From assembly GCA_029945445.1 (NCBI GenBank), contig JAQSCO010000005.1:186001-250000 (forward strand): 64,000 bases of DNA. The letters are read 5' to 3'. This document shows positions 1 to 64,000 of the stretch, piece after piece. The notes beneath the pieces were generated by a model that saw only the letters and a list, made by a program, of their open reading frames with translations, searched no databases and was not told the DNA's origin. A program made the translations under genes and the position numbers. Numbering within the stretch: the stretch's first letter is position 1; the number at the start of each line of letters is the position of its first letter. Source of the stretch: Lacunisphaera sp. GTDB lineage: Bacteria > Verrucomicrobiota > Verrucomicrobiia > Opitutales > Opitutaceae.

Positions 1-656
1 CCGATCAGCATCCACGCGGCCGTCGCGACGAAAATCGGGACGAAGTAGACACCCGTAAGAAACCGTTCGAGCAGCATCACGCCAAGGGCGACCCCGAAGG
101 CCAGCGACCAGCCCGTGCGACGGAAACCCTCGGACAGCAGAACCAGACATGAAGTCACTCCGAGCAAGCACATCGCGCCATGATCGAGGCGAAAATCCAC
201 CGCCGAGCCCGCCTCGTTGGACCACGGCCCGGCGAGGCAAAGCAACAGGCCGAAACCCATCCAGCCGAGGGCGCGGGAGCCGGTGACCCGCGGGATCGTG
301 AACAGGACGGCCGCCTGCCAGGCGAGGAAGACCAGCATGTTCAGGCTGAGGGCGGCGCTGCGCGAGGCCGCGCCCACCAGCTTGAAGATCACGATCGCGC
401 ACGTGTCATGCAGCGTGCCCTGCACGACCTCCTTGCCCAGCGCGAACTTCAGGCCGGCCAGCAGGCCGTGCTCCTGCATGTAGTCATAGGCGGTGTAGGC
501 GTCGGTGAGATATTGGATCTGGTCGTTCCACCGCGGATAGATCCAGGCATGATGCCGCGATGTCATCCGGTCGAACACGAGGAACTCCGCCAGCATCAGG
601 AGCACGGCCGCCACCCACAGCCAGCGGCTGAGCGAAATCTTGGGGACGGCGTTCAT
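1..656 (-). CDS. Membrane GT-C-like protein, partial (C-terminus beyond window)
   Basis: Reading the complement from an ATG at 656 gives an open frame of about 218 residues that runs off the left edge. It begins MNAVPKISLSRWLWVAAVLL, a first membrane helix, followed by an extracytoplasmic loop containing WNDQIQYLTDAYTAYDYM. Four or five further hydrophobic helices follow. An acidic, aromatic first loop after helix 1 is typical of polyprenyl-phosphate-dependent GT-C glycosyltransferases (PMT/ArnT-like), but no family can be fixed from the fragment. The start codon overlaps the stop of the upstream epimerase by one base, so the two are probably translated together. It is the last visible gene of the polysaccharide locus in the direction of transcription. 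Confidence 0.7.
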   Translation of the reverse strand, partial: MNAVPKISLSRWLWVAAVLLMLAEFLVFDRMTSRHHAWIYPRWNDQIQYLTDAYTAYDYMQEHGLLAGLKFALGKEVVQGTLHDTCAIVIFKLVGAASRSAALSLNMLVFLAWQAAVLFTIPRVTGSRALGWMGFGLLLCLAGPWSNEAGSAVDFRLDHGAMCLLGVTSCLVLLSEGFRRTGWSLAFGVALGVMLLERFLTGVYFVPIFVATAAWMLI

Positions 657-1654
657 CAGCGCGGAGCCGCCGGGGCGGGGTGGCGGGCTCCGTAGACCCA
701 GCGGTTGGCCTGGAGCCAGCGCAGGGTCCGCCCGATGCCCTGCTCGATGGTGAGCTGCGGCTTCCAGCCGGTGGCCGTGATTTTTCTCGTGTCGAGGAAG
801 ATGAAGGGATTGTCGCCGATCCAGCCGCGGTCGCCGCCGGTGTATTCCAGTTTCGGCTTCACCCCGAGCGCGGCACAGAGGTAGCCGATGCTCTGGTTGA
901 CCTGGACGAACTCCGCGGTGCCGAGGTTGTAGACCTGCGTGCGGTGCTTGGCGTCGCGCGCCGTGTGGGTGCGGGCGACGTGCAGCACGGCGTCGACGCA
1001 GTCCTGCACGTAGAGGTAGCTCTTGCGCTGCTGGCCGTCGCCGAGGACGCGGAGCCGGTCGGGATGCGCCACGAGCTGCTGGTAGAAATCGTAGACGTGG
1101 CCGTGCGTGTAGCGCTCGCCGAGGATGGAGACGAAGCGGAAGATATAGGCCTCGTCGAGCTGGCCGCCCTCGGCGTAGGCCGAGAGCAGGGTTTCGCCCG
1201 CGACCTTGCTGGCGGCGTAGAGGGAGGTCTGCACCGGGAAGGGCGCGTCCTCGGGCGTGGGGATCTGGACGGCCTCGCCGTAGACCGAGCCGGTCGAGGA
1301 AAACGCGATGCGCCGCACGCCGTTGGCGCGCATGGCCTCGAGGACGTGGAAGGTCGCGACGGTGTTTTGCTGGAGATCTTTCTCCGGGTGCGCCCAGCCG
1401 TCCTTGATGTCGGCGTTGGCGGCGAGGTGGAGGACGAAGTCGGCACCCTTCATCGCGGTGGTCAGCGCAGGGAGGTCGAGGTTGTCGCCGCGGACGAGCC
1501 GAAATTTTGGGTGCGCGCTAGCGCCGTCGAGGAAGCGCAGCTGGCCGGTGCTGAGGTTGTCCCAGCCGGTGACGGTGACGCCGTCGGCAAGCAGGCGGTC
1601 CACGAAGCTGGAGCCGATGAACCCGGCGGCGCCGGTGATGAAGACATGTTGCAT
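656..1654 (-). CDS. NAD-dependent epimerase/dehydratase (extended SDR)
   Basis: A 332-residue nucleotide-sugar SDR. The N-terminus begins MQHVFITGAAGFIGSSFVD, giving the Rossmann GxxGxxG motif. A conserved S-S-T-G segment and a YAASK motif supply the catalytic Ser, Tyr and Lys. The C-terminal half resembles UDP-glucose 4-epimerase relatives that act on UDP-sugars. An in-frame ATG lies 63 bases upstream, but the Rossmann strand normally starts at residue 2-3, so 1654 is preferred. It lies 20 bp after a methyltransferase gene and overlaps the next gene by one base. It probably supplies an activated sugar for the polysaccharide. Substrate (UDP-Glc/GlcNAc, or a 4-keto sugar) cannot be read from the sequence. 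Confidence 0.85.
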   Translation of the reverse strand: MQHVFITGAAGFIGSSFVDRLLADGVTVTGWDNLSTGQLRFLDGASAHPKFRLVRGDNLDLPALTTAMKGADFVLHLAANADIKDGWAHPEKDLQQNTVATFHVLEAMRANGVRRIAFSSTGSVYGEAVQIPTPEDAPFPVQTSLYAASKVAGETLLSAYAEGGQLDEAYIFRFVSILGERYTHGHVYDFYQQLVAHPDRLRVLGDGQQRKSYLYVQDCVDAVLHVARTHTARDAKHRTQVYNLGTAEFVQVNQSIGYLCAALGVKPKLEYTGGDRGWIGDNPFIFLDTRKITATGWKPQLTIEQGIGRTLRWLQANRWVYGARHPAPAAPR

Positions 1655-1674
1655 GGGTAAGGTCGCGGGGCGGG

Positions 1675-2397
1675 TCAGGCGCGGGGTTTCAGGACGTAGC
1701 CGATGCAGAGGTTGCAAAAGACGAAGGGCAAAAAGGGCAGGGGGAAGCAGGAGCGGTGCTCAATGGTGAACAAAGGTTCCAGCTCGGCGAGGATTTCCGG
1801 CACGAGGTTGATGTGCTCGCGGCCGTAGAACTCCACGTAGGGCGCGGTGAAATGGCGATACCAGAGGCGCTCGGCCGAGAGCTTGCGGGCGAGGCCGTAG
1901 GCGGGGCTGCCCTCGGTGGGAATGACCACGAGGAGCCGGCCGGCCGACTTGTTCACCAGGCGGTGCAGCTCGCGCAGGCAGGCCGGCAGGTCGGGCAGGT
2001 GCTCGAGCACGTGCACGGCGAGGATGCGGTCGAAGAAACCGTCGGGGAAATCCATCCGCTGCTGGCAGTCGCCGACGACGGTGCGGACGCGCGGGAAGCG
2101 TGCACGGATTTCCGCGGCCATGTTCTCGCGGTATTCGTTGCACCAGTAGTTCGCCTCCTGCTCGGCCGTGAGCTGTTCGTAGGCGAGATGCTCGCCAAGG
2201 CCGGCGCCGATCTCCAGCGAGGTGCGGAAACCCGGCGGGGAATGGCGCACGGGGAAGGTGTGGTTGAAGCGCTCGACGAGGCCGTAGCGGGAGCGGCCCG
2301 CGAGTTCCTCGTGCCAGAGGCGCATGAACTCGTTGTTGCGCTGCTGCTGCTCGGGGGTGAGCGGCGGGAGGACCTTGGGCCACGAAGCGGTCGGCAT
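1675..2397 (-). CDS. SAM-dependent class I methyltransferase
   Basis: 240 residues with a class I methyltransferase fold. Motif I is SLEIGAGLGEHLAYE at about residue 60, and a later DRILAVHVLEHLPDL segment is the post-motif II helix typical of Methyltransf_11/UbiE-like enzymes. The ~60 residues before motif I contain NHTFPVRHSPPGFRT and probably form a substrate cap. It sits between a membrane-anchored GT2 and an epimerase, so methylation of a sugar or a glycan end is likely. It is one of ten methyltransferase domains in this locus. Spacing to the upstream GT2 gene is 9 bp. Confidence 0.8.
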   Translation of the reverse strand: MPTASWPKVLPPLTPEQQQRNNEFMRLWHEELAGRSRYGLVERFNHTFPVRHSPPGFRTSLEIGAGLGEHLAYEQLTAEQEANYWCNEYRENMAAEIRARFPRVRTVVGDCQQRMDFPDGFFDRILAVHVLEHLPDLPACLRELHRLVNKSAGRLLVVIPTEGSPAYGLARKLSAERLWYRHFTAPYVEFYGREHINLVPEILAELEPLFTIEHRSCFPLPFLPFVFCNLCIGYVLKPRA

Positions 2398-2406
2398 GGC
2401 GGCGGG

Positions 2407-3345
2407 TCAGGAGCGCGGTTCAAAGCCCGCGGAGCGCTCGAGGATGTAGCGCGGCCGGCCGCGGACCTCCTCGTAGATGCGCCCGATGTATTCGCCGAGG
2501 ATGCCCACACTGATGAGCTGGATGCCGCCGAGGAAGGAGACGAGGATGACCAGGGTGGGATTGCCCCACAGGATCTGCCAGCCCATGAATTTGTAGAACA
2601 GGTAGATCATCGTCAGCAGGAAGGAGAACCCGGCGATGACAAAGCCCATCAGCGTGCTGAGCTGCAGGGCGTAGGTGCTGAAGCAGAAGATGCCGTTAAA
2701 GCCGATGCGCAGGGAGCCGAAGAAGCGGTTATAGTGGGTGTCGCCGCTGTGGCGCGCCGGCCGGTCGAAGGGCAGGAGGCACTGCTTGAAGCCGACCACG
2801 GCGACCATGCCGCGGAGGAAGCCGTGCGACTCGCGCAGCCGCAGGAGCTCCTGCACCACGCGCCGCGACATCAGGCGAAAGTCCCCGGTGTTGGGCGGAA
2901 TCGATACGTCCGCGATCCGGTTGATGACGCGGTAGCCGACGTGCGAGACGAGTTTCTTGAGCCAGGGTTCGCCCGTGCGCTGCCGGCGCTGCGGCAGCAC
3001 GACCTCGTGGCCTTCGCGCCATTTCGCGACCATCTCGCCGATGAGCTCGGGCGGATCCTGCAGGTCGACGTCCATCACGATGACGGCGTCGCCGCGCGAG
3101 TATTCGAGGCCGGCCAGGATGGCCATCGGCTGGCCGAAGCGCCGCGAGAATTTCAGGAGCTTGATGCGCTCGTCCGCCACGCGCTTTTCCAGGATGACCT
3201 CCTCGGTGCGGTCCGGCGAGGGGTCGAGCGAGAAAATGATCTCATAGTCGTCCGTGATCGGGGCGAGAATGGGCTGCAGCCGGCGGAGAAATTCCGCGAT
3301 ATTTTTTTCCTCCTTGAAAACGGGGACGACGATGGACAGCTGCAT
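2407..3345 (-). CDS. GT2 glycosyltransferase with two C-terminal TM helices (GtrB/ArnC-like)
   Basis: 312 residues. The N-terminal GT-A domain starts MQLSIVVPVFKEEKNIAEFL, with an MDVDLQDPPELI segment carrying the D-x-D type metal site. Two long hydrophobic helices lie at about residues 230-255 and 265-290, followed by a cytoplasmic EYIGRIYEEVRGRP tail. This architecture is that of undecaprenyl-phosphate glucosyl/arabinosyl transferases (GtrB, ArnC) and DPM1-like synthases, which load a sugar on the lipid carrier for GT-C enzymes. Several GT-C-like membrane proteins are encoded nearby and could be its partners. It is paralogous in design to the gene at 29869-30825. The 182 bp upstream (3346-3527) hold no gene and may contain a promoter for the last five genes. 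Confidence 0.85.
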   Translation of the reverse strand: MQLSIVVPVFKEEKNIAEFLRRLQPILAPITDDYEIIFSLDPSPDRTEEVILEKRVADERIKLLKFSRRFGQPMAILAGLEYSRGDAVIVMDVDLQDPPELIGEMVAKWREGHEVVLPQRRQRTGEPWLKKLVSHVGYRVINRIADVSIPPNTGDFRLMSRRVVQELLRLRESHGFLRGMVAVVGFKQCLLPFDRPARHSGDTHYNRFFGSLRIGFNGIFCFSTYALQLSTLMGFVIAGFSFLLTMIYLFYKFMGWQILWGNPTLVILVSFLGGIQLISVGILGEYIGRIYEEVRGRPRYILERSAGFEPRS

Positions 3346-3527
3346 AAAGCCCTATTCAGCGCGGCTCCGCGTAAAAAATCAACCTCTGGTGCGCTCCTGC
3401 AGTTGGCCGAGGTGGAGCGTGTCCTCTGGACGCGCTTTCCTTTGCGCTAGGCAAACAACCCTGTCCAGCTTGTCAGCCATAGCCTTGGCGACGGCTGGAG
3501 GCCGGGTTCCACCATTCAGGGCGGTCG

Positions 3528-4814
3528 TCAGCGCGGGCGGAGACCGAACCGCCAGGCAAATTCGAGGAAGGCGCTGCGGCGCAGGTAGCGGAGCAGGACG
3601 GGATTTTGCTCCAGCTCGCGGGCGGGGTAGGGCCGGCCCTGGGTGCGCTCGCGCAGCAGGGTGATCTCCTGCTGGCCCGTGCTGTGCATGACGGCGGAAG
3701 TTTTCTGCGCCGCGTGGGAGCGGAAGCACGCGAGGAACCGCGGCACGCGCACGATCCGCGCCCCGGCGGCCGTGAAGCGCAGCAGCAGGTCCCAGTCGAC
3801 GGCGAACTTGAACGAGCGGTCGAGGCCGCCGACCTGGTCCCAGATTCGCCGGCGCCAGAAAAGCGTCTCCTGCGGCACGAAATCATTCAGGCGCAAAACC
3901 TCGTCGTCGTGGGCGGGCAGGAACCAGCGGGCGATCTCGCGCGACTCCTCGTCGACCACAATGCGGTTGCCGTAGACCACGTCGACGTCGGGATGCCGCG
4001 CGAAATAATCCGCGACGAAGGCGAGGGTGCCGGGCAGGTAGAAATCGTCGGAGTTGAGCCACGCCATGAGGTCGTCGGGTCCGCCCGAGGTCTGCGCGAA
4101 GCCCGTGGCGATGGCGTCCGCCTGGCCGCCGTCCGGCCCGCTGGCCCAGGCAACCAGGCGGGAGGCTTGAGGCGGGAGGCGGGAGGAAGGGCCATATTCC
4201 TTCGCGGCCTGTTCGATCAGGTCGGCGCTGCCGTCGGTCGAGCCGCCGTCGCGAACCACATACTGGCAGCTCACGCCCGGCTGCTCGAGCACGCTGCGCA
4301 TCGTCTCCGGCAGAAACTGCGCCTGCTGGTAGGACGGCGTGACGATGGAGAACCGCGGGCGGGCGGCGGCCCGTCGTTCCGGCGGGAAACGTTCGGGCCG
4401 GATCGCGCGGGCGGGGTAGGCCATGTGCGCCGGCATCTGGAAGAACATCAGCTCCGTCCACTCGCCGCCGCCGAGCCACAGCGGGAGGAGCTGGCGCTTG
4501 ATGCGCACGGTGCGCTGCATGACCGTGGCCCAGGTGCCGTCGGCGAGCCGCGCCTCGATGGTGAGCTCGATGCGGCCAGCCGGCAGTGTGCCGCGGATTT
4601 CAAAGCCGGTGTTATTGTCCGGCGCGGCGGGCAGCGCGGCCTTCACATCGGGCCGGGGCAGGCCGACGACGCCGGTCAGGGTGCGGTCGGAGGTGCGCAG
4701 GCGGATGCCGGCGATCGGACCGCTCGCCGGGTCAAAGCCCCAGCCGCGGATGATGACGCAGCGCGAGGGCTGGTTCCAGTCACTGGGCTGATCGATGTGG
4801 GACTGCAGGGGCAC
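3528..4814 (-). CDS. GT2 glycosyltransferase with N-terminal beta-rich domain
   Basis: 428 residues. Residues ~15-125 look like a beta-sandwich (CVIIRGWGFDPASG, then GFEIRGTLPAGRIELTIEA). The GT2 core starts around residue 150 with FSIVTPSYQQAQFLPETM and [11 protein letters not shown], and a WLNSDDFYLPG segment supplies the D-D metal motif. A proline/serine insert (SSRLPPQASRL) interrupts the usual helix before GPDGGQADAI. It is encoded by three copies of GGCGGGAGG at 4157-4186. No membrane helix is visible, so the enzyme is cytoplasmic or peripheral. It presumably adds one sugar of the repeat or core; donor unknown. A 24-bp gap separates it from the upstream fusion gene. Confidence 0.85.
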   Translation of the reverse strand: MPLQSHIDQPSDWNQPSRCVIIRGWGFDPASGPIAGIRLRTSDRTLTGVVGLPRPDVKAALPAAPDNNTGFEIRGTLPAGRIELTIEARLADGTWATVMQRTVRIKRQLLPLWLGGGEWTELMFFQMPAHMAYPARAIRPERFPPERRAAARPRFSIVTPSYQQAQFLPETMRSVLEQPGVSCQYVVRDGGSTDGSADLIEQAAKEYGPSSRLPPQASRLVAWASGPDGGQADAIATGFAQTSGGPDDLMAWLNSDDFYLPGTLAFVADYFARHPDVDVVYGNRIVVDEESREIARWFLPAHDDEVLRLNDFVPQETLFWRRRIWDQVGGLDRSFKFAVDWDLLLRFTAAGARIVRVPRFLACFRSHAAQKTSAVMHSTGQQEITLLRERTQGRPYPARELEQNPVLLRYLRRSAFLEFAWRFGLRPR

Positions 4815-4838
4815 GGCGAAGGACAGGGTGCCGCGCGG

Positions 4839-6257
4839 TCAGACGAACTTCAGTTTCCGCGCGGCGAACAGCACCATGCGCAGCAGCAGCCAGCCGTGGC
4901 TCCAGCGCTGGATGTTGGTGGAGCCGTAGGTGCGCTCCTTGTAGCGGATGGGCACGTCGGCGATCTTGAGGTTCAGCTTGGCGGCGCCGAAGAGCAGGTC
5001 GAAGTCGCCGAATGGGTCGAAGTCGCCGAAGTAGGCGCGGTTGGCAGCGATCTGCTCGTAGTGCGCGCGGCTGAGGACCTTGGTGCCGCAGAGCGTGTCC
5101 TTCACAGGCTGGCCGAGCAGCCAGGTGAAGATGATGCCGAAGGCCTTGTTCGCGCAGAGATTCAGGAATTGCATCGCCTCCTCGTCCATCGGGTAGACCA
5201 GCCGGCAGCCGTTGGCGAACTCGGCGTGGCCGCCGGCGAGGACGTCGTAGAATTTCGGCAGTTCCTCGGGGGGCATCGTGAGGTCGGCGTCGAGGATCAT
5301 GAGGATGTCCCCGGTGGCGGCGGCGAAGCCCAGGCGCACGGCGTCGCCCTTGCCCTTGCCGGTCTGCTGCATGACCTTGATCTTCCGCGCCGGGTAGGCG
5401 GCGGCGACGCGCTGGATCTCGGCCCAGGTATTGTCCTTCGAGTGGCCCTCGACGAAGATGAGCTCGGTGCCCGCGCCCATATCGGGCGTGCGAAGCACGG
5501 CGGCCTCGATGTTGCCCGCCTCGTTCCGGGCCGGGATGATGACGGAGACGGTGCGCGCGGACACTGGCCGCGCGCGCACGGGACGGGCGGCGCAGAAGAC
5601 GGTCAGGCAAAACCAGCCGGACACGGGGGCCACAAACCGGTTGAGCAGGACCTCGAGGCCCAGGCAGCGGACGGGCAGCAGGAGGCGCAGCTGGCTCCAC
5701 ACCGGCTGCCAGTCGGCGAGGGCGAGGAAATTGCGGACGTCGGCGGTGCTGATCCAGCTGCTTTGCGGCTGGGGGGAGCGGAGACCGAGCCAGCCGGCCA
5801 CCGCGAGCACGGGGCGCCAGAGCGAGGAATAATAATTAAAGACGAGCCGGGTGTTGGCGTGGGCCGCCACGTGCAGGCGCTCGAGCAGCTGCTGGACGTC
5901 GGCGGCGAGGTTCAGCGTGTCGGAGATGATGATGTAGTCGAACGGGCCCGCGAGCGCGAGCGCCTCGCCGGCCTGCACATGGAATTCCGCCTCCGGCAGG
6001 CGGGCCTGGGCGGCGGCGATCTGGCGGGGGGAGAGGTCGACGCCCGCCTTGCGCGCGGCGCGCAACCCCGCAAGGAGTTCACCAGAGCCGCAGCCGATCT
6101 CGAGCACGGAAGCCTCGGCGGGAATGTGCAGGTTGTAGTAACCCGCGAGGAGGCGGCGGTAGCTGCGCGCGGCCCAGTTCAGCTCCACGGGCGCGGCCTC
6201 ATAAAAGTCGCGCATCTTCTCCAAGTGCTGCCGGGTGATGTCGGACAGGTCGGTCAT
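4839..6257 (-). CDS. Methyltransferase-GT2 fusion
   Basis: 472 residues counted from ATG 6257; the reading frame is open further upstream but has no recognisable protein there. Residues 1-200 are a class I SAM methyltransferase (SVLEIGCGSGELLAGLRAA at ~46-65, FDYIIISDTLNL motif II/III). After a short hydrophobic linker (ALADWQPVWSQLRLLLPVRC), a GT2 domain runs from ~235 (VSVIIPARNEAGNIEAAV; MILDADLTMPPEEL with DxD) to ~440. The last residues RMVLFAARKLKF may touch the membrane. The GT part resembles dolichol-phosphate-mannose-like synthases. One polypeptide joining methylation and transfer suggests a methylated sugar handled in one step. Confidence 0.8.
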   Translation of the reverse strand: MTDLSDITRQHLEKMRDFYEAAPVELNWAARSYRRLLAGYYNLHIPAEASVLEIGCGSGELLAGLRAARKAGVDLSPRQIAAAQARLPEAEFHVQAGEALALAGPFDYIIISDTLNLAADVQQLLERLHVAAHANTRLVFNYYSSLWRPVLAVAGWLGLRSPQPQSSWISTADVRNFLALADWQPVWSQLRLLLPVRCLGLEVLLNRFVAPVSGWFCLTVFCAARPVRARPVSARTVSVIIPARNEAGNIEAAVLRTPDMGAGTELIFVEGHSKDNTWAEIQRVAAAYPARKIKVMQQTGKGKGDAVRLGFAAATGDILMILDADLTMPPEELPKFYDVLAGGHAEFANGCRLVYPMDEEAMQFLNLCANKAFGIIFTWLLGQPVKDTLCGTKVLSRAHYEQIAANRAYFGDFDPFGDFDLLFGAAKLNLKIADVPIRYKERTYGSTNIQRWSHGWLLLRMVLFAARKLKFV

Positions 6258-6367
6258 GCGGCATGGTCCCGCGGGCGGTCCGGAAAAGAAGGGCTCATTT
6301 TCGGCGCCACTCAATGTGTCCGGCCGCGGGATGTGAAGCCTATACTCGACCGGGCCGGGCCGGTCGC

Positions 6368-7945
6368 TCAGGGCCGTTGGAAAATCAAGGCACGCCAGGT
6401 GGGCACCACGGTCTTTCCGTCGGGAGCCAGCAGGATTCTTTCCTGCATGGCCCCGAAGCCCAGGGCCTGCAGTCGTTCCGCCAATTCGCCGCGCTGGGTC
6501 TGGGTCCCGTCCGGTTCGATGTAGACGAGGCGGTCGGCTGAGTGCAGGTCGCTGGTTTCCAGGTCGGGCAGCAGCAGGACCGCGTTGGGCATCGGCCGGG
6601 TGGCGGTCAGGGTTGATTGCGTGATGTAGTCGGACATGACCACCACATCCCGCGGCCCAAGGAAGCGAGCCAGCTCCGCGCCGACATTGCGCCAGTTGGA
6701 GACCGTGTTCAATCCGGTGTCCAGGAAGGGATCCTGGCGGAAACTGCGGATCTGGTAAACCGCCGAGATGGCCAGCACGGCCGCCAGAGCCCCGGTTGCC
6801 AGTGTGAGGCGGCGCGCCCAGCCTGCCGCCGCGCCGCGGAGTTCCCAGAGATACCGGAAGGCCAGCGCGATCAGCCAGGTGAGAAAAAAATAGTGGATGA
6901 CGAAGTAGCGTGGCCAGACCGCCAGGTTTTCGACCTGGAGGGTGTAGCCGATTTGAAATGCCAGCGACACCGTCACGCACAGGATCATGAGCAGACCCTG
7001 GCGCCGGGACTCCGCCGCGGCCACCGGGGCCGGCGATGACGTCCTATCCCAGAGGAACAGGAACGCGCCGCCGGCAATCACGGCCGGCCAGAAGTAGAAC
7101 AAAAAATCGGTGAAACGCGACTGACCGGCGAGGTGGCCGGACAGCACGAGATGAAAGCCGTCCGAGAGATGGGACTCCAAGGAGTCCGAATCGCTGGCCC
7201 AGAGGCCCACGTCGATCTTTTGCCGATGCGAGGCCAGGTAAGGCAGGGTCGCGGCCAGCACGATCGCGTAGCTGAACGCGAGGTGCGCATAAAAGCGCGG
7301 CCGCTGGCCGGTTCGCCGCAGAAGCAGATACAGGAATTGCCCGATGGCCGGGAAGACCACCCAGCTCTGCACATAGAAGCCCAGGGCGAGCAACCCGCCA
7401 TAGCCGGCGAACCACGGCATTTCGTCCCGCGGGCGAGCGAGCGGGCGCTGTTCCAGCTCCAGCACGACCCAGGTGGACCAGATGTAGAACGCAACTCCCG
7501 CGATGTATTCGCGAATTTGCAGGACATGCATGAAAAGGTAGGCGTTGAACGAGAACACGCCGAGCAGGAACAGCCGGGGAGCCAGCCGCCATTCCCGGGA
7601 CAAGACGAGCAGACCGAGCAGGCAGAGACCGAGGAACGCCAGGTTGACCGAGCGGAAAAAAATCAAGCTGTGGCCCCCGGTGATTCGCATCACCGAGTTC
7701 TGGATCAGGAAATAAAGGGGCTGGTAGGCATGGGGCCGGCAGGCCTCAAGCACCCGGGCCCAGCTGGTGTCAGAGGAACCTTCGGCCGGGGCGAACGAAT
7801 GGCCGCCATTGATAATCCACAGACGGAAGCCCTCGTCGGTGCTGATGCCTTTCAGGTCCATCAGCAGGGCATATGTCGTGACGATCAGGACACAGGCGAG
7901 GAGCAACACCAGCCGGGCCCGGAAGCTTGTGGGCTTGGCGGTCAT
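6368..7945 (-). CDS. Polytopic membrane glycosyltransferase, GT39/ArnT-like
   Basis: 525 residues from ATG 7945. Helix 1 (LVLLLACVLIVTTYALL) is followed by a loop KGISTDEGFRLWIINGG, whose D-E pair matches the catalytic acidic residues after helix 1 in GT-C enzymes. About ten to eleven more hydrophobic helices follow, then a ~100-residue soluble C-terminal part (ARFLGPRDVVVMSDYITQ onward). Such proteins transfer sugars from polyprenyl phosphate on the outer face of the inner membrane. Acceptor is unknown. It is separated by 110 bp from the downstream fusion gene and by 93 bp from the upstream methyltransferase gene. Confidence 0.7.
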   Translation of the reverse strand: MTAKPTSFRARLVLLLACVLIVTTYALLMDLKGISTDEGFRLWIINGGHSFAPAEGSSDTSWARVLEACRPHAYQPLYFLIQNSVMRITGGHSLIFFRSVNLAFLGLCLLGLLVLSREWRLAPRLFLLGVFSFNAYLFMHVLQIREYIAGVAFYIWSTWVVLELEQRPLARPRDEMPWFAGYGGLLALGFYVQSWVVFPAIGQFLYLLLRRTGQRPRFYAHLAFSYAIVLAATLPYLASHRQKIDVGLWASDSDSLESHLSDGFHLVLSGHLAGQSRFTDFLFYFWPAVIAGGAFLFLWDRTSSPAPVAAAESRRQGLLMILCVTVSLAFQIGYTLQVENLAVWPRYFVIHYFFLTWLIALAFRYLWELRGAAAGWARRLTLATGALAAVLAISAVYQIRSFRQDPFLDTGLNTVSNWRNVGAELARFLGPRDVVVMSDYITQSTLTATRPMPNAVLLLPDLETSDLHSADRLVYIEPDGTQTQRGELAERLQALGFGAMQERILLAPDGKTVVPTWRALIFQRP

Positions 7946-8038
7946 GCGGGGGGGTGGATGCCGCCGCAGGCGGCCCGGATGACCAAGTGGCAATGGAGGG
8001 TAAAAAAATCCATGGCGCCTGACGGGGAATTCTGGTGG

Positions 8039-8641
8039 TCAGCCGGGCGAGGCGGGGCTGGCGGCCGTTGATTTGGTCAGGGCCGCGAAGCAATTGAAGC
8101 CGAACAGGAATTTATCGTAGACGGTGAACTCCAAGCCATGCCGGTCGGCCAGCGCCCGCAGGTCGGCCTCGCTATAGTAATGTTTATGATCGGCGATCTC
8201 CGGCGCAGAGATGATCTTCAGGTTGAAGGCGAGAAATTCCAAGACCGGCTTGGCGGCTGGCGTGGGAGTTGTGATCAAAATCCGACCTCCTTTGGTCAGA
8301 ATTCGGCTGAACTCACGGAAGAGAGTGTCGACCAGGTCCAGTGGAATGTGCTCTAGCACGGCAAGGATGGTCACATGATCGAAGCAGGCGTCGGGAAACT
8401 CGAACCGGTCCTTGAAATGAAACTGCCGGATCTCGAGATTAGGCGCCAGCCGGCCGGGGGTGGCATCGTAGTCGAGGCCGATGCCCGATTTGATGTCCGG
8501 CTGGAGGGCGCGCAGGATCATGGCCTGGTGGCCGCAGCCGAAATCCAGCACGGTGGCGGCGGGCCGGATATGCCGCCGGACGATGCGCGAGCGCCAGCGG
8601 CAGATGAACAGGTCGAGCGCGTTGAAATCCTTGGTGCCCAT
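8039..8641 (-). CDS. SAM-dependent methyltransferase (Methyltransf_11-like)
   Basis: 200 residues. Motif I is ATVLDFGCGHQAMILRAL near residue 30, an acidic motif II (GIGLDYDATPG) follows, and FDHVTILAVLEHIPLDL is the post-II helix. It has little beyond the catalytic fold, so it is a compact enzyme with no extra acceptor domain visible. It lies 17 bp downstream of a GT2 gene, with which it probably forms a transfer/methylation pair. Target is unknown. Confidence 0.8.
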   Translation of the reverse strand: MGTKDFNALDLFICRWRSRIVRRHIRPAATVLDFGCGHQAMILRALQPDIKSGIGLDYDATPGRLAPNLEIRQFHFKDRFEFPDACFDHVTILAVLEHIPLDLVDTLFREFSRILTKGGRILITTPTPAAKPVLEFLAFNLKIISAPEIADHKHYYSEADLRALADRHGLEFTVYDKFLFGFNCFAALTKSTAASPASPG

Positions 8642-8658
8642 GCGTGCGGCCCCCTCCG

Positions 8659-9609
8659 TCAGTCCGCGCGTGAACGCTTGATGCGCTTGATGACCACGCG
8701 TTCAAGTTCCAGCAGACGCAGGTTGACGGAGCTCAGCACCAGGCCGAGTGACAGGCTCAGGCAGGTCAGCATGAAACCGGAAAGGGCGAGGATGGCGCAG
8801 GCGCGGCTGGCCACCCGGTGCGTCTCGACCAGCTCGATCGCGGGCAGCACGCCGGCGGCCAGCGTGCCGAGGAAGAGGACGATGGCGACGGAGCCGAAGA
8901 GGGTGAGCGGCTTGTAGGACCGCATCAGGAGGAACAGGCGCAGCAGCACGCGCATGCCATCGGGGAGGGTGCGGAGCTTCGAAAAACTGCCCGACGGGCG
9001 CTCGCCATACGGGGCCTCGATTTCCTTAATCACCATGCCGCGGTAGAGGCTCTGCATCGTCAGCTCGGTCTCGACGTCGAAGCCGTGGGACGTGATCGGA
9101 ATCAGCAGGACGCACTCGCGGGTGAAGGCGCGGTAGCCGGAGAAGATGTCTGAGATGTTCGACTTGAACATCCGGTTGATGATCCAGCACACGAGCTGGT
9201 TGCCGGCGACGTGGAATTTGCGGAACGACTTGTCGCTGTATTGCTGCAGCCGGGCGGCGACGGTGGTGTCGGCCTCGCCCTTCAGGATGGGCTCGAGCAG
9301 CCGGTGGACGGCGGTGGCGTCGTAGGTGCCGTCGCCGTCGACCATCACCATGATGTCCTCCTCGATCACCTCGAAGATGCTGGCGACGACGTGGCCCTTG
9401 CCCTGGCGTTTTTCCCGGATGACGGTGGCGCCGGCGGCGCGGGCGAACTCGGCGGTGCGGTCCGTGCAGTTGTTGTCGAAGACGTAGATGGCGGCGGCGG
9501 GCAGCTGCGCGCGGAAATCCTTCACGACCTGCGCGATGGTTTTTTCCTCCTGATAGCAGGGGATCGTGATCGCGATACTGGGGGAAGAGGTGGGGCTCGG
9601 GTTGGCCAT
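8659..9609 (-). CDS. GT2 glycosyltransferase, membrane-associated
   Basis: 316 residues from ATG 9609 (MANPSPTSSPSIAITIPCYQ). A longer frame starts at 9684 but adds only unconserved proline-rich sequence. The GT-A core carries IAITIPCYQEEKTIAQVVKD, IYVFDNNCTDRTAEFAR, and MVMVDGDGTYDATAVHRL with the metal-binding D-G-D. Two hydrophobic segments near the C-terminus (about 235-260 and 270-295) anchor it. It resembles glycosyltransferases of the DPM1/YfdH group. It is followed 17 bp later by a small methyltransferase. Confidence 0.85.
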   Translation of the reverse strand: MANPSPTSSPSIAITIPCYQEEKTIAQVVKDFRAQLPAAAIYVFDNNCTDRTAEFARAAGATVIREKRQGKGHVVASIFEVIEEDIMVMVDGDGTYDATAVHRLLEPILKGEADTTVAARLQQYSDKSFRKFHVAGNQLVCWIINRMFKSNISDIFSGYRAFTRECVLLIPITSHGFDVETELTMQSLYRGMVIKEIEAPYGERPSGSFSKLRTLPDGMRVLLRLFLLMRSYKPLTLFGSVAIVLFLGTLAAGVLPAIELVETHRVASRACAILALSGFMLTCLSLSLGLVLSSVNLRLLELERVVIKRIKRSRAD

Positions 9610-9721
9610 GAGGCAGTCGGGGACGGGGAAAGGAGGAGGATTTAGTGGGTTCACAAAGAGCCTTGTTTGGCTCGGTATGTCCACAGTGATTTCTGCCCCC
9701 GGGCCGGCGGTCGCAGCGGCC

Positions 9722-10888
9722 CTAGGCGTCCACTTTCACGAGCACCAGCCGGTGGTGCCGGAAGAAAGCCTTCAACCGGTCCCAGCCGTCGGCCAGCCCG
9801 GCAATCAGCAGGGCGGCCGCGATACTGATCAGCACCATGACCTCGGGCAACTGCCGGCACGAGGCCGTCGCGTCGGCATAGCGCCACGCGCCGTAGTAAA
9901 GGACCAGGATGTGCCAGAGGTAGATTTCCAGCGTGTAGCGGCCGAGCCAGGAGACGAGGGTCGCCCGCGTGTTCCAGCCCAGCGCAATGCCGGCGCCCAG
10001 ACTAAACACCATGGCGAGGTCATACACCAGCATCTCCGGCCGGACGTAGGCGAAGTCGAGCACGTTGCGCTCAAAATTCACGCCGACGACCGCGATATCG
10101 GTATTGCGGATGAAATTCCAAGTCATGGCGATGACCGCGACCACCAGGGCGAGCCCGCTGCCCATCCGGAGGGTGCGCGGCGACAGCAAACTAACTATGG
10201 TCCGGTAGTGCAGCCCGCTGAAGAAATAAAACATCCAGAAAAGCGGATCCGGCCGGCCCCACGTGTAGTAGTTCAGCGTGCTGCGGTAGCACAGCAGGCC
10301 GAGGGTGAGGTGGAGGACCAGCAGCAGGCCGCTGAGCGCGAGGACAAAGTGTTGGGGGCGGACGGCGGGGACGAGGCGGTTGAGCCAGCCGGGCAGGGCC
10401 TTCAGGGCGGGTTGCAGGAGATACAGGTAGAGAATCAGCGGGATGAAATAGAGCGTGGGCTCGATGCCGGAGAGAAAGAACCGCGAGGCGAGCCAGCTCA
10501 GCCGGCCGCCGAAGCCCGGCACGGCCAGCCACTCGGGATAGTGGTTCAGCAGGAAGAACGAGGCGATGCTGGCGAGCAGATAGGGAAAGCCGATCCGCCA
10601 GAGCCGGCTGCGGTAGTAATCGCTCAAGAGTTGCACCTTGGTGGAGGCGCCGGCTAGCACACCGGAGAGAAAGATGAACAGCGGGACCGCGAAAATAAAA
10701 ACCTGGTTCAGCGTGAGCCCGAGGTAGAAGGACGGGCTCCAGGCAAAGCGGTCGGTGGTCACAAAGCTGCCGGCGAAGTGAATGCAGACGACCCCGAGGA
10801 TGCTCCCGCCCCGGAGCGTGTCGATGTAGGCATTGCGTCCGGGGCTGGCCGGCGGTGGACTAGCTGGGGTTGATGTGGCTGGGTTCAT
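9722..10888 (-). CDS. Acyltransferase 3 family (OafA/WecH-like) O-acyltransferase
   Basis: 388 residues. The family hallmark is at the N-terminus: NAYIDTLRGGSILGVVCIHF, where R and H match the catalytic pair of Acyl_transf_3 proteins. About ten hydrophobic helices follow, which is normal for the family. It ends with a basic tail (FFRHHRLVLVKVDA). Such inner-membrane enzymes move acetyl or other acyl groups onto sugars of O-antigen or capsule. Its start overlaps the stop of the upstream 949-residue membrane protein (ATGA), so decoration may be coupled to that enzyme. Confidence 0.88.
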   Translation of the reverse strand: MNPATSTPASPPPASPGRNAYIDTLRGGSILGVVCIHFAGSFVTTDRFAWSPSFYLGLTLNQVFIFAVPLFIFLSGVLAGASTKVQLLSDYYRSRLWRIGFPYLLASIASFFLLNHYPEWLAVPGFGGRLSWLASRFFLSGIEPTLYFIPLILYLYLLQPALKALPGWLNRLVPAVRPQHFVLALSGLLLVLHLTLGLLCYRSTLNYYTWGRPDPLFWMFYFFSGLHYRTIVSLLSPRTLRMGSGLALVVAVIAMTWNFIRNTDIAVVGVNFERNVLDFAYVRPEMLVYDLAMVFSLGAGIALGWNTRATLVSWLGRYTLEIYLWHILVLYYGAWRYADATASCRQLPEVMVLISIAAALLIAGLADGWDRLKAFFRHHRLVLVKVDA

Positions 10889-13734
10889 GGTTGGCGAAAG
10901 CCGTTCAGGCGCAGGCTACGGAAGAGGTAGTAGAGTTGCGTCGAGCCCGGGAGGGATTCGGTCCGGCGCTGGAGATTAAGGACCCGATGCTCTTTCTTGC
11001 CAAACGTTTCGTAGTGCTCCCGCGCGCCTTTTTCCAAGGGAATTTTCTGGGAGACCACATAGGCCTTCACGTCCGGATAACGTTCCAGATATTCCAGCCA
11101 GTCCGGCTCGGTGCCGACGGAGACATTTCTGAATTCCAGCACATTCTTGCCGGGCTGCGGGGTGAGCTTCACGGTTTGGTCGGACCAGCTCTGGGATCCG
11201 TCCAGCTGGTGGTCCTGCACGAGCTGGCCGTTGAGAACCACGTCGAGGTGGGCGGTATCGCGGGTCTGCAGGCGAACGCTGAAGACAAGTTCAAGTCGCG
11301 CCAGCTGGTCCATGGCGGGAATCTCCAGGCGGACCACGGGAGACTTGGCCCAGCGGATCACAGGCAGGTTCCACTGCGGATATGGTCCTTCCGGCACAGC
11401 CAGCCCCTCGGTCAGGAGGTGGGATGGAGGGGCGGGGATGACCAATTCATCGGCAAAAAGCAGCGACGGATCGTCCGGTGCCTCGACCTCGGGCGGCAGG
11501 GTCCGAACGAGATAGGGCAGGTCGACCGCCCCGATTTTCGCCCCGCTCACCTGGTCGTCCACCCGGATGGTGAGCCGGCGGAACGGCTTGGTCACCGGAA
11601 CGGGAGCGGCGCCGGTCTGCGTGAAAGTAGCCAGTGTGGCGGTAGTCCGGTCCTCATATTCGATCCCGACGGTGACTCGGGCCTCATCCTCCGGATTGAG
11701 CCCGATCACCTTGACGCGCATGTTGGAATACCGGCTGGGCTCGCGCGGCGCGTAGTAGAACTCGGCCAGCACATTCCGGTTGCCGGGGGCCGAACGCATC
11801 TGGCCGGCATGCGCGGCGAGCCCATAGTAATCCAGCGCGGGCTGGCCCCGGCCGATGGTGCCGAGGAATTCCACCCCGGCCGTTTTCTTGGTCGGGATTT
11901 CCACCACAGCATAGGAGGAAAGTTGCTCGATATTACTATAGGCCACTTTGCGCGGGAAACCCCATTCGGAGAAGACATTGTAGGCATCCGGCACAACCGC
12001 GTCGAAAGCGATGAAGCGTTGCTGGTGGCCTTGCGTCATGAACAGGAAGACCCGCTCGTTGCCGTCAGTAGAGTGGATGTTGACCTTCGGCTGCTCTGCC
12101 AGGCGCAGGCCCATGAACGGAGGCAAGGCCGGCAGCACCGGCGGGGCCGGGTCGCCCGCCCAGAGCGGGGCATAGGGCCGGCTGGTGTTCTTGAGCAGAT
12201 AATTCCCGGCCAGCCAGACGGAGGTGAGCGCCAGCACGACCAGAAGATCGCGGGTCATGCGGCGGAAAAAGGCACTGGTCCAGCCGGCCTGGACCAAGGC
12301 GGCGACGCAGGGGCTCATGACCAGGATGGGCAGGACGAAATACCGCTGGTTGTAAAGCGACCACTTATTCAGCAGGAAATAAGTCCCAAACCAGCCGAGC
12401 CCCAGCCAGCCCAGCCACACCACGGGCGCGGGTGACTTGCGGAAACGCAGGAGGCAGAAGGCCGCGCACAGCAGAATGAAAGGACCGGCGAAGCCAAACC
12501 ACACATGGTCCTCATTCAGGTCGGGCGGGAAAAGATAGAAGGGGGAAAAGGCGTAGGCGCCGTTCCAGTGCGGGAAAAAAACGTGTTCGCCCCACTCATT
12601 CAGCCACGCGGTGACGTTCAAGTTGAAGGTGAAGCGGTGCAGCGGCTCGAGGAAGAGCTGCACCAAGTAGGCCTGCGCGGTCTGCGCGGCGCAGGCGAAG
12701 GTGAACGGCCGGTTGAGGGTGAAGTCATAGGTCTTGTTCATCCAGTGGCCCTTTTCCGCGAGGTTGATCAGGGCGAAGGGCGCCGCCAGGAGGAAGGCCA
12801 GCACGCCGGGAACGAGCCACGCCCGCACCCCGCGGAAAAAAACGCGGGTCTCACTGCGCCGCCCGTGCTGCCAGGCCAGGACGAGCACGATCACGCCGGC
12901 GGCCGGGCCGAAGAAAATGACGGTGAGCTTGGAACCGGCGGTGAGGCCGGCGGCGAGACCGGCCAGCAGCGCGTCGCGCGTCAGCCGGGATTGCCGCCAC
13001 CGCAGGGCGAATACCAGCGCGCAAAGGAGCCCGGCGCCCGTCGGGAGGTCGTTCGTGGTCGCGGTGGCCTGGGCGAGGATCTGGGTCGAGGTGAGCGCCA
13101 CCCAGGCGGCGATCAGCGCGGCATTCGCCGAGCAGCCGCCCAGGCGGCCGAGGCGGTAGATCGCGACCCCCGCCGCGGCCCACGCGGCCAGGTTGAAGAA
13201 GTTGAGGGTCTGCAGCGGCGGGTTGTAGATGAGGCCGAAGAGCTGCAGCAGGTTGTAATTGAACGGAAAATAAATCTGCCGGTCGTTGCCGGTGGAAAAG
13301 TGGGCGAGGGTGTTCTGGCCCATGTAGAACATCGCCCGGGGCAGATGGTAGGCGAGCGAGTCGTAATTGTTCGGCTCGTAGGTGCCGGCAATGCGGATGC
13401 TGGCATAGGCGAGCGGGACCAGCGTGAGGAAAAACCCGGCCAGCAGCCGGCCGGAAAATTTGTCGTCGCCGGTTTCGGCCGGGCCGGGCGCCGGCGGCAC
13501 GAGCCGCCGCAGGAGCCACCAAGTGACGGCCGCCAGCGACAGCGACGTGCGGAAGAACCACGCCGGGTCGCCGAGCCGGTGCAGGCCGGCCAGCAGCAGG
13601 CAGGTGACCACGAGGTTGCCCCAGGCGAGCAGGCCGGCGGCCAGAAAACGGTCGATGGACCGCACGGCCAGATGCCGGGCGGCCCCAAAGGACGCCCCCA
13701 GCAGGATCAGGCTGTGCAGGAGGAAGAGATACAT
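10885..13734 (-). CDS. Large GT-C-like membrane protein with C-terminal beta-sandwich and PDV-HY module (copy 1)
   Basis: 949 residues. The first ~560 contain about twelve hydrophobic helices. An extracytoplasmic loop AGTYEPNNYDSLAYHLPRAM resembles the acidic catalytic loop of GT-C glycosyltransferases. The rest is soluble and presumably periplasmic: an alpha/beta part, then a beta-sandwich at ~760-880 (GPYPQWNLPVIRWAKSPVVR). A short end module at ~885-930 holds DWLEYLERYPDVKAYVVSQ and HYETFGKKEHR. The gene is a tandem paralogue of the next one upstream, with the same order of domains. No family name is certain. A polyprenyl-linked sugar transferase with a carbohydrate-binding tail is the best guess. 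Confidence 0.7.
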   Translation of the reverse strand: MYLFLLHSLILLGASFGAARHLAVRSIDRFLAAGLLAWGNLVVTCLLLAGLHRLGDPAWFFRTSLSLAAVTWWLLRRLVPPAPGPAETGDDKFSGRLLAGFFLTLVPLAYASIRIAGTYEPNNYDSLAYHLPRAMFYMGQNTLAHFSTGNDRQIYFPFNYNLLQLFGLIYNPPLQTLNFFNLAAWAAAGVAIYRLGRLGGCSANAALIAAWVALTSTQILAQATATTNDLPTGAGLLCALVFALRWRQSRLTRDALLAGLAAGLTAGSKLTVIFFGPAAGVIVLVLAWQHGRRSETRVFFRGVRAWLVPGVLAFLLAAPFALINLAEKGHWMNKTYDFTLNRPFTFACAAQTAQAYLVQLFLEPLHRFTFNLNVTAWLNEWGEHVFFPHWNGAYAFSPFYLFPPDLNEDHVWFGFAGPFILLCAAFCLLRFRKSPAPVVWLGWLGLGWFGTYFLLNKWSLYNQRYFVLPILVMSPCVAALVQAGWTSAFFRRMTRDLLVVLALTSVWLAGNYLLKNTSRPYAPLWAGDPAPPVLPALPPFMGLRLAEQPKVNIHSTDGNERVFLFMTQGHQQRFIAFDAVVPDAYNVFSEWGFPRKVAYSNIEQLSSYAVVEIPTKKTAGVEFLGTIGRGQPALDYYGLAAHAGQMRSAPGNRNVLAEFYYAPREPSRYSNMRVKVIGLNPEDEARVTVGIEYEDRTTATLATFTQTGAAPVPVTKPFRRLTIRVDDQVSGAKIGAVDLPYLVRTLPPEVEAPDDPSLLFADELVIPAPPSHLLTEGLAVPEGPYPQWNLPVIRWAKSPVVRLEIPAMDQLARLELVFSVRLQTRDTAHLDVVLNGQLVQDHQLDGSQSWSDQTVKLTPQPGKNVLEFRNVSVGTEPDWLEYLERYPDVKAYVVSQKIPLEKGAREHYETFGKKEHRVLNLQRRTESLPGSTQLYYLFRSLRLNGFRQP

Positions 13735-13779
13735 GTGGTTTTCGTGCGCAGCGCGGCCAATTTCCGGGGCGGAATGCGC

Positions 13780-16647
13780 TCAGGGGTTGGCCAGGCCTTC
13801 CACGCGAAGACGGCGGTAAATGTAGTAAAGTGAATCGGGCGGGATCGGCGAGGAAGCAGAATTCGCGGTCATGGGCAAGGCCCGGCCCTCCGCCCGGCCA
13901 TGGCTCTCGTAATGCAGCCGCGCGCCTTCCTCCAAGGGCTGGCCTTGCGCGATCACGTATTGCTTCACGTCCGGATTTTTTTCGAGGTAGGCCAGCCAGT
14001 CGGGTGCCGCGGTGCCCGAGTGATCCTTCAGCTCGAAGACGTTTTCCCCAGGGCGGGCGGTCACCTTCACGACCTCGGTATGCCAGTCCGTGCGGCCCGA
14101 CAGCTTGAAGCTTTGCACCAGTTCGCCGTTGTGCCGCACGTCGAGGATGGCCTGTTCCCTCATCTGGAGGCGCACGCTGCACGTGAGCTGCAACTCCTTG
14201 AGGCGGGCGTCGGCCGGGACCGTGATGCGGACCGCGGGTTGCTTGGCCCAGCGGAAAAGCGGCAGGTCCCACTGCGGATACGGTCCTTCCAGCACGGCCA
14301 GGCCGCTGACCGACAGGTTGTGCTCGGGCTCTCGGGCAATGAAATCAACGGTGAACACCGAGGTAGGATTGGACAACGGCACGGACTCGGCTTCGCTGTG
14401 CCGGACAGTGAAGGGCATTTCCCCGAGGCCGAGGCTCCGGCCATCCGCGTCGGCGACCACCTCGAGGACCAGGCGCTTGAAGGGCTGCTTCAGCGCGACC
14501 TTGTTCCAGTCCGAATGGGCCACGTTCAACACAAGGAGGCGGGTGCCGTCGGCGAGTTCCGCGCTGATCCGGGCGTGCGCGGCGTCGCGCGGGTTGAGCC
14601 CGACGATCCGGATGCGGCCCTCGCCCAGCCGCACGGGATCGTTGGTGTCGGTGTTGTATTCCACGATCATCGCAAGGTTGCTGTTCTGCGGGGTGGCCGG
14701 CTGGTCATCGGCGTGGGGCGGAAGCCCGAGATAATCGAAGGTGTCGTTGTTTCCCGGCATGATGCCCAGAAACTCGACGCCGGCTGTTCGCTTGGCCGGG
14801 ACCGGCACGACGGTGTAAGAGGAGTAATAGGCAAGGTTGCTGTAAATGGTGTTCCGCGTGGCGCCCCAGAAGGAAAACACGCTGTAGTTGGCGGGATTGA
14901 TCTCCGAGCCGGAGGTGATTTGCTGGTGCGGTCCCAGGTGCATCAGGGGATAAATGCGCTCGTTCGTCCCGTAGGAGCTGAAGTTGATGCGGGCTTGGCC
15001 GGACAGCCGCTCGACCAGGGTGGGGGGCAGGTTGGGGATGATTTTCGGTTGCGTGACGCCGGTGAACGGCACCGGGCGCATGGTGTTCCAGAGGAGATAG
15101 TGGACCGCGAACCAGAGGGCGCAGCCGGCCACTGCATAGAAAGCGATCCGCTTGCCGGGGCCTAGGATCCGGAGACCGGACCGGCCGCCCTCGAGGACCG
15201 CCGCCGCGCAGGGCCCGAGGAGCACAAACGGCGGCACAAAGTAACGCTGGTTGTAGGACGACCATTTGTTCAGCGCAAAATAGGCCGCGAACCAGCCCAA
15301 CCCGAGCAGGGCGATCCAGCTCATGGGCCGCTGGAGCGTGCGGTCCCGCCAGAGACAGAGGATCCCACAAATGAGGAACAGCGGACCGGCGAAGCCGAAA
15401 AACACATGATCCTCGTTCGCGCCGGGCAGAATGGTGGAGAGCGGGGAGAAGGCGTAGGCCTCGTTCCAGTTCGCGAAGACGTGCCTACTAAACCACAGGT
15501 TCAAGGCGTTGACCTGGTCGGGGTCGAAGGTGAAGCGGGCAATCGGATCGCAGAAGATCTGGACCAGGTAACCCTGCGCCGTCTGCAATGCGCAACCCAG
15601 GCTGAAGGGCCGGTTCAGCGTGAAGTCCATCCGGTGGGTCATCAGCTGGCCGGTCGCCCGCAGGTTAAAAATGAGGAAGGGCGCGCTGAGGATGCCGGCC
15701 AGCGCGGCCGGGCCGATCCACGCGCGCACGCCGGTGAGGAAGGGCTTGGTGTCCTGCCGCCGCCAGTGTTGATAGGCCATCACCACCAGCAGCAGCACTG
15801 CGGCGGGGCCGAAAAAAACCACCGTGAGCTTGGTGCCCGCACTCAGGCTGGCGGCGAGGCCGGCGAGCAGCGCGTCGCTGGTCCGGCGGGATTCGCGCCA
15901 GCGCAGCGCGAAGAGGAGGGCGGCAACGAGCGCGGCGCCGGCCGGCAGGTCCAGGATCGTGCTCGTGGCCTGGGCCAGGACCTCGGTGGAGGTGAGCGTG
16001 AGCCACGCGGTGATCAGCGAGGCATTGAAACTGCAGCCGGCCCACCGGGCGACGCGGTGGACGCCGAAGCCCGTGACCACCCAGGAGGCGACGTTGAGAA
16101 AGTTGATGGCCTGCGGCGGCGCGTCGTAGATGAAACAGAGGAGCTGGAGCAGGTTGAAGTTGAACGGATAGTTGACCTGGCGGAAGTCGGCCGTCTCGAA
16201 GTGCGACAGGGAGCCGTGGCCGAGGTAATAAATCACGCGCGGCAGATGATAGGTCAGCGAGTCATAGTTGTTGGGTTCGTAGGTCCACGCGATCGCGAGG
16301 TTCCCGAGGAAGATCGGGAGCAGCGTGGCGCCGGCGGCGATGATCAGCGGCCGGCTGCGCTGGTTGTCGCCACAGGTGGCGGGCTCGACGGCGGGGGCTG
16401 AGCCGCGGCCGGCGAAACGCCACGTGAGCAGGAAAGTGGCGGCCGCGAGGAGCACGGAGCCGCGGAAAAACCAGACGGTCGCGCCGAGCTGGCCGAAGCC
16501 CGAGAGCAGCAGGCAGAGCGCCACGATGTTGCCCCAGAACAGCAGCGCCGTCGCCACGATCCGGTCCGCCAGGTTTTGGGCCAGCCGGCGCGCCGTCGCA
16601 TACGAGAGCAGCGTCAGGAGCGAAAAATGGGCGAGCAACAGCGTCAT
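13780..16647 (-). CDS. Large GT-C-like membrane protein with C-terminal beta-sandwich and PDV-HY module (copy 2)
   Basis: 955 residues counted from ATG 16647, which overlaps the stop of the GT4 fusion gene (ATGA). The frame is open further upstream but that part is antisense-like shadow. The N-terminal ~560 residues are polytopic, with the same AWTYEPNNYDSLTYHLPR loop as copy 1. The C-terminal beta-sandwich (LEGPYPQWDLPLFRWAK) and end module (DWLAYLEKNPDVKQYVIAQ, HYESHGRAEGR) align throughout with copy 1. The pair is separated by only 45 bp and clearly arose by tandem duplication. It likely acts at the periplasmic face of the inner membrane. Function is inferred only from topology and context. 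Confidence 0.7.
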   Translation of the reverse strand: MTLLLAHFSLLTLLSYATARRLAQNLADRIVATALLFWGNIVALCLLLSGFGQLGATVWFFRGSVLLAAATFLLTWRFAGRGSAPAVEPATCGDNQRSRPLIIAAGATLLPIFLGNLAIAWTYEPNNYDSLTYHLPRVIYYLGHGSLSHFETADFRQVNYPFNFNLLQLLCFIYDAPPQAINFLNVASWVVTGFGVHRVARWAGCSFNASLITAWLTLTSTEVLAQATSTILDLPAGAALVAALLFALRWRESRRTSDALLAGLAASLSAGTKLTVVFFGPAAVLLLVVMAYQHWRRQDTKPFLTGVRAWIGPAALAGILSAPFLIFNLRATGQLMTHRMDFTLNRPFSLGCALQTAQGYLVQIFCDPIARFTFDPDQVNALNLWFSRHVFANWNEAYAFSPLSTILPGANEDHVFFGFAGPLFLICGILCLWRDRTLQRPMSWIALLGLGWFAAYFALNKWSSYNQRYFVPPFVLLGPCAAAVLEGGRSGLRILGPGKRIAFYAVAGCALWFAVHYLLWNTMRPVPFTGVTQPKIIPNLPPTLVERLSGQARINFSSYGTNERIYPLMHLGPHQQITSGSEINPANYSVFSFWGATRNTIYSNLAYYSSYTVVPVPAKRTAGVEFLGIMPGNNDTFDYLGLPPHADDQPATPQNSNLAMIVEYNTDTNDPVRLGEGRIRIVGLNPRDAAHARISAELADGTRLLVLNVAHSDWNKVALKQPFKRLVLEVVADADGRSLGLGEMPFTVRHSEAESVPLSNPTSVFTVDFIAREPEHNLSVSGLAVLEGPYPQWDLPLFRWAKQPAVRITVPADARLKELQLTCSVRLQMREQAILDVRHNGELVQSFKLSGRTDWHTEVVKVTARPGENVFELKDHSGTAAPDWLAYLEKNPDVKQYVIAQGQPLEEGARLHYESHGRAEGRALPMTANSASSPIPPDSLYYIYRRLRVEGLANP

Positions 16648-18590
16648 GGCCGCCCGGAAGGCTTTTGCACCAGGTAGAGCGCGCAGCAGCCGAAGCAGCC
16701 CATGAACCGGCCGTGGCCCGCGTGCTCCCATTCGAGGGCGGCGCGTTGCACGCCGATCTTGCCCGTGGCGTTCTCCTCGTTCAGGAAGTCGTGCACGAGG
16801 ATCGGGGTGCCCGGCCGCAGGTAGGCGCTGAGCGTCTGCAGGTCGGCGACGACGCCTTCGTAGCGGTGATCGCCGTCGAGGAACACCATGGTCGGGCTGA
16901 TCGCCCAGCGCTGGACGAAATCCTGCAGGACGCCATGAAACAGGTGGCAGCGGTCGCCGATCTTGGATTCGGCGATCATCCCGCGGGTGCGGGAGATGGA
17001 ATCGGCGCTGATGTCGATGCCGTAATACTGCGGCTGGCAGGTGCGGGTGGTGTTGTCCAGCGCCCCCATCAGCATGACCGTGGCCGACCGGCCGCCAAAG
17101 GGGCCGATCTCGAGGATCACGTCGCCGGCGTGAAAGGCCATCTCGTAGAGCTTGAACGAATCGCCTTCGGTCTGCCAGCCGGGCAGGTGCTTGGTTCGCT
17201 CGTAGATGGTCCGGTGTTCCTCGGAAATAAACGTCCCAGGCCCGCCCTTCGTCGGCCACGATGGGCGGTGCTGATCCATCCGCCGGACATCCTGCGCGGG
17301 ATCCAAGGGGTAGGTGAGGATGGGCGGATTGTGGCCGGTGCCCTTTTGCGGCCGGCCGCTGAGGAAGACATGCCAGCGCTCCTCGTGGGCCCACTGCGAG
17401 AAACGGCTGAGGGCATACTGCCGGGCCCAAGGCCCGGCCACCAACATGAAGCGTTCGTCCCCGAGGGCGCTCCGGAGCGCGACGATGGCCTCGGTGGCGT
17501 CGCCGTTGCGCACGAGCTTGCCGGTGATTTCATTGCGCACGATCTCCACGACCCCACCCGTCTGGAAGACCACGGCCGGGATGCCGCAGAGTTGTGCTTC
17601 CATGACGGTCTGCCCGAAGGCCTCCTCGGTGGCGGTGCCGAGAAACAGGTCCGCGGCCTGGTAGCACGTGGCCAGTTTCTCGGCGCGCAGATGGTAGCCG
17701 AGGCCGATCAGGCCGGGAATCTCGTCCGCGTTGTGGCCGAAGCCGGCGAAGTTCACCTCGTCCTTGAGGGCGGCGACGATGTCGCGCAGCTGCTGGCCGC
17801 CCTTGCGGTCCTCTTGGAAATTGACGGCGGCGCAGAGCACGAGCGGTTTGTCGTCGGGCAGGCCCAGTTGCTGGCGCGCGGCGTGCTTGTCGCCGGGCGT
17901 GAAGACAAACTCGTCGGCGCCGAGTTCGATGGTCTCGGCCCAACGGCACGAGGGCAGGGCGGTCTTGAACATGTCCCGGCTCCAGTGGCTGTTCGCCACC
18001 ACCTCGATCCCCTGCGGGCCGCCGAAGATTTTGCGCCGGATCTGCCAGGCCCCGGCGATCAAGGCCGGAGCCAGCGCGGGATAATGTGTCGCGGTCGGAC
18101 AGGTCTCGTTGCAACCCGTTAGATAGAGCCGGCAGCTGCCGGGGTAGGCGCAGCGCCCGGTGTAGAGATAGGCGTCGTGGAGGAAGGCGACGACCCGGCA
18201 GCCGAGGCGGGTCAGGGCGGGCAGCAGCTGGAACGGCCAGCGGGCCGCGTGCAGGTTGCCGACAAGGACGATGGTGGGATTGAAGCGCGCCACCTCCATG
18301 AGCAGGCCCGCGATGACCGCCTCATCGGACAAGGCCAGGCCGCCTTCGAGGTGGTTGACCTGGCGGACGCCGAGCCAGAGATCGGGGTCGATCGGCCGCG
18401 TGGCGACGGACTCCAGGCTGATGTCGCCCGGCGACCACGCGAGCACCCCGGCCTCGATGCCGAGGGCGAGAAAGGCCTCGACCTGCCGGGCCTGCGCGAC
18501 GCCGGCGCCGTATTGGAAGGCCACGTCGTTGAGAAAAAGGACGCGCCTGGGCAGGTCGGCGGTGCGGCGCTTGTCGATGAGGGGATTCAT
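16644..18590 (-). CDS. GT4 glycosyltransferase-methyltransferase fusion
   Basis: 648 residues. Residues ~10-420 are a GT-B glycosyltransferase of family 4 type: KRRTADLPRRVLFLNDVAFQ at the start, a C-terminal Rossmann half with VLCAAVNFQEDRKGGQQLRD, and the E-x7-E segment EEAFGQTVMEAQLCGIPAVV around 320-345. Residues ~440-645 are a Methyltransf_24/cephalosporin-hydroxylase-like fold with DVILEIGPFGGRSATVML and MVFLDGDHRYEGVVADLQ. The reading frame is continuous through the linker. A cysteine-rich FMGCFGCCALY lies near the end. The fusion suggests transfer and methylation are coordinated, as in chain-capping enzymes, but this is inference. Confidence 0.8.
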   Translation of the reverse strand: MNPLIDKRRTADLPRRVLFLNDVAFQYGAGVAQARQVEAFLALGIEAGVLAWSPGDISLESVATRPIDPDLWLGVRQVNHLEGGLALSDEAVIAGLLMEVARFNPTIVLVGNLHAARWPFQLLPALTRLGCRVVAFLHDAYLYTGRCAYPGSCRLYLTGCNETCPTATHYPALAPALIAGAWQIRRKIFGGPQGIEVVANSHWSRDMFKTALPSCRWAETIELGADEFVFTPGDKHAARQQLGLPDDKPLVLCAAVNFQEDRKGGQQLRDIVAALKDEVNFAGFGHNADEIPGLIGLGYHLRAEKLATCYQAADLFLGTATEEAFGQTVMEAQLCGIPAVVFQTGGVVEIVRNEITGKLVRNGDATEAIVALRSALGDERFMLVAGPWARQYALSRFSQWAHEERWHVFLSGRPQKGTGHNPPILTYPLDPAQDVRRMDQHRPSWPTKGGPGTFISEEHRTIYERTKHLPGWQTEGDSFKLYEMAFHAGDVILEIGPFGGRSATVMLMGALDNTTRTCQPQYYGIDISADSISRTRGMIAESKIGDRCHLFHGVLQDFVQRWAISPTMVFLDGDHRYEGVVADLQTLSAYLRPGTPILVHDFLNEENATGKIGVQRAALEWEHAGHGRFMGCFGCCALYLVQKPSGRP

Positions 18591-18594
18591 GACA

Positions 18595-19590
18595 TCAAGC
18601 CTGACCGGCGTTCTTCTTCAGCAGAAACACCCCGGTGATCGTGGGGCCGACATGGCTGCGGTAGCAGTCGTCGAGGTATTTGAGCTGGGGCTTCAGGTGG
18701 CGGCGGATCAGCTCGAGGAATTCGGCGTCGTAGAGCATGCAGAATTGCAGGTAGTTCAGGAAGAAATGACTGAAAGTCTCGAACTCGGGCACGTAGGGGG
18801 CCACGTAATTGCTGAAGGCGGCGTTGGGGAAAAACTTCAATTGCAGGCCGTGCTGCTGGCCGAGGTCGGCCATCTCGTGCTCGCGGAAGAGGTGCTTGTC
18901 CTCGGCCGTCTTCTTGTTGATGTCGCGTCGGCAGTAGAATTTCACGGTGTCGGTGAGGTCATTGATCTGCCTTGTCCATTCCGGCCGCACGGTGATCCCG
19001 GCGGCCTGCAGCACCGGCGCGATGGATTGGCCCACCGCGCCCATCAGGACGTAGCCGCTCTCGACCGGCTCTGCGCCCATGACCAGCGCCCCGCCGGGGC
19101 GCAGCGTGCGGCCACAGGCGGCGATGAATTCCTCCACGCGCAGGATGTGGTGCAGGGTCGAGCGCATGGCGATGACCGAGAACATTTCCGGCGGCAGCTG
19201 GCCGAGGTCGTCCGCATTGAGCATGGCGAAATGCAGCTGGGTGGAGGCCGCCGCCGGGTCGCCGAGCTGGGTCTGCGTGATACGCAGGAAAGTCTGCGAC
19301 GGGTCCGTGACCAGGAAATCGGGGCCGGGATAATGCCGGGCGAGGCCGTAGGTCAGGCGCCCCGTGCCACAGCCGATTTCGAGGGCCGGGCCGCGGGTAT
19401 CGACTCCATGCGTCTTGAGCAGATTGCACAGCCCCTCACCGTCCTCCGGCTCGGGCGCCGTCACGCCGTATTGGTTGTCGTATTCCTCCTCGGCGTGCGC
19501 ATACGGCCGTTCCGGCGAGAGCTGGAGCCACCCGTGCCACTGAGGCAGGCGGGCGATCCAGGCGGAAAATGAATCGGGGGCGGTCGGCAT
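18595..19590 (-). CDS. SAM-dependent methyltransferase, duplicated copy B
   Basis: 331 residues from ATG 19590. Motif I is [20 protein letters not shown] at ~70. [20 protein letters not shown] and [20 protein letters not shown] mark the core. The N-terminal WIARLPQWHGWLQLSPERPY and the C-terminal FSHFFLNYLQFCMLYDAEFL blocks are nearly the same as in the paralogue at 22480-23463. It lies 23 bp after a 906-residue glycosyltransferase and 4 bp before the GT4 fusion. With that glycosyltransferase it forms one unit of a tandem duplication. A methyl group on the growing or finished chain is the likely product. Confidence 0.82.
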   Translation of the reverse strand: MPTAPDSFSAWIARLPQWHGWLQLSPERPYAHAEEEYDNQYGVTAPEPEDGEGLCNLLKTHGVDTRGPALEIGCGTGRLTYGLARHYPGPDFLVTDPSQTFLRITQTQLGDPAAASTQLHFAMLNADDLGQLPPEMFSVIAMRSTLHHILRVEEFIAACGRTLRPGGALVMGAEPVESGYVLMGAVGQSIAPVLQAAGITVRPEWTRQINDLTDTVKFYCRRDINKKTAEDKHLFREHEMADLGQQHGLQLKFFPNAAFSNYVAPYVPEFETFSHFFLNYLQFCMLYDAEFLELIRRHLKPQLKYLDDCYRSHVGPTITGVFLLKKNAGQA

Positions 19591-19613
19591 GGCGAAGGGC
19601 GAGGTGGCGCGGT

Positions 19614-22334
19614 TTACCGGTGGGCGGCGTTGACCGCGCGGAGTTCGGGCAGGTAGGGCACGTCGGCGCCGCCGGTTTTCTGTTTCGGGTGCTCGCGAAA
19701 AATCGCCAGGATCTCGGGCAGGGCGAAGATTTTTGCGCCGGCCTTGGCCATCCGCACCCAGAGGTCGTAGTCCATGCTGAAGTAGAGGTCCTCGCGGAGC
19801 TGGCCACCGGCGCGATCGAATATTTCCCGGGTGAAGAAGACTTCCGGCTGGTGGAAAAAGCAGCCCTGCAGCCAGCAGCGGTCGAGGTCGAGCAGGTCGC
19901 CGAGTGAGATGGCCTCGACGTGGTCCAGCGGGAGATAGCTCCGGTGGATGTGGCGGGGCCGCGCGTCCTGGTCGGCCACGCGCGCACAGCGGCCAACCAG
20001 CATGTCGGTGCGGTGCAGGAGGAAGGTCTGGCCGACGGTGTAGAGGCTGCCCGGCGCGAGCCGGTCGTCGCTGTTGAGCCACGTCAGGATGCGACCGGTG
20101 GCTTGGGCGAAACCTTTGTTGAGCGCATGCGACTGGCCGCGGTCCTTCTCGCTGACCCACCACTTCAGGCGATCGGCGTATTTCTTGATGATCTCGACCG
20201 AACCGTCGGTCGAGCCGCCGTCAACGATGATGTATTCGAGGTTCGGGTAATTCTGGTCCAGCACCGAGCGGATGGTTTCCTCGAGGTAGGCCGCCTGGTT
20301 GTAGCTGACCGTGACGACGGAGATGGTCGGCCACTCGGTCTTCTGGGTGGGCCGCACGGGGTAGATATCCTGCGCCCGGGGCAACGGCCAGTTGATGGCC
20401 AGGGTATTGGTCGGTCGGCGCGGTCCCTGCCAATGCGGCGGTGGACGATAGCAGACGAGAGTGTCCTCCAGGATGGTGGTCCGGGCAGTATCCTCGGGTA
20501 ACCACTCAGGCGTGGCCTGATAGCTGCTCAGGAAAAGTTTGTGGTGCGGCTGCAGCCGTCCGAGCAGGCAGGGCAGCACTTCAGTCGCGTCCGAGCAGTC
20601 GAAGAGCACCGCATCGAATTCCGCGATCCCGGTGCAGTAGCTGTCCGTGCCGGGCCCGCGGCCTTCGCGCTCGCCGAACATCAGGTAGTGATCCCATCCG
20701 CTCGGGAGGACGCCCTTGGCCACCGCGTCGCCGACATCGGGATTGGCCAGCAGATAGGCCTTCTCATTGAAAAGGCTGTCGATTTGGCCGAGCCATTCCA
20801 ACAACGATTCCGACCAGAAATGACACAGGCCCTGCCGGCCCACCGCGTATTCCGGCGGGCTACAGTAGACCTCGACTTGGGTGCCGGTGCTCGCCAGCCA
20901 CAGGATATAAGGCAGCAGCTTCGGGTGATACTTCGCAATGATCACCCTCCGGAGGTGGCTGGCGAAAGGGTGGAGTTGGGCGCGGACCTCCTCGAGGTCC
21001 GGGGGGACGTGGACGGCGGCCTGCTGGGCCAGCTGGGCGCTGAGACTCGCGATGAGGGCGGCGTGCTCGGCCCCGACCTTCACGTGCGCCGCGATCTCGG
21101 CCTCGAGGGTCTTCAGGTATTGCACGTTCCGCTCCAGGTCGGAGTAGGACTCCTTGAGCTTGCCCTGGAGGAAACTGATGGACTTGAGCCTCTCCGTGTT
21201 GTCGGCCAGCAGCTCCTGAAACTTTTCCTCGGCCTGCGCCGCCTCGGCCTTCAGCCCGTCGATTTCCTCGAGCCGGCGCTTCGTGGCCAGGCGGGCCTCC
21301 TTCACGGCCTCGCGGGATTCCACCACCGCCTGTTCCACGGCGGCGCGGTTCTCCTCGATCGCCAGCAGCCGCTTGCCGCGGACCGGCTCGGCCGTCTGCA
21401 GGTGCTCGAGCAGATGGTTGAGGCCCAGCGGGCCGCGCGGATCATCGGCGCGGGCGGGCGGCAGGAGGTCCGGCGCCTCGTCGGCGGACGCGGCACCGGC
21501 CTGCAGGGCTTGCAGGTAGGGCTGGTAAACGTGTTCCCGCAGCGCCGGGGTCAGGCTGACGCCGTATTGATACAGGGCCGCGTCGTAGAGCTGGCGGCCG
21601 AGGTGGGTGAGGCCGTGAAAATGATAGCAGACCAGCGGCTGCTTGCCGAGACGGGGACCCTGCTTCGACGCGGTGATCTTGGCGTCGGCGATGTTCCAAG
21701 GCGCGGCCATCATGCCGGGATGGGTGAGGGCGACCGTGCTCCCGAATCGCCTGGCCCAGGCATCGAGGTATTTTTGATCAGCGTAACGATCGGACTCGAG
21801 GAGGGCAAAGCACCACGCGGCGCACTTCGCCGCCCAGTCGGCGGCGCAGGCCAGGCCGGTGGCATCGTGGCGCAGCGAGATCCAGCCGGGGTTGAACTTG
21901 CCGTAGCGCTCGAGGTGCGCGAGGGCGGCCGGGAAGCGGTTCGGCGTGATCGCGATCGAGGCGGCGCCAATCTCCTCAAAGACCGGCTCAGGCGAGCTGA
22001 AGAAACAGACCTCAGGGTCGAGGTAGGTGAGCAGTTCTCCGGCCGGAATCTGCGGCAGCACATGCAGCAGGAGGGCGGACTTGCAGGTCAGCTTGAATTC
22101 CCGCGCGGTCCGGTCCAAGCGGGCGGCCGCGAGGGCGGGCTGCTTTGCGACCAGCTCCTTGAGGGCGAGCCGGCGGACGTGAGCCGGCGACTTTTCCCGC
22201 AAGGCGCCTTCCACGGCTTCATCCAGGCAGAGCACGACCAGCTCGAACTTGCCCGCATGCGCCAGCAGGGACTGATGCAGCGCCAAGCCGCGGGGCAGGT
22301 CGGATGACTCAAGGGAGGTGCAGAAATAGCGCAT
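19614..22334 (-). CDS. Multi-domain glycosyltransferase with coiled coil and PDV-HY module, copy B
   Basis: 906 residues from ATG 22334 ([20 protein letters not shown]). Order: an N-terminal alpha/beta domain (~1-310) that looks GT-A/GT8-like, with [19 protein letters not shown]; a coiled coil (~325-435) ending with [20 protein letters not shown]; a middle part with the PDV-HY module (~525-560, [27 protein letters not shown]); and a C-terminal GT2 domain (~665-890; [39 protein letters not shown]). No signal peptide or membrane helix is seen. Two predicted transferase domains on one chain suggest a polymerase-like or two-step enzyme. It is the twin of 23460-26111. Confidence 0.85.
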
Positions 22335-22463
22335 GGATGACAGTCGAGTTCCGGACGTTGCCGCTAAGCTCAAAGGTCATCAAGAGATGTCCGCTCAAGC
22401 CGCATCAAAGTGACCCGGAAATCCGGTCAAAAGGAAGGAGTTATGCCGGACTTGGCCAGCTTG

Positions 22464-22494
22464 AAAAACCGACCCTGATTCACGGGGTCTTTTT
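22464..22494. terminator. Possible bidirectional intrinsic terminator inside the locus
   Basis: GACCC at 22471-22475 pairs with GGGTC at 22485-22489 around a 9-base loop. An A5 run flanks it on the left and a T5 run on the right, so either strand would make a short hairpin followed by U5 (with two extra bases on the minus strand). On the minus strand the stop codon of the methyltransferase gene lies in the loop. The stem is only five GC-rich pairs, so strength is doubtful. If real, it splits the locus between the two duplicated units. Confidence 0.35.
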
Positions 22495-23463
22495 CAGCAG
22501 GAACACCCCGGTGATGTCGGGGCCGGCGTGGCTGCGGTGGCATTCGTCGATGAACTTGAGCTGGTCCTTCAGGTGCACGCGGATCAGCGCCATGAAGTCC
22601 TCCGGGAAGCTCATGCAGTATTGCAGGTAGATCAGGAAAAAATGGCTGAAGCAGTGGAAGCTATGGATGTAGGGCGGCGCGAAGTCGCGGAAGGAGGCGG
22701 TCGGGAAGAACGTCAGCTGCAGCCCGTGCGCGGCGCCCATTCCGGAGAGCTGGTGCGGGCTGAAGAAATGCTTGTCCTCCGCCGTCGCCTTCTCGATGTC
22801 GCGCAGGCAGCAGAATTTGACGGTGGCCGTGAAGTCGTCGAGCCGCGCCGTCCATGCCGGGCGCATCTCGATGCCGGCGGCCTTCAGCGCGTTGGGGATG
22901 GACTGGGCGACGGATGCCATGAGCAGGTAGCCGCTCTCGCATGGTTCCGCACCCATGACCAGCGCCCCGCCGGGGCGGAGGCTGCGCGCGCAGGCGGCGA
23001 TGAACTCCTCAACCTTCAGGATGTGGTGCAGCGTCGAGCGGAGCGCGATGACGGAAAACATGCCCGCGGGCAGGTCGCCAAGATCGTCGGCGTTGAGCAC
23101 GGCGTAGTGCCGGCGCGCGGCGAACCCGGCCGACTGGTCGAACTGGTTTTGCGTCAGGCGCAGGAACGCCGGCGACGGGTCCGTGATCAGGAAATCGGGG
23201 CCCGGGTAATGCCGGGCCAGGCCGTAGGTGAGATAGCCCGTGCCGCAGCCGATCTCCAGCGCCGGGCCGGTGGTGTCGACCCCGTGGGTCTGGAGCAGGT
23301 TGCACAGGCCCTGGCCTTCCTCGGGCTCGGGCGCGGTCAGGCCATATTGGGAGTTGTAGTTCTCCTCCGTGTGCATGTAGGGCCGCGCCGGCGAAAGCTG
23401 GAGCCAGCCGCGCCACTTGGGGAGGCGATCAATCCAGTCGGAGAAATTGGCGGCGGGGGTCAT
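22480..23463 (-). CDS. SAM-dependent methyltransferase, duplicated copy A
   Basis: 327 residues from ATG 23463, which overlaps the stop of the upstream 883-residue glycosyltransferase (ATGA). Motif I is [40 protein letters not shown] and [20 protein letters not shown] match copy B closely. It differs most in the region between the core and the C-terminal [20 protein letters not shown] block, where acceptor specificity may lie. A possible terminator hairpin overlaps its stop codon. The 145 bp between it and the next gene start hold no further ORF. Confidence 0.82.
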
Positions 23464-26111
23464 GCGGAGCGGTGGGCGGCGTTGACGGCGCGCAGTTCGG
23501 GGAGATAAGGCACGTCGGGGCCGCCGGTCTTTTGTTTTTCGTGTTCGCGGAAGAGCGCGAGGATCTCGGGGATGGCGAAGGCCTTCGCCCCCGCCTTGGC
23601 CATGCGCACCCACAAGTCGTAGTCCATGCTGAAATAGAGGTCCTCGCGGAGCGAGCCGCCCGCGCGGTCGAAGATCTCACGGGTGAAGAACACCTCGGGC
23701 TGGTGGAAAAACCAGCCCTGCAGCCAGCAGCCGTCCAGTTCCAGCAGCTGGTCCAGGCGGAGCGGGCCGAGCTGGCCGAGCGGGAGTGAACTGCGGTGGA
23801 TGTGGCGTGGTCGGGCGTCGCGGTCGCTGACGCGCGCGCAGCGGCCGACCACCATGTCGGTGCCATGCAGAAGGAAAGTCTGGCCGACGGTGTAGAGACT
23901 GCCGGGCGCGAGGCGGTCGTCGCTGTTGAGCCAGGTCAGGATCCGGCCGGTGGCTTTTTGGAAGCCCTTGTTCAAGGCGTGCGACTGGCCCCGGTCCTTC
24001 TCGCTGACCCACCACTTCAGGCGATGCGCGTATTTCTTGATGATGTCGACCGAGCCGTCGGTCGAACCGCCGTCGACGATGATGTATTCGAGGTTCGGGT
24101 AATTTTGGTCGAGGACGGAGCGGATGGTCTCCTCCAAGTAGGCGCCCTGGTTGTAGCTGACGGTGACGACGGAGATCAGCGGCCAGTCCGCCTTTTGCGC
24201 GGGCGCGACCGGATAGAGTTCCTGGGGCGTGACCGCGGGCAGGTCCGGGGCGAGCTGATTGGCCGGCTGGCGCGGTCCGAGCCAGGCGACCGGCGGTTGT
24301 TCGCAAAACAGAGTGTGACCCAAAAGGTAGTGGCGCCCTTCGCCGGCCGGCAGCCAGTCGGTGGGCGGCGTGAAGCCGCTGATGAAAAGCCGGTGGTGCG
24401 GCTGGAGGCGTCCGACGAGGCTGGGCAGCAACTGCGCGGCGTCTGCGCCGTCGAAGGCCACGGCGTCGAATTCCGCCAGGCCGGAGCAATAGCCCGGCGC
24501 GCCGGGGTTCCGCCGCTCATTCTGGCCGAACAGCAGGTAATGGTGCCAGCCGCTCGGCACGGCGCCCTGCGCCACGGCGGCCCCGACATCGGGGTTGGCC
24601 AGCAAATACGCTTGCTCGCTGAAAAGACTGTCAATCTGGCCGAGCCACTCCCACAGCGATTCCCGCCGGAAGGCCACCAGGCCGCGCGGGGCCTCGACAT
24701 ATTCCGGCGGGCTGGCCAGGACCTCGATGCTGATGCCCAGCAGCGAAAACCAGAGAATCTCCGGGAGCAGGCGCGGATGATACTGGGCAACCACCAGCCG
24801 GCGAATACGCCGGGCAAGCGGGGCGAAGGCGGCGTGAGCATCAGCCTGATCGGCGGCGGCCGACGGCGCTTGCCGGGCCAGCTGCGCGTTGAGACTGGCG
24901 ATCTGCGCGTCCTTGTCGGCGCCGAGTGCGGCCAGCTCGGCCTGCAGGCTTTTGAGGTAGGCCACGTTTCGCTCGAGGTCGGAGTAGGCCTTCTTGAGTT
25001 TCTCCTGATGGACCACGAGGGATTTGCGCTGCTCGTTGCGGTCCTGCTCCATCTCGTGCAGGAAAAGGGTCGTGCTCGACAGCTGGGCGCGGGTGTCATC
25101 GAGGAGCCGCTGGGCGGTGGCGTGATTCTGGTCCATGGCCTGGACGGACGCCGCGCGTTCGGTTTCGGCGGCGCGCAGCTTCTCCACCAACAGTGCCACG
25201 GCGCGGCCGCAACGCGGGTCGTCGGCGAGGGCGGGCGGCACGATGTCCGGGGTCACGTGCGCGGGCGGTTCCTGGCTCGCGAGCTGCCGCAGGTAAGGCA
25301 GGTAGACGAGCTCGCGCAACGCGGCCGACGGCACGATGCCATGCACGTGCAGCCCGGGATCGTAGAGCTGACCGACCAGATGCGTGAGGCCCTGGAAATT
25401 GAAGCAGACCAGCGGCTGCCCGCCGATCGAAAGATCCTGCTTGGTCAAGGTGATCGCCCGGTCCGCGATATTCCACGGCGCCACATTCAGCCCGGGATGG
25501 GCGAGGCTGACTGTGCCGGGATATTTGCGCGGCCACGCGTCGAGATAATTTTGCTCGGCATACCGATCGGACTCGATGAGCGTAAAGCACCACGCAGCGC
25601 ATTGCGCGGCCCACTCGGCGGCGCAGGCCCGGCCGGTCGCATCATGGCGCAGGGAAATCCAGCCGGTGCTGAATTTCCCTTGGCGCTCGCGGTGAGCGAG
25701 GACGGGCGGGTAACGATGCGGCGTGATCGCGACGGAGGCGTGGCCGATCTCGTCGTAGACCGGCTGCGGCGAGTCGAAGAAATACAGGCCGGCGTCCAGA
25801 TACGTGAGCAGCTCCCCCGCGGGGATCTGCGGCAGGACGTGGTGCAACAGCCAAGACTTGCAGGTAAGTCCAAATTCCTCGGCGGTCCGATCGGAGCGGG
25901 CCGCGGCAAGCGTGGGATATTTTCCGGTCAGATCCGCGAGCGGGAGCGCGCGCACGTGCGGCAGGGCCTTTTGCTTCAGTCCGGCCATCGCGACTTCATC
26001 CAGACACAGCACAATCAGCTGGAACTCGCCCGCGTGGGCCAGCAGCGACTGGTGCAGGGCCAGGCCCTGGGTCAGGCGGTCCGCGTCGAGTTGCGTGCAG
26101 AAATATCTCAT
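23460..26111 (-). CDS. Multi-domain glycosyltransferase with coiled coil and PDV-HY module, copy A
   Basis: 883 residues, starting [20 protein letters not shown]. Same order as copy B: N-terminal GT-A/GT8-like domain ([20 protein letters not shown]), a coiled coil at ~325-410 containing [20 protein letters not shown], a middle part with the PDV-HY module (~500-535, [11 protein letters not shown]), and a C-terminal GT2 domain (~640-870) with [13 protein letters not shown] and WLNSDD. By eye the GT2 part is about nine-tenths identical to copy B, while the coiled coil and middle part diverge much more. It overlaps both neighbours by four bases and is the core of the upstream duplicated unit. Confidence 0.85.
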
Positions 26112-27709
26112 GGGCCGGCCGGCCGGCGTTCCGTCGCGACGCGAAGCTGTTCGTTGAGCTGCGCGATGATGGCGTCCCGCTCGGCCGCGATCTTCACATG
26201 GAGCGCGATCTCGGTGTGCAGCCTTTCGATATAGGCGACGTTGTGCGCGTGATCCTCATACGCTTTTTTCAATTTTTCCTGGTAGTGATTGATGGAGGCA
26301 AGTCGCTCTGCGCGGTCTTTTTCGATCGAGAGGGTATAGGCGTCCATCTGCTTCATCCTGGCATCGCATTCCTTCATCTTGACCCCGTATTGCTCCAGAG
26401 CGGCCAGTCGGTCGGCGCTGTCCTTATCGACCAGGCGAAGGTAACCTTCGGCTTGCTTCAGCGCAGTCTGGCTGTCCTTGAACAATTTGCGGAGACGCAC
26501 CGTGTGCCGGGCATGGGTCAGGGAGATGACATCCAGGTCGAATTCCGGCAACAGGGCGCTGACTGGGAGATCAGACGGGGCGCGGTAACTGCGCGGATGC
26601 GCCGGGCCCGGCACGATCCGGCCGGGCAGCAGCGGTTCGTCGGGCAGCTCGAAACCCGCCAGGCCCCACGCCGGGCCGTTCATGGCCACGGGTGACTCGC
26701 GCAGCCGCATGGCCTCGGTCAAATAGGAAATGACATCCCAATCCGGATTCGGGATGTTTCCCTGCTGGAGACGGGTGAAGAGTTTCTCCTCGCCCTCCGG
26801 CGTCCAGCCGGAGCCGAGGCTGTGCTCAATGTGGAAGCACACGCAAGGTGGCAGCAAGGCGACCTCTTCGAACCCGGCGTAGTGCGCCGCGGCGAGGCCC
26901 ACGCTGTCGATGTTCATGGAGAACGCATGGAACTCGGGGTAGCCGCTGATGGCCTCCCAGCCTTCGCGGGCCAGCAGGGTGAAATCACCGCAAGCATTGG
27001 CGTGGAGATTGTCAATGGGTCTGTCCCGGTCGGACCGCACGGCCCAGAATTCGCCCTCTCGCCCAACGGTGATGCCTGTCATGGGCGGGCTGGCCTTGGG
27101 GTCGGGCACCACGGTGCGCTTGAACCAGTCTGCTCCGTAGAGCTGTTCCACCAGCGCGAGCGGGGCCAGGCGGCGATGGCTGCGGACCGGATGACTCCAG
27201 GCGTAATCCAGCGTTTGTTCGACACTGAAGGTCGGCGGGATGTCCTGCTGGATGTCGTAGCGATCAACGCGCAGCATTTTCGTCGGATCCAGTTGCTGCC
27301 GGCTAATGTGCCGCATCAATTCGTCGGAAAAGATGATGTCAATGTTGGTGGCCAGGATGAATTGTCCGCGCGCGCGCCGGATGCCGGCGTTCTTGGCGAT
27401 CATTTGGAAAAACGGCAGCCGGTCGGCGTATTTGAGGCGATCGTGCAGCACGGCGGGCACGGTGATGACCCGGGCCGAGCAATAGGTTGCCTCCGCCGGC
27501 AGCTGCAGCACGTTGGCGAGGCCCGGCCGGCCGGCGACCGGATTCCAGTCCACGAGGATGAGCTCGGCGGGCAGCCGGTAGTGCTCGCACTGGCGGGCGA
27601 AGGTGTTGAGGAAAATCTGGGTGCGGATGAGCGGATCACCGCCGTGGTCGTCGTTGCGCGAGGCGGCGACGACGGACAGGTAAGGGCGCGAACTGGAGGG
27701 CGAAACCAT
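26108..27709 (-). CDS. GT-A-like glycosyltransferase with C-terminal coiled coil
   Basis: 533 residues. The N-terminal domain starts [20 protein letters not shown] and contains [19 protein letters not shown] and [19 protein letters not shown], which read as a GT2-like fold with an unusual N-I-D in place of the D-x-D. Residues ~400-520 form a long coiled coil. Its last part ([20 protein letters not shown]) matches the coiled coil in the two ~900-residue glycosyltransferases next door. There is no second transferase domain. The start at 27709 leaves a 14-bp gap to wecE. The shared helix suggests that the three proteins assemble together. Confidence 0.75.
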
Positions 27710-27723
27710 TGCGAGGATGAAAT

Positions 27724-28863
27724 TTATGCGGGGACTTGAAATTCGAGAACAGACGCAATGACTTTTGCCTGCTGGTCGGTGGTCATCGAGTTAAAAAACG
27801 GCAGCCGGAGCAAGCAGTCGCTTACCCGCTCCGTCACCGGGCAATCCCCGGGCCGGCCACCCCAGCGGCGGGCATATGCTGAAAGGTGCAACGGCAGGTA
27901 ATGGAACACGGCCAGGATGCCGCGGGCCTTGAGGTGCGTGAGAAGGGCGGTGCGGGCGGCCAAGGACGGCAGCAAGAGATAATACATGTGCCAGGCCTGC
28001 TCACAATGAGCCGGCACCGTCGGTTGCGTGACGCCCTGGGCGCGGGCCCAATCCGCGAGCTGCCCATGATAGTTCTGCCAGATATCACGGCGCCGGGCCT
28101 GGATCGCCGGCCAGGCTTCCAGCTGGGCGAAAAGAAAAGCAGCCAGCACGTCGCTCATCACGTAGCTGCTGCCGAGATCCACCCACGAATATTTGTCCAC
28201 CTGGCCGCGGAAGAAGCGCGCGCGGTTGGTGCCTTTCTCGCGGATGATCTCGGCGCGCCCGGCGTAACGAACATCGTTGATCAACAGCGCGCCGCCTTCG
28301 CCGCAGGTGATGTTCTTCGTCTCGTGGAAACTCTGGGTGGCCAGCGCGCCGAGCGTGCCCAGCCAGCGGCCACGATATTTGCCGAACAGGCCGTGGGCGT
28401 TGTCCTCGACCACCGCGATCCCGTGGCGGGCGGCGAGCGCATTGATCGCGTCCATCTCGCAGCCGACACCGGCGTAGTGCACCGGGAGAATGGCCTTGGT
28501 GCGCGGGGTGAGGCGGGCCTCGAGTTTGGTCTCGTCCAGATTGAGGGTATCGGGCCGCACGTCACAGAAGACCGGCCGGGCGCCGCGCAGCACGAACGCG
28601 TTGGCCGTGGAGACGAAAGTGAAGGACGGGACAATGACCTCGTCACCCGGCTGGATGTCGAGGAGGAGGGCCGCCATCTCGAGCGAGTGGGTGCAGGAGG
28701 TGGTCACCAGCGCGTGCGGCACCCCCAGCGTCCCTTCCAGCAGGGCCTGGCACTTTTTGGAAAAAGCCTGGTCGCCGGCGATCTGCCCGATCGCGATGGT
28801 CTCCCGGATGTAGGCCAGTTCGTTCCCTTGGAGTGAAGAGCAGTTGAAGGGGACGGCAGGCAT
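27724..28863 (-). CDS. wecE: TDP-4-keto-6-deoxy-glucose/galactose transaminase, WecE (RffA) type
   Basis: 379 residues from ATG 28863, close to the length of E. coli WecE (376). Long stretches match that enzyme from memory: SLEMAALLLDIQPGDEVIVP, FTFVSTANAFVLRGARPVF, HYAGVGCEMDAINALAARHG and REKGTNRARFFRGQVDKYSW. The PLP lysine lies in SFHETKN at ~179. WecE converts TDP-4-keto-6-deoxy-D-glucose to TDP-4-amino-4,6-dideoxy-D-galactose. The gene follows a WecD-like acetyltransferase by 14 bp, the same pairing as in enterobacterial common antigen clusters. An upstream in-frame ATG at 28890 would overlap that gene and is not preferred. Confidence 0.92.
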   Translation of the reverse strand: MPAVPFNCSSLQGNELAYIRETIAIGQIAGDQAFSKKCQALLEGTLGVPHALVTTSCTHSLEMAALLLDIQPGDEVIVPSFTFVSTANAFVLRGARPVFCDVRPDTLNLDETKLEARLTPRTKAILPVHYAGVGCEMDAINALAARHGIAVVEDNAHGLFGKYRGRWLGTLGALATQSFHETKNITCGEGGALLINDVRYAGRAEIIREKGTNRARFFRGQVDKYSWVDLGSSYVMSDVLAAFLFAQLEAWPAIQARRRDIWQNYHGQLADWARAQGVTQPTVPAHCEQAWHMYYLLLPSLAARTALLTHLKARGILAVFHYLPLHLSAYARRWGGRPGDCPVTERVSDCLLRLPFFNSMTTDQQAKVIASVLEFQVPA

Positions 28864-28877
28864 GAAAACGCCAGGTT

Positions 28878-29879
28878 TTACCGGATCCATTTGTGGAAGG
28901 AGTGCCGGCTGTCCGCGATCTGCCAGCCGAGTTTAAGGTAACCCCGCTGGACCGGCAGGTTGTGGACATGGGTCGGTCCTTCGACGCAATCGGCGAATTC
29001 CCGCAGGGTCCGCATGCCGGCCAGGGTGAGCCGCTTGAACAGGCCTCGTCCCTGGAAATCCGGATGGATGGCCCCGATGCTGTAATGCCCGAGGCGGAGC
29101 CCCTGGCGGGACTCGGCCGCGGTGGGCTTTTTCCACGCGGAAAACCCGGCGATGCGGCCATCTTTTTCCGCCACGAAGATCCAGTCGCACCATCCTTCCA
29201 CGCAGGCTTGGATCCATTCCTCGTAGAGCCTGGATCCTGTTTCGGGCCCGATCTTCGGATCGGAATGAAATCGGCCGAAGTGCCGGGGAAAAGCCGCGCG
29301 CGCCACGGCGCGCAACGCGTCCGTATCGGAGCGCTGGGCCAGGCGGATCACGAAGTCCGACGGCTTCTCGGCTTCAGCCAGCAGGCGACTGGTGCTGTCC
29401 TCGAACCGGCAGATCACGTCGACCATGGTGTCCATGAGCAGGAATCCCTGTTTTTGCAGGGCGTGAACGGCCGCCAGGTCCGTGGTGTAGGTCTTGGCCG
29501 TCACGAGTTCGCTGCCGTCAGCCCGGAGGATCGGCAAGGCGGCGCCGATCAGTTGATCAAGGGCCGCGCCGGCGGGCGGCGCGGCCAGCAGCACGCTGAG
29601 GGCCGCGGCTTTCCGACCGAGGGTTTTCGACTCCCAAGGGAGCGGTTCGTAGGCGATGACGCCGGTCAATTTTCCGCCGGCATGGGCGGCGAGCACACCC
29701 GAACCCTCGGCGGTGAGCTTAGCGGTAAGGGATTCCAGCAACTGCCGCTCGGCCCGTTCCCGTGGCTCGTGGCTCAGGAATCGCCAGGGCAGGAAATCGC
29801 TCTGCGCCAGAAGCAAGCCGAGCGCGGGTAGTTCGATGCGGGAAAATTCCGACACTTCGATCGGGATTTTATCGTGCAT
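28878..29879 (-). CDS. wecD: GNAT N-acetyltransferase, WecD (RffC)-like
   Basis: 333 residues. The C-terminal half is a GNAT domain: DWIFVAEKDGRIAGFSAWKK on beta-4, then LGHYSIGAIHPDFQGRGLFK, where the Q-G-R-G-L loop near residue 278 binds acetyl-CoA pyrophosphate. The N-terminal half (GVIAYEPLPWESKTLGRKAA, ELVTAKTYTTDLAAVHALQK) resembles the first lobe of RffC, including the W-E-S entry. It lies directly before wecE. WecD acetylates TDP-Fuc4N to TDP-Fuc4NAc. It is longer than E. coli WecD (about 220-240 residues). It overlaps the upstream GT2 by 11 bases. Assignment rests mainly on the wecE neighbour. Confidence 0.78.
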   Translation of the reverse strand: MHDKIPIEVSEFSRIELPALGLLLAQSDFLPWRFLSHEPRERAERQLLESLTAKLTAEGSGVLAAHAGGKLTGVIAYEPLPWESKTLGRKAAALSVLLAAPPAGAALDQLIGAALPILRADGSELVTAKTYTTDLAAVHALQKQGFLLMDTMVDVICRFEDSTSRLLAEAEKPSDFVIRLAQRSDTDALRAVARAAFPRHFGRFHSDPKIGPETGSRLYEEWIQACVEGWCDWIFVAEKDGRIAGFSAWKKPTAAESRQGLRLGHYSIGAIHPDFQGRGLFKRLTLAGMRTLREFADCVEGPTHVHNLPVQRGYLKLGWQIADSRHSFHKWIR

Positions 29880-30825
29880 GGGTTTCCGCCTTCACGACGT
29901 AGGTGGGCCGGTTCATCGAGCGGAAATGGATGCGGGCGAGATATTCGCCGAAAACCCCGAGGGCAAACAATTGGGCGCCGGAAAAGATTGCGATGATCGA
30001 GGCTAGAAAGGGGAAGCCGGGCAGACTGCCGGAATGGACGATATACGAGACCACGACGTAAACCAGGACTAGGCCGCCGAAGGCGGTAAAAGTCAGGCCG
30101 ACCAGGCTGGCCAGCCGCAAGGGCCAGGTGCTGAAGCCAGTCACCATGTCCAGGGCATGGGAAGCCAGCTTGAGGAAAGAATAGTTGGAGGCGCCGCTTA
30201 ACCGCGGGTCGTGCATTACCGGAACACTGGCGAAGCGCTGCGTTCCCCAGGTCAGCAGGACGTCCAGGGAAACGAAGGGACCATGGAATTGGCCGAACGC
30301 CGTGCGCAGATGAGTCCGGAAGGCACGGAAAGAGCTGACGTTGCGGGCGTTTTCCGCGCCGATCATCGGTTGGAGCGTCAACCGGGTCAGCATGGAGGCC
30401 AGGTCGCGCCAAGGCCCATGCTGTCTTTTTTTCGGCGCGCCGTAGACCACGTCGTATCCGGCCTCCAGTTTTTCCAGCAAAAGGGGGATTTCCTCAGGCG
30501 GGTTCTGGAGATCGTCGTCGAGCGTAACGATCACCGCGAAACGGGCGGACCGGACCCCGCACAGCAGAGCGTTGTGCTGGCCGAAGTTCCGCATCATGGA
30601 CAGACCCCGAACCCAAGGGTGCAGTGTGGCGAGGTTCTGGATGACGGCCCAGCTGTCGTCGCGGCTGCCATCGTTGACGAGAATCAGCTCGGGTGCCCAC
30701 CCGGTGGCCTGCAGGACCGGGCCAAGCCGGGCGACAAGCTGGGGCAGGATTGCGGCACTGTTGTAAACGGGCACGACAACAGACAGGCCGGCAGGCAGCG
30801 GGTGGGCTTTGTCGGGCGGGGGCAT
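29869..30825 (-). CDS. GT2 glycosyltransferase with two C-terminal TM helices
   Basis: 318 residues from ATG 30825. GT-A core: LSVVVPVYNSAAILPQLVAR, ELILVNDGSRDDSWAVIQNL, and IVTLDDDLQNPPEEIPLLLE with the D-D-D metal motif. The two hydrophobic helices near the C-terminus (LVGLTFTAFGGLVLVYVVVS and ASIIAIFSGAQLFALGVFGE) precede a YLARIHFRSMNRP tail. Architecture is GtrB/ArnC/WecG-neighbour type; the SGASNY segment is common in this subfamily. It probably charges undecaprenyl phosphate with a sugar, possibly Fuc4NAc given the wecDE neighbours, but this is inference. Confidence 0.85.
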   Translation of the reverse strand: MPPPDKAHPLPAGLSVVVPVYNSAAILPQLVARLGPVLQATGWAPELILVNDGSRDDSWAVIQNLATLHPWVRGLSMMRNFGQHNALLCGVRSARFAVIVTLDDDLQNPPEEIPLLLEKLEAGYDVVYGAPKKRQHGPWRDLASMLTRLTLQPMIGAENARNVSSFRAFRTHLRTAFGQFHGPFVSLDVLLTWGTQRFASVPVMHDPRLSGASNYSFLKLASHALDMVTGFSTWPLRLASLVGLTFTAFGGLVLVYVVVSYIVHSGSLPGFPFLASIIAIFSGAQLFALGVFGEYLARIHFRSMNRPTYVVKAETHAR

Positions 30826-30844
30826 AAGTAAGCGGTTTGAAAGA

Positions 30845-31705
30845 CTAAGAGAGATTGGCGCGGGCCACGCAAAGCAAACTGCTGCCAAACGGCAAAGGGC
30901 GCCGGGCCCGGAGGCGATCGACTTCCCATTCATGGGCATGGCCGACCAGGCCCGAAAGCAGGGCAGGGAGGTGATGATCAGCGCGGAGGGTTTCGGCGGT
31001 TCTTCCGCTCGGCTTGTTGCTGAGGTGCAGCCGCGTCGGCAGGGTGCGCAGGAGAAAGACCGGCAGCGTGAGCCAGGCAAAGAAATAGGAGGTGAACTCG
31101 ACGGTGAAGCCGGCGGCATTCAGGGTTTGGATGATGGTCCGGCGCGTGTAGCGCCGCGCATGGCCGGCGTGCACGTCTTCATTCGACCACAAGGCGGGGA
31201 AAGCCGGCACGGTGCAATAGAACCGGCCACCCGGGCACAGGCTGGCCCGGATACGGCGGAGAAAGGCAAGATCGTCGGGGATGTGTTCAAGGACATCGAA
31301 CGCCCCGGCGGCGGGCAGTGACTCCGGGTAAAGCCGGGCATCCTCCAGCGTGGCCCAAAGCACATTGTGCACGCCCCGGCGCAGGGCATTGCGGGCGCCG
31401 TTACCCGGTTCCACCAAGGCGACATCCCAATTCTCGGCCTGCATGGCTGCGGCGACCTGGCCGTTGCCTCCACCAATGTCATAGAGAGTGCCGGCAGGGG
31501 GAAATTGGCGGACCACCGCCCGGATGCAATCCATCCGATGCCTGAACCAATAGCTCTCATCCTCCACCTGGAAGCAGATTTCGTTGCCCGCTTCCGGATA
31601 CGCCACCGGAGAAACCGATTCCGCCCGCCACAGGCCTTCGCGTAATCGGAGATGATCAGAAGGCGGGCGCCAGATAACCGGCCGGGGCTGCGCAGGTGGG
31701 GCCAT
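30845..31705 (-). CDS. SAM-dependent class I methyltransferase
   Basis: 286 residues. Motif I is GTLYDIGGGNGQVAAAMQAE around 75-95, followed by acidic VALVEPGNGARNAL and the post-II helix GAFDVLEHIPDDLAFL. HAGHARRYTRRTIIQTLNAA marks the family of methyltransferases often found in glycan loci. A hydrophobic patch (FFAWLTLPVFLLRTLP) could touch the membrane. It is 6 bp downstream of a GT-C-like gene and 19 bp before a membrane-anchored GT2. Confidence 0.8.
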   Translation of the reverse strand: MAPPAQPRPVIWRPPSDHLRLREGLWRAESVSPVAYPEAGNEICFQVEDESYWFRHRMDCIRAVVRQFPPAGTLYDIGGGNGQVAAAMQAENWDVALVEPGNGARNALRRGVHNVLWATLEDARLYPESLPAAGAFDVLEHIPDDLAFLRRIRASLCPGGRFYCTVPAFPALWSNEDVHAGHARRYTRRTIIQTLNAAGFTVEFTSYFFAWLTLPVFLLRTLPTRLHLSNKPSGRTAETLRADHHLPALLSGLVGHAHEWEVDRLRARRPLPFGSSLLCVARANLS

Positions 31706-31711
31706 GATGGT

Positions 31712-33925
31712 TTACTCCGGAACTTCGTAGATGCGAATTTGCGTCGGCAGAGGCGTGGCGGGGGCCTCGAGACATTCGAAGACGACGCGCAGCATGGTGG
31801 AGTCCGGCGGCAGCGCGGCCTGATGCACTTTCCGGCCGGCCTTTGTGAGGGTGAAGCGCAAAATGGGGTGGTATTTTTCATCCTGGACCGTGCAGGAACA
31901 ATCGCCGTCGGCGGGCATGATGGTCACAATCGACAAATGGCGTTCCTTGCCGGGCGCGGGACCGGTGTGATATTGCGTCGCCACGTGATCCCGGTGATCA
32001 GAGGGAGTGAAGACAGGATAGCCGCGGGACAAGTCGATCATCTCGCCCCGCGCCGGATCGTGGCGCACCCACCCGATCGTGCTGGTGTAAGGGGCATTTC
32101 CCCCGGCCAGAAACGCCATGAGCAAAAGCGGCTGCGTGATGTTCGGGGGGGGGGAATCCGGGTCGATCAGCTGTTTGCGCAGCGAGAAGCAGACCAGGTC
32201 AAACCCCAATCCGGCGTCACCAGGCACCGGAATGATCCGCGGATTGATCAAATCCATGCCCGAATCGGACAGGGCTTTGGTGGCCGTGATCAGGGCTGGC
32301 GCACCCCGGTTCGGCGAGCAGGGAAGGACGATAGTCTTGTCGGTGAAACGGCTCGGCTCCAGCTCAGGGAATATTTTTAAGGTGAACATCCGGAAGCTCC
32401 AAAGATTGGCTGAGCACAAAGATATGCCGTTGCGGTCATCCGGATTGATCCAAAAAACATAGCTGTTGCGGGGAAACTCCCGCGCCAAGGTCCAGAAGGC
32501 GGTGTTGACCAGGGAATATCTTTCTTTCAGGCGATCGGAAATCCCTGGGCCATGAAACCACGTGGGGGTGGAACAGGCGAAGAGGCCCAGCACCATGAAC
32601 TCAGGGCGACAGCAACGCCGGATGGCACCAGGCAGCACACGGAGGGTGGCCAGCAGCCCGATCAAAAGGAGAACGCCGGCTCCGAGCAGGGGCATAGCCC
32701 CGGGGGTCGGCACCAACTTGTGCAGCGGAACCAGGGTATGCCACCCAGCCGGGGGCTTGCCGACAAAGCTAAAGGTGATGAGGGCGGCGATCAGGAGCCC
32801 GGCCCAAGCCGTTGATTTTTCCGCGGGATCGGTCTTCGCCCAACACAGGGCGGCCAGCAACGGCAGCGCAAAACAAAGATGAAAGGAGGCGTAGTAGAAA
32901 TAGAGCAGGACCCCAATGCCCTTGAACTCGAGCAGGAGCGCCCAAGCGAGGGAAACAAACAGCGCGGCCGTCAGGGCCTGGATGAGCCGGCGGGCTTCGC
33001 GATCTCCGACCGGCTTGGCCAAGGAGCATCGCGCGCCCCACAGCAAGGTGCCGGCGGGCAGCACCAGCCAGTTGGCCCCGTAGAGCCAAAGCCAGTTCGC
33101 CGCGGTCCAGGGATTGGTCTTCAGCCCATGGAAATAGAGCATCATGTCGACCTGCGGCTTCAGGAAATAGAAGGCGCCGCCCAGCCGGACGTGGATCCCC
33201 GCAATGACCAGAAGCACGGTGGCGGCCGCCAGCAAATAGAGCCCGACGCTGGCCAGCTGCCGTTTGAAACCCCAGCGCAGCCAGAGCAGGTGAAAGACCG
33301 CGATGCCGAGCCCGGGAGCGCCGAACGAGCCGAGGTTGGCGACCGTCATGCCCGCGAAAAAACATCCGCCCAGGAAAATCCACGCCACCCAGCGCCGCGA
33401 ATCCCGGGCCGCGGTGATGCAAGCCAGCGCCAGCGTGGCATACACGAGCACCGGGGTGTCCATATAGTCGCCATGGAGTCCGACGATAAACTGGGGCGCA
33501 AATACGCTCAGCGTGACCGCCAGCAGGGCGGGGAGCATCCCGGCGGCCCGAAACAGGATCGACCCGCAAGCGACCGCAAACAGGGCCGACACGATGAGCT
33601 TGAAACAAATCTCGGCCGCGACCGGCGGCAGGAGGCTCTGCACCAACGCCCCGGGCAGAATCCACGAGAGCCGCGACCCGTAATAGGTGGGCCCGAAGTC
33701 GGCGATATGGTTTTTCAAGTTCCATTGGTAGCCGGTGTAGAACCAGCTATCGAGGACATCGAACGGAGGGAAAGGGTAGCCCGGCCGGAAGAGCAGGAGG
33801 GCCAGCGTGCCGGCGGCCCAAGTGAGGACCAGCCCGGCCAGCTGCCGGGCGTTGATGCCGCCTCCCGGCCCCGCCGTTAGCCGGCGGTTGAGATCATCGA
33901 GGAAGCGACGAAGAGGGGCGGGCAT
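31712..33925 (-). CDS. Polytopic membrane protein, GT-C-like, with soluble C-terminus
   Basis: 737 residues from ATG 33925. Helix 1 is LAGLVLTWAAGTLALLLF; the first outer loop PFDVLDSWFYTGYQWNLKNH has a lone Asp, as in many GT-C proteins. About twelve helices run to ~520. The remaining ~215 residues are soluble and presumably periplasmic (IPVPGDAGLGFDLVCFSLRK, then a beta-rich end). A run of ten C on the coding strand encodes the S-P-P-P segment at ~591-594. A slip there would remove the last ~145 residues. A glycosyltransferase role is inferred from topology and neighbours. Confidence 0.65.
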   Translation of the reverse strand: MPAPLRRFLDDLNRRLTAGPGGGINARQLAGLVLTWAAGTLALLLFRPGYPFPPFDVLDSWFYTGYQWNLKNHIADFGPTYYGSRLSWILPGALVQSLLPPVAAEICFKLIVSALFAVACGSILFRAAGMLPALLAVTLSVFAPQFIVGLHGDYMDTPVLVYATLALACITAARDSRRWVAWIFLGGCFFAGMTVANLGSFGAPGLGIAVFHLLWLRWGFKRQLASVGLYLLAAATVLLVIAGIHVRLGGAFYFLKPQVDMMLYFHGLKTNPWTAANWLWLYGANWLVLPAGTLLWGARCSLAKPVGDREARRLIQALTAALFVSLAWALLLEFKGIGVLLYFYYASFHLCFALPLLAALCWAKTDPAEKSTAWAGLLIAALITFSFVGKPPAGWHTLVPLHKLVPTPGAMPLLGAGVLLLIGLLATLRVLPGAIRRCCRPEFMVLGLFACSTPTWFHGPGISDRLKERYSLVNTAFWTLAREFPRNSYVFWINPDDRNGISLCSANLWSFRMFTLKIFPELEPSRFTDKTIVLPCSPNRGAPALITATKALSDSGMDLINPRIIPVPGDAGLGFDLVCFSLRKQLIDPDSPPPNITQPLLLMAFLAGGNAPYTSTIGWVRHDPARGEMIDLSRGYPVFTPSDHRDHVATQYHTGPAPGKERHLSIVTIMPADGDCSCTVQDEKYHPILRFTLTKAGRKVHQAALPPDSTMLRVVFECLEAPATPLPTQIRIYEVPE
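32145..32154. repeat. G10 homopolymer inside a coding region
   Basis: Ten consecutive G on the plus strand (C on the coding strand) interrupt the membrane protein gene around codon 591-594. The frame is open with ten. Tracts of this length are prone to slipped-strand changes and in many bacteria serve as phase-variation switches of surface-glycan genes. Confidence 0.9.
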
Positions 33926-33954
33926 GACGCTGATGAATCGGCCGCCGGCTTGCG

Positions 33955-35316
33955 TCAGGCCCAGAGGGGCTGGAGGCCGGCGGCCGCGCCGGAGTCGTCC
34001 CGGCACAGGCCGATGGGCACGTAGCGGATGCGGGGATCGGCGGCGAGGCCCTTGAGGCAGCGCCAGAAGTCGATGACGGTGAGGGCCGGCCGGCCGCGGA
34101 GCAGCTGGTCGGCGGTGAGGGAGGTGTAACTCTTGTCGGTGGTGGTCACGAGCACGACGTCGGCATCCTTCAGCGCCTCGTCGAGCGAATCGGTCACCAG
34201 CGCGCTCATCTTCAGCGCGACCTCGGCGTTGGCGGCGGCGAGGTTGTCGTGGCCAATGACGCGGTAGCCCGCTTCCGACAGGGCGCGGCACAGGTAGATG
34301 CCAGGCGATTCGTCGATGACGTGCGACAGGGGCTTGTAGGCCAGACCCAGCACGGCGACGTTGACGCCTTTGGGCAGGTGCGGCTGCAGTTTTTCCACGT
34401 AGCGCTTGGAGAGGCTCCGGTTGTAGTCGTCGTTGGTCTTCAGCAGGCGGCTGTCCACGCCGAGCTGCTGGCCCATGAAGTTGAGGGCGACGTTGTCGCG
34501 GGGGAAGCAGGGGCCGCCGAAGCCGAAGCCGCCGGTGAGATATTTGCGCCCGATGCGCTTGTCCAGGCCGAGCGCGTCGCTGACCACGTCGACGTCACCG
34601 CCGGGCAGGTGCTCGCAGAAGTCGGCGAGCATGTTCGCAAAGGAAATCTTCATCGTCACGTAGCTGTTGACGGCAATCTTCGCGAGCTCGGCGTTCTCGA
34701 GGCTCATGCGTTGGACCGGGGCGTTGTTCTGGCAGACGCGGTGGTGGATTTCCTCGAGCCGGTCACCGGAACGCTGGTCGAACTGGCCGAGGAGATAGAA
34801 ATCGGGGTTGAGGAAGTCGCGGATGACGCTGCCGAGCGCGATAAACTCCGGGTTGTAGCACAGGCCAAAGTCCGGGCCGCATTTCTTGCCTGACTCCTTT
34901 TCCAGGATGGGCAGCAGGCCCTGGCGGGTGGCGCCGGGCAGCACCGTGCTGGTGAGCACGACGACGTGGTAGCCGGGCTTTTTCTTCAGCGCCTGGCCGA
35001 TCGCCTTGAAAGCAAAGGAGGCGTATTGGAGGGTGAAAGCGCCGCGCTCATCACTGGGCGTCGGCACGATGACAAAGCTGAGGTCGGAACCGAGCACGGC
35101 CTCCTCCGTGCTCAGGGTGGCGCGGATGCGCGCTTGGTTGGCGGCGATCATCTCGCCGAGGCCGGTCTCATGCACGGGGGCCCGGCCGGCGTTGACGGCC
35201 TCCACCGCGTGTCGGTTGACGTCGACGCCGATGACATTGAGGCCACAGGAAGCCAGGCCGGCGGCCATGCTGCCGCCGAGTTTGCCGAGGCCGATGACTG
35301 AGACGTGCTGGATCAT
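33955..35316 (-). CDS. UDP-glucose/GDP-mannose dehydrogenase family protein
   Basis: 453 residues from ATG 35316 (MIQHVSVIGLGKLGGSMAAG). The N-terminal Rossmann domain has GLGKLG, then a dimer helix region (LENAELAKIAVNSYVTMKIS), and a C-terminal UDP-binding domain (VAVLGLAYKPLSHVIDESPG). The catalytic cysteine sits in GGFGFGGPCFPRD at ~270. Such enzymes oxidise C6 of an NDP-hexose twice with NAD to a uronic acid. UDP-glucose, UDP-ManNAc (WecC) and GDP-mannose are all possible substrates. WecC is tempting because wecDE are near, but no wecB is in the window. A second ATG 12 bases upstream is possible. Confidence 0.88.
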   Translation of the reverse strand: MIQHVSVIGLGKLGGSMAAGLASCGLNVIGVDVNRHAVEAVNAGRAPVHETGLGEMIAANQARIRATLSTEEAVLGSDLSFVIVPTPSDERGAFTLQYASFAFKAIGQALKKKPGYHVVVLTSTVLPGATRQGLLPILEKESGKKCGPDFGLCYNPEFIALGSVIRDFLNPDFYLLGQFDQRSGDRLEEIHHRVCQNNAPVQRMSLENAELAKIAVNSYVTMKISFANMLADFCEHLPGGDVDVVSDALGLDKRIGRKYLTGGFGFGGPCFPRDNVALNFMGQQLGVDSRLLKTNDDYNRSLSKRYVEKLQPHLPKGVNVAVLGLAYKPLSHVIDESPGIYLCRALSEAGYRVIGHDNLAAANAEVALKMSALVTDSLDEALKDADVVLVTTTDKSYTSLTADQLLRGRPALTVIDFWRCLKGLAADPRIRYVPIGLCRDDSGAAAGLQPLWA

Positions 35317-35337
35317 AGGGGAAAGCATGGAACTGGA

Positions 35338-36120
35338 TCAGGCCCTGCGCTTGGCCCGGATGAGCATGTGCCAGCCCAGTTTCTGTTCCAAGGCGCGAAA
35401 CATTTCCCGGGGCATCGCCTTGAACCAGGGCTGCAGCTCGTATTCGTAGCGCACGTATTTCTCGATGACGTAGGGGAAGATGTGCTCCTGCCGGATGTCG
35501 ATCACGGTGTAGTCCTGCAGCAGGGCGCGGACCTCATCCTGGGTGTAGGTGAAGGCAATCGGGCAGCCGGTCTGGGCCTCGGGCTGGTCAAAGCCGGCCT
35601 CGATCAGGATGTTCTTCCACGAATTTTTTGCGTAGAGCATCAGCCGGAATTCGGATTGTGGTCCCAGATATGGGCGGACCCCGGCGACAATCCTCTCCGG
35701 GTGCGGGGCGTGGTGGATGACGCCGAAGGAATAGACCAGATCGTAGGTTTCCACCGGCAGAAAGGAGGAAAGTTCCTCGGCATTGCCCGAGAAGAACCGG
35801 CCCTTGAGCCCGTAGATATCGAAGCGCTGGCGGGCGAGCTTGAGGGACTCGTCGGAGAGTTCCACGGCCGTGTAGTCGGCGCCGGCGCGGGCGAAGGACA
35901 CGCCCGCGGTGCCGAGCCCGCAGCCGATCTCGAGCACCTTCTTGCCGCGCCATTGCTCGAATTCGCTGAAAGCCGGGATGTGCGGCTCAACCATGTATTT
36001 CCGGGCCTCGACCTGGTCAAAATACTCGCGGGTGCCGACCGGCGCCGTGCCGTGGCGCAGGTTGCAGGGGCGGCGATTCCAATAATCGCGGACCGTGTCG
36101 AGTGAGGCGGGACTGCTCAT
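35338..36120 (-). CDS. SAM-dependent class I methyltransferase
   Basis: 260 residues. It starts with the conserved entry VRDYWNRRPCNLRHG seen in a family of glycan-locus methyltransferases, then KKVLEIGCGLGTAGVSFARA (motif I, ~58), YTAVELSDESLKLARQRF (motif II) and DLVYSFGVIHHAPHPERIV. The second half contains YAKNSWKNILIEAGFDQPEA and a positively charged end. It follows the epimerase gene by 3 bp. Substrate is unknown. Confidence 0.82.
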   Translation of the reverse strand: MSSPASLDTVRDYWNRRPCNLRHGTAPVGTREYFDQVEARKYMVEPHIPAFSEFEQWRGKKVLEIGCGLGTAGVSFARAGADYTAVELSDESLKLARQRFDIYGLKGRFFSGNAEELSSFLPVETYDLVYSFGVIHHAPHPERIVAGVRPYLGPQSEFRLMLYAKNSWKNILIEAGFDQPEAQTGCPIAFTYTQDEVRALLQDYTVIDIRQEHIFPYVIEKYVRYEYELQPWFKAMPREMFRALEQKLGWHMLIRAKRRA

Positions 36121-36123
36121 GGC

Positions 36124-37131
36124 TCAGCTCTGGTTGACGACGGAGTCCTTGGACCGGCCGGATTTCATCTGATCGTGAATCCAAGCGTAGGTCTTTTCCA
36201 TGCCCGTGCGGAGCGCAATCGAGGGCTCCCAGCAGAGCATCTTACGGATGAGGGTGTTCTCGGAGTTGCGGCCGTTCACGCCCTTGGGGGCGGTCAGGTT
36301 GTAGTTCCGTTTCAGTTTCACGCCGGCGATGGACTCGACGAGATCGACCAGCTGGTTGATGGAGACTTTCTCCTCGCTGCCGAGATTGATGGGGAAGGTG
36401 ATGTTCTCGCTGCGCATGATGGCTTGGGTGCCGTGAAGGCAGTCATCGATATACATGAAGCTGCGGGTCTGGTGGCCGTCGCCCCAGATCTCGATCTCAC
36501 GCGTGCCGGCCAGCTTGGCGGCGATGACCTTGCGGCACACCGCCGCGGGGGCCTTTTCGCGGCCGCCGTCAAAGGTGCCGTGCGGGCCGTAGACATTGTG
36601 GTAGCGGGCCACGCGGGTCACCAGGCCGAAGTCCTCGGTGAAGTGCCGGCACATGCGCTCGCTGAAAAGCTTTTCCCAACCATAGCCGTCTTCGGGCATG
36701 GCGGGGTAGGCGTCGGCCTCGACGAGGCCGGTGACGTTCGGGTCGGTCTGCTTGTCGTGGGCGTAGACGCAGGCCGAGGAGGCGTAGAAGAAGCGCGCCA
36801 CGCCGGCTTCGCGCGCGGCCTTGAGCAGGTGGGTGTTGATGAGCACGGTCAGCATGCACAGCGCCTTGTTCTTCTCGATGAAGCCCATGCCGCCCATGTC
36901 GGCGGCGAGGTTGTAGACCCAGTGGGCGCCCTGGGTGGCGGTGCGGCAGGCCGGCAGCTCCTGCAGGTCGAGGGAGAGGTTGTCGACGCCGGGAAATTTC
37001 TGATACCAGCGGTCCAGGGGCTTAAGGTCCACGGCGCGGATGCGAGTGTGGCCTTGCTGGAGCAGGGCGGCGACGAGGTGGCCGCCGATGAACCCGCCGG
37101 CGCCACAGACTACTATAAGCTTATCCTTCAT
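36124..37131 (-). CDS. GDP-mannose 3,5-epimerase (GME) family
   Basis: 335 residues. Segments recognised from plant GME are NLAADMGGMGFIEKNKALCM, FFYASSACVYAHDKQ, GTFDGGREKAPAAVCRKVIA, GDGHQTRSFMYIDDCLHG and GVNGRNSENTLIRKML. The Rossmann motif is GAGGFIGGHL and the catalytic Y/K lie in GYGWEKLF at ~147. GME converts GDP-D-mannose to GDP-L-galactose and GDP-L-gulose. In plants this leads to vitamin C; in bacteria it feeds surface glycans. It is shorter than plant GME, lacking the N-terminal extension. The 78 bp upstream hold no gene. Confidence 0.88.
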   Translation of the reverse strand: MKDKLIVVCGAGGFIGGHLVAALLQQGHTRIRAVDLKPLDRWYQKFPGVDNLSLDLQELPACRTATQGAHWVYNLAADMGGMGFIEKNKALCMLTVLINTHLLKAAREAGVARFFYASSACVYAHDKQTDPNVTGLVEADAYPAMPEDGYGWEKLFSERMCRHFTEDFGLVTRVARYHNVYGPHGTFDGGREKAPAAVCRKVIAAKLAGTREIEIWGDGHQTRSFMYIDDCLHGTQAIMRSENITFPINLGSEEKVSINQLVDLVESIAGVKLKRNYNLTAPKGVNGRNSENTLIRKMLCWEPSIALRTGMEKTYAWIHDQMKSGRSKDSVVNQS

Positions 37132-37209
37132 GTGATGGAAAAATAGAGCCGCAAGAAGTGCGGAATGTGCCTTGCCAAGTCAACGGCACTTTGTGCGCCG
37201 GGCCGGGTT

Positions 37210-37980
37210 TCATTGCTTGAGGCCAAGCAGAATCCAGCTGGGTTTGATCCAGAGGAGGGTCTGCATTTGCGGGGACAGTTCCGGCAGCAAGGTTTCGAGA
37301 CCGGACGTGACACCCCGGACTGATTCAAACCCGGTCCGGATTTCGGGAACCGGGCAAAAATCATGCCACAGAATCAGGCCGCCGGGCCGGAGAACCTGCA
37401 GCGCCTTGCGGGTATCGCTGATGACCACTTCCGGGGCATGCCCGCCGTCCACCAGCGCGCTGTCGAAGAAGCCGGGCGGATAGGCGGTAGTGTCCCAATT
37501 GCGGCTGTCGCAATAAATCTGGCAGACGCGGTGCCCCAGGCCCCGGGCGCGGTAGAGGCGGCCGATAAAACCCTGGGCGTCGGTGCGGTGGTAGACAACG
37601 GGGCCGGTCTCCTTGGAGCCGAACACCTGCGTCTGGGTGACGCTGGGAACCGGTTCGTCCGGGGCGAATTTTTCGCTGTAAGCCCACGAGCCATCCGGCT
37701 TGGATTCGCCCTCGGGCAGATTGATGGTCCAGACCGTCGCCGCGCAGGCGTCGAGACAGAGGCTGGCGCCAAAGCCCTGCCAGGTGCCGAACTCAAGGTG
37801 CCGCCGGGGTTGGAATTGCCGGTAAAGGTAGGAGAAAATGGGTGCGTCATCATCCTCCATCCGCCAATCCGCGAGAGAGCGGGCGCTCGCGGACGGGGCG
37901 CCGCCGGGCCAGTGCAACCGTTGCGGCAGGTCGGCCAAGGCACAGGCATGCGGGGCGTGGTTGAAATCGTCGACGTTCAC
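37210..37980 (-). CDS. Methyltransferase-like protein (Methyltransf_24/CmcI-like fold)
   Basis: 256 residues. RRHLEFGTWQGFGASLCLDA is a motif I variant (E-F-G-T-W-x-G), and FDSALVDGGHAPEVVISDTR followed by LRPGGLILWHDFCP is the signature of class I folds in the cephalosporin-hydroxylase/Methyltransf_24 group. The conserved D-G-x-H and H-D-F residues may bind a metal. The same D-G-D-H / H-D-F pattern occurs in the C-terminal part of the GT4 fusion at 16644-18590. It overlaps the FkbM gene by four bases (ATGA). Confidence 0.72.
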   Translation of the reverse strand: MNVDDFNHAPHACALADLPQRLHWPGGAPSASARSLADWRMEDDDAPIFSYLYRQFQPRRHLEFGTWQGFGASLCLDACAATVWTINLPEGESKPDGSWAYSEKFAPDEPVPSVTQTQVFGSKETGPVVYHRTDAQGFIGRLYRARGLGHRVCQIYCDSRNWDTTAYPPGFFDSALVDGGHAPEVVISDTRKALQVLRPGGLILWHDFCPVPEIRTGFESVRGVTSGLETLLPELSPQMQTLLWIKPSWILLGLKQ

Positions 37981-38675
37981 GTGAGGGCGGGGAAGTCGAG
38001 CATCAGGCTGCGGGAAGAGGCCAAGGCCTCGGGGGGCGCGGAACGCCGCATGATGAAATTATCATGGTCCAGCACCAGACTGTGCCGGTAGCCCCGGGCG
38101 AGCAGCCAGTCGAGGGCGGCGATGTTGGACTGCCCGCGCTGGCTCAGCGCGTGATTGAGCTCCACCACGAGCCAGGGATCAAAACGGGCGAGGGTTTGCT
38201 CGGCGCCCTGCAGCACCTCGAAATCGAAGGAGTCGACGTCGATCTTGAGGCAGTCCACCCGGCTGAGCTGCTGGTCCGCGACAAAGCTGTCCACCGTGGC
38301 GAAATCATATTCCATGACATCCGGCGGCTGACCCCACAGCCGGAAGATCTTCTCTTCCCGGCGGCCGGGATGACTGCCCATGGCCAGCCGGTGCACGGTG
38401 ACGTTGGCGCAGCCATGATGGCGCAGGTTCGTTTCCAACATGTCCGCGGTGGCGGTGGGCTCAATGGCGTGCACCCGGCCCTGCGGGGACAACTGGGCGA
38501 AGAGGATGGAAAAGTAGCCGATGTTGGCGCCGCAATCGAGGTAGGTCCAGTCGGGGCCCGCGTGGCGCACGAACCAGTCTTTGGTCTGGAGCTCGCAGTT
38601 GGGGTAATACCACGCGAAACTCTCGTAGGAGGCGGGGAGATCGATGGGGGGGCGCCCCGGTATGTTGGTGTGCAT
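37977..38675 (-). CDS. FkbM family methyltransferase
   Basis: 232 residues. YLDCGANIGYFSILFAQLSP is the FkbM motif I, HAIEPTATADMLETNLRHHG the acidic loop, and DCLKIDVDSFDFEVLQGAEQ the K-x-D-V-D-x-x-x-x-x-V-L-x-G signature of the family. FkbM-type enzymes O-methylate macrolides and sugars and are frequent in polysaccharide loci. The gene overlaps wzt by one base and the next gene by four, so all three are probably translated together. Confidence 0.88.
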   Translation of the reverse strand: MHTNIPGRPPIDLPASYESFAWYYPNCELQTKDWFVRHAGPDWTYLDCGANIGYFSILFAQLSPQGRVHAIEPTATADMLETNLRHHGCANVTVHRLAMGSHPGRREEKIFRLWGQPPDVMEYDFATVDSFVADQQLSRVDCLKIDVDSFDFEVLQGAEQTLARFDPWLVVELNHALSQRGQSNIAALDWLLARGYRHSLVLDHDNFIMRRSAPPEALASSRSLMLDFPALT

Positions 38676-40165
38676 CAGGCGGAGGGGGAGGCTGAAACCT
38701 CGGGTAGGGGCTTGACGAGTAAATCTGCATGGGCGTGCACCGGGCCCACGAGGGGCATCGCGGGATGCACCATCACCTCAATCACGCAGCCATCCTCGAC
38801 GATGTCCCAGAGCACGGCGCGTGAGTAATCATACTGGCCTCCGGGCCGGCTCTCCCCCTCGGCAAAACCGAAGATGCCGGTTTTGATGAGGTATTTGTCG
38901 TGGGTCAGCGGCAGCCGGAACGAGGTGCGGGCATAAAGCCGTGTGCCCGGGGAAGCGGTGAGCCGGTGCTGGCGGGTAATGTCCTGGACCGAGTAGAGGA
39001 AGTTGTCCTTCGTGTCCTTGATCCGGATGCCGATGACGATGTCCGAGTCCACCTCCTGATGGACGGTCAGCAGGTAGTGCAGGGTGACAGTGTCGTTAAA
39101 ACCAAACTGGGTCGCCGGTTCACCCCGGACATCGGTGCACAGGAGGTTTTCGATGGTCACCGCGCGCGTGCCATAGCGCGCTGTGTCGTTGTGTAGCAGG
39201 TGCTGCAGGGTGGAACGAAACAAGTCGGGCGGGGGTTCGGCGTGGTCGGCCCTGATCGCGGAGGCGCCGGTTGATTCCGCGTCCGCGACCTCCCGGCTAG
39301 CCACGGCAACGTGCGCGACCGGGGCGGGGGCTGTCGCAGCCGGGGCGGGTTCATTGCCTTGGTCCAGCACCACGCCCTGCTCCTGCCAGCAGAATTTCTC
39401 GTATTCGCGCGCCACCGGCTTGGCCTCGCCCCACATCTCGGCGCGGCCGTTCTTCAGCCACAGCGCGCGGGAGCAGATCGAGCGGACGGTGCCGATGTCG
39501 TGGGACACGAAGAGCAGGCTCACGCCCTTGTCGATCAGCTGCCGCAGGCGGCGGAAACACTTCGCTTGGAACGGGGCGTCGCCGACGCTGAGCGCCTCGT
39601 CCACGATGAGGATATCGGGGTCCACGCAGGTGTTCACCGCGAAGGCCAGGCGCATCAGCATGCCGCTCGAATAGGTCTTCACCGGCTGCTCGATGAAGTC
39701 GCCGATGTCGGCGAAGGCCGCGATCTCCGCGAAGCGCGACTCCACTTCTTTCTGGGACAGGCCCAGCACGGCGCCGCTGAGGAAGACGTTTTCCCGGCCG
39801 GTGAAGTCCGGGTTGAACCCCGCGCCGAGTTCCAGCAGCGCGGCCACGCGACCGTTGATCCGCACACTGCCGGACGTGGGCTGCAGCGTGCGGGCGATGA
39901 TCTGGAGCAGCGTGCTTTTGCCGGCGCCGTTGCGGCCGATGATGCCGACGGCTTCACCGCGCTTCACTTCAAAACTCACTTTCTCGAGGGCGTAGAAATC
40001 CTTGTAGCCGGCGCGGGCGTGCCGGCGCAGCCCGTCACCGAGCGAACCGGGCAGCCATCGCGCCGCCTCCTCGGAGAGCGGACTGATCAGCCGCCGGGAC
40101 GGGGTGGCCCAGATGCGGTAGGCCTTGCTGACGTTCTCGACGGAAATGACGGGCGCATCCCTCAT
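38675..40165 (-). CDS. wzt: Polysaccharide ABC exporter ATPase with C-terminal sugar-binding domain (Wzt)
   Basis: 496 residues. The nucleotide-binding domain has Walker A GRNGAGKST at 77-85, signature TYSSGMLMRLAFA around 165, and Walker B DILIVDEALSVGD around 187. A ~30-residue insert after the first strand is usual for Wzt/TagH. A low-complexity Ala/Pro linker (~280-320) leads to a Wzt_C beta-sandwich (~335-480; FGFNDTVTLHYLLTVHQEVD, LIKTGIFGFAEGESRPGG). In E. coli O9a the equivalent domain recognises the methyl/phosphate cap of the finished chain before export. It acts with the permease 3 bp upstream at the inner membrane. Confidence 0.93.
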   Translation of the reverse strand: MRDAPVISVENVSKAYRIWATPSRRLISPLSEEAARWLPGSLGDGLRRHARAGYKDFYALEKVSFEVKRGEAVGIIGRNGAGKSTLLQIIARTLQPTSGSVRINGRVAALLELGAGFNPDFTGRENVFLSGAVLGLSQKEVESRFAEIAAFADIGDFIEQPVKTYSSGMLMRLAFAVNTCVDPDILIVDEALSVGDAPFQAKCFRRLRQLIDKGVSLLFVSHDIGTVRSICSRALWLKNGRAEMWGEAKPVAREYEKFCWQEQGVVLDQGNEPAPAATAPAPVAHVAVASREVADAESTGASAIRADHAEPPPDLFRSTLQHLLHNDTARYGTRAVTIENLLCTDVRGEPATQFGFNDTVTLHYLLTVHQEVDSDIVIGIRIKDTKDNFLYSVQDITRQHRLTASPGTRLYARTSFRLPLTHDKYLIKTGIFGFAEGESRPGGQYDYSRAVLWDIVEDGCVIEVMVHPAMPLVGPVHAHADLLVKPLPEVSASPSA

Positions 40166-40168
40166 GGT

Positions 40169-40978
40169 TCAGAGGACATCGGCAAAGGCGGGTTTCATCC
40201 GGCGGAAGGCGAGGTGGCCGAGGTAACAGGCCACGAAGCCGGTGAGGTAAAGGTAACCCAGGTGGTGGTAGTTGAGCGGCCGGGCCCAGAGGGCGGCATC
40301 GCGGGTGAGGTCGATGGCGAGCAGCAGGGGATTGAGGCGCAGGTAGGTCCAGGCGGCGGGATATTTCTGGGCGGTGAAGAACACGCCGCTCGCCCACATG
40401 AGGGACATCGACAGGAATTGCATGACCTGGCCGATGTCGCGGAAAAACACGCCGAGGGCGGAGAAGAACCAGCTGATGCCCAGGCCGAGCAGGACCAGCG
40501 GCAGGACGATGACCGGCAGCCACAGGATGGAGAGGGGGATGCCGTGGCCGGAAATCAGCAGGGCGGCCAGCGCGAGCCCCAGGCTGATCAGCAGGTGGAA
40601 GACCGCGCCGCCCACGCTGGCGGCCGGCAGGATTTCGAGGGGGAAGACCACCTTCTTCACGAAGTTGGGGTTGCCCACGATGAGGGTGGGGGCGATCGCG
40701 AGCACTTCTGCCACAAAATGGAAAAGGGTCAGGCCGAGAAAAATTCCCAGGGCGTAGTCCAGGCGCGTTTCGTCGGGCAGGACGCCGAAGCGGCCGCCGA
40801 AGATATAGCCGAACACCAGCACATAAAGCCCGAGCAGCAGCAGCGGGTTCAGGAACGACCAGATGAGGCCCAGATGGCTGCCCTTGTGGCGCAGTTCCAC
40901 GTTGCGCAGGGTGAATTGCCGGAGCAGTTCACGATGCACCCAAAGGTCCGTGGTGAAGGGCAGGAATTGGCGCAACAT
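40169..40978 (-). CDS. wzm: Polysaccharide ABC exporter permease (Wzm)
   Basis: 269 residues with six hydrophobic helices and the ABC2_membrane pattern: an amphipathic start (TDLWVHRELLRQFTLRNVEL), then GSHLGLIWSFLNPLLLLGLY, a conserved FFRDIGQVMQFLSMSLMWAS loop and a final NYHHLGYLYLTGFVACYLGH. It moves completed lipid-linked polysaccharide across the inner membrane with Wzt. As the first gene of the minus-strand locus it is preceded by a 150-bp divergent region. Confidence 0.92.
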   Translation of the reverse strand: MLRQFLPFTTDLWVHRELLRQFTLRNVELRHKGSHLGLIWSFLNPLLLLGLYVLVFGYIFGGRFGVLPDETRLDYALGIFLGLTLFHFVAEVLAIAPTLIVGNPNFVKKVVFPLEILPAASVGGAVFHLLISLGLALAALLISGHGIPLSILWLPVIVLPLVLLGLGISWFFSALGVFFRDIGQVMQFLSMSLMWASGVFFTAQKYPAAWTYLRLNPLLLAIDLTRDAALWARPLNYHHLGYLYLTGFVACYLGHLAFRRMKPAFADVL

Positions 40979-41000
40979 TACGAGCGAAGAGTGGTTGGTG

Positions 41001-41030
41001 TTTAAAGCCTTGGGCGTTTGGGCAAGTAAA
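41001..41030 (-). promoter_or_regulatory. Weak candidate promoter for the wzm-wzt locus
   Basis: On the minus strand TTTACT (41030-41025) and TTTAAA (41006-41001) are 18 bases apart, each matching four of six sigma-70 consensus bases, and lie 23 bases before the wzm start. The rest of the 150-bp divergent region (40979-41128) shows no stronger pair on either strand. Consensus rules may not hold in this lineage. Confidence 0.25.
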
Positions 41031-41128
41031 GGTAAATCCGGGTCCCGCGGCGACGGTTTGGGCGGGGCCGCCCGTAAAAATTCCTGATTGCCAAAGCACT
41101 TACTTTGGGACGCCCTGTCCTTTACTTT

Positions 41129-42481
41129 ATGAAAATCTGGAAATTGCTAACCAGTGTGCCGTTGCTGGCCGTCAATTTGTGGGCCGCGTCACCCGCCGTG
41201 CAGGATTTGCCGCTGCCCGAGAAAATCTTTCCCCAGCTCGACGGCATCCTGAAAAAAGCGGTGCAACAGTCCCCCCGCATGCTGAATCGGGCACTGGACC
41301 TCGAGATCGCCGAAAACAACCGGATCCAGGCGCGGGCCAACCTGCTGCCGAGCCTGGGCGGTTATGCCAATTATTTCGAGGCCCGGGACACCCGGGCGGA
41401 CCAGTCCGGGCGGCTCAATGTGACCAAGATCTCCTATAACTTCTCCCTCAATCAGCCGCTCTTCTACTGGGGTGAGCGCCGCAACAATGCGCGCGCCGGC
41501 GAAATTCAGGCCGACATCGTCAAGGGCCAATACCGCGACGGCTATCGCGCCCTGGCCCAGACGCTGCGCTCGGACTACCTGCGCCTGATCGTGCTGAAGC
41601 TCGCGAGCAAACGCGGGGTCTATTACGTGCAATTCACCAAGAACCAGCTGGCCCAGGAGGAGGAACGGCTCACGAAGAAGGTGATTTCGGAATACCAGAT
41701 CTCCGCCGTCCGGCTGGCCGCGGAGCAGGCGCAACTCATCAGCGAGCGGGCGCAGTTTGATTTTGAGATGGCCAGGCAGTCCTTCGCCCGGCTCTCCGGC
41801 ACCCCCATGCTGGGCGACGACGAGATCCCCGACGATGTCCCGGTGCTCACCTACGGTCCGGCGCCCTTCGACCGGTTGCTCGCGGATTTCCTGGGCCAGA
41901 AGGATCCGCCCACGATCGAGGCCTACACCTTCCGCCAGCAGTGGGAGAGCGAGAAGCTCAACTATTCGAACCAGAAGAAGCGGCTGCTGCCGAAGTTCAA
42001 TTTCGTGCTGGGCGTCAGCCAGGATGACCAGAGCTACACCATCAACGTGGCGCAGCGCTACCGCGTGAATTCGCGCTTCACCGGGGTCACCGCGAACTGG
42101 ACGATCTTCGACGGCTTCACCTCGCAGGCGGCCGTGCGCAATTCGCTGGCCCGGCTGCGCCAGATGGACAACGACTACCGGGACCTGACCGCGCGCCTCG
42201 CCCAGCAGGCCCAGACCGCGGTGCGCCAGCTCAATTTCTCCGCCCGCGGGATGTCGATCGCGGACCGTTCCGTGGTCGCCTGCCAGGGCAGCCTGAAGAC
42301 CCGGCAGGACGACTTCACGCGCGGGGTCACCTCCGAGTCCGATGTCAACGCCGCCCGCCTCGCCCTGTATGACGCCCGGATCAACGCCAGCAACAACCGC
42401 AACGAATACCTCGGCCGCATGGTCGAATTTCTCGGCATCGTTTTCGAGGATCCGGTCGTCGCGAATGTTTCCGACAAGTAA
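41129..42481 (+). CDS. TolC-family outer-membrane efflux protein
   Basis: 450 residues from ATG 41129, with a signal peptide MKIWKLLTSVPLLAVNLWAA. Two repeats of long amphipathic helices (NRALDLEIAENNRIQARANL; NSLARLRQMDNDYRDLTARL) and two beta-strand segments fit an outer-membrane channel with a periplasmic tunnel. ANWTIFDGFTSQAAVRNSLA matches the W-x-L-F-D-G-G-x-R segment of the TolC family. It is the first gene of a four-gene plus-strand operon encoding a complete tripartite pump and lies divergent from wzm. The following gene starts at the base after its stop codon. Confidence 0.88.
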   Translation: MKIWKLLTSVPLLAVNLWAASPAVQDLPLPEKIFPQLDGILKKAVQQSPRMLNRALDLEIAENNRIQARANLLPSLGGYANYFEARDTRADQSGRLNVTKISYNFSLNQPLFYWGERRNNARAGEIQADIVKGQYRDGYRALAQTLRSDYLRLIVLKLASKRGVYYVQFTKNQLAQEEERLTKKVISEYQISAVRLAAEQAQLISERAQFDFEMARQSFARLSGTPMLGDDEIPDDVPVLTYGPAPFDRLLADFLGQKDPPTIEAYTFRQQWESEKLNYSNQKKRLLPKFNFVLGVSQDDQSYTINVAQRYRVNSRFTGVTANWTIFDGFTSQAAVRNSLARLRQMDNDYRDLTARLAQQAQTAVRQLNFSARGMSIADRSVVACQGSLKTRQDDFTRGVTSESDVNAARLALYDARINASNNRNEYLGRMVEFLGIVFEDPVVANVSDK

Positions 42482-43618
42482 ATGAGCACCTCCTCCCCCG
42501 CCAAGGCCAACTGGCCGCTCCGCCTCGTCCTCACCGCCGTCCTCCTCGGGCTCGCCGTCTACGGCGGCCTGTATGCCCTCCGGCCGGTCGCGCTCGTGGC
42601 CCCGGTGGAACGGGGCAAGGCGGTGCGCACCGTTCCCGGGACCCTCGAGGTGAAGGCGGAATTCGCCATCGAGCTCAAGAGCGAGGTGGGCGGCCGCGTC
42701 AGCTCCAGCGAACTCGACGTGGGCAAGCATGTCTTCAAGGGCGACACCCTCGTGCAGATCGACACCGGCGACGTCGATCTCGACATCGAGCGCATCCATA
42801 ACGAGATCACGGCCGCCAAGCGCAAGGTCGAGCTGGGCTCCACCCTCCGGCCCGAGGTGCTCAACTCGCGCGACACGCTGGACAACCTCGAGCGCCAGGC
42901 CAAGGCCGGGTCTTATCCCGTCGCCGAATTTGAGAAGCAGAAGCGGCTCCACCAGCAGCTCCAGCAGAAGATGGACCTTGACGAGGTCAACCTCCGCCTC
43001 GCACTGGAGAACTTCGAGAACAGCCTCCGCGCCAAGGAGCGCGAGAAGTCCAAGATGACCATCACGGCCCCGTCGGACGGCGTCGTGACCGTCGTGACCA
43101 CGCGCGTGGGCGACCTGATCGGCAGCAATTCCCCCATCGCCACCATCATCGCCGTGGGCCGCACGATCGAGGCGAAGATCAGCGAGGAGAACTTCGCCGC
43201 GATCAAGCTGGGCCAGAAGGCCACGGTGCATTTCCTCACCTTCGGGGCCGACCAATACAATGCCGTCATCTCCAAGATCCTGCCCTCGGCTGATGCCGCC
43301 ACCCAGCGCTACACCGTCTTCCTCGACATCTTTCTCCCGGAGGGCCGCACGCTCCTGCCCGGCCTGACGGGCGAGGTGAGCATCATCATCGCCGAGCGGG
43401 CCGACGCCCTGATCATTCCCCGGCGCGCGCTGGTCGGCGATTACGTCTATGTCGCGGCCGGCGGCGCGCTCGAGCGGCGCAAGGTCACCAAGGGCTTTGA
43501 CAGCTTCAACAAGGTCGAGATCCTCACCGGCCTGCAGGCGGGCGACGAGGTGGTCGTCGAGCAGCAGGACCGCTTCCGCGATGGAGACCGTGTGCGCAGC
43601 CGGCTCCTGACCAACTGA
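42482..43618 (+). CDS. Periplasmic adaptor (HlyD/MacA-like membrane fusion protein)
   Basis: 378 residues. One N-terminal membrane helix (LRLVLTAVLLGLAVYGGLYA) is followed by a biotinyl-lipoyl half (VGGRVSSSELDVGKHVFKGD), an alpha-helical hairpin (~95-195, rich in K/E/R), the second lipoyl half (ITAPSDGVVTVVTTRVGDLI), and a beta-barrel to ~330. Such proteins bridge the inner-membrane transporter and TolC. It begins immediately after the TolC stop. With the FtsX-type permease and ATPase that follow, the set resembles MacAB-TolC with permease and ATPase on separate chains. Confidence 0.9.
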   Translation: MSTSSPAKANWPLRLVLTAVLLGLAVYGGLYALRPVALVAPVERGKAVRTVPGTLEVKAEFAIELKSEVGGRVSSSELDVGKHVFKGDTLVQIDTGDVDLDIERIHNEITAAKRKVELGSTLRPEVLNSRDTLDNLERQAKAGSYPVAEFEKQKRLHQQLQQKMDLDEVNLRLALENFENSLRAKEREKSKMTITAPSDGVVTVVTTRVGDLIGSNSPIATIIAVGRTIEAKISEENFAAIKLGQKATVHFLTFGADQYNAVISKILPSADAATQRYTVFLDIFLPEGRTLLPGLTGEVSIIIAERADALIIPRRALVGDYVYVAAGGALERRKVTKGFDSFNKVEILTGLQAGDEVVVEQQDRFRDGDRVRSRLLTN

Positions 43619-43638
43619 CCCCTGCCGGGCCCGCGGCC

Positions 43639-44897
43639 GTGTCCACCAACCTTCGCATCGCCCTCCGTTTCCTGACGGCCCGCAAGCGCTCCATGCTGAT
43701 GAGCCTCGCGGGCATCATCTTTGGCGTGGGATTTTTCATCGTCACGCAGGCGCAGACGAGCGGCTTCGAGCAGTTCTTCATCAAGGTCATCCTCGGCACC
43801 AACGGCGCGATCCGGATCGAGGACAAGATCCAGGCCACCACCTTCACGCTCGCGGCCGCCGGGCACGACCCCGACGCCAGCAAGTTCGAGGTGGAGACCG
43901 ACCGCACCGGCCGGAAATACATCGCGGGCGTGGAGGATCCCGGCCTCATCATCGAGGCGCTGCGCCGGTTCCGCAATGTCGCGGGCGCGTCCACCGTGCT
44001 CGAGGGCTCGGTGATTGCCGACAGTTCCTTCAAGAACGACTCGGCCAAGGTCTACGGCATCAAGCTGGAGGACCACCTCGCGGTGTCCGACCTCGCGGAG
44101 CAGGTGGCCCGCGGCCACGGCTCGCTCGATGACTTCCGCACGACGCCGCAGGGCCTGCTGGTGGGCAAGGTGCTGGCCGACCGCCTGCTGCTGAGCGTGG
44201 GCGACTCGCTCATCCTGCAGGCCGGCACCGAGCAGCGCCGCTACCGTGTTTCCGCCATCTATGTCACGGGCGTCAGCGACATCGACAAGGTGCGGATCTA
44301 CATGCACCTCGGCGAGGCGCGTTCGCTGCTCAAGAAGGCGACGGGGGCCTCCTTCATCCAGGTGTCGCTCTTTGACCGCGACCGGGCCCCGCAGGATGCG
44401 GTGCAGCTGGAGGAAATCCTGAGGCACGGGGCCAAGAGCTGGCAGGAACGCGAGGTGTCGTGGCTCAACGCGTTCAAGGCCCTGCAGGTCTCGGCCGCGC
44501 TCACCGTCTCCACCATCATCCTTATCTCCGGCCTCGGCATGTTCAACACGCTCGCCATGCTCGTCATCGAGAAGACCAAGGAGATCGCCATCCTGCGCTC
44601 CATGGGCTACTCGCGGCGCGACATCTCGCAGATCTTCCTCTGGCTGGGCGCGATCGTGCTCGGGATCGGCACGGTGGGCGGGTGGATCCTGGGCTTCGCC
44701 GTGACTTACGGCGTTTCCAAGTGGCCCATCCACATCACGGGTATTTTCACCGCCGAGACCTTCCAGGTCTACTGGTCCATCAACCACTACCTGATCGCCA
44801 CCCTGTGCGCCGCGGTCGTGGTGATGACCGCGGCCGTCATCCCGGCCCGCCGCGCCGCGCGGCTCGAGCCGGGCGACATCATCCGGGGGACCTCCCA

Positions 44898-44901
<4 letters not shown>
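43639..44901 (+). CDS. FtsX/MacB-type ABC transporter permease
   Basis: 420 residues with a GTG start at 43639. Helix 1 (MLMSLAGIIFGVGFFIVTQA) is followed by a large MacB_PCD periplasmic domain (~45-270), then three helices (TVSTIILISGLGMFNTLAML, IFLWLGAIVLGIGTVGGWIL, YLIATLCAAVVVMTAAVIPA) typical of FtsX. There is no ATPase domain; it is in the next gene, which overlaps by four bases. This is the LolC/E or MacB mechanotransmission architecture. Substrate is unknown; a lipid, lipoprotein or small molecule are all possible. Confidence 0.87.
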
Positions 44902-45596
<695 letters not shown>

Positions 45597-45768
45597 GATT
45601 GCCGGCGGTGCCGGGGGGCGGGTCCCCGGATGTGGGGATGGCGCCCTGGTTGGTGGTCAAATCGGCTGATTTGTAAGCGGGATAAAGGTGCGCCAAATGG
45701 ATATTTTTCCGATTAGCGAGAAAATTGAGCCCCCCGGACCGAGCTAATATTCACCCACCGGCTGACCA
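45597..45768. other. Intergenic region ahead of the respiratory operon
   Basis: No gene is visible here. It is more AT-rich than the surroundings from about 45655 to 45730, where the act operon promoter should lie, but I cannot point to a convincing -35/-10 pair. TAATAT at 45745-45750 has only a TTGAGC 14 bases upstream. Confidence 0.5.
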
Positions 45769-46011
45769 GTGTGGAAATTTTGTTTTACATTGGTGGAGCG
45801 CCTTACTTCCCTTGGCGGGAATTTGAACCGCACCCACACCGTGAGTCCGAATTGTTCGCGCAAATCATTCCTCGCCAGATTGGGCGGCCTGCTCGCCCTA
45901 GGCGGGCTGGTTCCCGCGCTCCTTGGGCGGTCCGTGGTGGCGCCGGCTGCGGTCCCCGTTTCCCTCCGGGTTGAACCGCGCGCCGTCCCGCGCAAGGACG
46001 GAAGCTGCTGA
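45769..46011 (+). CDS. Small hypothetical protein with Tat-like signal
   Basis: 80 residues from ATG 45769, or 56 from GTG 45841, which puts the signal near the N-terminus. The sequence has NCSRKSFLARLGGLLALGGL, resembling a twin-arginine motif (S-R-K-x-F-L) plus hydrophobic core. A short charged tail ends PRAVPRKDGSC. It sits 38 bp before actA in the same direction. Nothing identifies a function. It may be a small exported accessory of the respiratory complex or a chance ORF. An overlapping ORF in another frame (45771-45974) looks less protein-like. Confidence 0.35.
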   Translation: MWKFCFTLVERLTSLGGNLNRTHTVSPNCSRKSFLARLGGLLALGGLVPALLGRSVVAPAAVPVSLRVEPRAVPRKDGSC

Positions 46012-46049
46012 CCGCCGGTCCGGCGAACCACGCATCCTCCCTCGGGCCC

Positions 46050-46703
46050 ATGTCCAAGATTTTCCCCAAATCCGCCAACGCTCTGCCGCTGCAGATCGTG
46101 ATTTTTCTGACCGTCCTTGGCGGCGTCGCGGCGGCGGGCATCACCTATTACGCCACACCGGCCTACCTGCGCGTTGGCTACCAGCCGGTGCAGCCCGTCC
46201 CGTTTGAGCACAGCCTGCATGCCGGGCAGCTCGGCATCGACTGCCGCTACTGCCACGCCTCGGTGGAGAAGTCCGCCACCTCGAGCGTGCCGGCCGCCCA
46301 GACGTGCATGAACTGCCATAGCATCATCAAGACCCAGAGCCCGCTGCTCGAGGTGGTGCGCCAGAGCTACGCGACCGGCCAGCCGGTGCCGTGGGTCAAG
46401 ATCCACGCCGTGCCGGACTACGTCTACTTCAACCACTCCGTCCACGTGAATCGCGGCGTGAGCTGCGTCGAGTGCCACGGCAAGGTCAATGAAATGACGG
46501 CCGTCTACCACGCCAAGCCCCACAGCATGAGCTGGTGCCTCGACTGCCACCGCGATCCCGCCGCGCGCATCCGCGAGCCGGGTGACGTCTACAATCTCGA
46601 TTCCCAAACGCTCGCCGAGCAGGGCAAGCTGGCCAAGGCCCAGGGCTACATCCACGACTGGAATGTCAAACCGCCCACCAGCTGCTCCGGCTGCCATCGC
46701 TGA
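46050..46703 (+). CDS. actA: Alternative Complex III subunit ActA, pentahaem cytochrome c
   Basis: 217 residues. An N-terminal anchor helix (LPLQIVIFLTVLGGVAAAGI) is followed by five CxxCH haem sites: CRYCH, CMNCH, CVECH, CLDCH and CSGCH. Five haems and one anchor are the hallmark of ActA. The YHAKPHSMSWCLDCHRDP region is typical of this family and of cytochrome c7-like domains. ActA is thought to carry electrons from the iron-sulfur subunit to ActE or to the terminal oxidase at the outer face of the inner membrane. The stop codon overlaps the actB start by one base. Confidence 0.95.
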   Translation: MSKIFPKSANALPLQIVIFLTVLGGVAAAGITYYATPAYLRVGYQPVQPVPFEHSLHAGQLGIDCRYCHASVEKSATSSVPAAQTCMNCHSIIKTQSPLLEVVRQSYATGQPVPWVKIHAVPDYVYFNHSVHVNRGVSCVECHGKVNEMTAVYHAKPHSMSWCLDCHRDPAARIREPGDVYNLDSQTLAEQGKLAKAQGYIHDWNVKPPTSCSGCHR

Positions 46704-49700
46704 TGAAACGCAAATTTGATCATTCCGCTCCCGCGCCGTCCGGATCCGCCGGTCCGAAATACTGGCGCAGCCTCGACGAGCTGGCCGACACGCCCGGCTT
46801 CCGCGAGCACATGGCCCGCGAGTTCCCCGAGGGCGCGTCCAGCATCGAGGGCGTTGATCGCCGGCAGTTCATGAAGCTGATGGCCGCCTCGTTCGCGCTT
46901 GGCGGCCTGGGTCTCGCCGGCTGCCGCCGCCCCGAGAAGCACATCCTGCCCTACGGCAAGTCCGTCGAATACACCGTTCCCGGCCTCCCGCTCTATTTCG
47001 CGACCGCGATGCCGCTGCGCAAGTCCGCCATCCCGCTGCTCGCCGAGACGCACCAGGGCCGCCCGACCAAGCTCGAGGGCAACCCGAGCTACCTGCCGCA
47101 CGGTGGCGCCAGCTCGCTCCTGGCGCAGGCCTCGGTCCTCGACCTTTACGATCCCGAGCGCGCCACCGGTCACACCCAGGGCGGCATGGTGCTGACGAAC
47201 GACGCGGTCAACAAGCTGCTCGCGGACATCAACAAGACCTACGCGGGCCGCGGCGAGGGCCTGGCGTTCCTCGCCGATGAGTCCGCCTCGCCGACCCGCG
47301 CGCGCCTCGTCGCGAAGCTGAAGAGGATTTTCCCGCGCGCCATCTGGGCCGAATACGAGCCGGTGCAGGACGAGCCGCCGGTCGCCGCCGCGCAGGCCGC
47401 GTTCGGCCAGAACGTGAAGCCCGTCTACCGCTTCGCCCAGGCCAAGCGCATCCTCTCGCTTGATGCGGATTTCTTCCACGCCGAGGCCGGTTCGCTCTAT
47501 TACGCCCGCGAGTTTGCCAAGGGCCGCCGCGTCAGGAGCAAGGACGACGAGATGAACCGCCTCTACGTCGCCGAGAGCGGTTTCTCGCTCACCGGCAGCA
47601 TGGCGGACCACCGCCTGCGCATCGCCAGCAGCCAGATCCTTTCGCTCGCGGCGGCGGTCGCGAACAAGGTGCTCGCGACGGAGATTTTCGCCCCGCTGAC
47701 CAAGGGCCTCGAGATCAACCCCGAGTGGATCGCGCAGTGCGCCGAGGATTTGCTCGAGCACTCCGGCGCCAGCCTCGTCGTTGCCGGCGCCCACCAGCCC
47801 GTCGCCGTCCATGTGCTCGCCTACGCGATGAACGCGAAGCTCGGCAATGTCGGCAAGACGATCGACTTTGTGGCGGTTGAACCGGCCGGCGCCTCCACCA
47901 TCCAGGCGCTCGCCACCGCGATGAAGGCTGGTGCGGTCAAGACGCTCTTCGTGCTCGGCGGCAACCCGGCCTACAACGCGCCGGCCGATCTCAATTTTGG
48001 CGTGCTGCTGAAGTCGGTGCCGCAGGTGATCCGCCACGGTTACTCCGTGGACGAGACCGCGGCCCTGGCCGGCGTGAATATCGGCGCGACCCACTATCTC
48101 GAGTCCTGGGGCGATGCCCGCACGGTCGACGGCACCATCGTGCCGGTCCAGCCGATGATCATGCCGCTCTTCAACGGCGTATCCGAGGTCGAGCTGCTCG
48201 CGCGCGTCGCCGGCGACGACAAGGCTGACGCCTACGCCGAGGTGTTCATCACCCTTGGCGGCGACAAGAAGGTCTTCGAGAAATTCCTGCACGACGGCCA
48301 GCTCGAGGGCTCGGCCTACAAGGTGGTTTCCGTGGCGTTCGATCCGCAGCGCGCCGCTTCCGTCTTGGCGCAGAGCCCGGCTTCCACCGCGCTCTCGAAG
48401 GACAACCTCGAGGTTCGCTTCGCCACCGACCACAAGATGGACGACGGCCGCTTCGCCAACAACGGCTGGCTGCAGGAGTGCCCGGATCCGATGACGAAGA
48501 TCTCGTGGGACAACGCGATCCTCGTCAGCCCGCGCCTCGCCAAGGAACTCGGCATTGTCCCCGCCGGCAGCCTGCTGCAGGTCGCGCGCAAGGAAGAAGC
48601 CGAGTTTACCCAAGGCAAAGAGAACGCCCATGTCTTTGAGGTGACCGTTAACGGCCGCACCGTGCGCGGCCCGGTCCACATCCAGCCCGGTCTGGCCAAT
48701 TACACGATCGTCCTCCCGCTCGGCTACGGCCGCAGCCAGTCCGGCCACATCGGCACGGGCACGGGCTTCAACGCCTACGCCATCCGCACCAGCGACGGCC
48801 TGGGCTTCGTGACCGGCGCGACCGTGCGCGACACCGGCACGCGCATGAAGCTCGCGAACACGCAGGAGCACTGGTCGATGGAAGGCCGCGACATCGTGCG
48901 CGAGGCGAACTTCGAGGGTGAATTCGGCTACAAGAAGAATCCCGCGTTCGTGACCGGCATCGGCATGGAAGGCCATTCGCCCGCGGTCTACGGCGACTAC
49001 ACGCCCGAGCAGTTCGCCGCGCTGCCCGCCGCCGAGCGCAGCAAGCTCGCCATCGCCCGCGCCATCGAGACCCCGCGCGGCAACTCGCTCTACGAGACCC
49101 CGAATCTCACCGGCACGCACCAGTGGGGCATGTCGATCGACCTCAACACCTGCATCGGCTGCAACGCCTGCATCGTCGCCTGCCAGGCGGAGAACAACAT
49201 CCCGATCGTGGGCAAGGAACAGGTCATGCGCGGTCGCGAGATGCAGTGGATCCGTCTCGACCGCTATTATTCCGACGGCCAGGCCGACCCCGAGGCCTTC
49301 GGCGCCGAGGGCAACAAGATCCTCCCCGAGGATCCGCAGGTTTCCATGCAGCCGATGACCTGCCAGCACTGCGAACTCGCGCCCTGCGAGACGGTGTGCC
49401 CGGTCAACGCCACGGTGCACGACGACGAGGGCATCAACGTGATGGCCTACAACCGCTGCATCGGCACCCGCTATTGCGCGAACAACTGTCCCTACAAGGT
49501 TCGCCGCTTCAATTTCTTCGACTACAACAAGCGCGCCACCGACGCCCTCTACCTGGGCCCGCTCGGCCACCAGAGCGAGATGCCGGAGCTGGTCAAGATG
49601 GTGAAGAACCCCGACGTCACCGTGCGCATGCGCGGCGTCATGGAGAAGTGCACCTATTGCGTCCAGCGCGTGCAGCAGGCCAAGATCGCGCAGAAGCGCA

Positions 49701-50059
49701 AGGCCGGCTCACCCCTCGAGGGCCTGGCTGACGTCCGCGTTCCCGACGGCACGGTCAAGACCGCCTGCCAGCAGGTGTGCCCGGTCGAGGCCATCGTCTT
49801 CGGCGACATCAAGGACGAGCACAGCGCCGTCTCGAAGGCCAAGGCTCAGGATCGCGACTACGCCGTCCTCGGCTACCTCAACATTCGCCCGCGCACGACC
49901 TACCTCGGCAAGCTGCGCAACCCGAACCCGTCCATGCCCGATTACGCCGCGCTCCCGCTTTCCCGCGTCGAGTATAACAAGAAGAACGGCCACACCGAGC
50001 ACGGCCACGGGGCCGAGAAGCACGGGCACGACGAAAAGAACGGGGGGCATGCCGGATGA
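46703..50059 (+). CDS. actB: Alternative Complex III subunit ActB, iron-sulfur/molybdopterin-like protein
   Basis: 1118 residues. A Tat signal with a lipobox-like end lies at ~52-74 ([20 protein letters not shown] then AGC). The N-terminal ~700 residues are a molybdopterin-oxidoreductase-like fold that in known ActB proteins holds no cofactor. The C-terminal ~300 residues carry ferredoxin-type clusters: [42 protein letters not shown], and CTYC paired with CQQVCPVEA. This fits three 4Fe-4S and one 3Fe-4S clusters. It ends in a His-rich tail ([20 protein letters not shown]). It overlaps actC by four bases. Confidence 0.95.
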
Positions 50060-51489
50060 GCGCGCACTCCGCCGATACTTCCGCGCCCGCCATTCTCGCC
50101 GAGGTCAAGCCGGCCGTCGTGCCGCGCCGCGTGCTCGTCGAGCACGGTCGCGACTTCCACTGGATCACCGAGAAGATCTGCGGCCTCGTCGAGGGTCCGA
50201 CCCCGACCTGGTGGTGGGTGTGCCTCGGCGTCGCGGGTTTCATCGCCTCGTTCACCGTCGCCGGCCTGACCTACCTCGTCTCCACGGGCGTTGGCGTCTG
50301 GGGCCACGCGAACCCGGTCAACTGGGCGTGGGACATCGTCAACTTCGTGTTCTGGATCGGTATCGGCCACGCCGGCACGCTCATTTCCGCCATCCTCTGC
50401 CTGCTGCGCCAGAAGTGGCGCACGTCCATCAATCGCCCGGCCGAGGCCATGACCATCTTCGCGGTCGTGTGCGCGGCGATTTTCCCGGTCTTCCACGTCG
50501 GCCGCATCTGGTTCGCCGTGCTGCCCGGCTACCTGTTCCCGTTCCCGAACTCGAACGGCATCTGGCAGAACTTCCGCTCGCCGCTGGAGTGGGACGTGTT
50601 CGCGGTCTCGACCTACGGCACGGTGTCCGTCCTCTTCTGGTATGTCGGCCTCATCCCCGACCTGGGCACGATGCGCGACCGCTTCACCGCCGCGGGCAAC
50701 GTGGTCAAGGCGCGCATCTACGGCTTCTTCGCCATGGGCTGGCGCGGCTCCAACCGCCACTGGAGCAACTACGAGATGGCCTACCTCATCCTCGCCGGCA
50801 TCGCCACGCCGCTCGTGCTCTCCGTGCACACGATCGTGTCGTTCGACTTCGCCGTGTCGCTCATCCCGGGCTGGCACACGACCATCTTCCCGCCGTATTT
50901 CGTCGCGGGCGCCATCTTCTCCGGCTTCGGCATGGTGCTGACGCTGATGCTGCCGCTGCGCGCCATCTACCGCCTCGAGGACCTGATCACGCAGTATCAC
51001 ATCGACTGCATGTGCAAGATCACCCTGGCGACGGGCACCATGGTGGGCTACGCCTACTCGATGGAGTTCTTCATCGCGTGGTATGGTGCGAACCCCTACG
51101 AGGGTTTCGCGTTCATCAACCGTGCGTTCGGCCACTACGCCTGGGCCTACTGGATCATGATCAGCTGCAACGTCATCACGCCGCAGTTCTTCTGGTTCAA
51201 GAAGGTGCGCGAAAACACCACGCTGGTCTGGATCCTCTGCATCTTCGTGAATGTGGGCATGTGGTTCGAGCGCTTCGTGATCATCGTCACCTCGCTCGCC
51301 CGCGACTTCCTGCCTTCGAGCTGGGGCTATTATTCGCCGTCGGTCGTCGAGATCTTCACGTTCTTCGGGACGTTCGGCGTGTTCTCGTTCCTGTTCCTCC
51401 TTTTCATCCGCTTTGTCCCCATCATGCCGATGTCGGAAATCAAGGCGGTCATCCCCGCGGCCGATCCCCATGGGTCGTCCCACCATTAA
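50056..51489 (+). CDS. actC: Alternative Complex III subunit ActC, NrfD/PsrC-like quinol-binding membrane protein
   Basis: 477 residues with about ten hydrophobic helices, of the NrfD/PsrC superfamily. [20 protein letters not shown] in helix 2-3 and [20 protein letters not shown] are conserved family segments. The first ~45 residues are cytoplasmic. ActC takes electrons from quinol on the outer side and passes them to the clusters of ActB. TAA at 51487-51489 overlaps the AAGGAGG of the next gene. Confidence 0.95.
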
Positions 51490-51494
51490 GGAGG
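51488..51494 (+). promoter_or_regulatory. Ribosome binding site of actD
   Basis: AAGGAGG lies five bases before ATG 51500 and inside the end of actC. It is one of very few clear Shine-Dalgarno sequences in the window. It decides the start against an in-frame ATG at 51413 that lies within actC. Confidence 0.85.
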
Positions 51495-51499
51495 CCGCC

Positions 51500-52030
51500 A
51501 TGAAAAAAACCTACGGCCTCATCGCCGCCTTCGACACGGTGCCCGCGCTTTACCACGCCTGCGAGAAGGTCCGCGACGCCGGCTACTCGCAGTGGGACAC
51601 GTTCACGCCGTTCCCGGTCCACGGGCTCGATGCCGCGATGGGCATGCGCCGCTCCAAGGTCCCGCGCTTCTCGCTCGCCGGCGGCATCACCGGCTTCTTC
51701 ACCGGCATGGGCTTCATCGCCTGGCTGGGGTGGGTGGAGTATCCGCTCGTGGTCGGCGGCAAGCCGATGTTCAGCCCGATGTTCGCCTTTCCCGTGGCCT
51801 ACGAGCTGACGATCCTCTTCACGGCCTTCGCGACCATCGGCGGCATGTTCCTGTTGAACCAGCTGCCGATGCACTACCATCCTGTGCTGAAGGCGCCGCA
51901 GTTCGTCCGCGCCATGGACGACCGCTTCTACATTGTGATCGAGGCCAACGACCCGAAATTCAACCCGGCCCAGACCCGCGCCCTGCTCGAGCAGGCCGGT
52001 GGCAAGGACCTCGCCGAACTCGACGAATAA
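51500..52030 (+). CDS. actD: Alternative Complex III subunit ActD (DUF3341)
   Basis: 176 residues starting MKKTYGLIAAFDTVPALYHA, the classic DUF3341 opening. Two helices follow (LAGGITGFFTGMGFIAWLGW and ELTILFTAFATIGGMFLLNQ), with MHYHPVLKAPQFVRAMDDRF after the second. ActD is a small membrane subunit without cofactors that holds ActC and ActF together. It is followed one base later by actE. Confidence 0.94.
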   Translation: MKKTYGLIAAFDTVPALYHACEKVRDAGYSQWDTFTPFPVHGLDAAMGMRRSKVPRFSLAGGITGFFTGMGFIAWLGWVEYPLVVGGKPMFSPMFAFPVAYELTILFTAFATIGGMFLLNQLPMHYHPVLKAPQFVRAMDDRFYIVIEANDPKFNPAQTRALLEQAGGKDLAELDE

Positions 52031-52031
52031 G

Positions 52032-52685
52032 ATGCGTTACGCCTACTACACGCTCGCCTTCGTCGTCGTGCTCCTGATCTCGGTCATGGGCTTCCGCGGC
52101 ATGAAGGCCACCCAGCCGCCGATCGAGGTGTTCCCCGACATGGACCATCAGGCCAAATACAAGCCGCAGGCCGAGTCCAAGTTCTTCGCCGACGCCCGCG
52201 CCGACCGGCCGATGCCCGCCGGCACCGTGCCGTATGGCCGCGGCACCGGCGTCGAGCCCGGCCGCGATTTCCATGACCCCGCCTTCCTCCGCGCCGACGA
52301 CTTCCGCTACGCCGGCAAGGCCGCCGACGGTTCCTTCGCCCGCGGCTTCCCGGTGCCGGTCACCAAGGAACTCCTCCAGCGCGGCCAGGGCCGCTATGCG
52401 ATTTACTGCGCGCCGTGCCATGGTGCGCTCGGCGATGGCAACGGCATCACCAAGCCCTACGGCATGCTCGCGGCGGCGACCTACCACGACGACCGCCTTC
52501 GCGGCATGGCCGAAGGCGAGATCTTCAACACCATCACGAACGGCAAGAACACGATGCTGTCCTATGCGGACAAGCTTTCGCCGGACGACCGCTGGGCCGT
52601 GGTTGCCTACGTGCGCGCCCTGCAGCGCGCCCGCCATGCGACGATCGCCGATGTCCCGGCCGACCAGCGCGGAGGGCTGAAATGA
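52032..52685 (+). CDS. actE: Alternative Complex III subunit ActE, monohaem cytochrome c
   Basis: 217 residues from ATG 52032. An N-terminal anchor (YAYYTLAFVVVLLISVMGFR) precedes MDHQAKYKPQAESKFFADAR, a conserved ActE segment. One haem site, YCAPCHGALGDGNG, and an axial Met in NTMLSYADKLSPDDRWAVVA complete the cytochrome domain. It probably hands electrons to the downstream cytochrome or oxidase. It is one base before actF. Confidence 0.94.
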   Translation: MRYAYYTLAFVVVLLISVMGFRGMKATQPPIEVFPDMDHQAKYKPQAESKFFADARADRPMPAGTVPYGRGTGVEPGRDFHDPAFLRADDFRYAGKAADGSFARGFPVPVTKELLQRGQGRYAIYCAPCHGALGDGNGITKPYGMLAAATYHDDRLRGMAEGEIFNTITNGKNTMLSYADKLSPDDRWAVVAYVRALQRARHATIADVPADQRGGLK

Positions 52686-52686
52686 C

Positions 52687-53952
52687 ATGAGTGCCGCTCC
52701 CCAATCCACCGCCGCGCTCGCGGGCAAATTCCTGATCGCCGGGCTCGCGGGCCTTGCGGTCACCGCGCTCGGCTACTTCGCGACCGGCAACCAGCAGGGC
52801 GTGGCCCTTTCCTACCTGGTGGGCGTGGCCTACTGGACGACCGTGTGCATCGGCATGCTGCTGCTGATTCTCATCCATCACATCACGGACGCCGGCTGGT
52901 CCACGGTCATCCGCCGCCAGTATGAGCACGGGATCTCCGCGTTCCTCTGGCTCGGCGTGCTGTTCATCCCGCTCATCCTCTCGGCCTGGATGAATCCCGG
53001 CCTGGTGTGGCCTTGGATGGACCTCGGGCATGTGCTCCACGGCACGCACACGGTCGGCGAAGACCCGCTCTACCTCAAGAAGGCCGGCTTCCTCAGCCGG
53101 AACATGTTCACCGGGATGACCGTGGCGTTCTTCGCGATCTGGATCTGGCTCTCGGCCCGGCTCCGCAAGGCCTCGTTCGCGCAGGATGGCGACGGCGATG
53201 CGAAGTGGACCTTCATGAACCGCAAGACCGCGGCCTTTGGCATTCCGCTCACCGCCCTCGCCCTCAGCTTCGCGGCGATCTACTGGATGAAGAGCCTCGA
53301 GTATCACTGGTTCTCCACGATGTATGGCGTGTGGTTCTTCGCGAACTGCGTGCGCGCCGGCCTCGCGTTCGCGGTCTTCATCACCTGCTGGCTCTACGCC
53401 CGCGGCGACTACAAGGGCATCTTCAATACCGGCCACTTCCACGCGCTGGTGGCACTGGCCTTCGCCTTCGTGGTGTTCTGGGCCTATGTGACCTTCTCGC
53501 AGTACTTCCTGATCTGGAACGCCAACGTTCCCGAGGAGACTTTCTGGTATAACATCCGCGAGACCGGCGACTGGTGGTATATCGGCATGCTGCTCCTGTT
53601 CGGTCACTTCTTCGTGCCGTTCCTCTCCTGGCTGGTCTACCGCAACAAGGCCGAGCGCAAGCCGGCGGCCATCATCAGCGCCTGGATCGCGATCATCATC
53701 CTCGTCGACCTCTGCTACAACGTCCTCCCGGCCCTGAAGGATACGCACGGGGAGCCGCTGCCGTTCCTATCGATCAACCTGCTTTGGGTGCTCTCCTCCG
53801 TGGTCGGCGTGGGCGGCATCTGCGTCTGGTCCTATTTGAAGAGCTTCCCGACGGCCAAGCTGATCCCGATCCGCGACCCGCGCATCGTGGAATCCCTCAC
53901 GCACCATCCCGCCACCGCGTCGGAGCCCGGCGCCGTGCCGGCCGCCCACTAA
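52687..53952 (+). CDS. actF: Alternative Complex III subunit ActF, membrane protein
   Basis: 421 residues with about ten hydrophobic helices, a shorter relative of ActC. Recognised segments are SYLVGVAYWTTVCIGMLLLI, EHGISAFLWLGVLFIPLILS, and TFSQYFLIWNANVPEETFWY. ActF carries no cofactor and is thought to form part of a proton path. The C-terminus is alanine-rich and soluble. A 3-bp gap separates it from the next small gene. Confidence 0.94.
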   Translation: MSAAPQSTAALAGKFLIAGLAGLAVTALGYFATGNQQGVALSYLVGVAYWTTVCIGMLLLILIHHITDAGWSTVIRRQYEHGISAFLWLGVLFIPLILSAWMNPGLVWPWMDLGHVLHGTHTVGEDPLYLKKAGFLSRNMFTGMTVAFFAIWIWLSARLRKASFAQDGDGDAKWTFMNRKTAAFGIPLTALALSFAAIYWMKSLEYHWFSTMYGVWFFANCVRAGLAFAVFITCWLYARGDYKGIFNTGHFHALVALAFAFVVFWAYVTFSQYFLIWNANVPEETFWYNIRETGDWWYIGMLLLFGHFFVPFLSWLVYRNKAERKPAAIISAWIAIIILVDLCYNVLPALKDTHGEPLPFLSINLLWVLSSVVGVGGICVWSYLKSFPTAKLIPIRDPRIVESLTHHPATASEPGAVPAAH

Positions 53953-53955
53953 GCC

Positions 53956-54264
53956 ATGAGCGACTCCTCCTCCCATTTTTCCTTCCCGCACCGCACGCCC
54001 GTGTTCACCACGATCCTCGTGCTCGTGTGCATGGCCGTGTTCGGCTGGCTCGCGCGGAAGGTCTACGCGCCGCACGCCCGCGCCGTCGACAAGATCGAGG
54101 GCGTGCGCACCCCCGCCGACCGCGCGGCCCTGCTGGCGGAGCACCGGACCAAGGCACACGCCGAAGCCACCACCTACGGCTGGGTGGACCAGAAGGCCGG
54201 CGTTGTCCGCCTGCCGCTCGACCGCGCCGTGGAGCTGACCGTGCAGGAGCACGCCCAAAAGTGA
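53956..54264 (+). CDS. Small single-helix membrane protein between ActF and CcoN-like subunit
   Basis: 102 residues. A helix (FTTILVLVCMAVFGWLARKV) is followed by a polar part of ~65 residues ending YGWVDQKAGVVRLPLDRAVE LTVQ. The last motif, G-W-V-D-x-x-x-G-x-x-x-x-P-x-D-R-A, recurs from memory in short proteins next to bacterial respiratory genes. There are no Cys and no haem site. Position suggests an accessory subunit bridging ActF and the CcoN-like protein. I cannot name the family. Confidence 0.75.
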   Translation: MSDSSSHFSFPHRTPVFTTILVLVCMAVFGWLARKVYAPHARAVDKIEGVRTPADRAALLAEHRTKAHAEATTYGWVDQKAGVVRLPLDRAVELTVQEHAQK

Positions 54265-54271
54265 CCCGCCG

Positions 54272-55708
54272 ATGAATTCTCCCGATAACAACCGCACGGA
54301 GCAGATGGAGATCGACGCCTCCGCCAAGTGGCCGGTGCTCTTCATTTTCGCCCACGCGCTGGCCTGGCTCATCGTCGGCGGCGCCCTCGAGCTGGCGGCG
54401 GCGATCCAGCTGCACACGCCCACCTTCCTCGCGACCTGCGAGTGGTTCACCCACGGCCGGCTCGCGCCCGCCGCGTCGAACGCCCTCGTCTACGGCTGGG
54501 GCTTCAACGCCGCCTTCGCCTTCGGCCTCTGGCTGATGGCGCGCCTGTCCGCCACGACGCTCCGCCACGGCGGCTGGCTCTTCGTGGCCGCCAAGTTCTG
54601 GAACGTGGGCGTCTTCCTCGGCGTGGCCGGCATCCTCGCCGGTTACTCGACCTCCTTCGAGCTGCTCGAGATGCCGCGCTTCGTCACCTTCCTCCTGCTC
54701 GCGGCCTACGCGCTCATCGGCGTGTGGGGCGTCACGACCTTCAGCATCCGCAACACCGAGAATGTCTTCGCCTCGCAGTGGTATCTCTTCGGCGCGGCGT
54801 TCTGGTTTCCGTGGCTCTACGCCATCGCACAGATCATGCTCTTCCGCGCCCCGGTGCGCGGCGTGATGCAGCCGGTCGTCAACGCGTGGTATGTGCACGG
54901 CCTCTACGGCCTGTGGTTCGTGCCGGTCGCGCTGGCCGCCGCGTATTACCTCCTGCCCAAGATCCTCGGCAAACCCATCTCGAACTACTACCTCGCGCCC
55001 CTCGCGTTCTGGTGGCTCGCGATCACGACCGCCTTCGCCGGCGGCAGCCGGCTGATCGGCGCCCCGGTGCCGGTCTGGATCCCGACGCTCGGCACCGTCG
55101 CCAACTTCATGCTCGTGGTCCCGGTCGTGCTCATCGGGCTCAACCTCTTCGGCACGCTCGCCGGTCGCTACGCCTCGCTGAAGGGCAGTGTCTCGCTGCG
55201 CTTCGTCTTCATCAGCCTGCTGGCCTTCGTGCTGGCGTCGGCGCTCAACTTCGCCTTTTCGCTGCGGGACGTCGCCGAGGTCGTGCAGTTCACGCTGCTC
55301 TCCAGCCTGCGCGACTGGCTGATCTTCTACGCCTGCTTCTCGACCGCCATGTTCGGCGCCGCCTACTTCATGCTGCCGCGCCTGACCGGCCTCGAGTGGC
55401 GCTCGCCCGCGCTGGTGAAGATCCACCTCGGCGCGACGGTGCTCGGCACCGGCCTGCTCACGCTCGGCCTGGCCTGGGGCGGCTGGACGCAGGGCCACCT
55501 GCTCGCCGATCCCGCCGTGGGCTTCACCGACCTCTCCAAGGCCATGACCTTCTGGTTCACCGTCCGCACCGGCGGTCTGGCGCTCCTGCTCCTCGGCCAC
55601 GTGGCCTTCCTCGTCAACTTCATCTGGATCGCCTGGCCTTTCGATTCCCGCCACACCGCGCCGGCGCAGATCAATCCTCCGCCCGCCCTGGAGGTGCTCA
55701 AGGCATGA
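54272..55708 (+). CDS. CcoN-like protein lacking haem and copper ligands (pseudo-cbb3 subunit I)
   Basis: 478 residues and about twelve helices, the size of CcoN (~474). Three stretches align with cbb3 subunit I: HGRLAPAASNALVYGWGFNA, NAWYVHGLYGLWFVPVALAA with YYLLPKILGKP, and LRDWLIFYACFSTAMFG. At the ligand positions only His209 (one CuB ligand) is kept. The low-spin haem His of G-R-L-x-P-x-H-T-N is Ala68. The CuB His pair of A-G-P-H-H is Ser259-Arg260. The two haem His of I-G-H-V-H are Tyr353 and Cys355, and the cross-linked Tyr is Thr253. The protein should bind no haem and no CuB. The frame is intact and overlaps the next gene (ATGA), so it is not a decaying gene. Confidence 0.85.
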   Translation: MNSPDNNRTEQMEIDASAKWPVLFIFAHALAWLIVGGALELAAAIQLHTPTFLATCEWFTHGRLAPAASNALVYGWGFNAAFAFGLWLMARLSATTLRHGGWLFVAAKFWNVGVFLGVAGILAGYSTSFELLEMPRFVTFLLLAAYALIGVWGVTTFSIRNTENVFASQWYLFGAAFWFPWLYAIAQIMLFRAPVRGVMQPVVNAWYVHGLYGLWFVPVALAAAYYLLPKILGKPISNYYLAPLAFWWLAITTAFAGGSRLIGAPVPVWIPTLGTVANFMLVVPVVLIGLNLFGTLAGRYASLKGSVSLRFVFISLLAFVLASALNFAFSLRDVAEVVQFTLLSSLRDWLIFYACFSTAMFGAAYFMLPRLTGLEWRSPALVKIHLGATVLGTGLLTLGLAWGGWTQGHLLADPAVGFTDLSKAMTFWFTVRTGGLALLLLGHVAFLVNFIWIAWPFDSRHTAPAQINPPPALEVLKA

Positions 55709-56391
55709 AAAACGGTCTCGCCCTCTTCCTCGGCGTCTTCGCCGCCCTCGCGCTCTCCTGGGCCGGCCTGCTGCTGACCGCCCAGCGCCAGTTCGGCAGC
55801 CTCGGCCAGTTCAAGGATCCGGCCGACGACATGCTCTACCCGCAGCCGATGTCGGGCCTGGCCAACCAGGGCCGCCTCGTCTACCAGGATCTCGGCTGCG
55901 TCAGCTGCCACACGCAGCAGGTGCGCCGCGAGGGCTTTGGCACGGATCTCGCCCGCAAGTGGGGCGCGCGCGGCGGCTATGCCCGCGACTACATCCGCGA
56001 CCAGACCGTGCTGATCGGCGCCAGCCGCCTCGGCCCCGACCTGCGCAACGCCGGCAACACCGAGCTGCACCCCTACGCTGACGCCGATTATTTCTACAGC
56101 CTGCTCTACGCCCCGGCGTCCGGCGCCCCGGGCTCGATGATGCCCGCCCACGCGTTCCTCTTTGACATCCACCCGGTCGCCGGCCGCCAGCCCTCCGAGC
56201 ACGCGCTCAAGCTCTCGTCGAAGTTCGCCCCGGGCCCCGGCCTCGAGGTCGTGCCGACCGCCCGCGCGCAGGCCCTGGTCGCCTACCTGATGAGCCTGAA
56301 GGACACCTACGACTATCCCATCGAGCGCACCCGCAACGCGGCCGCCGCCGAGGAAAAGCACGGGGAAAAGCCCAAGGAGGGCGGTAAATAA
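55705..56391 (+). CDS. ccoO: CcoO-like membrane-anchored monohaem cytochrome c
   Basis: 228 residues. An N-terminal anchor (LALFLGVFAALALSWAGLLL) is followed by MSGLANQGRLVYQDLGCVSC and then H-T-Q-Q-V, the CcoO-type haem site, and the axial Met in APGSMMPAHAFLF. SRLGPDLRNAGNTELHP matches the G-P-D-L block of CcoO. The haem site is intact, unlike those of the preceding subunit. CcoO normally feeds electrons to CcoN; here its partner has no acceptor haem, so it may relay electrons between ActE or ActA and a separate oxidase. The stop overlaps the next start by one base. Confidence 0.88.
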   Translation: MKNGLALFLGVFAALALSWAGLLLTAQRQFGSLGQFKDPADDMLYPQPMSGLANQGRLVYQDLGCVSCHTQQVRREGFGTDLARKWGARGGYARDYIRDQTVLIGASRLGPDLRNAGNTELHPYADADYFYSLLYAPASGAPGSMMPAHAFLFDIHPVAGRQPSEHALKLSSKFAPGPGLEVVPTARAQALVAYLMSLKDTYDYPIERTRNAAAAEEKHGEKPKEGGK

Positions 56392-57041
56392 TGAGCGCCG
56401 AACCCGACAAGAATTTCCGCCTTGAGCAGGCCTGTGCGACCGACGACAGCATCCAGCAGGTCCACGCCCAGCTGCAGAAGACCAAGCCCGAGAAGACGGG
56501 CGGTTATCCGCTGCTGCCGCTTGGCATCCTCGGCCTGATGTGCGCCGCCGTCTTCTTCGGCTCGATCTACCTCGCGCACAATTCCATCCGGTTCGACCCG
56601 CTCGTCTACAACGAGCATGCCAGCCGCGATAAACCCGGCGCGCAGAAGATCGTCCCGCTCACCCGTGCCCAGCTCGGCAAGAAGGTTTTCGACGTCACCT
56701 GTATCGCCTGCCATCAGGCCAACGGTCTCGGTCTCCCCGGCCAGTATCCGCCGCTCGCCGGCTCAGAGTGGGCCACCGGCAGCGAGGAGCGCGTCATCCG
56801 CATCGTGCTCCACGGCCTCAACGGCCCGATCAAGGTCGAGGGCAAGGATTTCAATAACGTCATGGCCCCGCTCGGCGAGGCGCTCAAGGACGAGCAGATT
56901 GCCAACGCCATTTCCTACGTCCGGGCCAGCTGGGGCAACAACGCCCCCGAGGTCACGCCCGAGGCCGTCGCCAAGGTCCGCGCCGAGACGGCCGGCCGCA
57001 AGACCTACTGGACCGCCGCCGAGCTCGAGCAGGTCAAGTAA
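56391..57041 (+). CDS. Membrane-anchored monohaem cytochrome c (CcoP position)
   Basis: 216 residues. A cytoplasmic start of ~40 residues precedes one helix (LLPLGILGLMCAAVFFGSIY), then a single class I cytochrome domain with VTCIACHQANGLGLPGQYPP and axial Met in FNNVMAPLGEALKDEQIANA. CcoP has two haem domains; this has one. A good AAGGAGG lies at 56374-56380, 10 bases before ATG 56391. The PPLAGSEWATG segment is common in caa3 and nitric-oxide-reductase cytochromes. It is the last gene of the operon, followed by a hairpin at 57069-57092. Confidence 0.87.
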   Translation: MSAEPDKNFRLEQACATDDSIQQVHAQLQKTKPEKTGGYPLLPLGILGLMCAAVFFGSIYLAHNSIRFDPLVYNEHASRDKPGAQKIVPLTRAQLGKKVFDVTCIACHQANGLGLPGQYPPLAGSEWATGSEERVIRIVLHGLNGPIKVEGKDFNNVMAPLGEALKDEQIANAISYVRASWGNNAPEVTPEAVAKVRAETAGRKTYWTAAELEQVK

Positions 57042-57068
57042 GCGTCAGTCGAAGAGTCGGGCAACAAA

Positions 57069-57092
57069 AAGGCCGGGCATGCGCCCGGCCTT
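57069..57092. terminator. Intrinsic terminator, strongest on the minus strand
   Basis: AAGGCCGGGC (57069-57078) and GCCCGGCCTT (57083-57092) form a perfect 10-bp stem around ATGC. On the minus strand it is followed by TTTTTG, a classical terminator for the DUF4412-like gene. On the plus strand it lies 28 bp after the respiratory operon without a good T run, so it may serve both convergent units. Confidence 0.85.
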
Positions 57093-57116
57093 CTCCGTGC
57101 TGCGAGAGGGCGTGCC

Positions 57117-57818
57117 TCAGTTTCGCTTGAAAGGATTCAAGCCGCCCAGGTCGGGCATCTGGAATTTCTGGTAGCCGGCCGGCGGGACGAAATCCGAGTC
57201 CGGTCGCACCCCGGGCTCGATCTTGGTGGCCTCCATCTTGAAAGTCTCCTTGCCCTTGAGGTCATGCGAAATCACGCGCAGCGGGAAACCACCCTTGCCC
57301 TTGAGCGCCTCCTCCCACTTGGCCGCGGCGGGTTTCCGACCCCCGCCAAAGGGACCGCCGCCGCCACCACCGCTACCCATGCCCATGAACATGCCCAAGC
57401 CCTCGGCGACCCACATTTCCGTGACCGTGTCCTTGTCCTTCACGAGGATCTGGCTGCATTTGTAGCCAAGAATGGTGTCGGTCTTGCCTGTCACCTCGAC
57501 CTCGGCCGTGCTGGCACCCTGCTTCTCCATGGCCTGCTCGACCGGCTTCTTGATTGGCATAACCATATACATTTTTTGCTCGGGCATCAGCATCAGCATT
57601 TCCAGCTTCGCCAGGTCCATGATTGAGCTCATCTCGTGTCCCTCCGCCTTCATGTCCATGCGGATCTTCTGGCCTTTCATGGAGTAGGTCATGTCTTGGG
57701 CCCGGCCCTTGCCGGAGGTCATGGCCAGGGTTACTTTGCCCTCGAAACTGTCGGCAGCGAAAACATGGCCGGCAGCGCAAAGGCCGGCCACGACGAGAAA
57801 ACGGATTAGGGAGTTCAT
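57117..57818 (-). CDS. Exported DUF4412-like protein
   Basis: 233 residues from ATG 57818. Signal peptide MNSLIRFLVVAGLCAAGHVF then AADSFEGKVTLAM. The body repeats the pattern of DUF4412 proteins: MTYSMKGQKIRMDMKAEGHE, MLMLMPEQKMYMVMP, ILGYKCSQILVKDKDTVTEM, and a C-terminal DFVPPAGYQKFQMP. A glycine-rich GSGGGGGGPFGGG loop lies in the middle. These beta-rich proteins resemble LolA/LppX folds and may bind lipid. Role is unknown. It stands alone, convergent with the respiratory operon. Confidence 0.8.
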   Translation of the reverse strand: MNSLIRFLVVAGLCAAGHVFAADSFEGKVTLAMTSGKGRAQDMTYSMKGQKIRMDMKAEGHEMSSIMDLAKLEMLMLMPEQKMYMVMPIKKPVEQAMEKQGASTAEVEVTGKTDTILGYKCSQILVKDKDTVTEMWVAEGLGMFMGMGSGGGGGGPFGGGRKPAAAKWEEALKGKGGFPLRVISHDLKGKETFKMEATKIEPGVRPDSDFVPPAGYQKFQMPDLGGLNPFKRN

Positions 57819-57907
57819 GGGCGGGGAGCCTACCGGGCCGCCGTCCGGATTCAAGCCGCCGTTGAACGGCATTGCCACCCGGCGCCGGCTGGGGAATCCT
57901 CCCCGTC

Positions 57908-58342
57908 ATGCCTTCCGAGTTCAGCATCACGCGCACGGTCGAGTTCGCCGAGACCGACATGGCCGGCATCATGCACTTCGCGAATTTCTTCCGCTGGATG
58001 GAGGCGGGTGAGACCGCGCTCTACCGCTCGCTCGGCCTGCCGCTGATCTCCTTCGTGCCGGGGCAGGTCGTCGGCTGGCCCCGCGTCAATGTCAGCTGCT
58101 CCTACCGCGCGCCGCTGCGGTTCAACGACACCGTCGAGGTGAAGCTCTTCGTGAAAAAACTCGGCACCCGCTCCGTCGTCTACCTGTTCCAGTTCCGCAA
58201 GGCCGGCGTGCTCTGCGCCGAGGGCGAGGTCACCGCAGTGTGCGTGACCGCGGGTGAGAAGGGCGTGATGGTGTCCGCGCCGATTCCCGCCGAGGTCCGT
58301 GCCAAGCTGCAGGTGGCGCCGCCGGCGGCGTGGGCCAGCTAG
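57908..58342 (+). CDS. Acyl-CoA thioesterase, hot-dog fold (YbgC/4HBT family)
   Basis: 144 residues from ATG 57908. RTVEFAETDMAGIMHFANFF carries the family's catalytic Asp (T-D-M-A-G-I-M-H) at ~16; WMEAGETALYRSLGLPLISF continues the central helix. The rest is an antiparallel sheet (CSYRAPLRFNDTVEVKLFVK). Such enzymes hydrolyse acyl-CoA or hydroxybenzoyl-CoA thioesters. It starts 89 bp from the divergent DUF4412-like gene and is convergent with the cyclase gene. Confidence 0.88.
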   Translation: MPSEFSITRTVEFAETDMAGIMHFANFFRWMEAGETALYRSLGLPLISFVPGQVVGWPRVNVSCSYRAPLRFNDTVEVKLFVKKLGTRSVVYLFQFRKAGVLCAEGEVTAVCVTAGEKGVMVSAPIPAEVRAKLQVAPPAAWAS

Positions 58343-58386
58343 CCTCGCCCGCCGGGCGCCACTGGCCGGCGCCCATCCCAGACCAT

Positions 58387-58442
58387 AGTATACTATTGGT
58401 TGACATCTTCCTGTTAGTCCATTTGTCAACTAATAGTATACT
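58387..58442. repeat. AT-rich inverted repeat, 19-bp arms
   Basis: The left arm (58387-58405, AGTATACTATTGGTTGACA) and right arm (58424-58442) are inverted copies with one mismatch, 18 bases apart. TAGTATACTA at 58386-58395 is itself palindromic and resembles operators of GntR-type regulators. The element lies between convergent gene ends in a locally AT-rich patch. No T run follows, so it is not a standard terminator. It is the only notable content of the 58343-58507 gap. Confidence 0.85.
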
Positions 58443-58507
58443 TAGGTGCCGTGCTTCCTCGGGTGGCGCCGGAGGAAAGGAGCGAAGGCCGGCGGGGTGA
58501 CGGTTGC

Positions 58508-60268
58508 CTAAACCGCGTAGGGCGGGTGCGACTGGCCCTTGGCGGTGAGGGCGAAGATCTTCACGGCGTCGGCCTTGCCCTTCACCTTGACCTCGCCGAG
58601 CGCGCGGGCGGACGGCGGGACCGGCAGGGCGTGCAGGGTCGCCTCGCTGATGATGATCGGCGTGTCGTAGCCGGGCTCCTTCGTCAGCGACTCGAGGCGT
58701 GACGCGAGGTTCACGCCGTCGCCGATGACGGTATAATTGAGCCGCGTCTTCGAGCCCATGTTGCCGGCGACGACGCGCGCGGTGTTGATGCCGATGCCGA
58801 AGGCCAGCGCGGGTTGGCCCTCCGCCACCAGCTCGCGGTTGAGCACCTCGAGGGCCTGCGCCATCTCGCGCGCGGCGGCGATGGCCTTGCCCGCGGCGCC
58901 GGCGTCGGTGACGGGTGCGCCGAAGAGGGCCATGATCGCATCGCCGATGTATTTGTCGATGACGCCGCCGTGCCGCTCGATGATCGTGCTCATGCGGTCG
59001 AGGTAGCGGTTGAGCAGCGCGAGGACGTCGGTCGGGTTCATCTGCTCGCTCATGCCGGTGAAGTTCCGGAGGTCGCAGAAGAGGATGGTCACCTCGCGCT
59101 CCTCGCCGCCGAGCTTGAGGTCGGACTGGAGCAGCTGCGCGGCGATCTCGGGCGAGACGACCTTGCCGAGCAGGTCGCGCACGCGGTCGCGCTCGGCGAG
59201 GCCGGCGGTCATGTGGTTGAACGCGGTGGCCAGCTGGCCGAGCTCGTCCTCGCGCGGCAGGTCGATGCGGCGGGTGTAGTCGCCGGTGGCGACCGACTCG
59301 GTGTGGGCGGCGAGTTGCTGGAGCGGCTGGCTGATGCCGTGGGCGATCCACAGGGCGGCCAGGGTGGCGGTGGCGAGGGCGGCGAGCGAGATGAGCAGCA
59401 CGATGTTTTCCAGCTCCCGGGCCGGGGCGAGCTCGGCCAGCAGCGAGCGCTGGAGCGCGATGCGGACGGGGGCCTCGCCGAGCAGGTCGAGCCGCTGGAA
59501 AAGCGTGACGTAGTCCTCGCCGTTGAGCGTGACGGTCTCGCTCTGCAGGGGGCCGTTCTTGGGCGCGGGCACGTGCCGGGCGACGGCCTGGGCCATCGGC
59601 CCGTCGAGGGTGGTGGAGAGCACGCGCGGGGGCTGCACTTCCGGGTCGTCGGAGGTGAAGGTCACGTCGAGCCGCGTGGTGCTCTTGATGGCCTGGGCGA
59701 ACTTGGTGTCGATCGGGTAGGCGACGCCGAACCATGCGGCCACATTCGGATAGGGCGCGTAGAGCGGCACGACGACGAGCACGTGCAGCCGGCCCGCGAG
59801 GTAAGAGTAGCCGCTGATCTGCTCGAGGTCGTCCTTCGTGGCCAGGCGGACCAATTCCCTGAACGGGCCGGTGTTTTCGCTCCCCAGTTCGTCATCGGTC
59901 AGGGCGACGACCTCGCCCTCGAGGGAAAGCAGCGTGATGACGGGCGCCTTCACGCGTTCGCTGTAGGTCACGAGGGCGGAACGGAGCGTTTTCCGATCAA
60001 GGGGCTCCTGCATCATCAGCTGCCGGATGGGATAGTCGCTGCTCATCACCTTGGCGCTGCCCGCGAGGTAGTCGATGCGCTCGGCGAGGTTCTGCTGGAA
60101 AATGCGTACGCCGGTCTGCAGGCTTTGGTCGATGTGCTCGACGGCGTTGCGCTCGTTGGCGCGGGAGATGAGCAGGTAGACGGCGACCTGCACGAGGGCG
60201 ATCAATCCGGCCAGCAGCAACAGCAGCTGGCTGCTGAAACGGCGGAAGCGGAAAACCCGGAAGGGCAC
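58508..60268 (-). CDS. Membrane adenylate/guanylate cyclase with extracytoplasmic sensor and HAMP
   Basis: 586 residues. Helix 1 (LLLLLAGLIALVQVAVYLLI), a periplasmic sensor of ~260 residues (dCache/CHASE-like, with GYSYLAGRLHVLVVVPLYAP), helix 2 (IVLLISLAALATATLAALWI), a HAMP (~310-360; HGISQPLQQLAAHTESVATG), and a class III cyclase domain (~385-560). Metal Asp lie in LFCDLRNFTGMSEQ (~398) and KYIGDAIMALFGAP (~444). NYTVIGDGVNLASRLE has the D-G-V-N-L-A-S-R-L motif of active cyclases. It probably makes cAMP in response to an extracytoplasmic signal. It is 4 bp downstream of a cupredoxin gene. Confidence 0.9.
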   Translation of the reverse strand: MPFRVFRFRRFSSQLLLLLAGLIALVQVAVYLLISRANERNAVEHIDQSLQTGVRIFQQNLAERIDYLAGSAKVMSSDYPIRQLMMQEPLDRKTLRSALVTYSERVKAPVITLLSLEGEVVALTDDELGSENTGPFRELVRLATKDDLEQISGYSYLAGRLHVLVVVPLYAPYPNVAAWFGVAYPIDTKFAQAIKSTTRLDVTFTSDDPEVQPPRVLSTTLDGPMAQAVARHVPAPKNGPLQSETVTLNGEDYVTLFQRLDLLGEAPVRIALQRSLLAELAPARELENIVLLISLAALATATLAALWIAHGISQPLQQLAAHTESVATGDYTRRIDLPREDELGQLATAFNHMTAGLAERDRVRDLLGKVVSPEIAAQLLQSDLKLGGEEREVTILFCDLRNFTGMSEQMNPTDVLALLNRYLDRMSTIIERHGGVIDKYIGDAIMALFGAPVTDAGAAGKAIAAAREMAQALEVLNRELVAEGQPALAFGIGINTARVVAGNMGSKTRLNYTVIGDGVNLASRLESLTKEPGYDTPIIISEATLHALPVPPSARALGEVKVKGKADAVKIFALTAKGQSHPPYAV

Positions 60269-60272
60269 GGCC

Positions 60273-60911
60273 TCAGCGATACCCGCTGGTTTTTCCCGCA
60301 GGGCCGCGCTTGACGCGCCGGTCGGGCTTGAGGGTGACGGTGAACTCGCGCTTGTTGTCCGGGCGCTCGGCGAGGGTGATCTCCTCGGTGATGGCGGCCG
60401 CCATGCGCGGATGCCAGAGCTGCAGCCGGTAGCGGCCGGCGGGCGCCGTGACCACGGCCGAGCCGAAGCCGTCGCTCTTGGCGAAATAGGGCGTCGGCAC
60501 CACGATAAGGTAGGCGATCATCCAGTCGTGGATGTTGCAGCCGAGCGTGACCACGCCCGACACGTCAAACACGAACGACTCCGCGCGGCCGGGGTTGTAG
60601 AGCGGCAGCTCGAATTTCTTGGCCTTGGAGAGCGAGTAGACGTGGTGCTGCACCGTGTCCTTGTTGGGGAAATAGACGGTCGAGCCGGCCTGCACGATGG
60701 TGACGTAGGTCGTGTATTCCTGGTTCTGCTGGGCGATCTCGTTGCGCGCGGCGGGGACCGGCGGCGGGACGGGGGCGTCGAGCGGGATCAGGGCGACGAC
60801 GGCATCGGCCACGTTCGCGGCCTTGTCGGCCTTGACGGTCACGGTCAGCTCGGCCGCGCCGACCGGAGCCAACAGGCCGGCCACCAGCAGCACTGAAAGG
60901 AAGGGACGCAT
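60273..60911 (-). CDS. Exported cupredoxin-like protein (plastocyanin fold)
   Basis: 212 residues from ATG 60911 with signal peptide MRPFLSVLLVAGLLAPVGAA. A beta domain holds VYFPNKDTVQHHVYSLSKAK and VTLGCNIHDWMIAYLIVVPT: the His, Cys, His and Met order of type I copper sites (H..C-x-x-H..M). Such proteins are often labelled methylamine-utilisation-like. A C-terminal FGSAVVTAPAGRYRLQLWHP segment looks like a carboxypeptidase-regulatory-type strand. It is periplasmic and encoded between a beta-barrel and a cyclase gene. Confidence 0.82.
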   Translation of the reverse strand: MRPFLSVLLVAGLLAPVGAAELTVTVKADKAANVADAVVALIPLDAPVPPPVPAARNEIAQQNQEYTTYVTIVQAGSTVYFPNKDTVQHHVYSLSKAKKFELPLYNPGRAESFVFDVSGVVTLGCNIHDWMIAYLIVVPTPYFAKSDGFGSAVVTAPAGRYRLQLWHPRMAAAITEEITLAERPDNKREFTVTLKPDRRVKRGPAGKTSGYR

Positions 60912-60913
60912 GT

Positions 60914-61771
60914 TCAAAAGCGCTGGACGAAGCTCAGGGAAAGCAGGCGGACCTTGTAGCTCTCCCCCCGGCCGACGACGGAAGTCTGCTCGTAGCGGAG
61001 GGGCAGGGAACGGTCGCCGGCGAGCACCGGGGAGATTGAGATCCACGCGATGTCAGCGTGTGCGTCCATCGTGTAGACCTGCCAATTTTTGCCAAAGGTA
61101 CCGCTGTCGGTGGTGTTTTTCCAGATCGCGTAGGCGTAGGGGTAGCTGGCGCCACGGCCGCCGATCCAGGCGTAGGCCACCTGTTCGCCCCACTCGCGCT
61201 TGCAGCCGGCCGTTAGCTGCCAGTGTTCGGCAAAATCGTAGTGCGTTTCGAGCGACAGCCCATGGTTGCTGTAATGGTAGACGCGGGCGCGGCCGGTGTT
61301 GGCCATGTAGTCGGCGGCCACCACGGTCTGCCAGCTTTCGTTCCAGCGCCGGGACCACTTCAGACCGGCGAGAAGCCGGGCCCCGCTGCGCTCCGATCCG
61401 CGGGAGGCGCTGCCGGTATACGAAAGATCAGCGCCCAGCACCGGGGCGAGCGGCCCGAGCCCGAATTTGCGCTGGATCCCAACCTCCGCTCCCAGCAGGA
61501 CGCGATCCAGATCGTGGTAGCGGGGGCAGGATTCAAAGCCCGCGTTCGCGCCGAAGTTCAGCAGCACGTCGTGCGAAACCTGGCTGTGCCACTGGCCCTC
61601 GAAGTTCCCCTCGTAGAGCATGGCGTCGTAGGCTTCCGCTTCAAACGTGGTGTGGGTGATGTTTTCCTCCCAAGCCGCGGATAAGCTGGCGCTGGTGGTC
61701 GGGCCGGCCCGGACGAAGCCCGCGGCTCCGATCAGAAGCAGAGCGGCGAGGAGTGTGTGGGGTTTGGTCAA
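60914..61771 (-). CDS. Outer-membrane beta-barrel-like protein
   Basis: 285 residues from a TTG at 61771 that overlaps the upstream stop (TTGA) and puts the signal peptide right at the start (KPHTLLAALLLIGAAGFVRA). An ATG at 61795 would add eight residues. The body is made of alternating aromatic strands and ends in LSLSFVQRF, a terminal Phe as in barrels recognised by BamA. No family is recognised. Its place before a cupredoxin suggests a shared envelope role. The start remains uncertain. Confidence 0.72.
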   Translation of the reverse strand: MTKPHTLLAALLLIGAAGFVRAGPTTSASLSAAWEENITHTTFEAEAYDAMLYEGNFEGQWHSQVSHDVLLNFGANAGFESCPRYHDLDRVLLGAEVGIQRKFGLGPLAPVLGADLSYTGSASRGSERSGARLLAGLKWSRRWNESWQTVVAADYMANTGRARVYHYSNHGLSLETHYDFAEHWQLTAGCKREWGEQVAYAWIGGRGASYPYAYAIWKNTTDSGTFGKNWQVYTMDAHADIAWISISPVLAGDRSLPLRYEQTSVVGRGESYKVRLLSLSFVQRF

Positions 61772-62418
61772 AGCAGTTCCTTGATAGTCTTCCACACCGT
61801 TTCGGCAATCCTGCGGTGGCCCTCGGCCGTGGGGTGGATGCCGTCGGCTTGGTTCAGGCTGGCCACGCCGCCGACACCTTCAAGCAGGAAGGAGATGAGC
61901 GGGGCGTGGTATTTTTCGGCGAGCTCGGGATACATGGCGGCGAACTGGCGGGTATACTCCGGCCCCAGGTTGGTCGGGATCTGCATGCCTGCCAGCACGA
62001 CAGTTACGTGCGGCTGCTTGGCCCGGATGCGCTCGATCATGGCCTGCAGGTTGGCGCGCGAAGACTCCGGGGGGATTCCACGCAAGCCGTCGTTCCCGCC
62101 CAGTTCGAGGACGAGGATATCCACCGGTTGCCGCAGGATCCAGTCGAGCCGGCGCAACCCGCCGGCGGTCGTCTCGCCACTCAGCCCGGCGTTGACGACC
62201 CGCCACGGCCGGCCGGCCTCGTCGAGTTTCCGCTGGATGACCGCGGGGAAGGCGTCGTCGAGGTCCACCCCGAGCCCCGCCGTGAGGCTGTCGCCGAAGA
62301 AAACGATCGTGCGCTTTTCCGCCCCGACCAGCCCGGCGACCAGCCACAGGGCCAATGCGACCATTCGCCATGTTTGGTTTTTGCGCTTTGGGGCAAGTTC
62401 ACTCTTCTTCAGGGCCAT
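61768..62418 (-). CDS. tesA: SGNH hydrolase, arylesterase/thioesterase I (TesA-like)
   Basis: 216 residues from ATG 62418. A hydrophobic signal (TWRMVALALWLVAGLVGAEK) precedes RTIVFFGDSLTAGLGVDLDD with the GDSL nucleophile. NAGLSGETTAGGLRRLDWIL is block II, ELGGNDGLRGIPPESSRANL block III (G-x-N-D), and DGIHPTAEGHRRIA holds the D-x-x-H pair. It is exported. Divergent ybbA starts only 9 bp away, the same order as E. coli tesA and ybbAP. An ATG at 62439 would overlap ybbA. Confidence 0.88.
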   Translation of the reverse strand: MALKKSELAPKRKNQTWRMVALALWLVAGLVGAEKRTIVFFGDSLTAGLGVDLDDAFPAVIQRKLDEAGRPWRVVNAGLSGETTAGGLRRLDWILRQPVDILVLELGGNDGLRGIPPESSRANLQAMIERIRAKQPHVTVVLAGMQIPTNLGPEYTRQFAAMYPELAEKYHAPLISFLLEGVGGVASLNQADGIHPTAEGHRRIAETVWKTIKELL

Positions 62419-62427
62419 CGTATTGCA

Positions 62428-63114
62428 ATGAGTGTTCAATCTATCCTAAAAGTCGAGCGGCTGACCAAGACTTATCCGACCGCGGCGGGCCCGCTGACCG
62501 TCCTGCACGAGGTTTCGTTCGCCCTCGCGGCGGGCAACACCTGCGCCATCGTCGGCCCGTCCGGCAGCGGCAAGACCACGCTACTCGGCCTCTGCGCCGG
62601 GCTCGACCAGCCCACGACCGGCACCGTGCAACTCGCCGGCCGCGAAATCGGCGGGCTCGATGAGGACGGCCGCGCGCGCGTGCGCAACGAGGCCGTCGGG
62701 TTTGTCTTCCAGAACTTCCAGCTCATCCCGACGCTCACCGCGCTCGAGAATGTGCTGGTGCCGCTCGAGCTCCGCGGCGAGACCGGCCACGAGGCCGACG
62801 CCCGCGCCCTGCTCGATCGGGTGGGCCTGGGCGGGCGGCTCGACCACTACCCGGTGAAGCTTTCGGGCGGGGAGCAGCAGCGCGTGGCGCTGGCCCGGGC
62901 CTTCATCAACCGCCCGCAGATCCTGTTCTGCGACGAGCCGACGGGCAACCTCGACGGCGACACCGCGCACGCGATGGTGGACCTCATCTTCGGCCTCAAC
63001 CGCGAACGCGGCACGACGCTGGTGCTCGTGACCCACGACCTCGAGCTCGCCGGCCGCACCCAGCGCATCCTGCGCCTGCGCAGCGGCGCCGTGATTTCCG
63101 ACGAAAAAACCTAA
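62428..63114 (+). CDS. ybbA: ABC transporter ATPase, YbbA type
   Basis: 228 residues from ATG 62428. Walker A GPSGSGKTT (~41), Q-loop GFVFQNFQLIPTLTALENVL, signature KLSGGEQQRVALARAFINRP (~146) and Walker B ILFCDEPTGNLDGDTA (~166) are intact; VLVTHDLELAGRTQRI is the H-loop. It is of the LolD/YbbA/MacB group. The divergent tesA and the following YbbP-type permease fix the subfamily. A 458-bp insert separates it from that permease. Confidence 0.9.
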   Translation: MSVQSILKVERLTKTYPTAAGPLTVLHEVSFALAAGNTCAIVGPSGSGKTTLLGLCAGLDQPTTGTVQLAGREIGGLDEDGRARVRNEAVGFVFQNFQLIPTLTALENVLVPLELRGETGHEADARALLDRVGLGGRLDHYPVKLSGGEQQRVALARAFINRPQILFCDEPTGNLDGDTAHAMVDLIFGLNRERGTTLVLVTHDLELAGRTQRILRLRSGAVISDEKT

Positions 63115-63137
63115 GGTCACCCAACCACCAACCCTGG

Positions 63138-63166
63138 GCCCGCGAATAACGCGAATCGACACGAAT
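63138..63166 (+). repeat. Left inverted end of GxxExxY element
   Basis: Begins GCCCGCGAATAACGCGAATC and ends ACACGAAT. It contains two CGCGAAT repeats. It pairs with the right end at all but three positions. Confidence 0.85.
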
Positions 63167-63180
63167 AAAAGGAATGCCCT

Positions 63181-63567
63181 ATGAATGACCTGATCCATGC
63201 CAAGGAGTGCTACCAAATAGTTGGGGCATGCTTTGAAGTATATAACGACAAAGGCTGCGGGTTTCTGGAACCCGTCTATCATGACTGTCTCGGGCTGGAG
63301 TTTGGTTTGCAGCAGATGCCCTTTTTGCATGAACCACCCTTGCACCTCACCTACAAGGGCCAACCAATCAAACGCACCTATTCGCCTGATTTTACCTGCT
63401 GGGATAAGATTGTGGTCGAACTCAAGGCGGTCGAGAAGCTGACCGATGAGCACGTGGCACAAGTGCTCAGTTATTTGCACGCAACCGGCTACGAACTTGG
63501 GGTGCTGATCAATTTTGGTCACTACCCGGGCCTGGAATGGAAACGAATCGTGAGGGCATCAAAATGA
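63181..63567 (+). CDS. GxxExxY protein (PD-(D/E)XK nuclease-like superfamily)
   Basis: 128 residues. KGCGFLEPVYHDCLGLEFGL carries the naming G-x-x-E-x-x-Y motif (G-F-L-E-P-V-Y). SPDFTCWDKIVVELKAVEKL gives the PD...ExK nuclease-like core (D-F and E-L-K). HVAQVLSYLHATGYELGVLI and NFGHYPGLEWKRIVR complete the family. The family is linked by fold to PD-(D/E)XK nucleases; its biochemical role is not established. The stop codon touches the right inverted end. It is much less GC-rich than its neighbours, which suggests recent arrival. Confidence 0.92.
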   Translation: MNDLIHAKECYQIVGACFEVYNDKGCGFLEPVYHDCLGLEFGLQQMPFLHEPPLHLTYKGQPIKRTYSPDFTCWDKIVVELKAVEKLTDEHVAQVLSYLHATGYELGVLINFGHYPGLEWKRIVRASK

Positions 63568-63595
63568 TTCGTGTGAATTCGCGTCATTCGCGGGC
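63567..63595 (-). repeat. Right inverted end of GxxExxY element
   Basis: Reads ATTCGTGTGAATTCGCGTCA then TTCGCGGGC on the plus strand; its complement matches the left end at 26 of 29 positions. It starts in the stop codon of the GxxExxY gene and ends 3 bp before the ybbP start codon. Confidence 0.85.
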
Positions 63596-63598
63596 AAA

Positions 63599-64000
63599 AT
63601 GAATTTCATCCTGAAAATGGCCTGGCGGGACACGCGCGCGGCGCGGCGCCGGCTGCTGCTTTATTCACTGTCCATCGTGCTCGGCGTGGCGGCCCTGATA
63701 GGAATCAGCTCGCTGGGTGATAACATGCGGGCGGCCGTCGACACGCAGGCCAAGGGCCTGCTCGGCGCCGATCTCTCGGCCACTGCGCGGCAGACTTTTT
63801 CCGACAAGGCCCTGGCCCGGCTCCACGCCGCGGGCGGGGAATCCGCGCAGGGTGTCTCCACCACGACCATGGCGACCTTCGGCAACGGCGCGCGGCGCCT
63901 CATGCAGCTGAACGCCGTGGAGGGCGGGTTTCCATTCTATGGCGAGGTCGAGACGGCCCCCGCGGGGGCGTTCGCCCAGCTGGCCGACGGGCGCAACGCG
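63599..64000 (+). CDS. ybbP: YbbP-type FtsX-family permease, partial
   Basis: 134 residues before the right edge, starting MNFILKMAWRDTRAARRRLL. Helix 1 (LLYSLSIVLGVAALIGISSL) is followed by DNMRAAVDTQAKGLLGADLS and then FPFYGEVETAPAGAFAQLAD, the same order as the start of E. coli YbbP (S-D-R-M, G-D at the loop, Y-P-M-Y-G). It should form an ABC transporter with ybbA. There is no Shine-Dalgarno; the sequence ahead of the ATG is the right end of the inserted element. Confidence 0.85.
   Translation, partial: MNFILKMAWRDTRAARRRLLLYSLSIVLGVAALIGISSLGDNMRAAVDTQAKGLLGADLSATARQTFSDKALARLHAAGGESAQGVSTTTMATFGNGARRLMQLNAVEGGFPFYGEVETAPAGAFAQLADGRNA

Follow-up and report, generated by a model that had tools for sequence, protein, structure and literature searches.

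The locus studied here raises the question of what a cytochrome oxidase subunit I can contribute to an Alternative Complex III (ACIII) operon once the residues that would make it an oxidase are gone. The window, a stretch of 64,000 nucleotides from a Lacunisphaera sp. contig (JAQSCO010000005.1), carries actA–actF in order, on the forward strand, as are all the genes named here. The operon begins with actA (46050–46703), encoding a pentahaem cytochrome c with a QrcA-like match and five CxxCH motifs in its translation, and actB (46703–50059), the product of which is molybdopterin-oxidoreductase-like with Fe-S domains and matches TIGR04519, QrcB and QrcC. These are followed by actC (50056–51489), coding for an NrfD-like membrane subunit with a DsrP match and a position conserved in relatives, actD (51500–52030; PF11821 ActD, 204 bits), with its start placed at an ATG within the listed ORF, and actE (52032–52685), a monohaem cytochrome c gene recognised by its cytochrome c domains and conserved position, with an uncertain start (the listed ORF runs from 51999). 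The last of the six, actF (52687–53952), matches no Pfam family and was named by its conserved place next to actE and by its homologues in relatives. Behind it lie orf102 (53956–54264), which encodes a small protein of an unnamed family without Pfam or NCBIfam match, the gene in question (54272–55708), a ccoO-like gene for a monohaem cytochrome c (55705–56391; PF02433 FixO, 51.8 bits) and a ccoP-like cytochrome c gene (56391–57041; PF00034 and PF13442). Both latter products retain CxxCH, as do nearly all of their counterparts in relatives.

The gene at 54272–55708 is an open frame of 478 amino acids, and its stop codon overlaps the start of ccoO in an ATGA at 55705–55708, just as the earlier note on this DNA had described. 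Its product matches the Pfam profile PF00115 (COX1) with 121.5 bits against a cut-off of 34.8, and the solved CcoN chains align with it over most of its length (residues 28–445; E 4.5e-20 and 1.3e-18). An AlphaFold model built on an alignment of 46 rows (pLDDT 88.7, pTM 0.90) has the COX1/CcoN fold: its closest PDB structures are CcoN chains (TM 0.88), and it superposes on 3mk7 with Z 50.2 and an rmsd of 1.9 Å over 445 residues. The gene is thus a homologue of subunit I of the cbb3 oxidase, and the proposed length-wide likeness to CcoN holds for sequence and predicted structure. With CcoN of the cbb3 (C-type) oxidases the protein has the fold, the length and the CcoO/CcoP partners in common; it differs in its low score with the ccoN profile TIGR00780 (95.1 bits, below the curated cut-off of 583.15), in being encoded with ACIII, and in its ligands.

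We take residues H60, H207, H257, H258, H345 and H347 of Pseudomonas stutzeri CcoN to be the ligands of haem b, haem b3 and CuB, and Y251 of helix VII to be the catalytic tyrosine. In the alignment, the columns of H60, H207, Y251, H257 and H258 are occupied in the window protein by Ala68, His209, Thr253, Ser259 and Arg260, which bears out the replacement of the tyrosine by Thr253 that had been proposed. The helix X columns of H345 and H347 hold Arg347 and Trp349, as follows from a gap-free alignment with the intact homologues in related operons. The earlier note was therefore right in counting five of six histidines as replaced and in naming Ala68, Ser259 and Arg260, and was mistaken in Tyr353 and Cys355, which lie six residues beyond the ligand columns, where intact proteins have Tyr and Phe. 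Only one of the six histidines is present; His209 is indeed the sole survivor in the window protein, but not a general one, since of 71 ligand-deficient operon proteins 18% have His in that column. As the protein lacks the catalytic tyrosine and the ligands that both b haems and CuB would need, it cannot reduce O2 in the known way. A role as a proton-path subunit, also suggested, finds no support: apart from the loss of Tyr251, the polar columns S240 and T215 (P. stutzeri numbering), presumably proton-path positions, are mostly changed in deficient proteins, with Ser in 15% and Thr in 23%, respectively.

Homologues next to actF were collected from other genomes. In the phylum sample (387 genomes of Verrucomicrobiota), 126 genomes matched alignment A1, and an operon-type gene was read in 93 of them, 28 with all ligands (HHYHHHH) and 65 ligand-deficient; the remaining matches, where listed, were canonical CcoN or CcoNO or weak, and the weak class-level ones in G113 and G395 lie outside this reading. 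For 83 of these 93 genomes the DNA on both sides of the gene was available, with actF before it and ccoO after it; in the other ten the neighbourhood was not fetched or ran off the contig. Within the narrower set of relatives, 35 of 38 genomes (the window's own counted) matched the protein, some of them, such as G001, through canonical CcoNO only; a named collection, of which the best 80 of 575 loci were used, bears labels including Opitutus, Lacunisphaera, Didemnitutus, Geminisphaera, Coraliomargarita and Cerasicoccus. Altogether 121 distinct operons were obtained, and 117 entered the trees (46 intact and 71 deficient), leaving out L021, L035 and L053, with truncated ActC or ActF, and L194. 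The expected gene order was found in 113 of the 117, and an extra cytochrome c gene preceded ccoN in the other four. Deficient versions thus sit at one operon position in many lineages, with the fold and the CcoO/CcoP partners retained. Intact relatives with all six His and the Tyr occur at the identical place in the same family and order as the window. They are what the earlier note had said would count against its reading, and the notion of a uniformly empty family has to be given up; the neighbourhood on which it had based a new type of Complex III subunit (ActA–F, CcoO and a cytochrome) stands, but the emptiness of that subunit is not invariant.

The small gene between actF and ccoN accompanies both kinds of operon (95 of 117; 39/46 intact, 56/71 deficient), with a motif of the type YGWVDQ..GVVRLP.DRA in 53, and its product is possibly a linker subunit of ACIII. 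At L174, L175, L176 and L177 its place is taken by the extra cytochrome c gene.

The extent of ligand loss varies. Among the 71 deficient proteins, 24 retain none of the six His, 41 retain one and six retain two to five. Two genes from Opitutaceae MAGs, with the patterns HHQRHHH (L102) and HHSARHH (L071), have kept the haem ligands and lost Tyr251 and the CuB histidines, and may be early intermediates of ligand loss. Proteins with HNSQRYH (L154, L155 and L113) or HNAQRYH (L099) have kept the low-spin pair H60/H347 only, those for b3 and CuB being gone, and are candidates for a one-haem relay. As a control, fused CcoNO encoded elsewhere in 20 of these genomes, hand-picked from the listed matches, was intact in all 20.

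The haem-binding motifs of the partner proteins have fared otherwise. CxxCH of CcoO is present in 71/71 deficient and 45/46 intact operons when the whole frame is read (69/71 and 45/46 in the aligned part), and that of CcoP in 67/71 and 43/46. Further oxidases are at hand: another COX1 match was found in each of the 65 deficient genomes (40/40, 5/5 and 20/20; ligands read for samples only) and in 26 of the 28 intact ones, G034 and G177 having the intact operon gene only, which is a weak contrast. In the window genome, two further COX1 matches were detected, namely a gene of what we take to be CoxA type (the oxidase type names used here are our own assignments) in a coxB-A-C-like set on another contig than the ACIII operon, and a fused CcoNO of 769 amino acids (L002) with every ligand present. 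A strong CoxA-type match follows the gene on the same strand, at a distance of up to about 3 kb, in 26/65 deficient versus 1/28 intact genomes, as judged by eye, while 39/65 deficient genomes have no adjacent CoxA. Three deficient clusters were read further; all three contain a COX2 gene, and both of those searched for COX3 (L231 and L232) contain it.

We think it rather probable that an ancestral operon encoded ACIII together with a cbb3 oxidase, and that the core of the latter was converted, on repeated occasions, into a pseudo-oxidase keeping CcoO and CcoP on ACIII, presumably as an electron bridge. The ligands would have been lost several times, as a derived trait, and the CcoN-like protein would have stayed as a membrane scaffold keeping CcoO and CcoP against ACIII, on which its docking is plausible. 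Electrons from menaquinol could then pass through ActB, ActA and ActE to the c haems of CcoO and CcoP, and from there to another oxidase (aa3 or a separate CcoNO) or to a mobile cytochrome, the oxygen chemistry taking place at that other oxidase. The location of the window genome's aa3 gene on a different contig and the 39 deficient genomes without a neighbouring CoxA speak against this picture. If so, the operon points to an outlet for ACIII electrons via CcoO/CcoP. The role retained by the deficient protein is probably that of a scaffold or of an electron bridge. That it is purely an assembly scaffold, which lends stability to ACIII or anchors the two cytochromes, with CcoO and CcoP handing electrons to no dedicated partner, is unlikely, though it fits the pattern of conservation: out of 172 columns conserved to at least 90% in intact proteins, 79 are still conserved to at least 70% in deficient ones and 38 fall below 30%, all seven ligand and Tyr columns being among these 38, so that scaffold columns are retained and pocket columns gone. 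It would also agree with the change of the CcoO column Met146 (window numbering; we assume a role in haem ligation), which holds Met in 45/46 intact operons and 49/71 deficient ones and is thus altered in 22 of the latter, so some CcoO haems or their ligation may be altered there. Against a pure scaffold stand the nearly constant CxxCH motifs of CcoO and CcoP and the adjacent CoxA in 26 of the 65 deficient genomes. The residues found in the altered Met146 column include Cys in ten operons and His in four.

How often the ligands were lost depends on the gene from which the tree is built. We infer that the ligand-empty state is derived, since regaining seven residues would be implausible, so the direction is probably loss rather than gain. 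On the ActC+ActF tree, 18 changes between intact and deficient states were counted, 13 of them forced by starred branches, against a mean of 36.4 after shuffling, and a single deficient clade was rejected (p-AU 1.45e-9; p 4.25e-5 for a smaller set of nine rows). Single ACIII genes gave 15–20 changes, CcoO 9, CcoP 12 and CcoN 4. In the CcoN tree, 44 deficient genes are joined on one branch (SH-aLRT 99), which leaves the number of losses uncertain. An alternative is that losses were few and old and that the deficient gene, perhaps together with ccoO and ccoP, passed from one ACIII operon to another through recombination or horizontal transfer. It would account for that branch and for the counts from CcoO and CcoP, which are lower than those from the ACIII genes, and also for the conflict with ACIII splits that 10 of the 40 CcoN splits supported at 0.95 show among deficient genes. 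We nevertheless consider it quite unlikely. When the 18 deficient clades were placed singly among the intact genes, 13 joined the same broad group as their own ACIII genes, many with low support; the intact groups were set by hand, and five clades fell outside the expected group. Intact CcoN does not conflict with ActC+ActF at 0.95, and at 0.9 only in 2 of 26 splits. The tree program moreover warned that long deficient branches meet, and when only the less conserved CcoN columns were used, 7 and 11 changes were obtained instead of 4. The branch of 44 deficient genes may thus be due to long-branch attraction, and we read the trees as repeated ligand loss combined with such attraction in CcoN. 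The losses number at least four on any tree computed and probably more than ten.

Another explanation would let the emptied pocket take up a new ligand, for instance a haem bound in another way, a quinone or some regulatory molecule. The replacements vary rather little in the window genus and its neighbours (AH[TS][SA]RRW), and the few clades with HNSQRYH have kept the low-spin haem pair, both of which would suit a pocket with a new occupant; but 50 different seven-residue patterns in the 71 deficient operons argue against one common ligand, and we regard this explanation as very unlikely. The deficient ccoN-like genes are under purifying selection. Their median NG86 dN/dS is 0.157 over the aligned parts of 16 pairs, compared with 0.040 for intact CcoN (10 of 12 pairs, the other two having no defined CcoN dS), the 28 pairs having been chosen by hand and several dS values being saturated. 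The corresponding medians for deficient versus intact operons are 0.167 and 0.048 in CcoO and 0.076 and 0.026 in ActC, and the ratio of CcoN to ActC is 2.2 in the former and 1.3 in the latter; since ActC is raised too, the rise in deficient CcoN is partly common to the ACIII genes. Neutral decay of a dead gene on its way to being lost, to which the roughly fourfold higher dN/dS of deficient CcoN might point, deserves practically no credence, being rejected by values of 0.057–0.299 in 16/16 deficient pairs and opposed by the absence of internal stops from the operon-type matches listed and by the retention of the gene at a constant position across many genomes, so that the earlier description of the frame as selected, not decayed, holds.

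The window protein lacks its catalytic residues and retains fold and purifying selection, as a pseudoenzyme does, and if our reading is correct it represents a clear pseudoenzyme of the O2-reducing haem-copper superfamily. To our knowledge, no pseudoenzyme of a haem-copper oxidase subunit I has been described, nor do we know of an intact-to-empty series for domain B1 of ActB, which is likewise an emptied oxidoreductase-like part but belongs to another enzyme family. That domain is described as molybdopterin-enzyme-like, without prosthetic groups and retained in the complex (PMC5928083), and the same pattern of catalytic residues gone with fold and gene maintained is reported for pseudoenzymes generally (PMC5106787, PMC10211241). 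The intact-to-empty series at one operon position is a natural one and would allow what CcoN does as a scaffold to be told apart from what it does in catalysis. Clusters and supercomplexes in which ACIII is followed by oxidase genes are known from Rhodothermus (caa3), Flavobacterium (aa3) and the ACIII–cbb3 pairing (PMC5928083, PMC8498564); the operon of the window type differs in that the adjacent core has no active site and, in some clades, has ACIII on one side and a CoxA-type gene on the other.

The pairing itself is already in print: according to a 2021 review, ACIII genes directly adjoin cbb3 oxidase genes in verrucomicrobial methanotrophs and Opitutaceae, and cbb3 is counted there as one of three Complexes IV of the methanotrophs (PMC8498564). 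No published account of such a loss in CcoN was found in the open-licence literature. The genome paper on strain Kam1 ties high oxygen affinity to the methanotroph cbb3 (PMC6688271). Five genomes of family f21, which by pmoA and class would be a verrucomicrobial methanotroph family, carry pmoA, and their operon-type CcoN homologue is deficient in all five (ADAAHQT or SESSHFV), with ACIII genes beside it in the four for which the neighbourhood was fetched. At L232 (genome G078), L195–L198 and L263 (pmoA genomes), a CoxA-type gene follows the deficient homologue within 3 kb. The other COX1 matches of the pmoA genomes are, by motif, A-type, B-type or NOR-like; two of five NOR-like proteins were compared with NCBIfam, and neither reached the ccoN cut-off (no match, and 37.7 against 583 bits). 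A complete cbb3 was not seen in these five genomes. To judge from its residues, what pmoA-bearing genomes encode next to ACIII, and what has been called a cbb3 oxidase, is a ligand-deficient protein of the window type. Where high-affinity cbb3 respiration has been claimed from the genes of Verrucomicrobiota, probably those of methanotrophs included, the ligands thus call for a check. More tentatively, and with somewhat less than an even chance of being right, we propose that the core turned into a cofactor-poor bridge within ACIII/pseudo-cbb3/aa3 assemblies at least a dozen times in one class, that the 'cbb3' of the methanotrophs is no oxidase, and that possible intermediates either part first with the Tyr and the CuB ligands or have the low-spin haem pair left as their only ligands. 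The intact operon was also detected on contigs labelled Planctomycetota and Omnitrophota (L114 and L072), perhaps through transfer or mis-binning.
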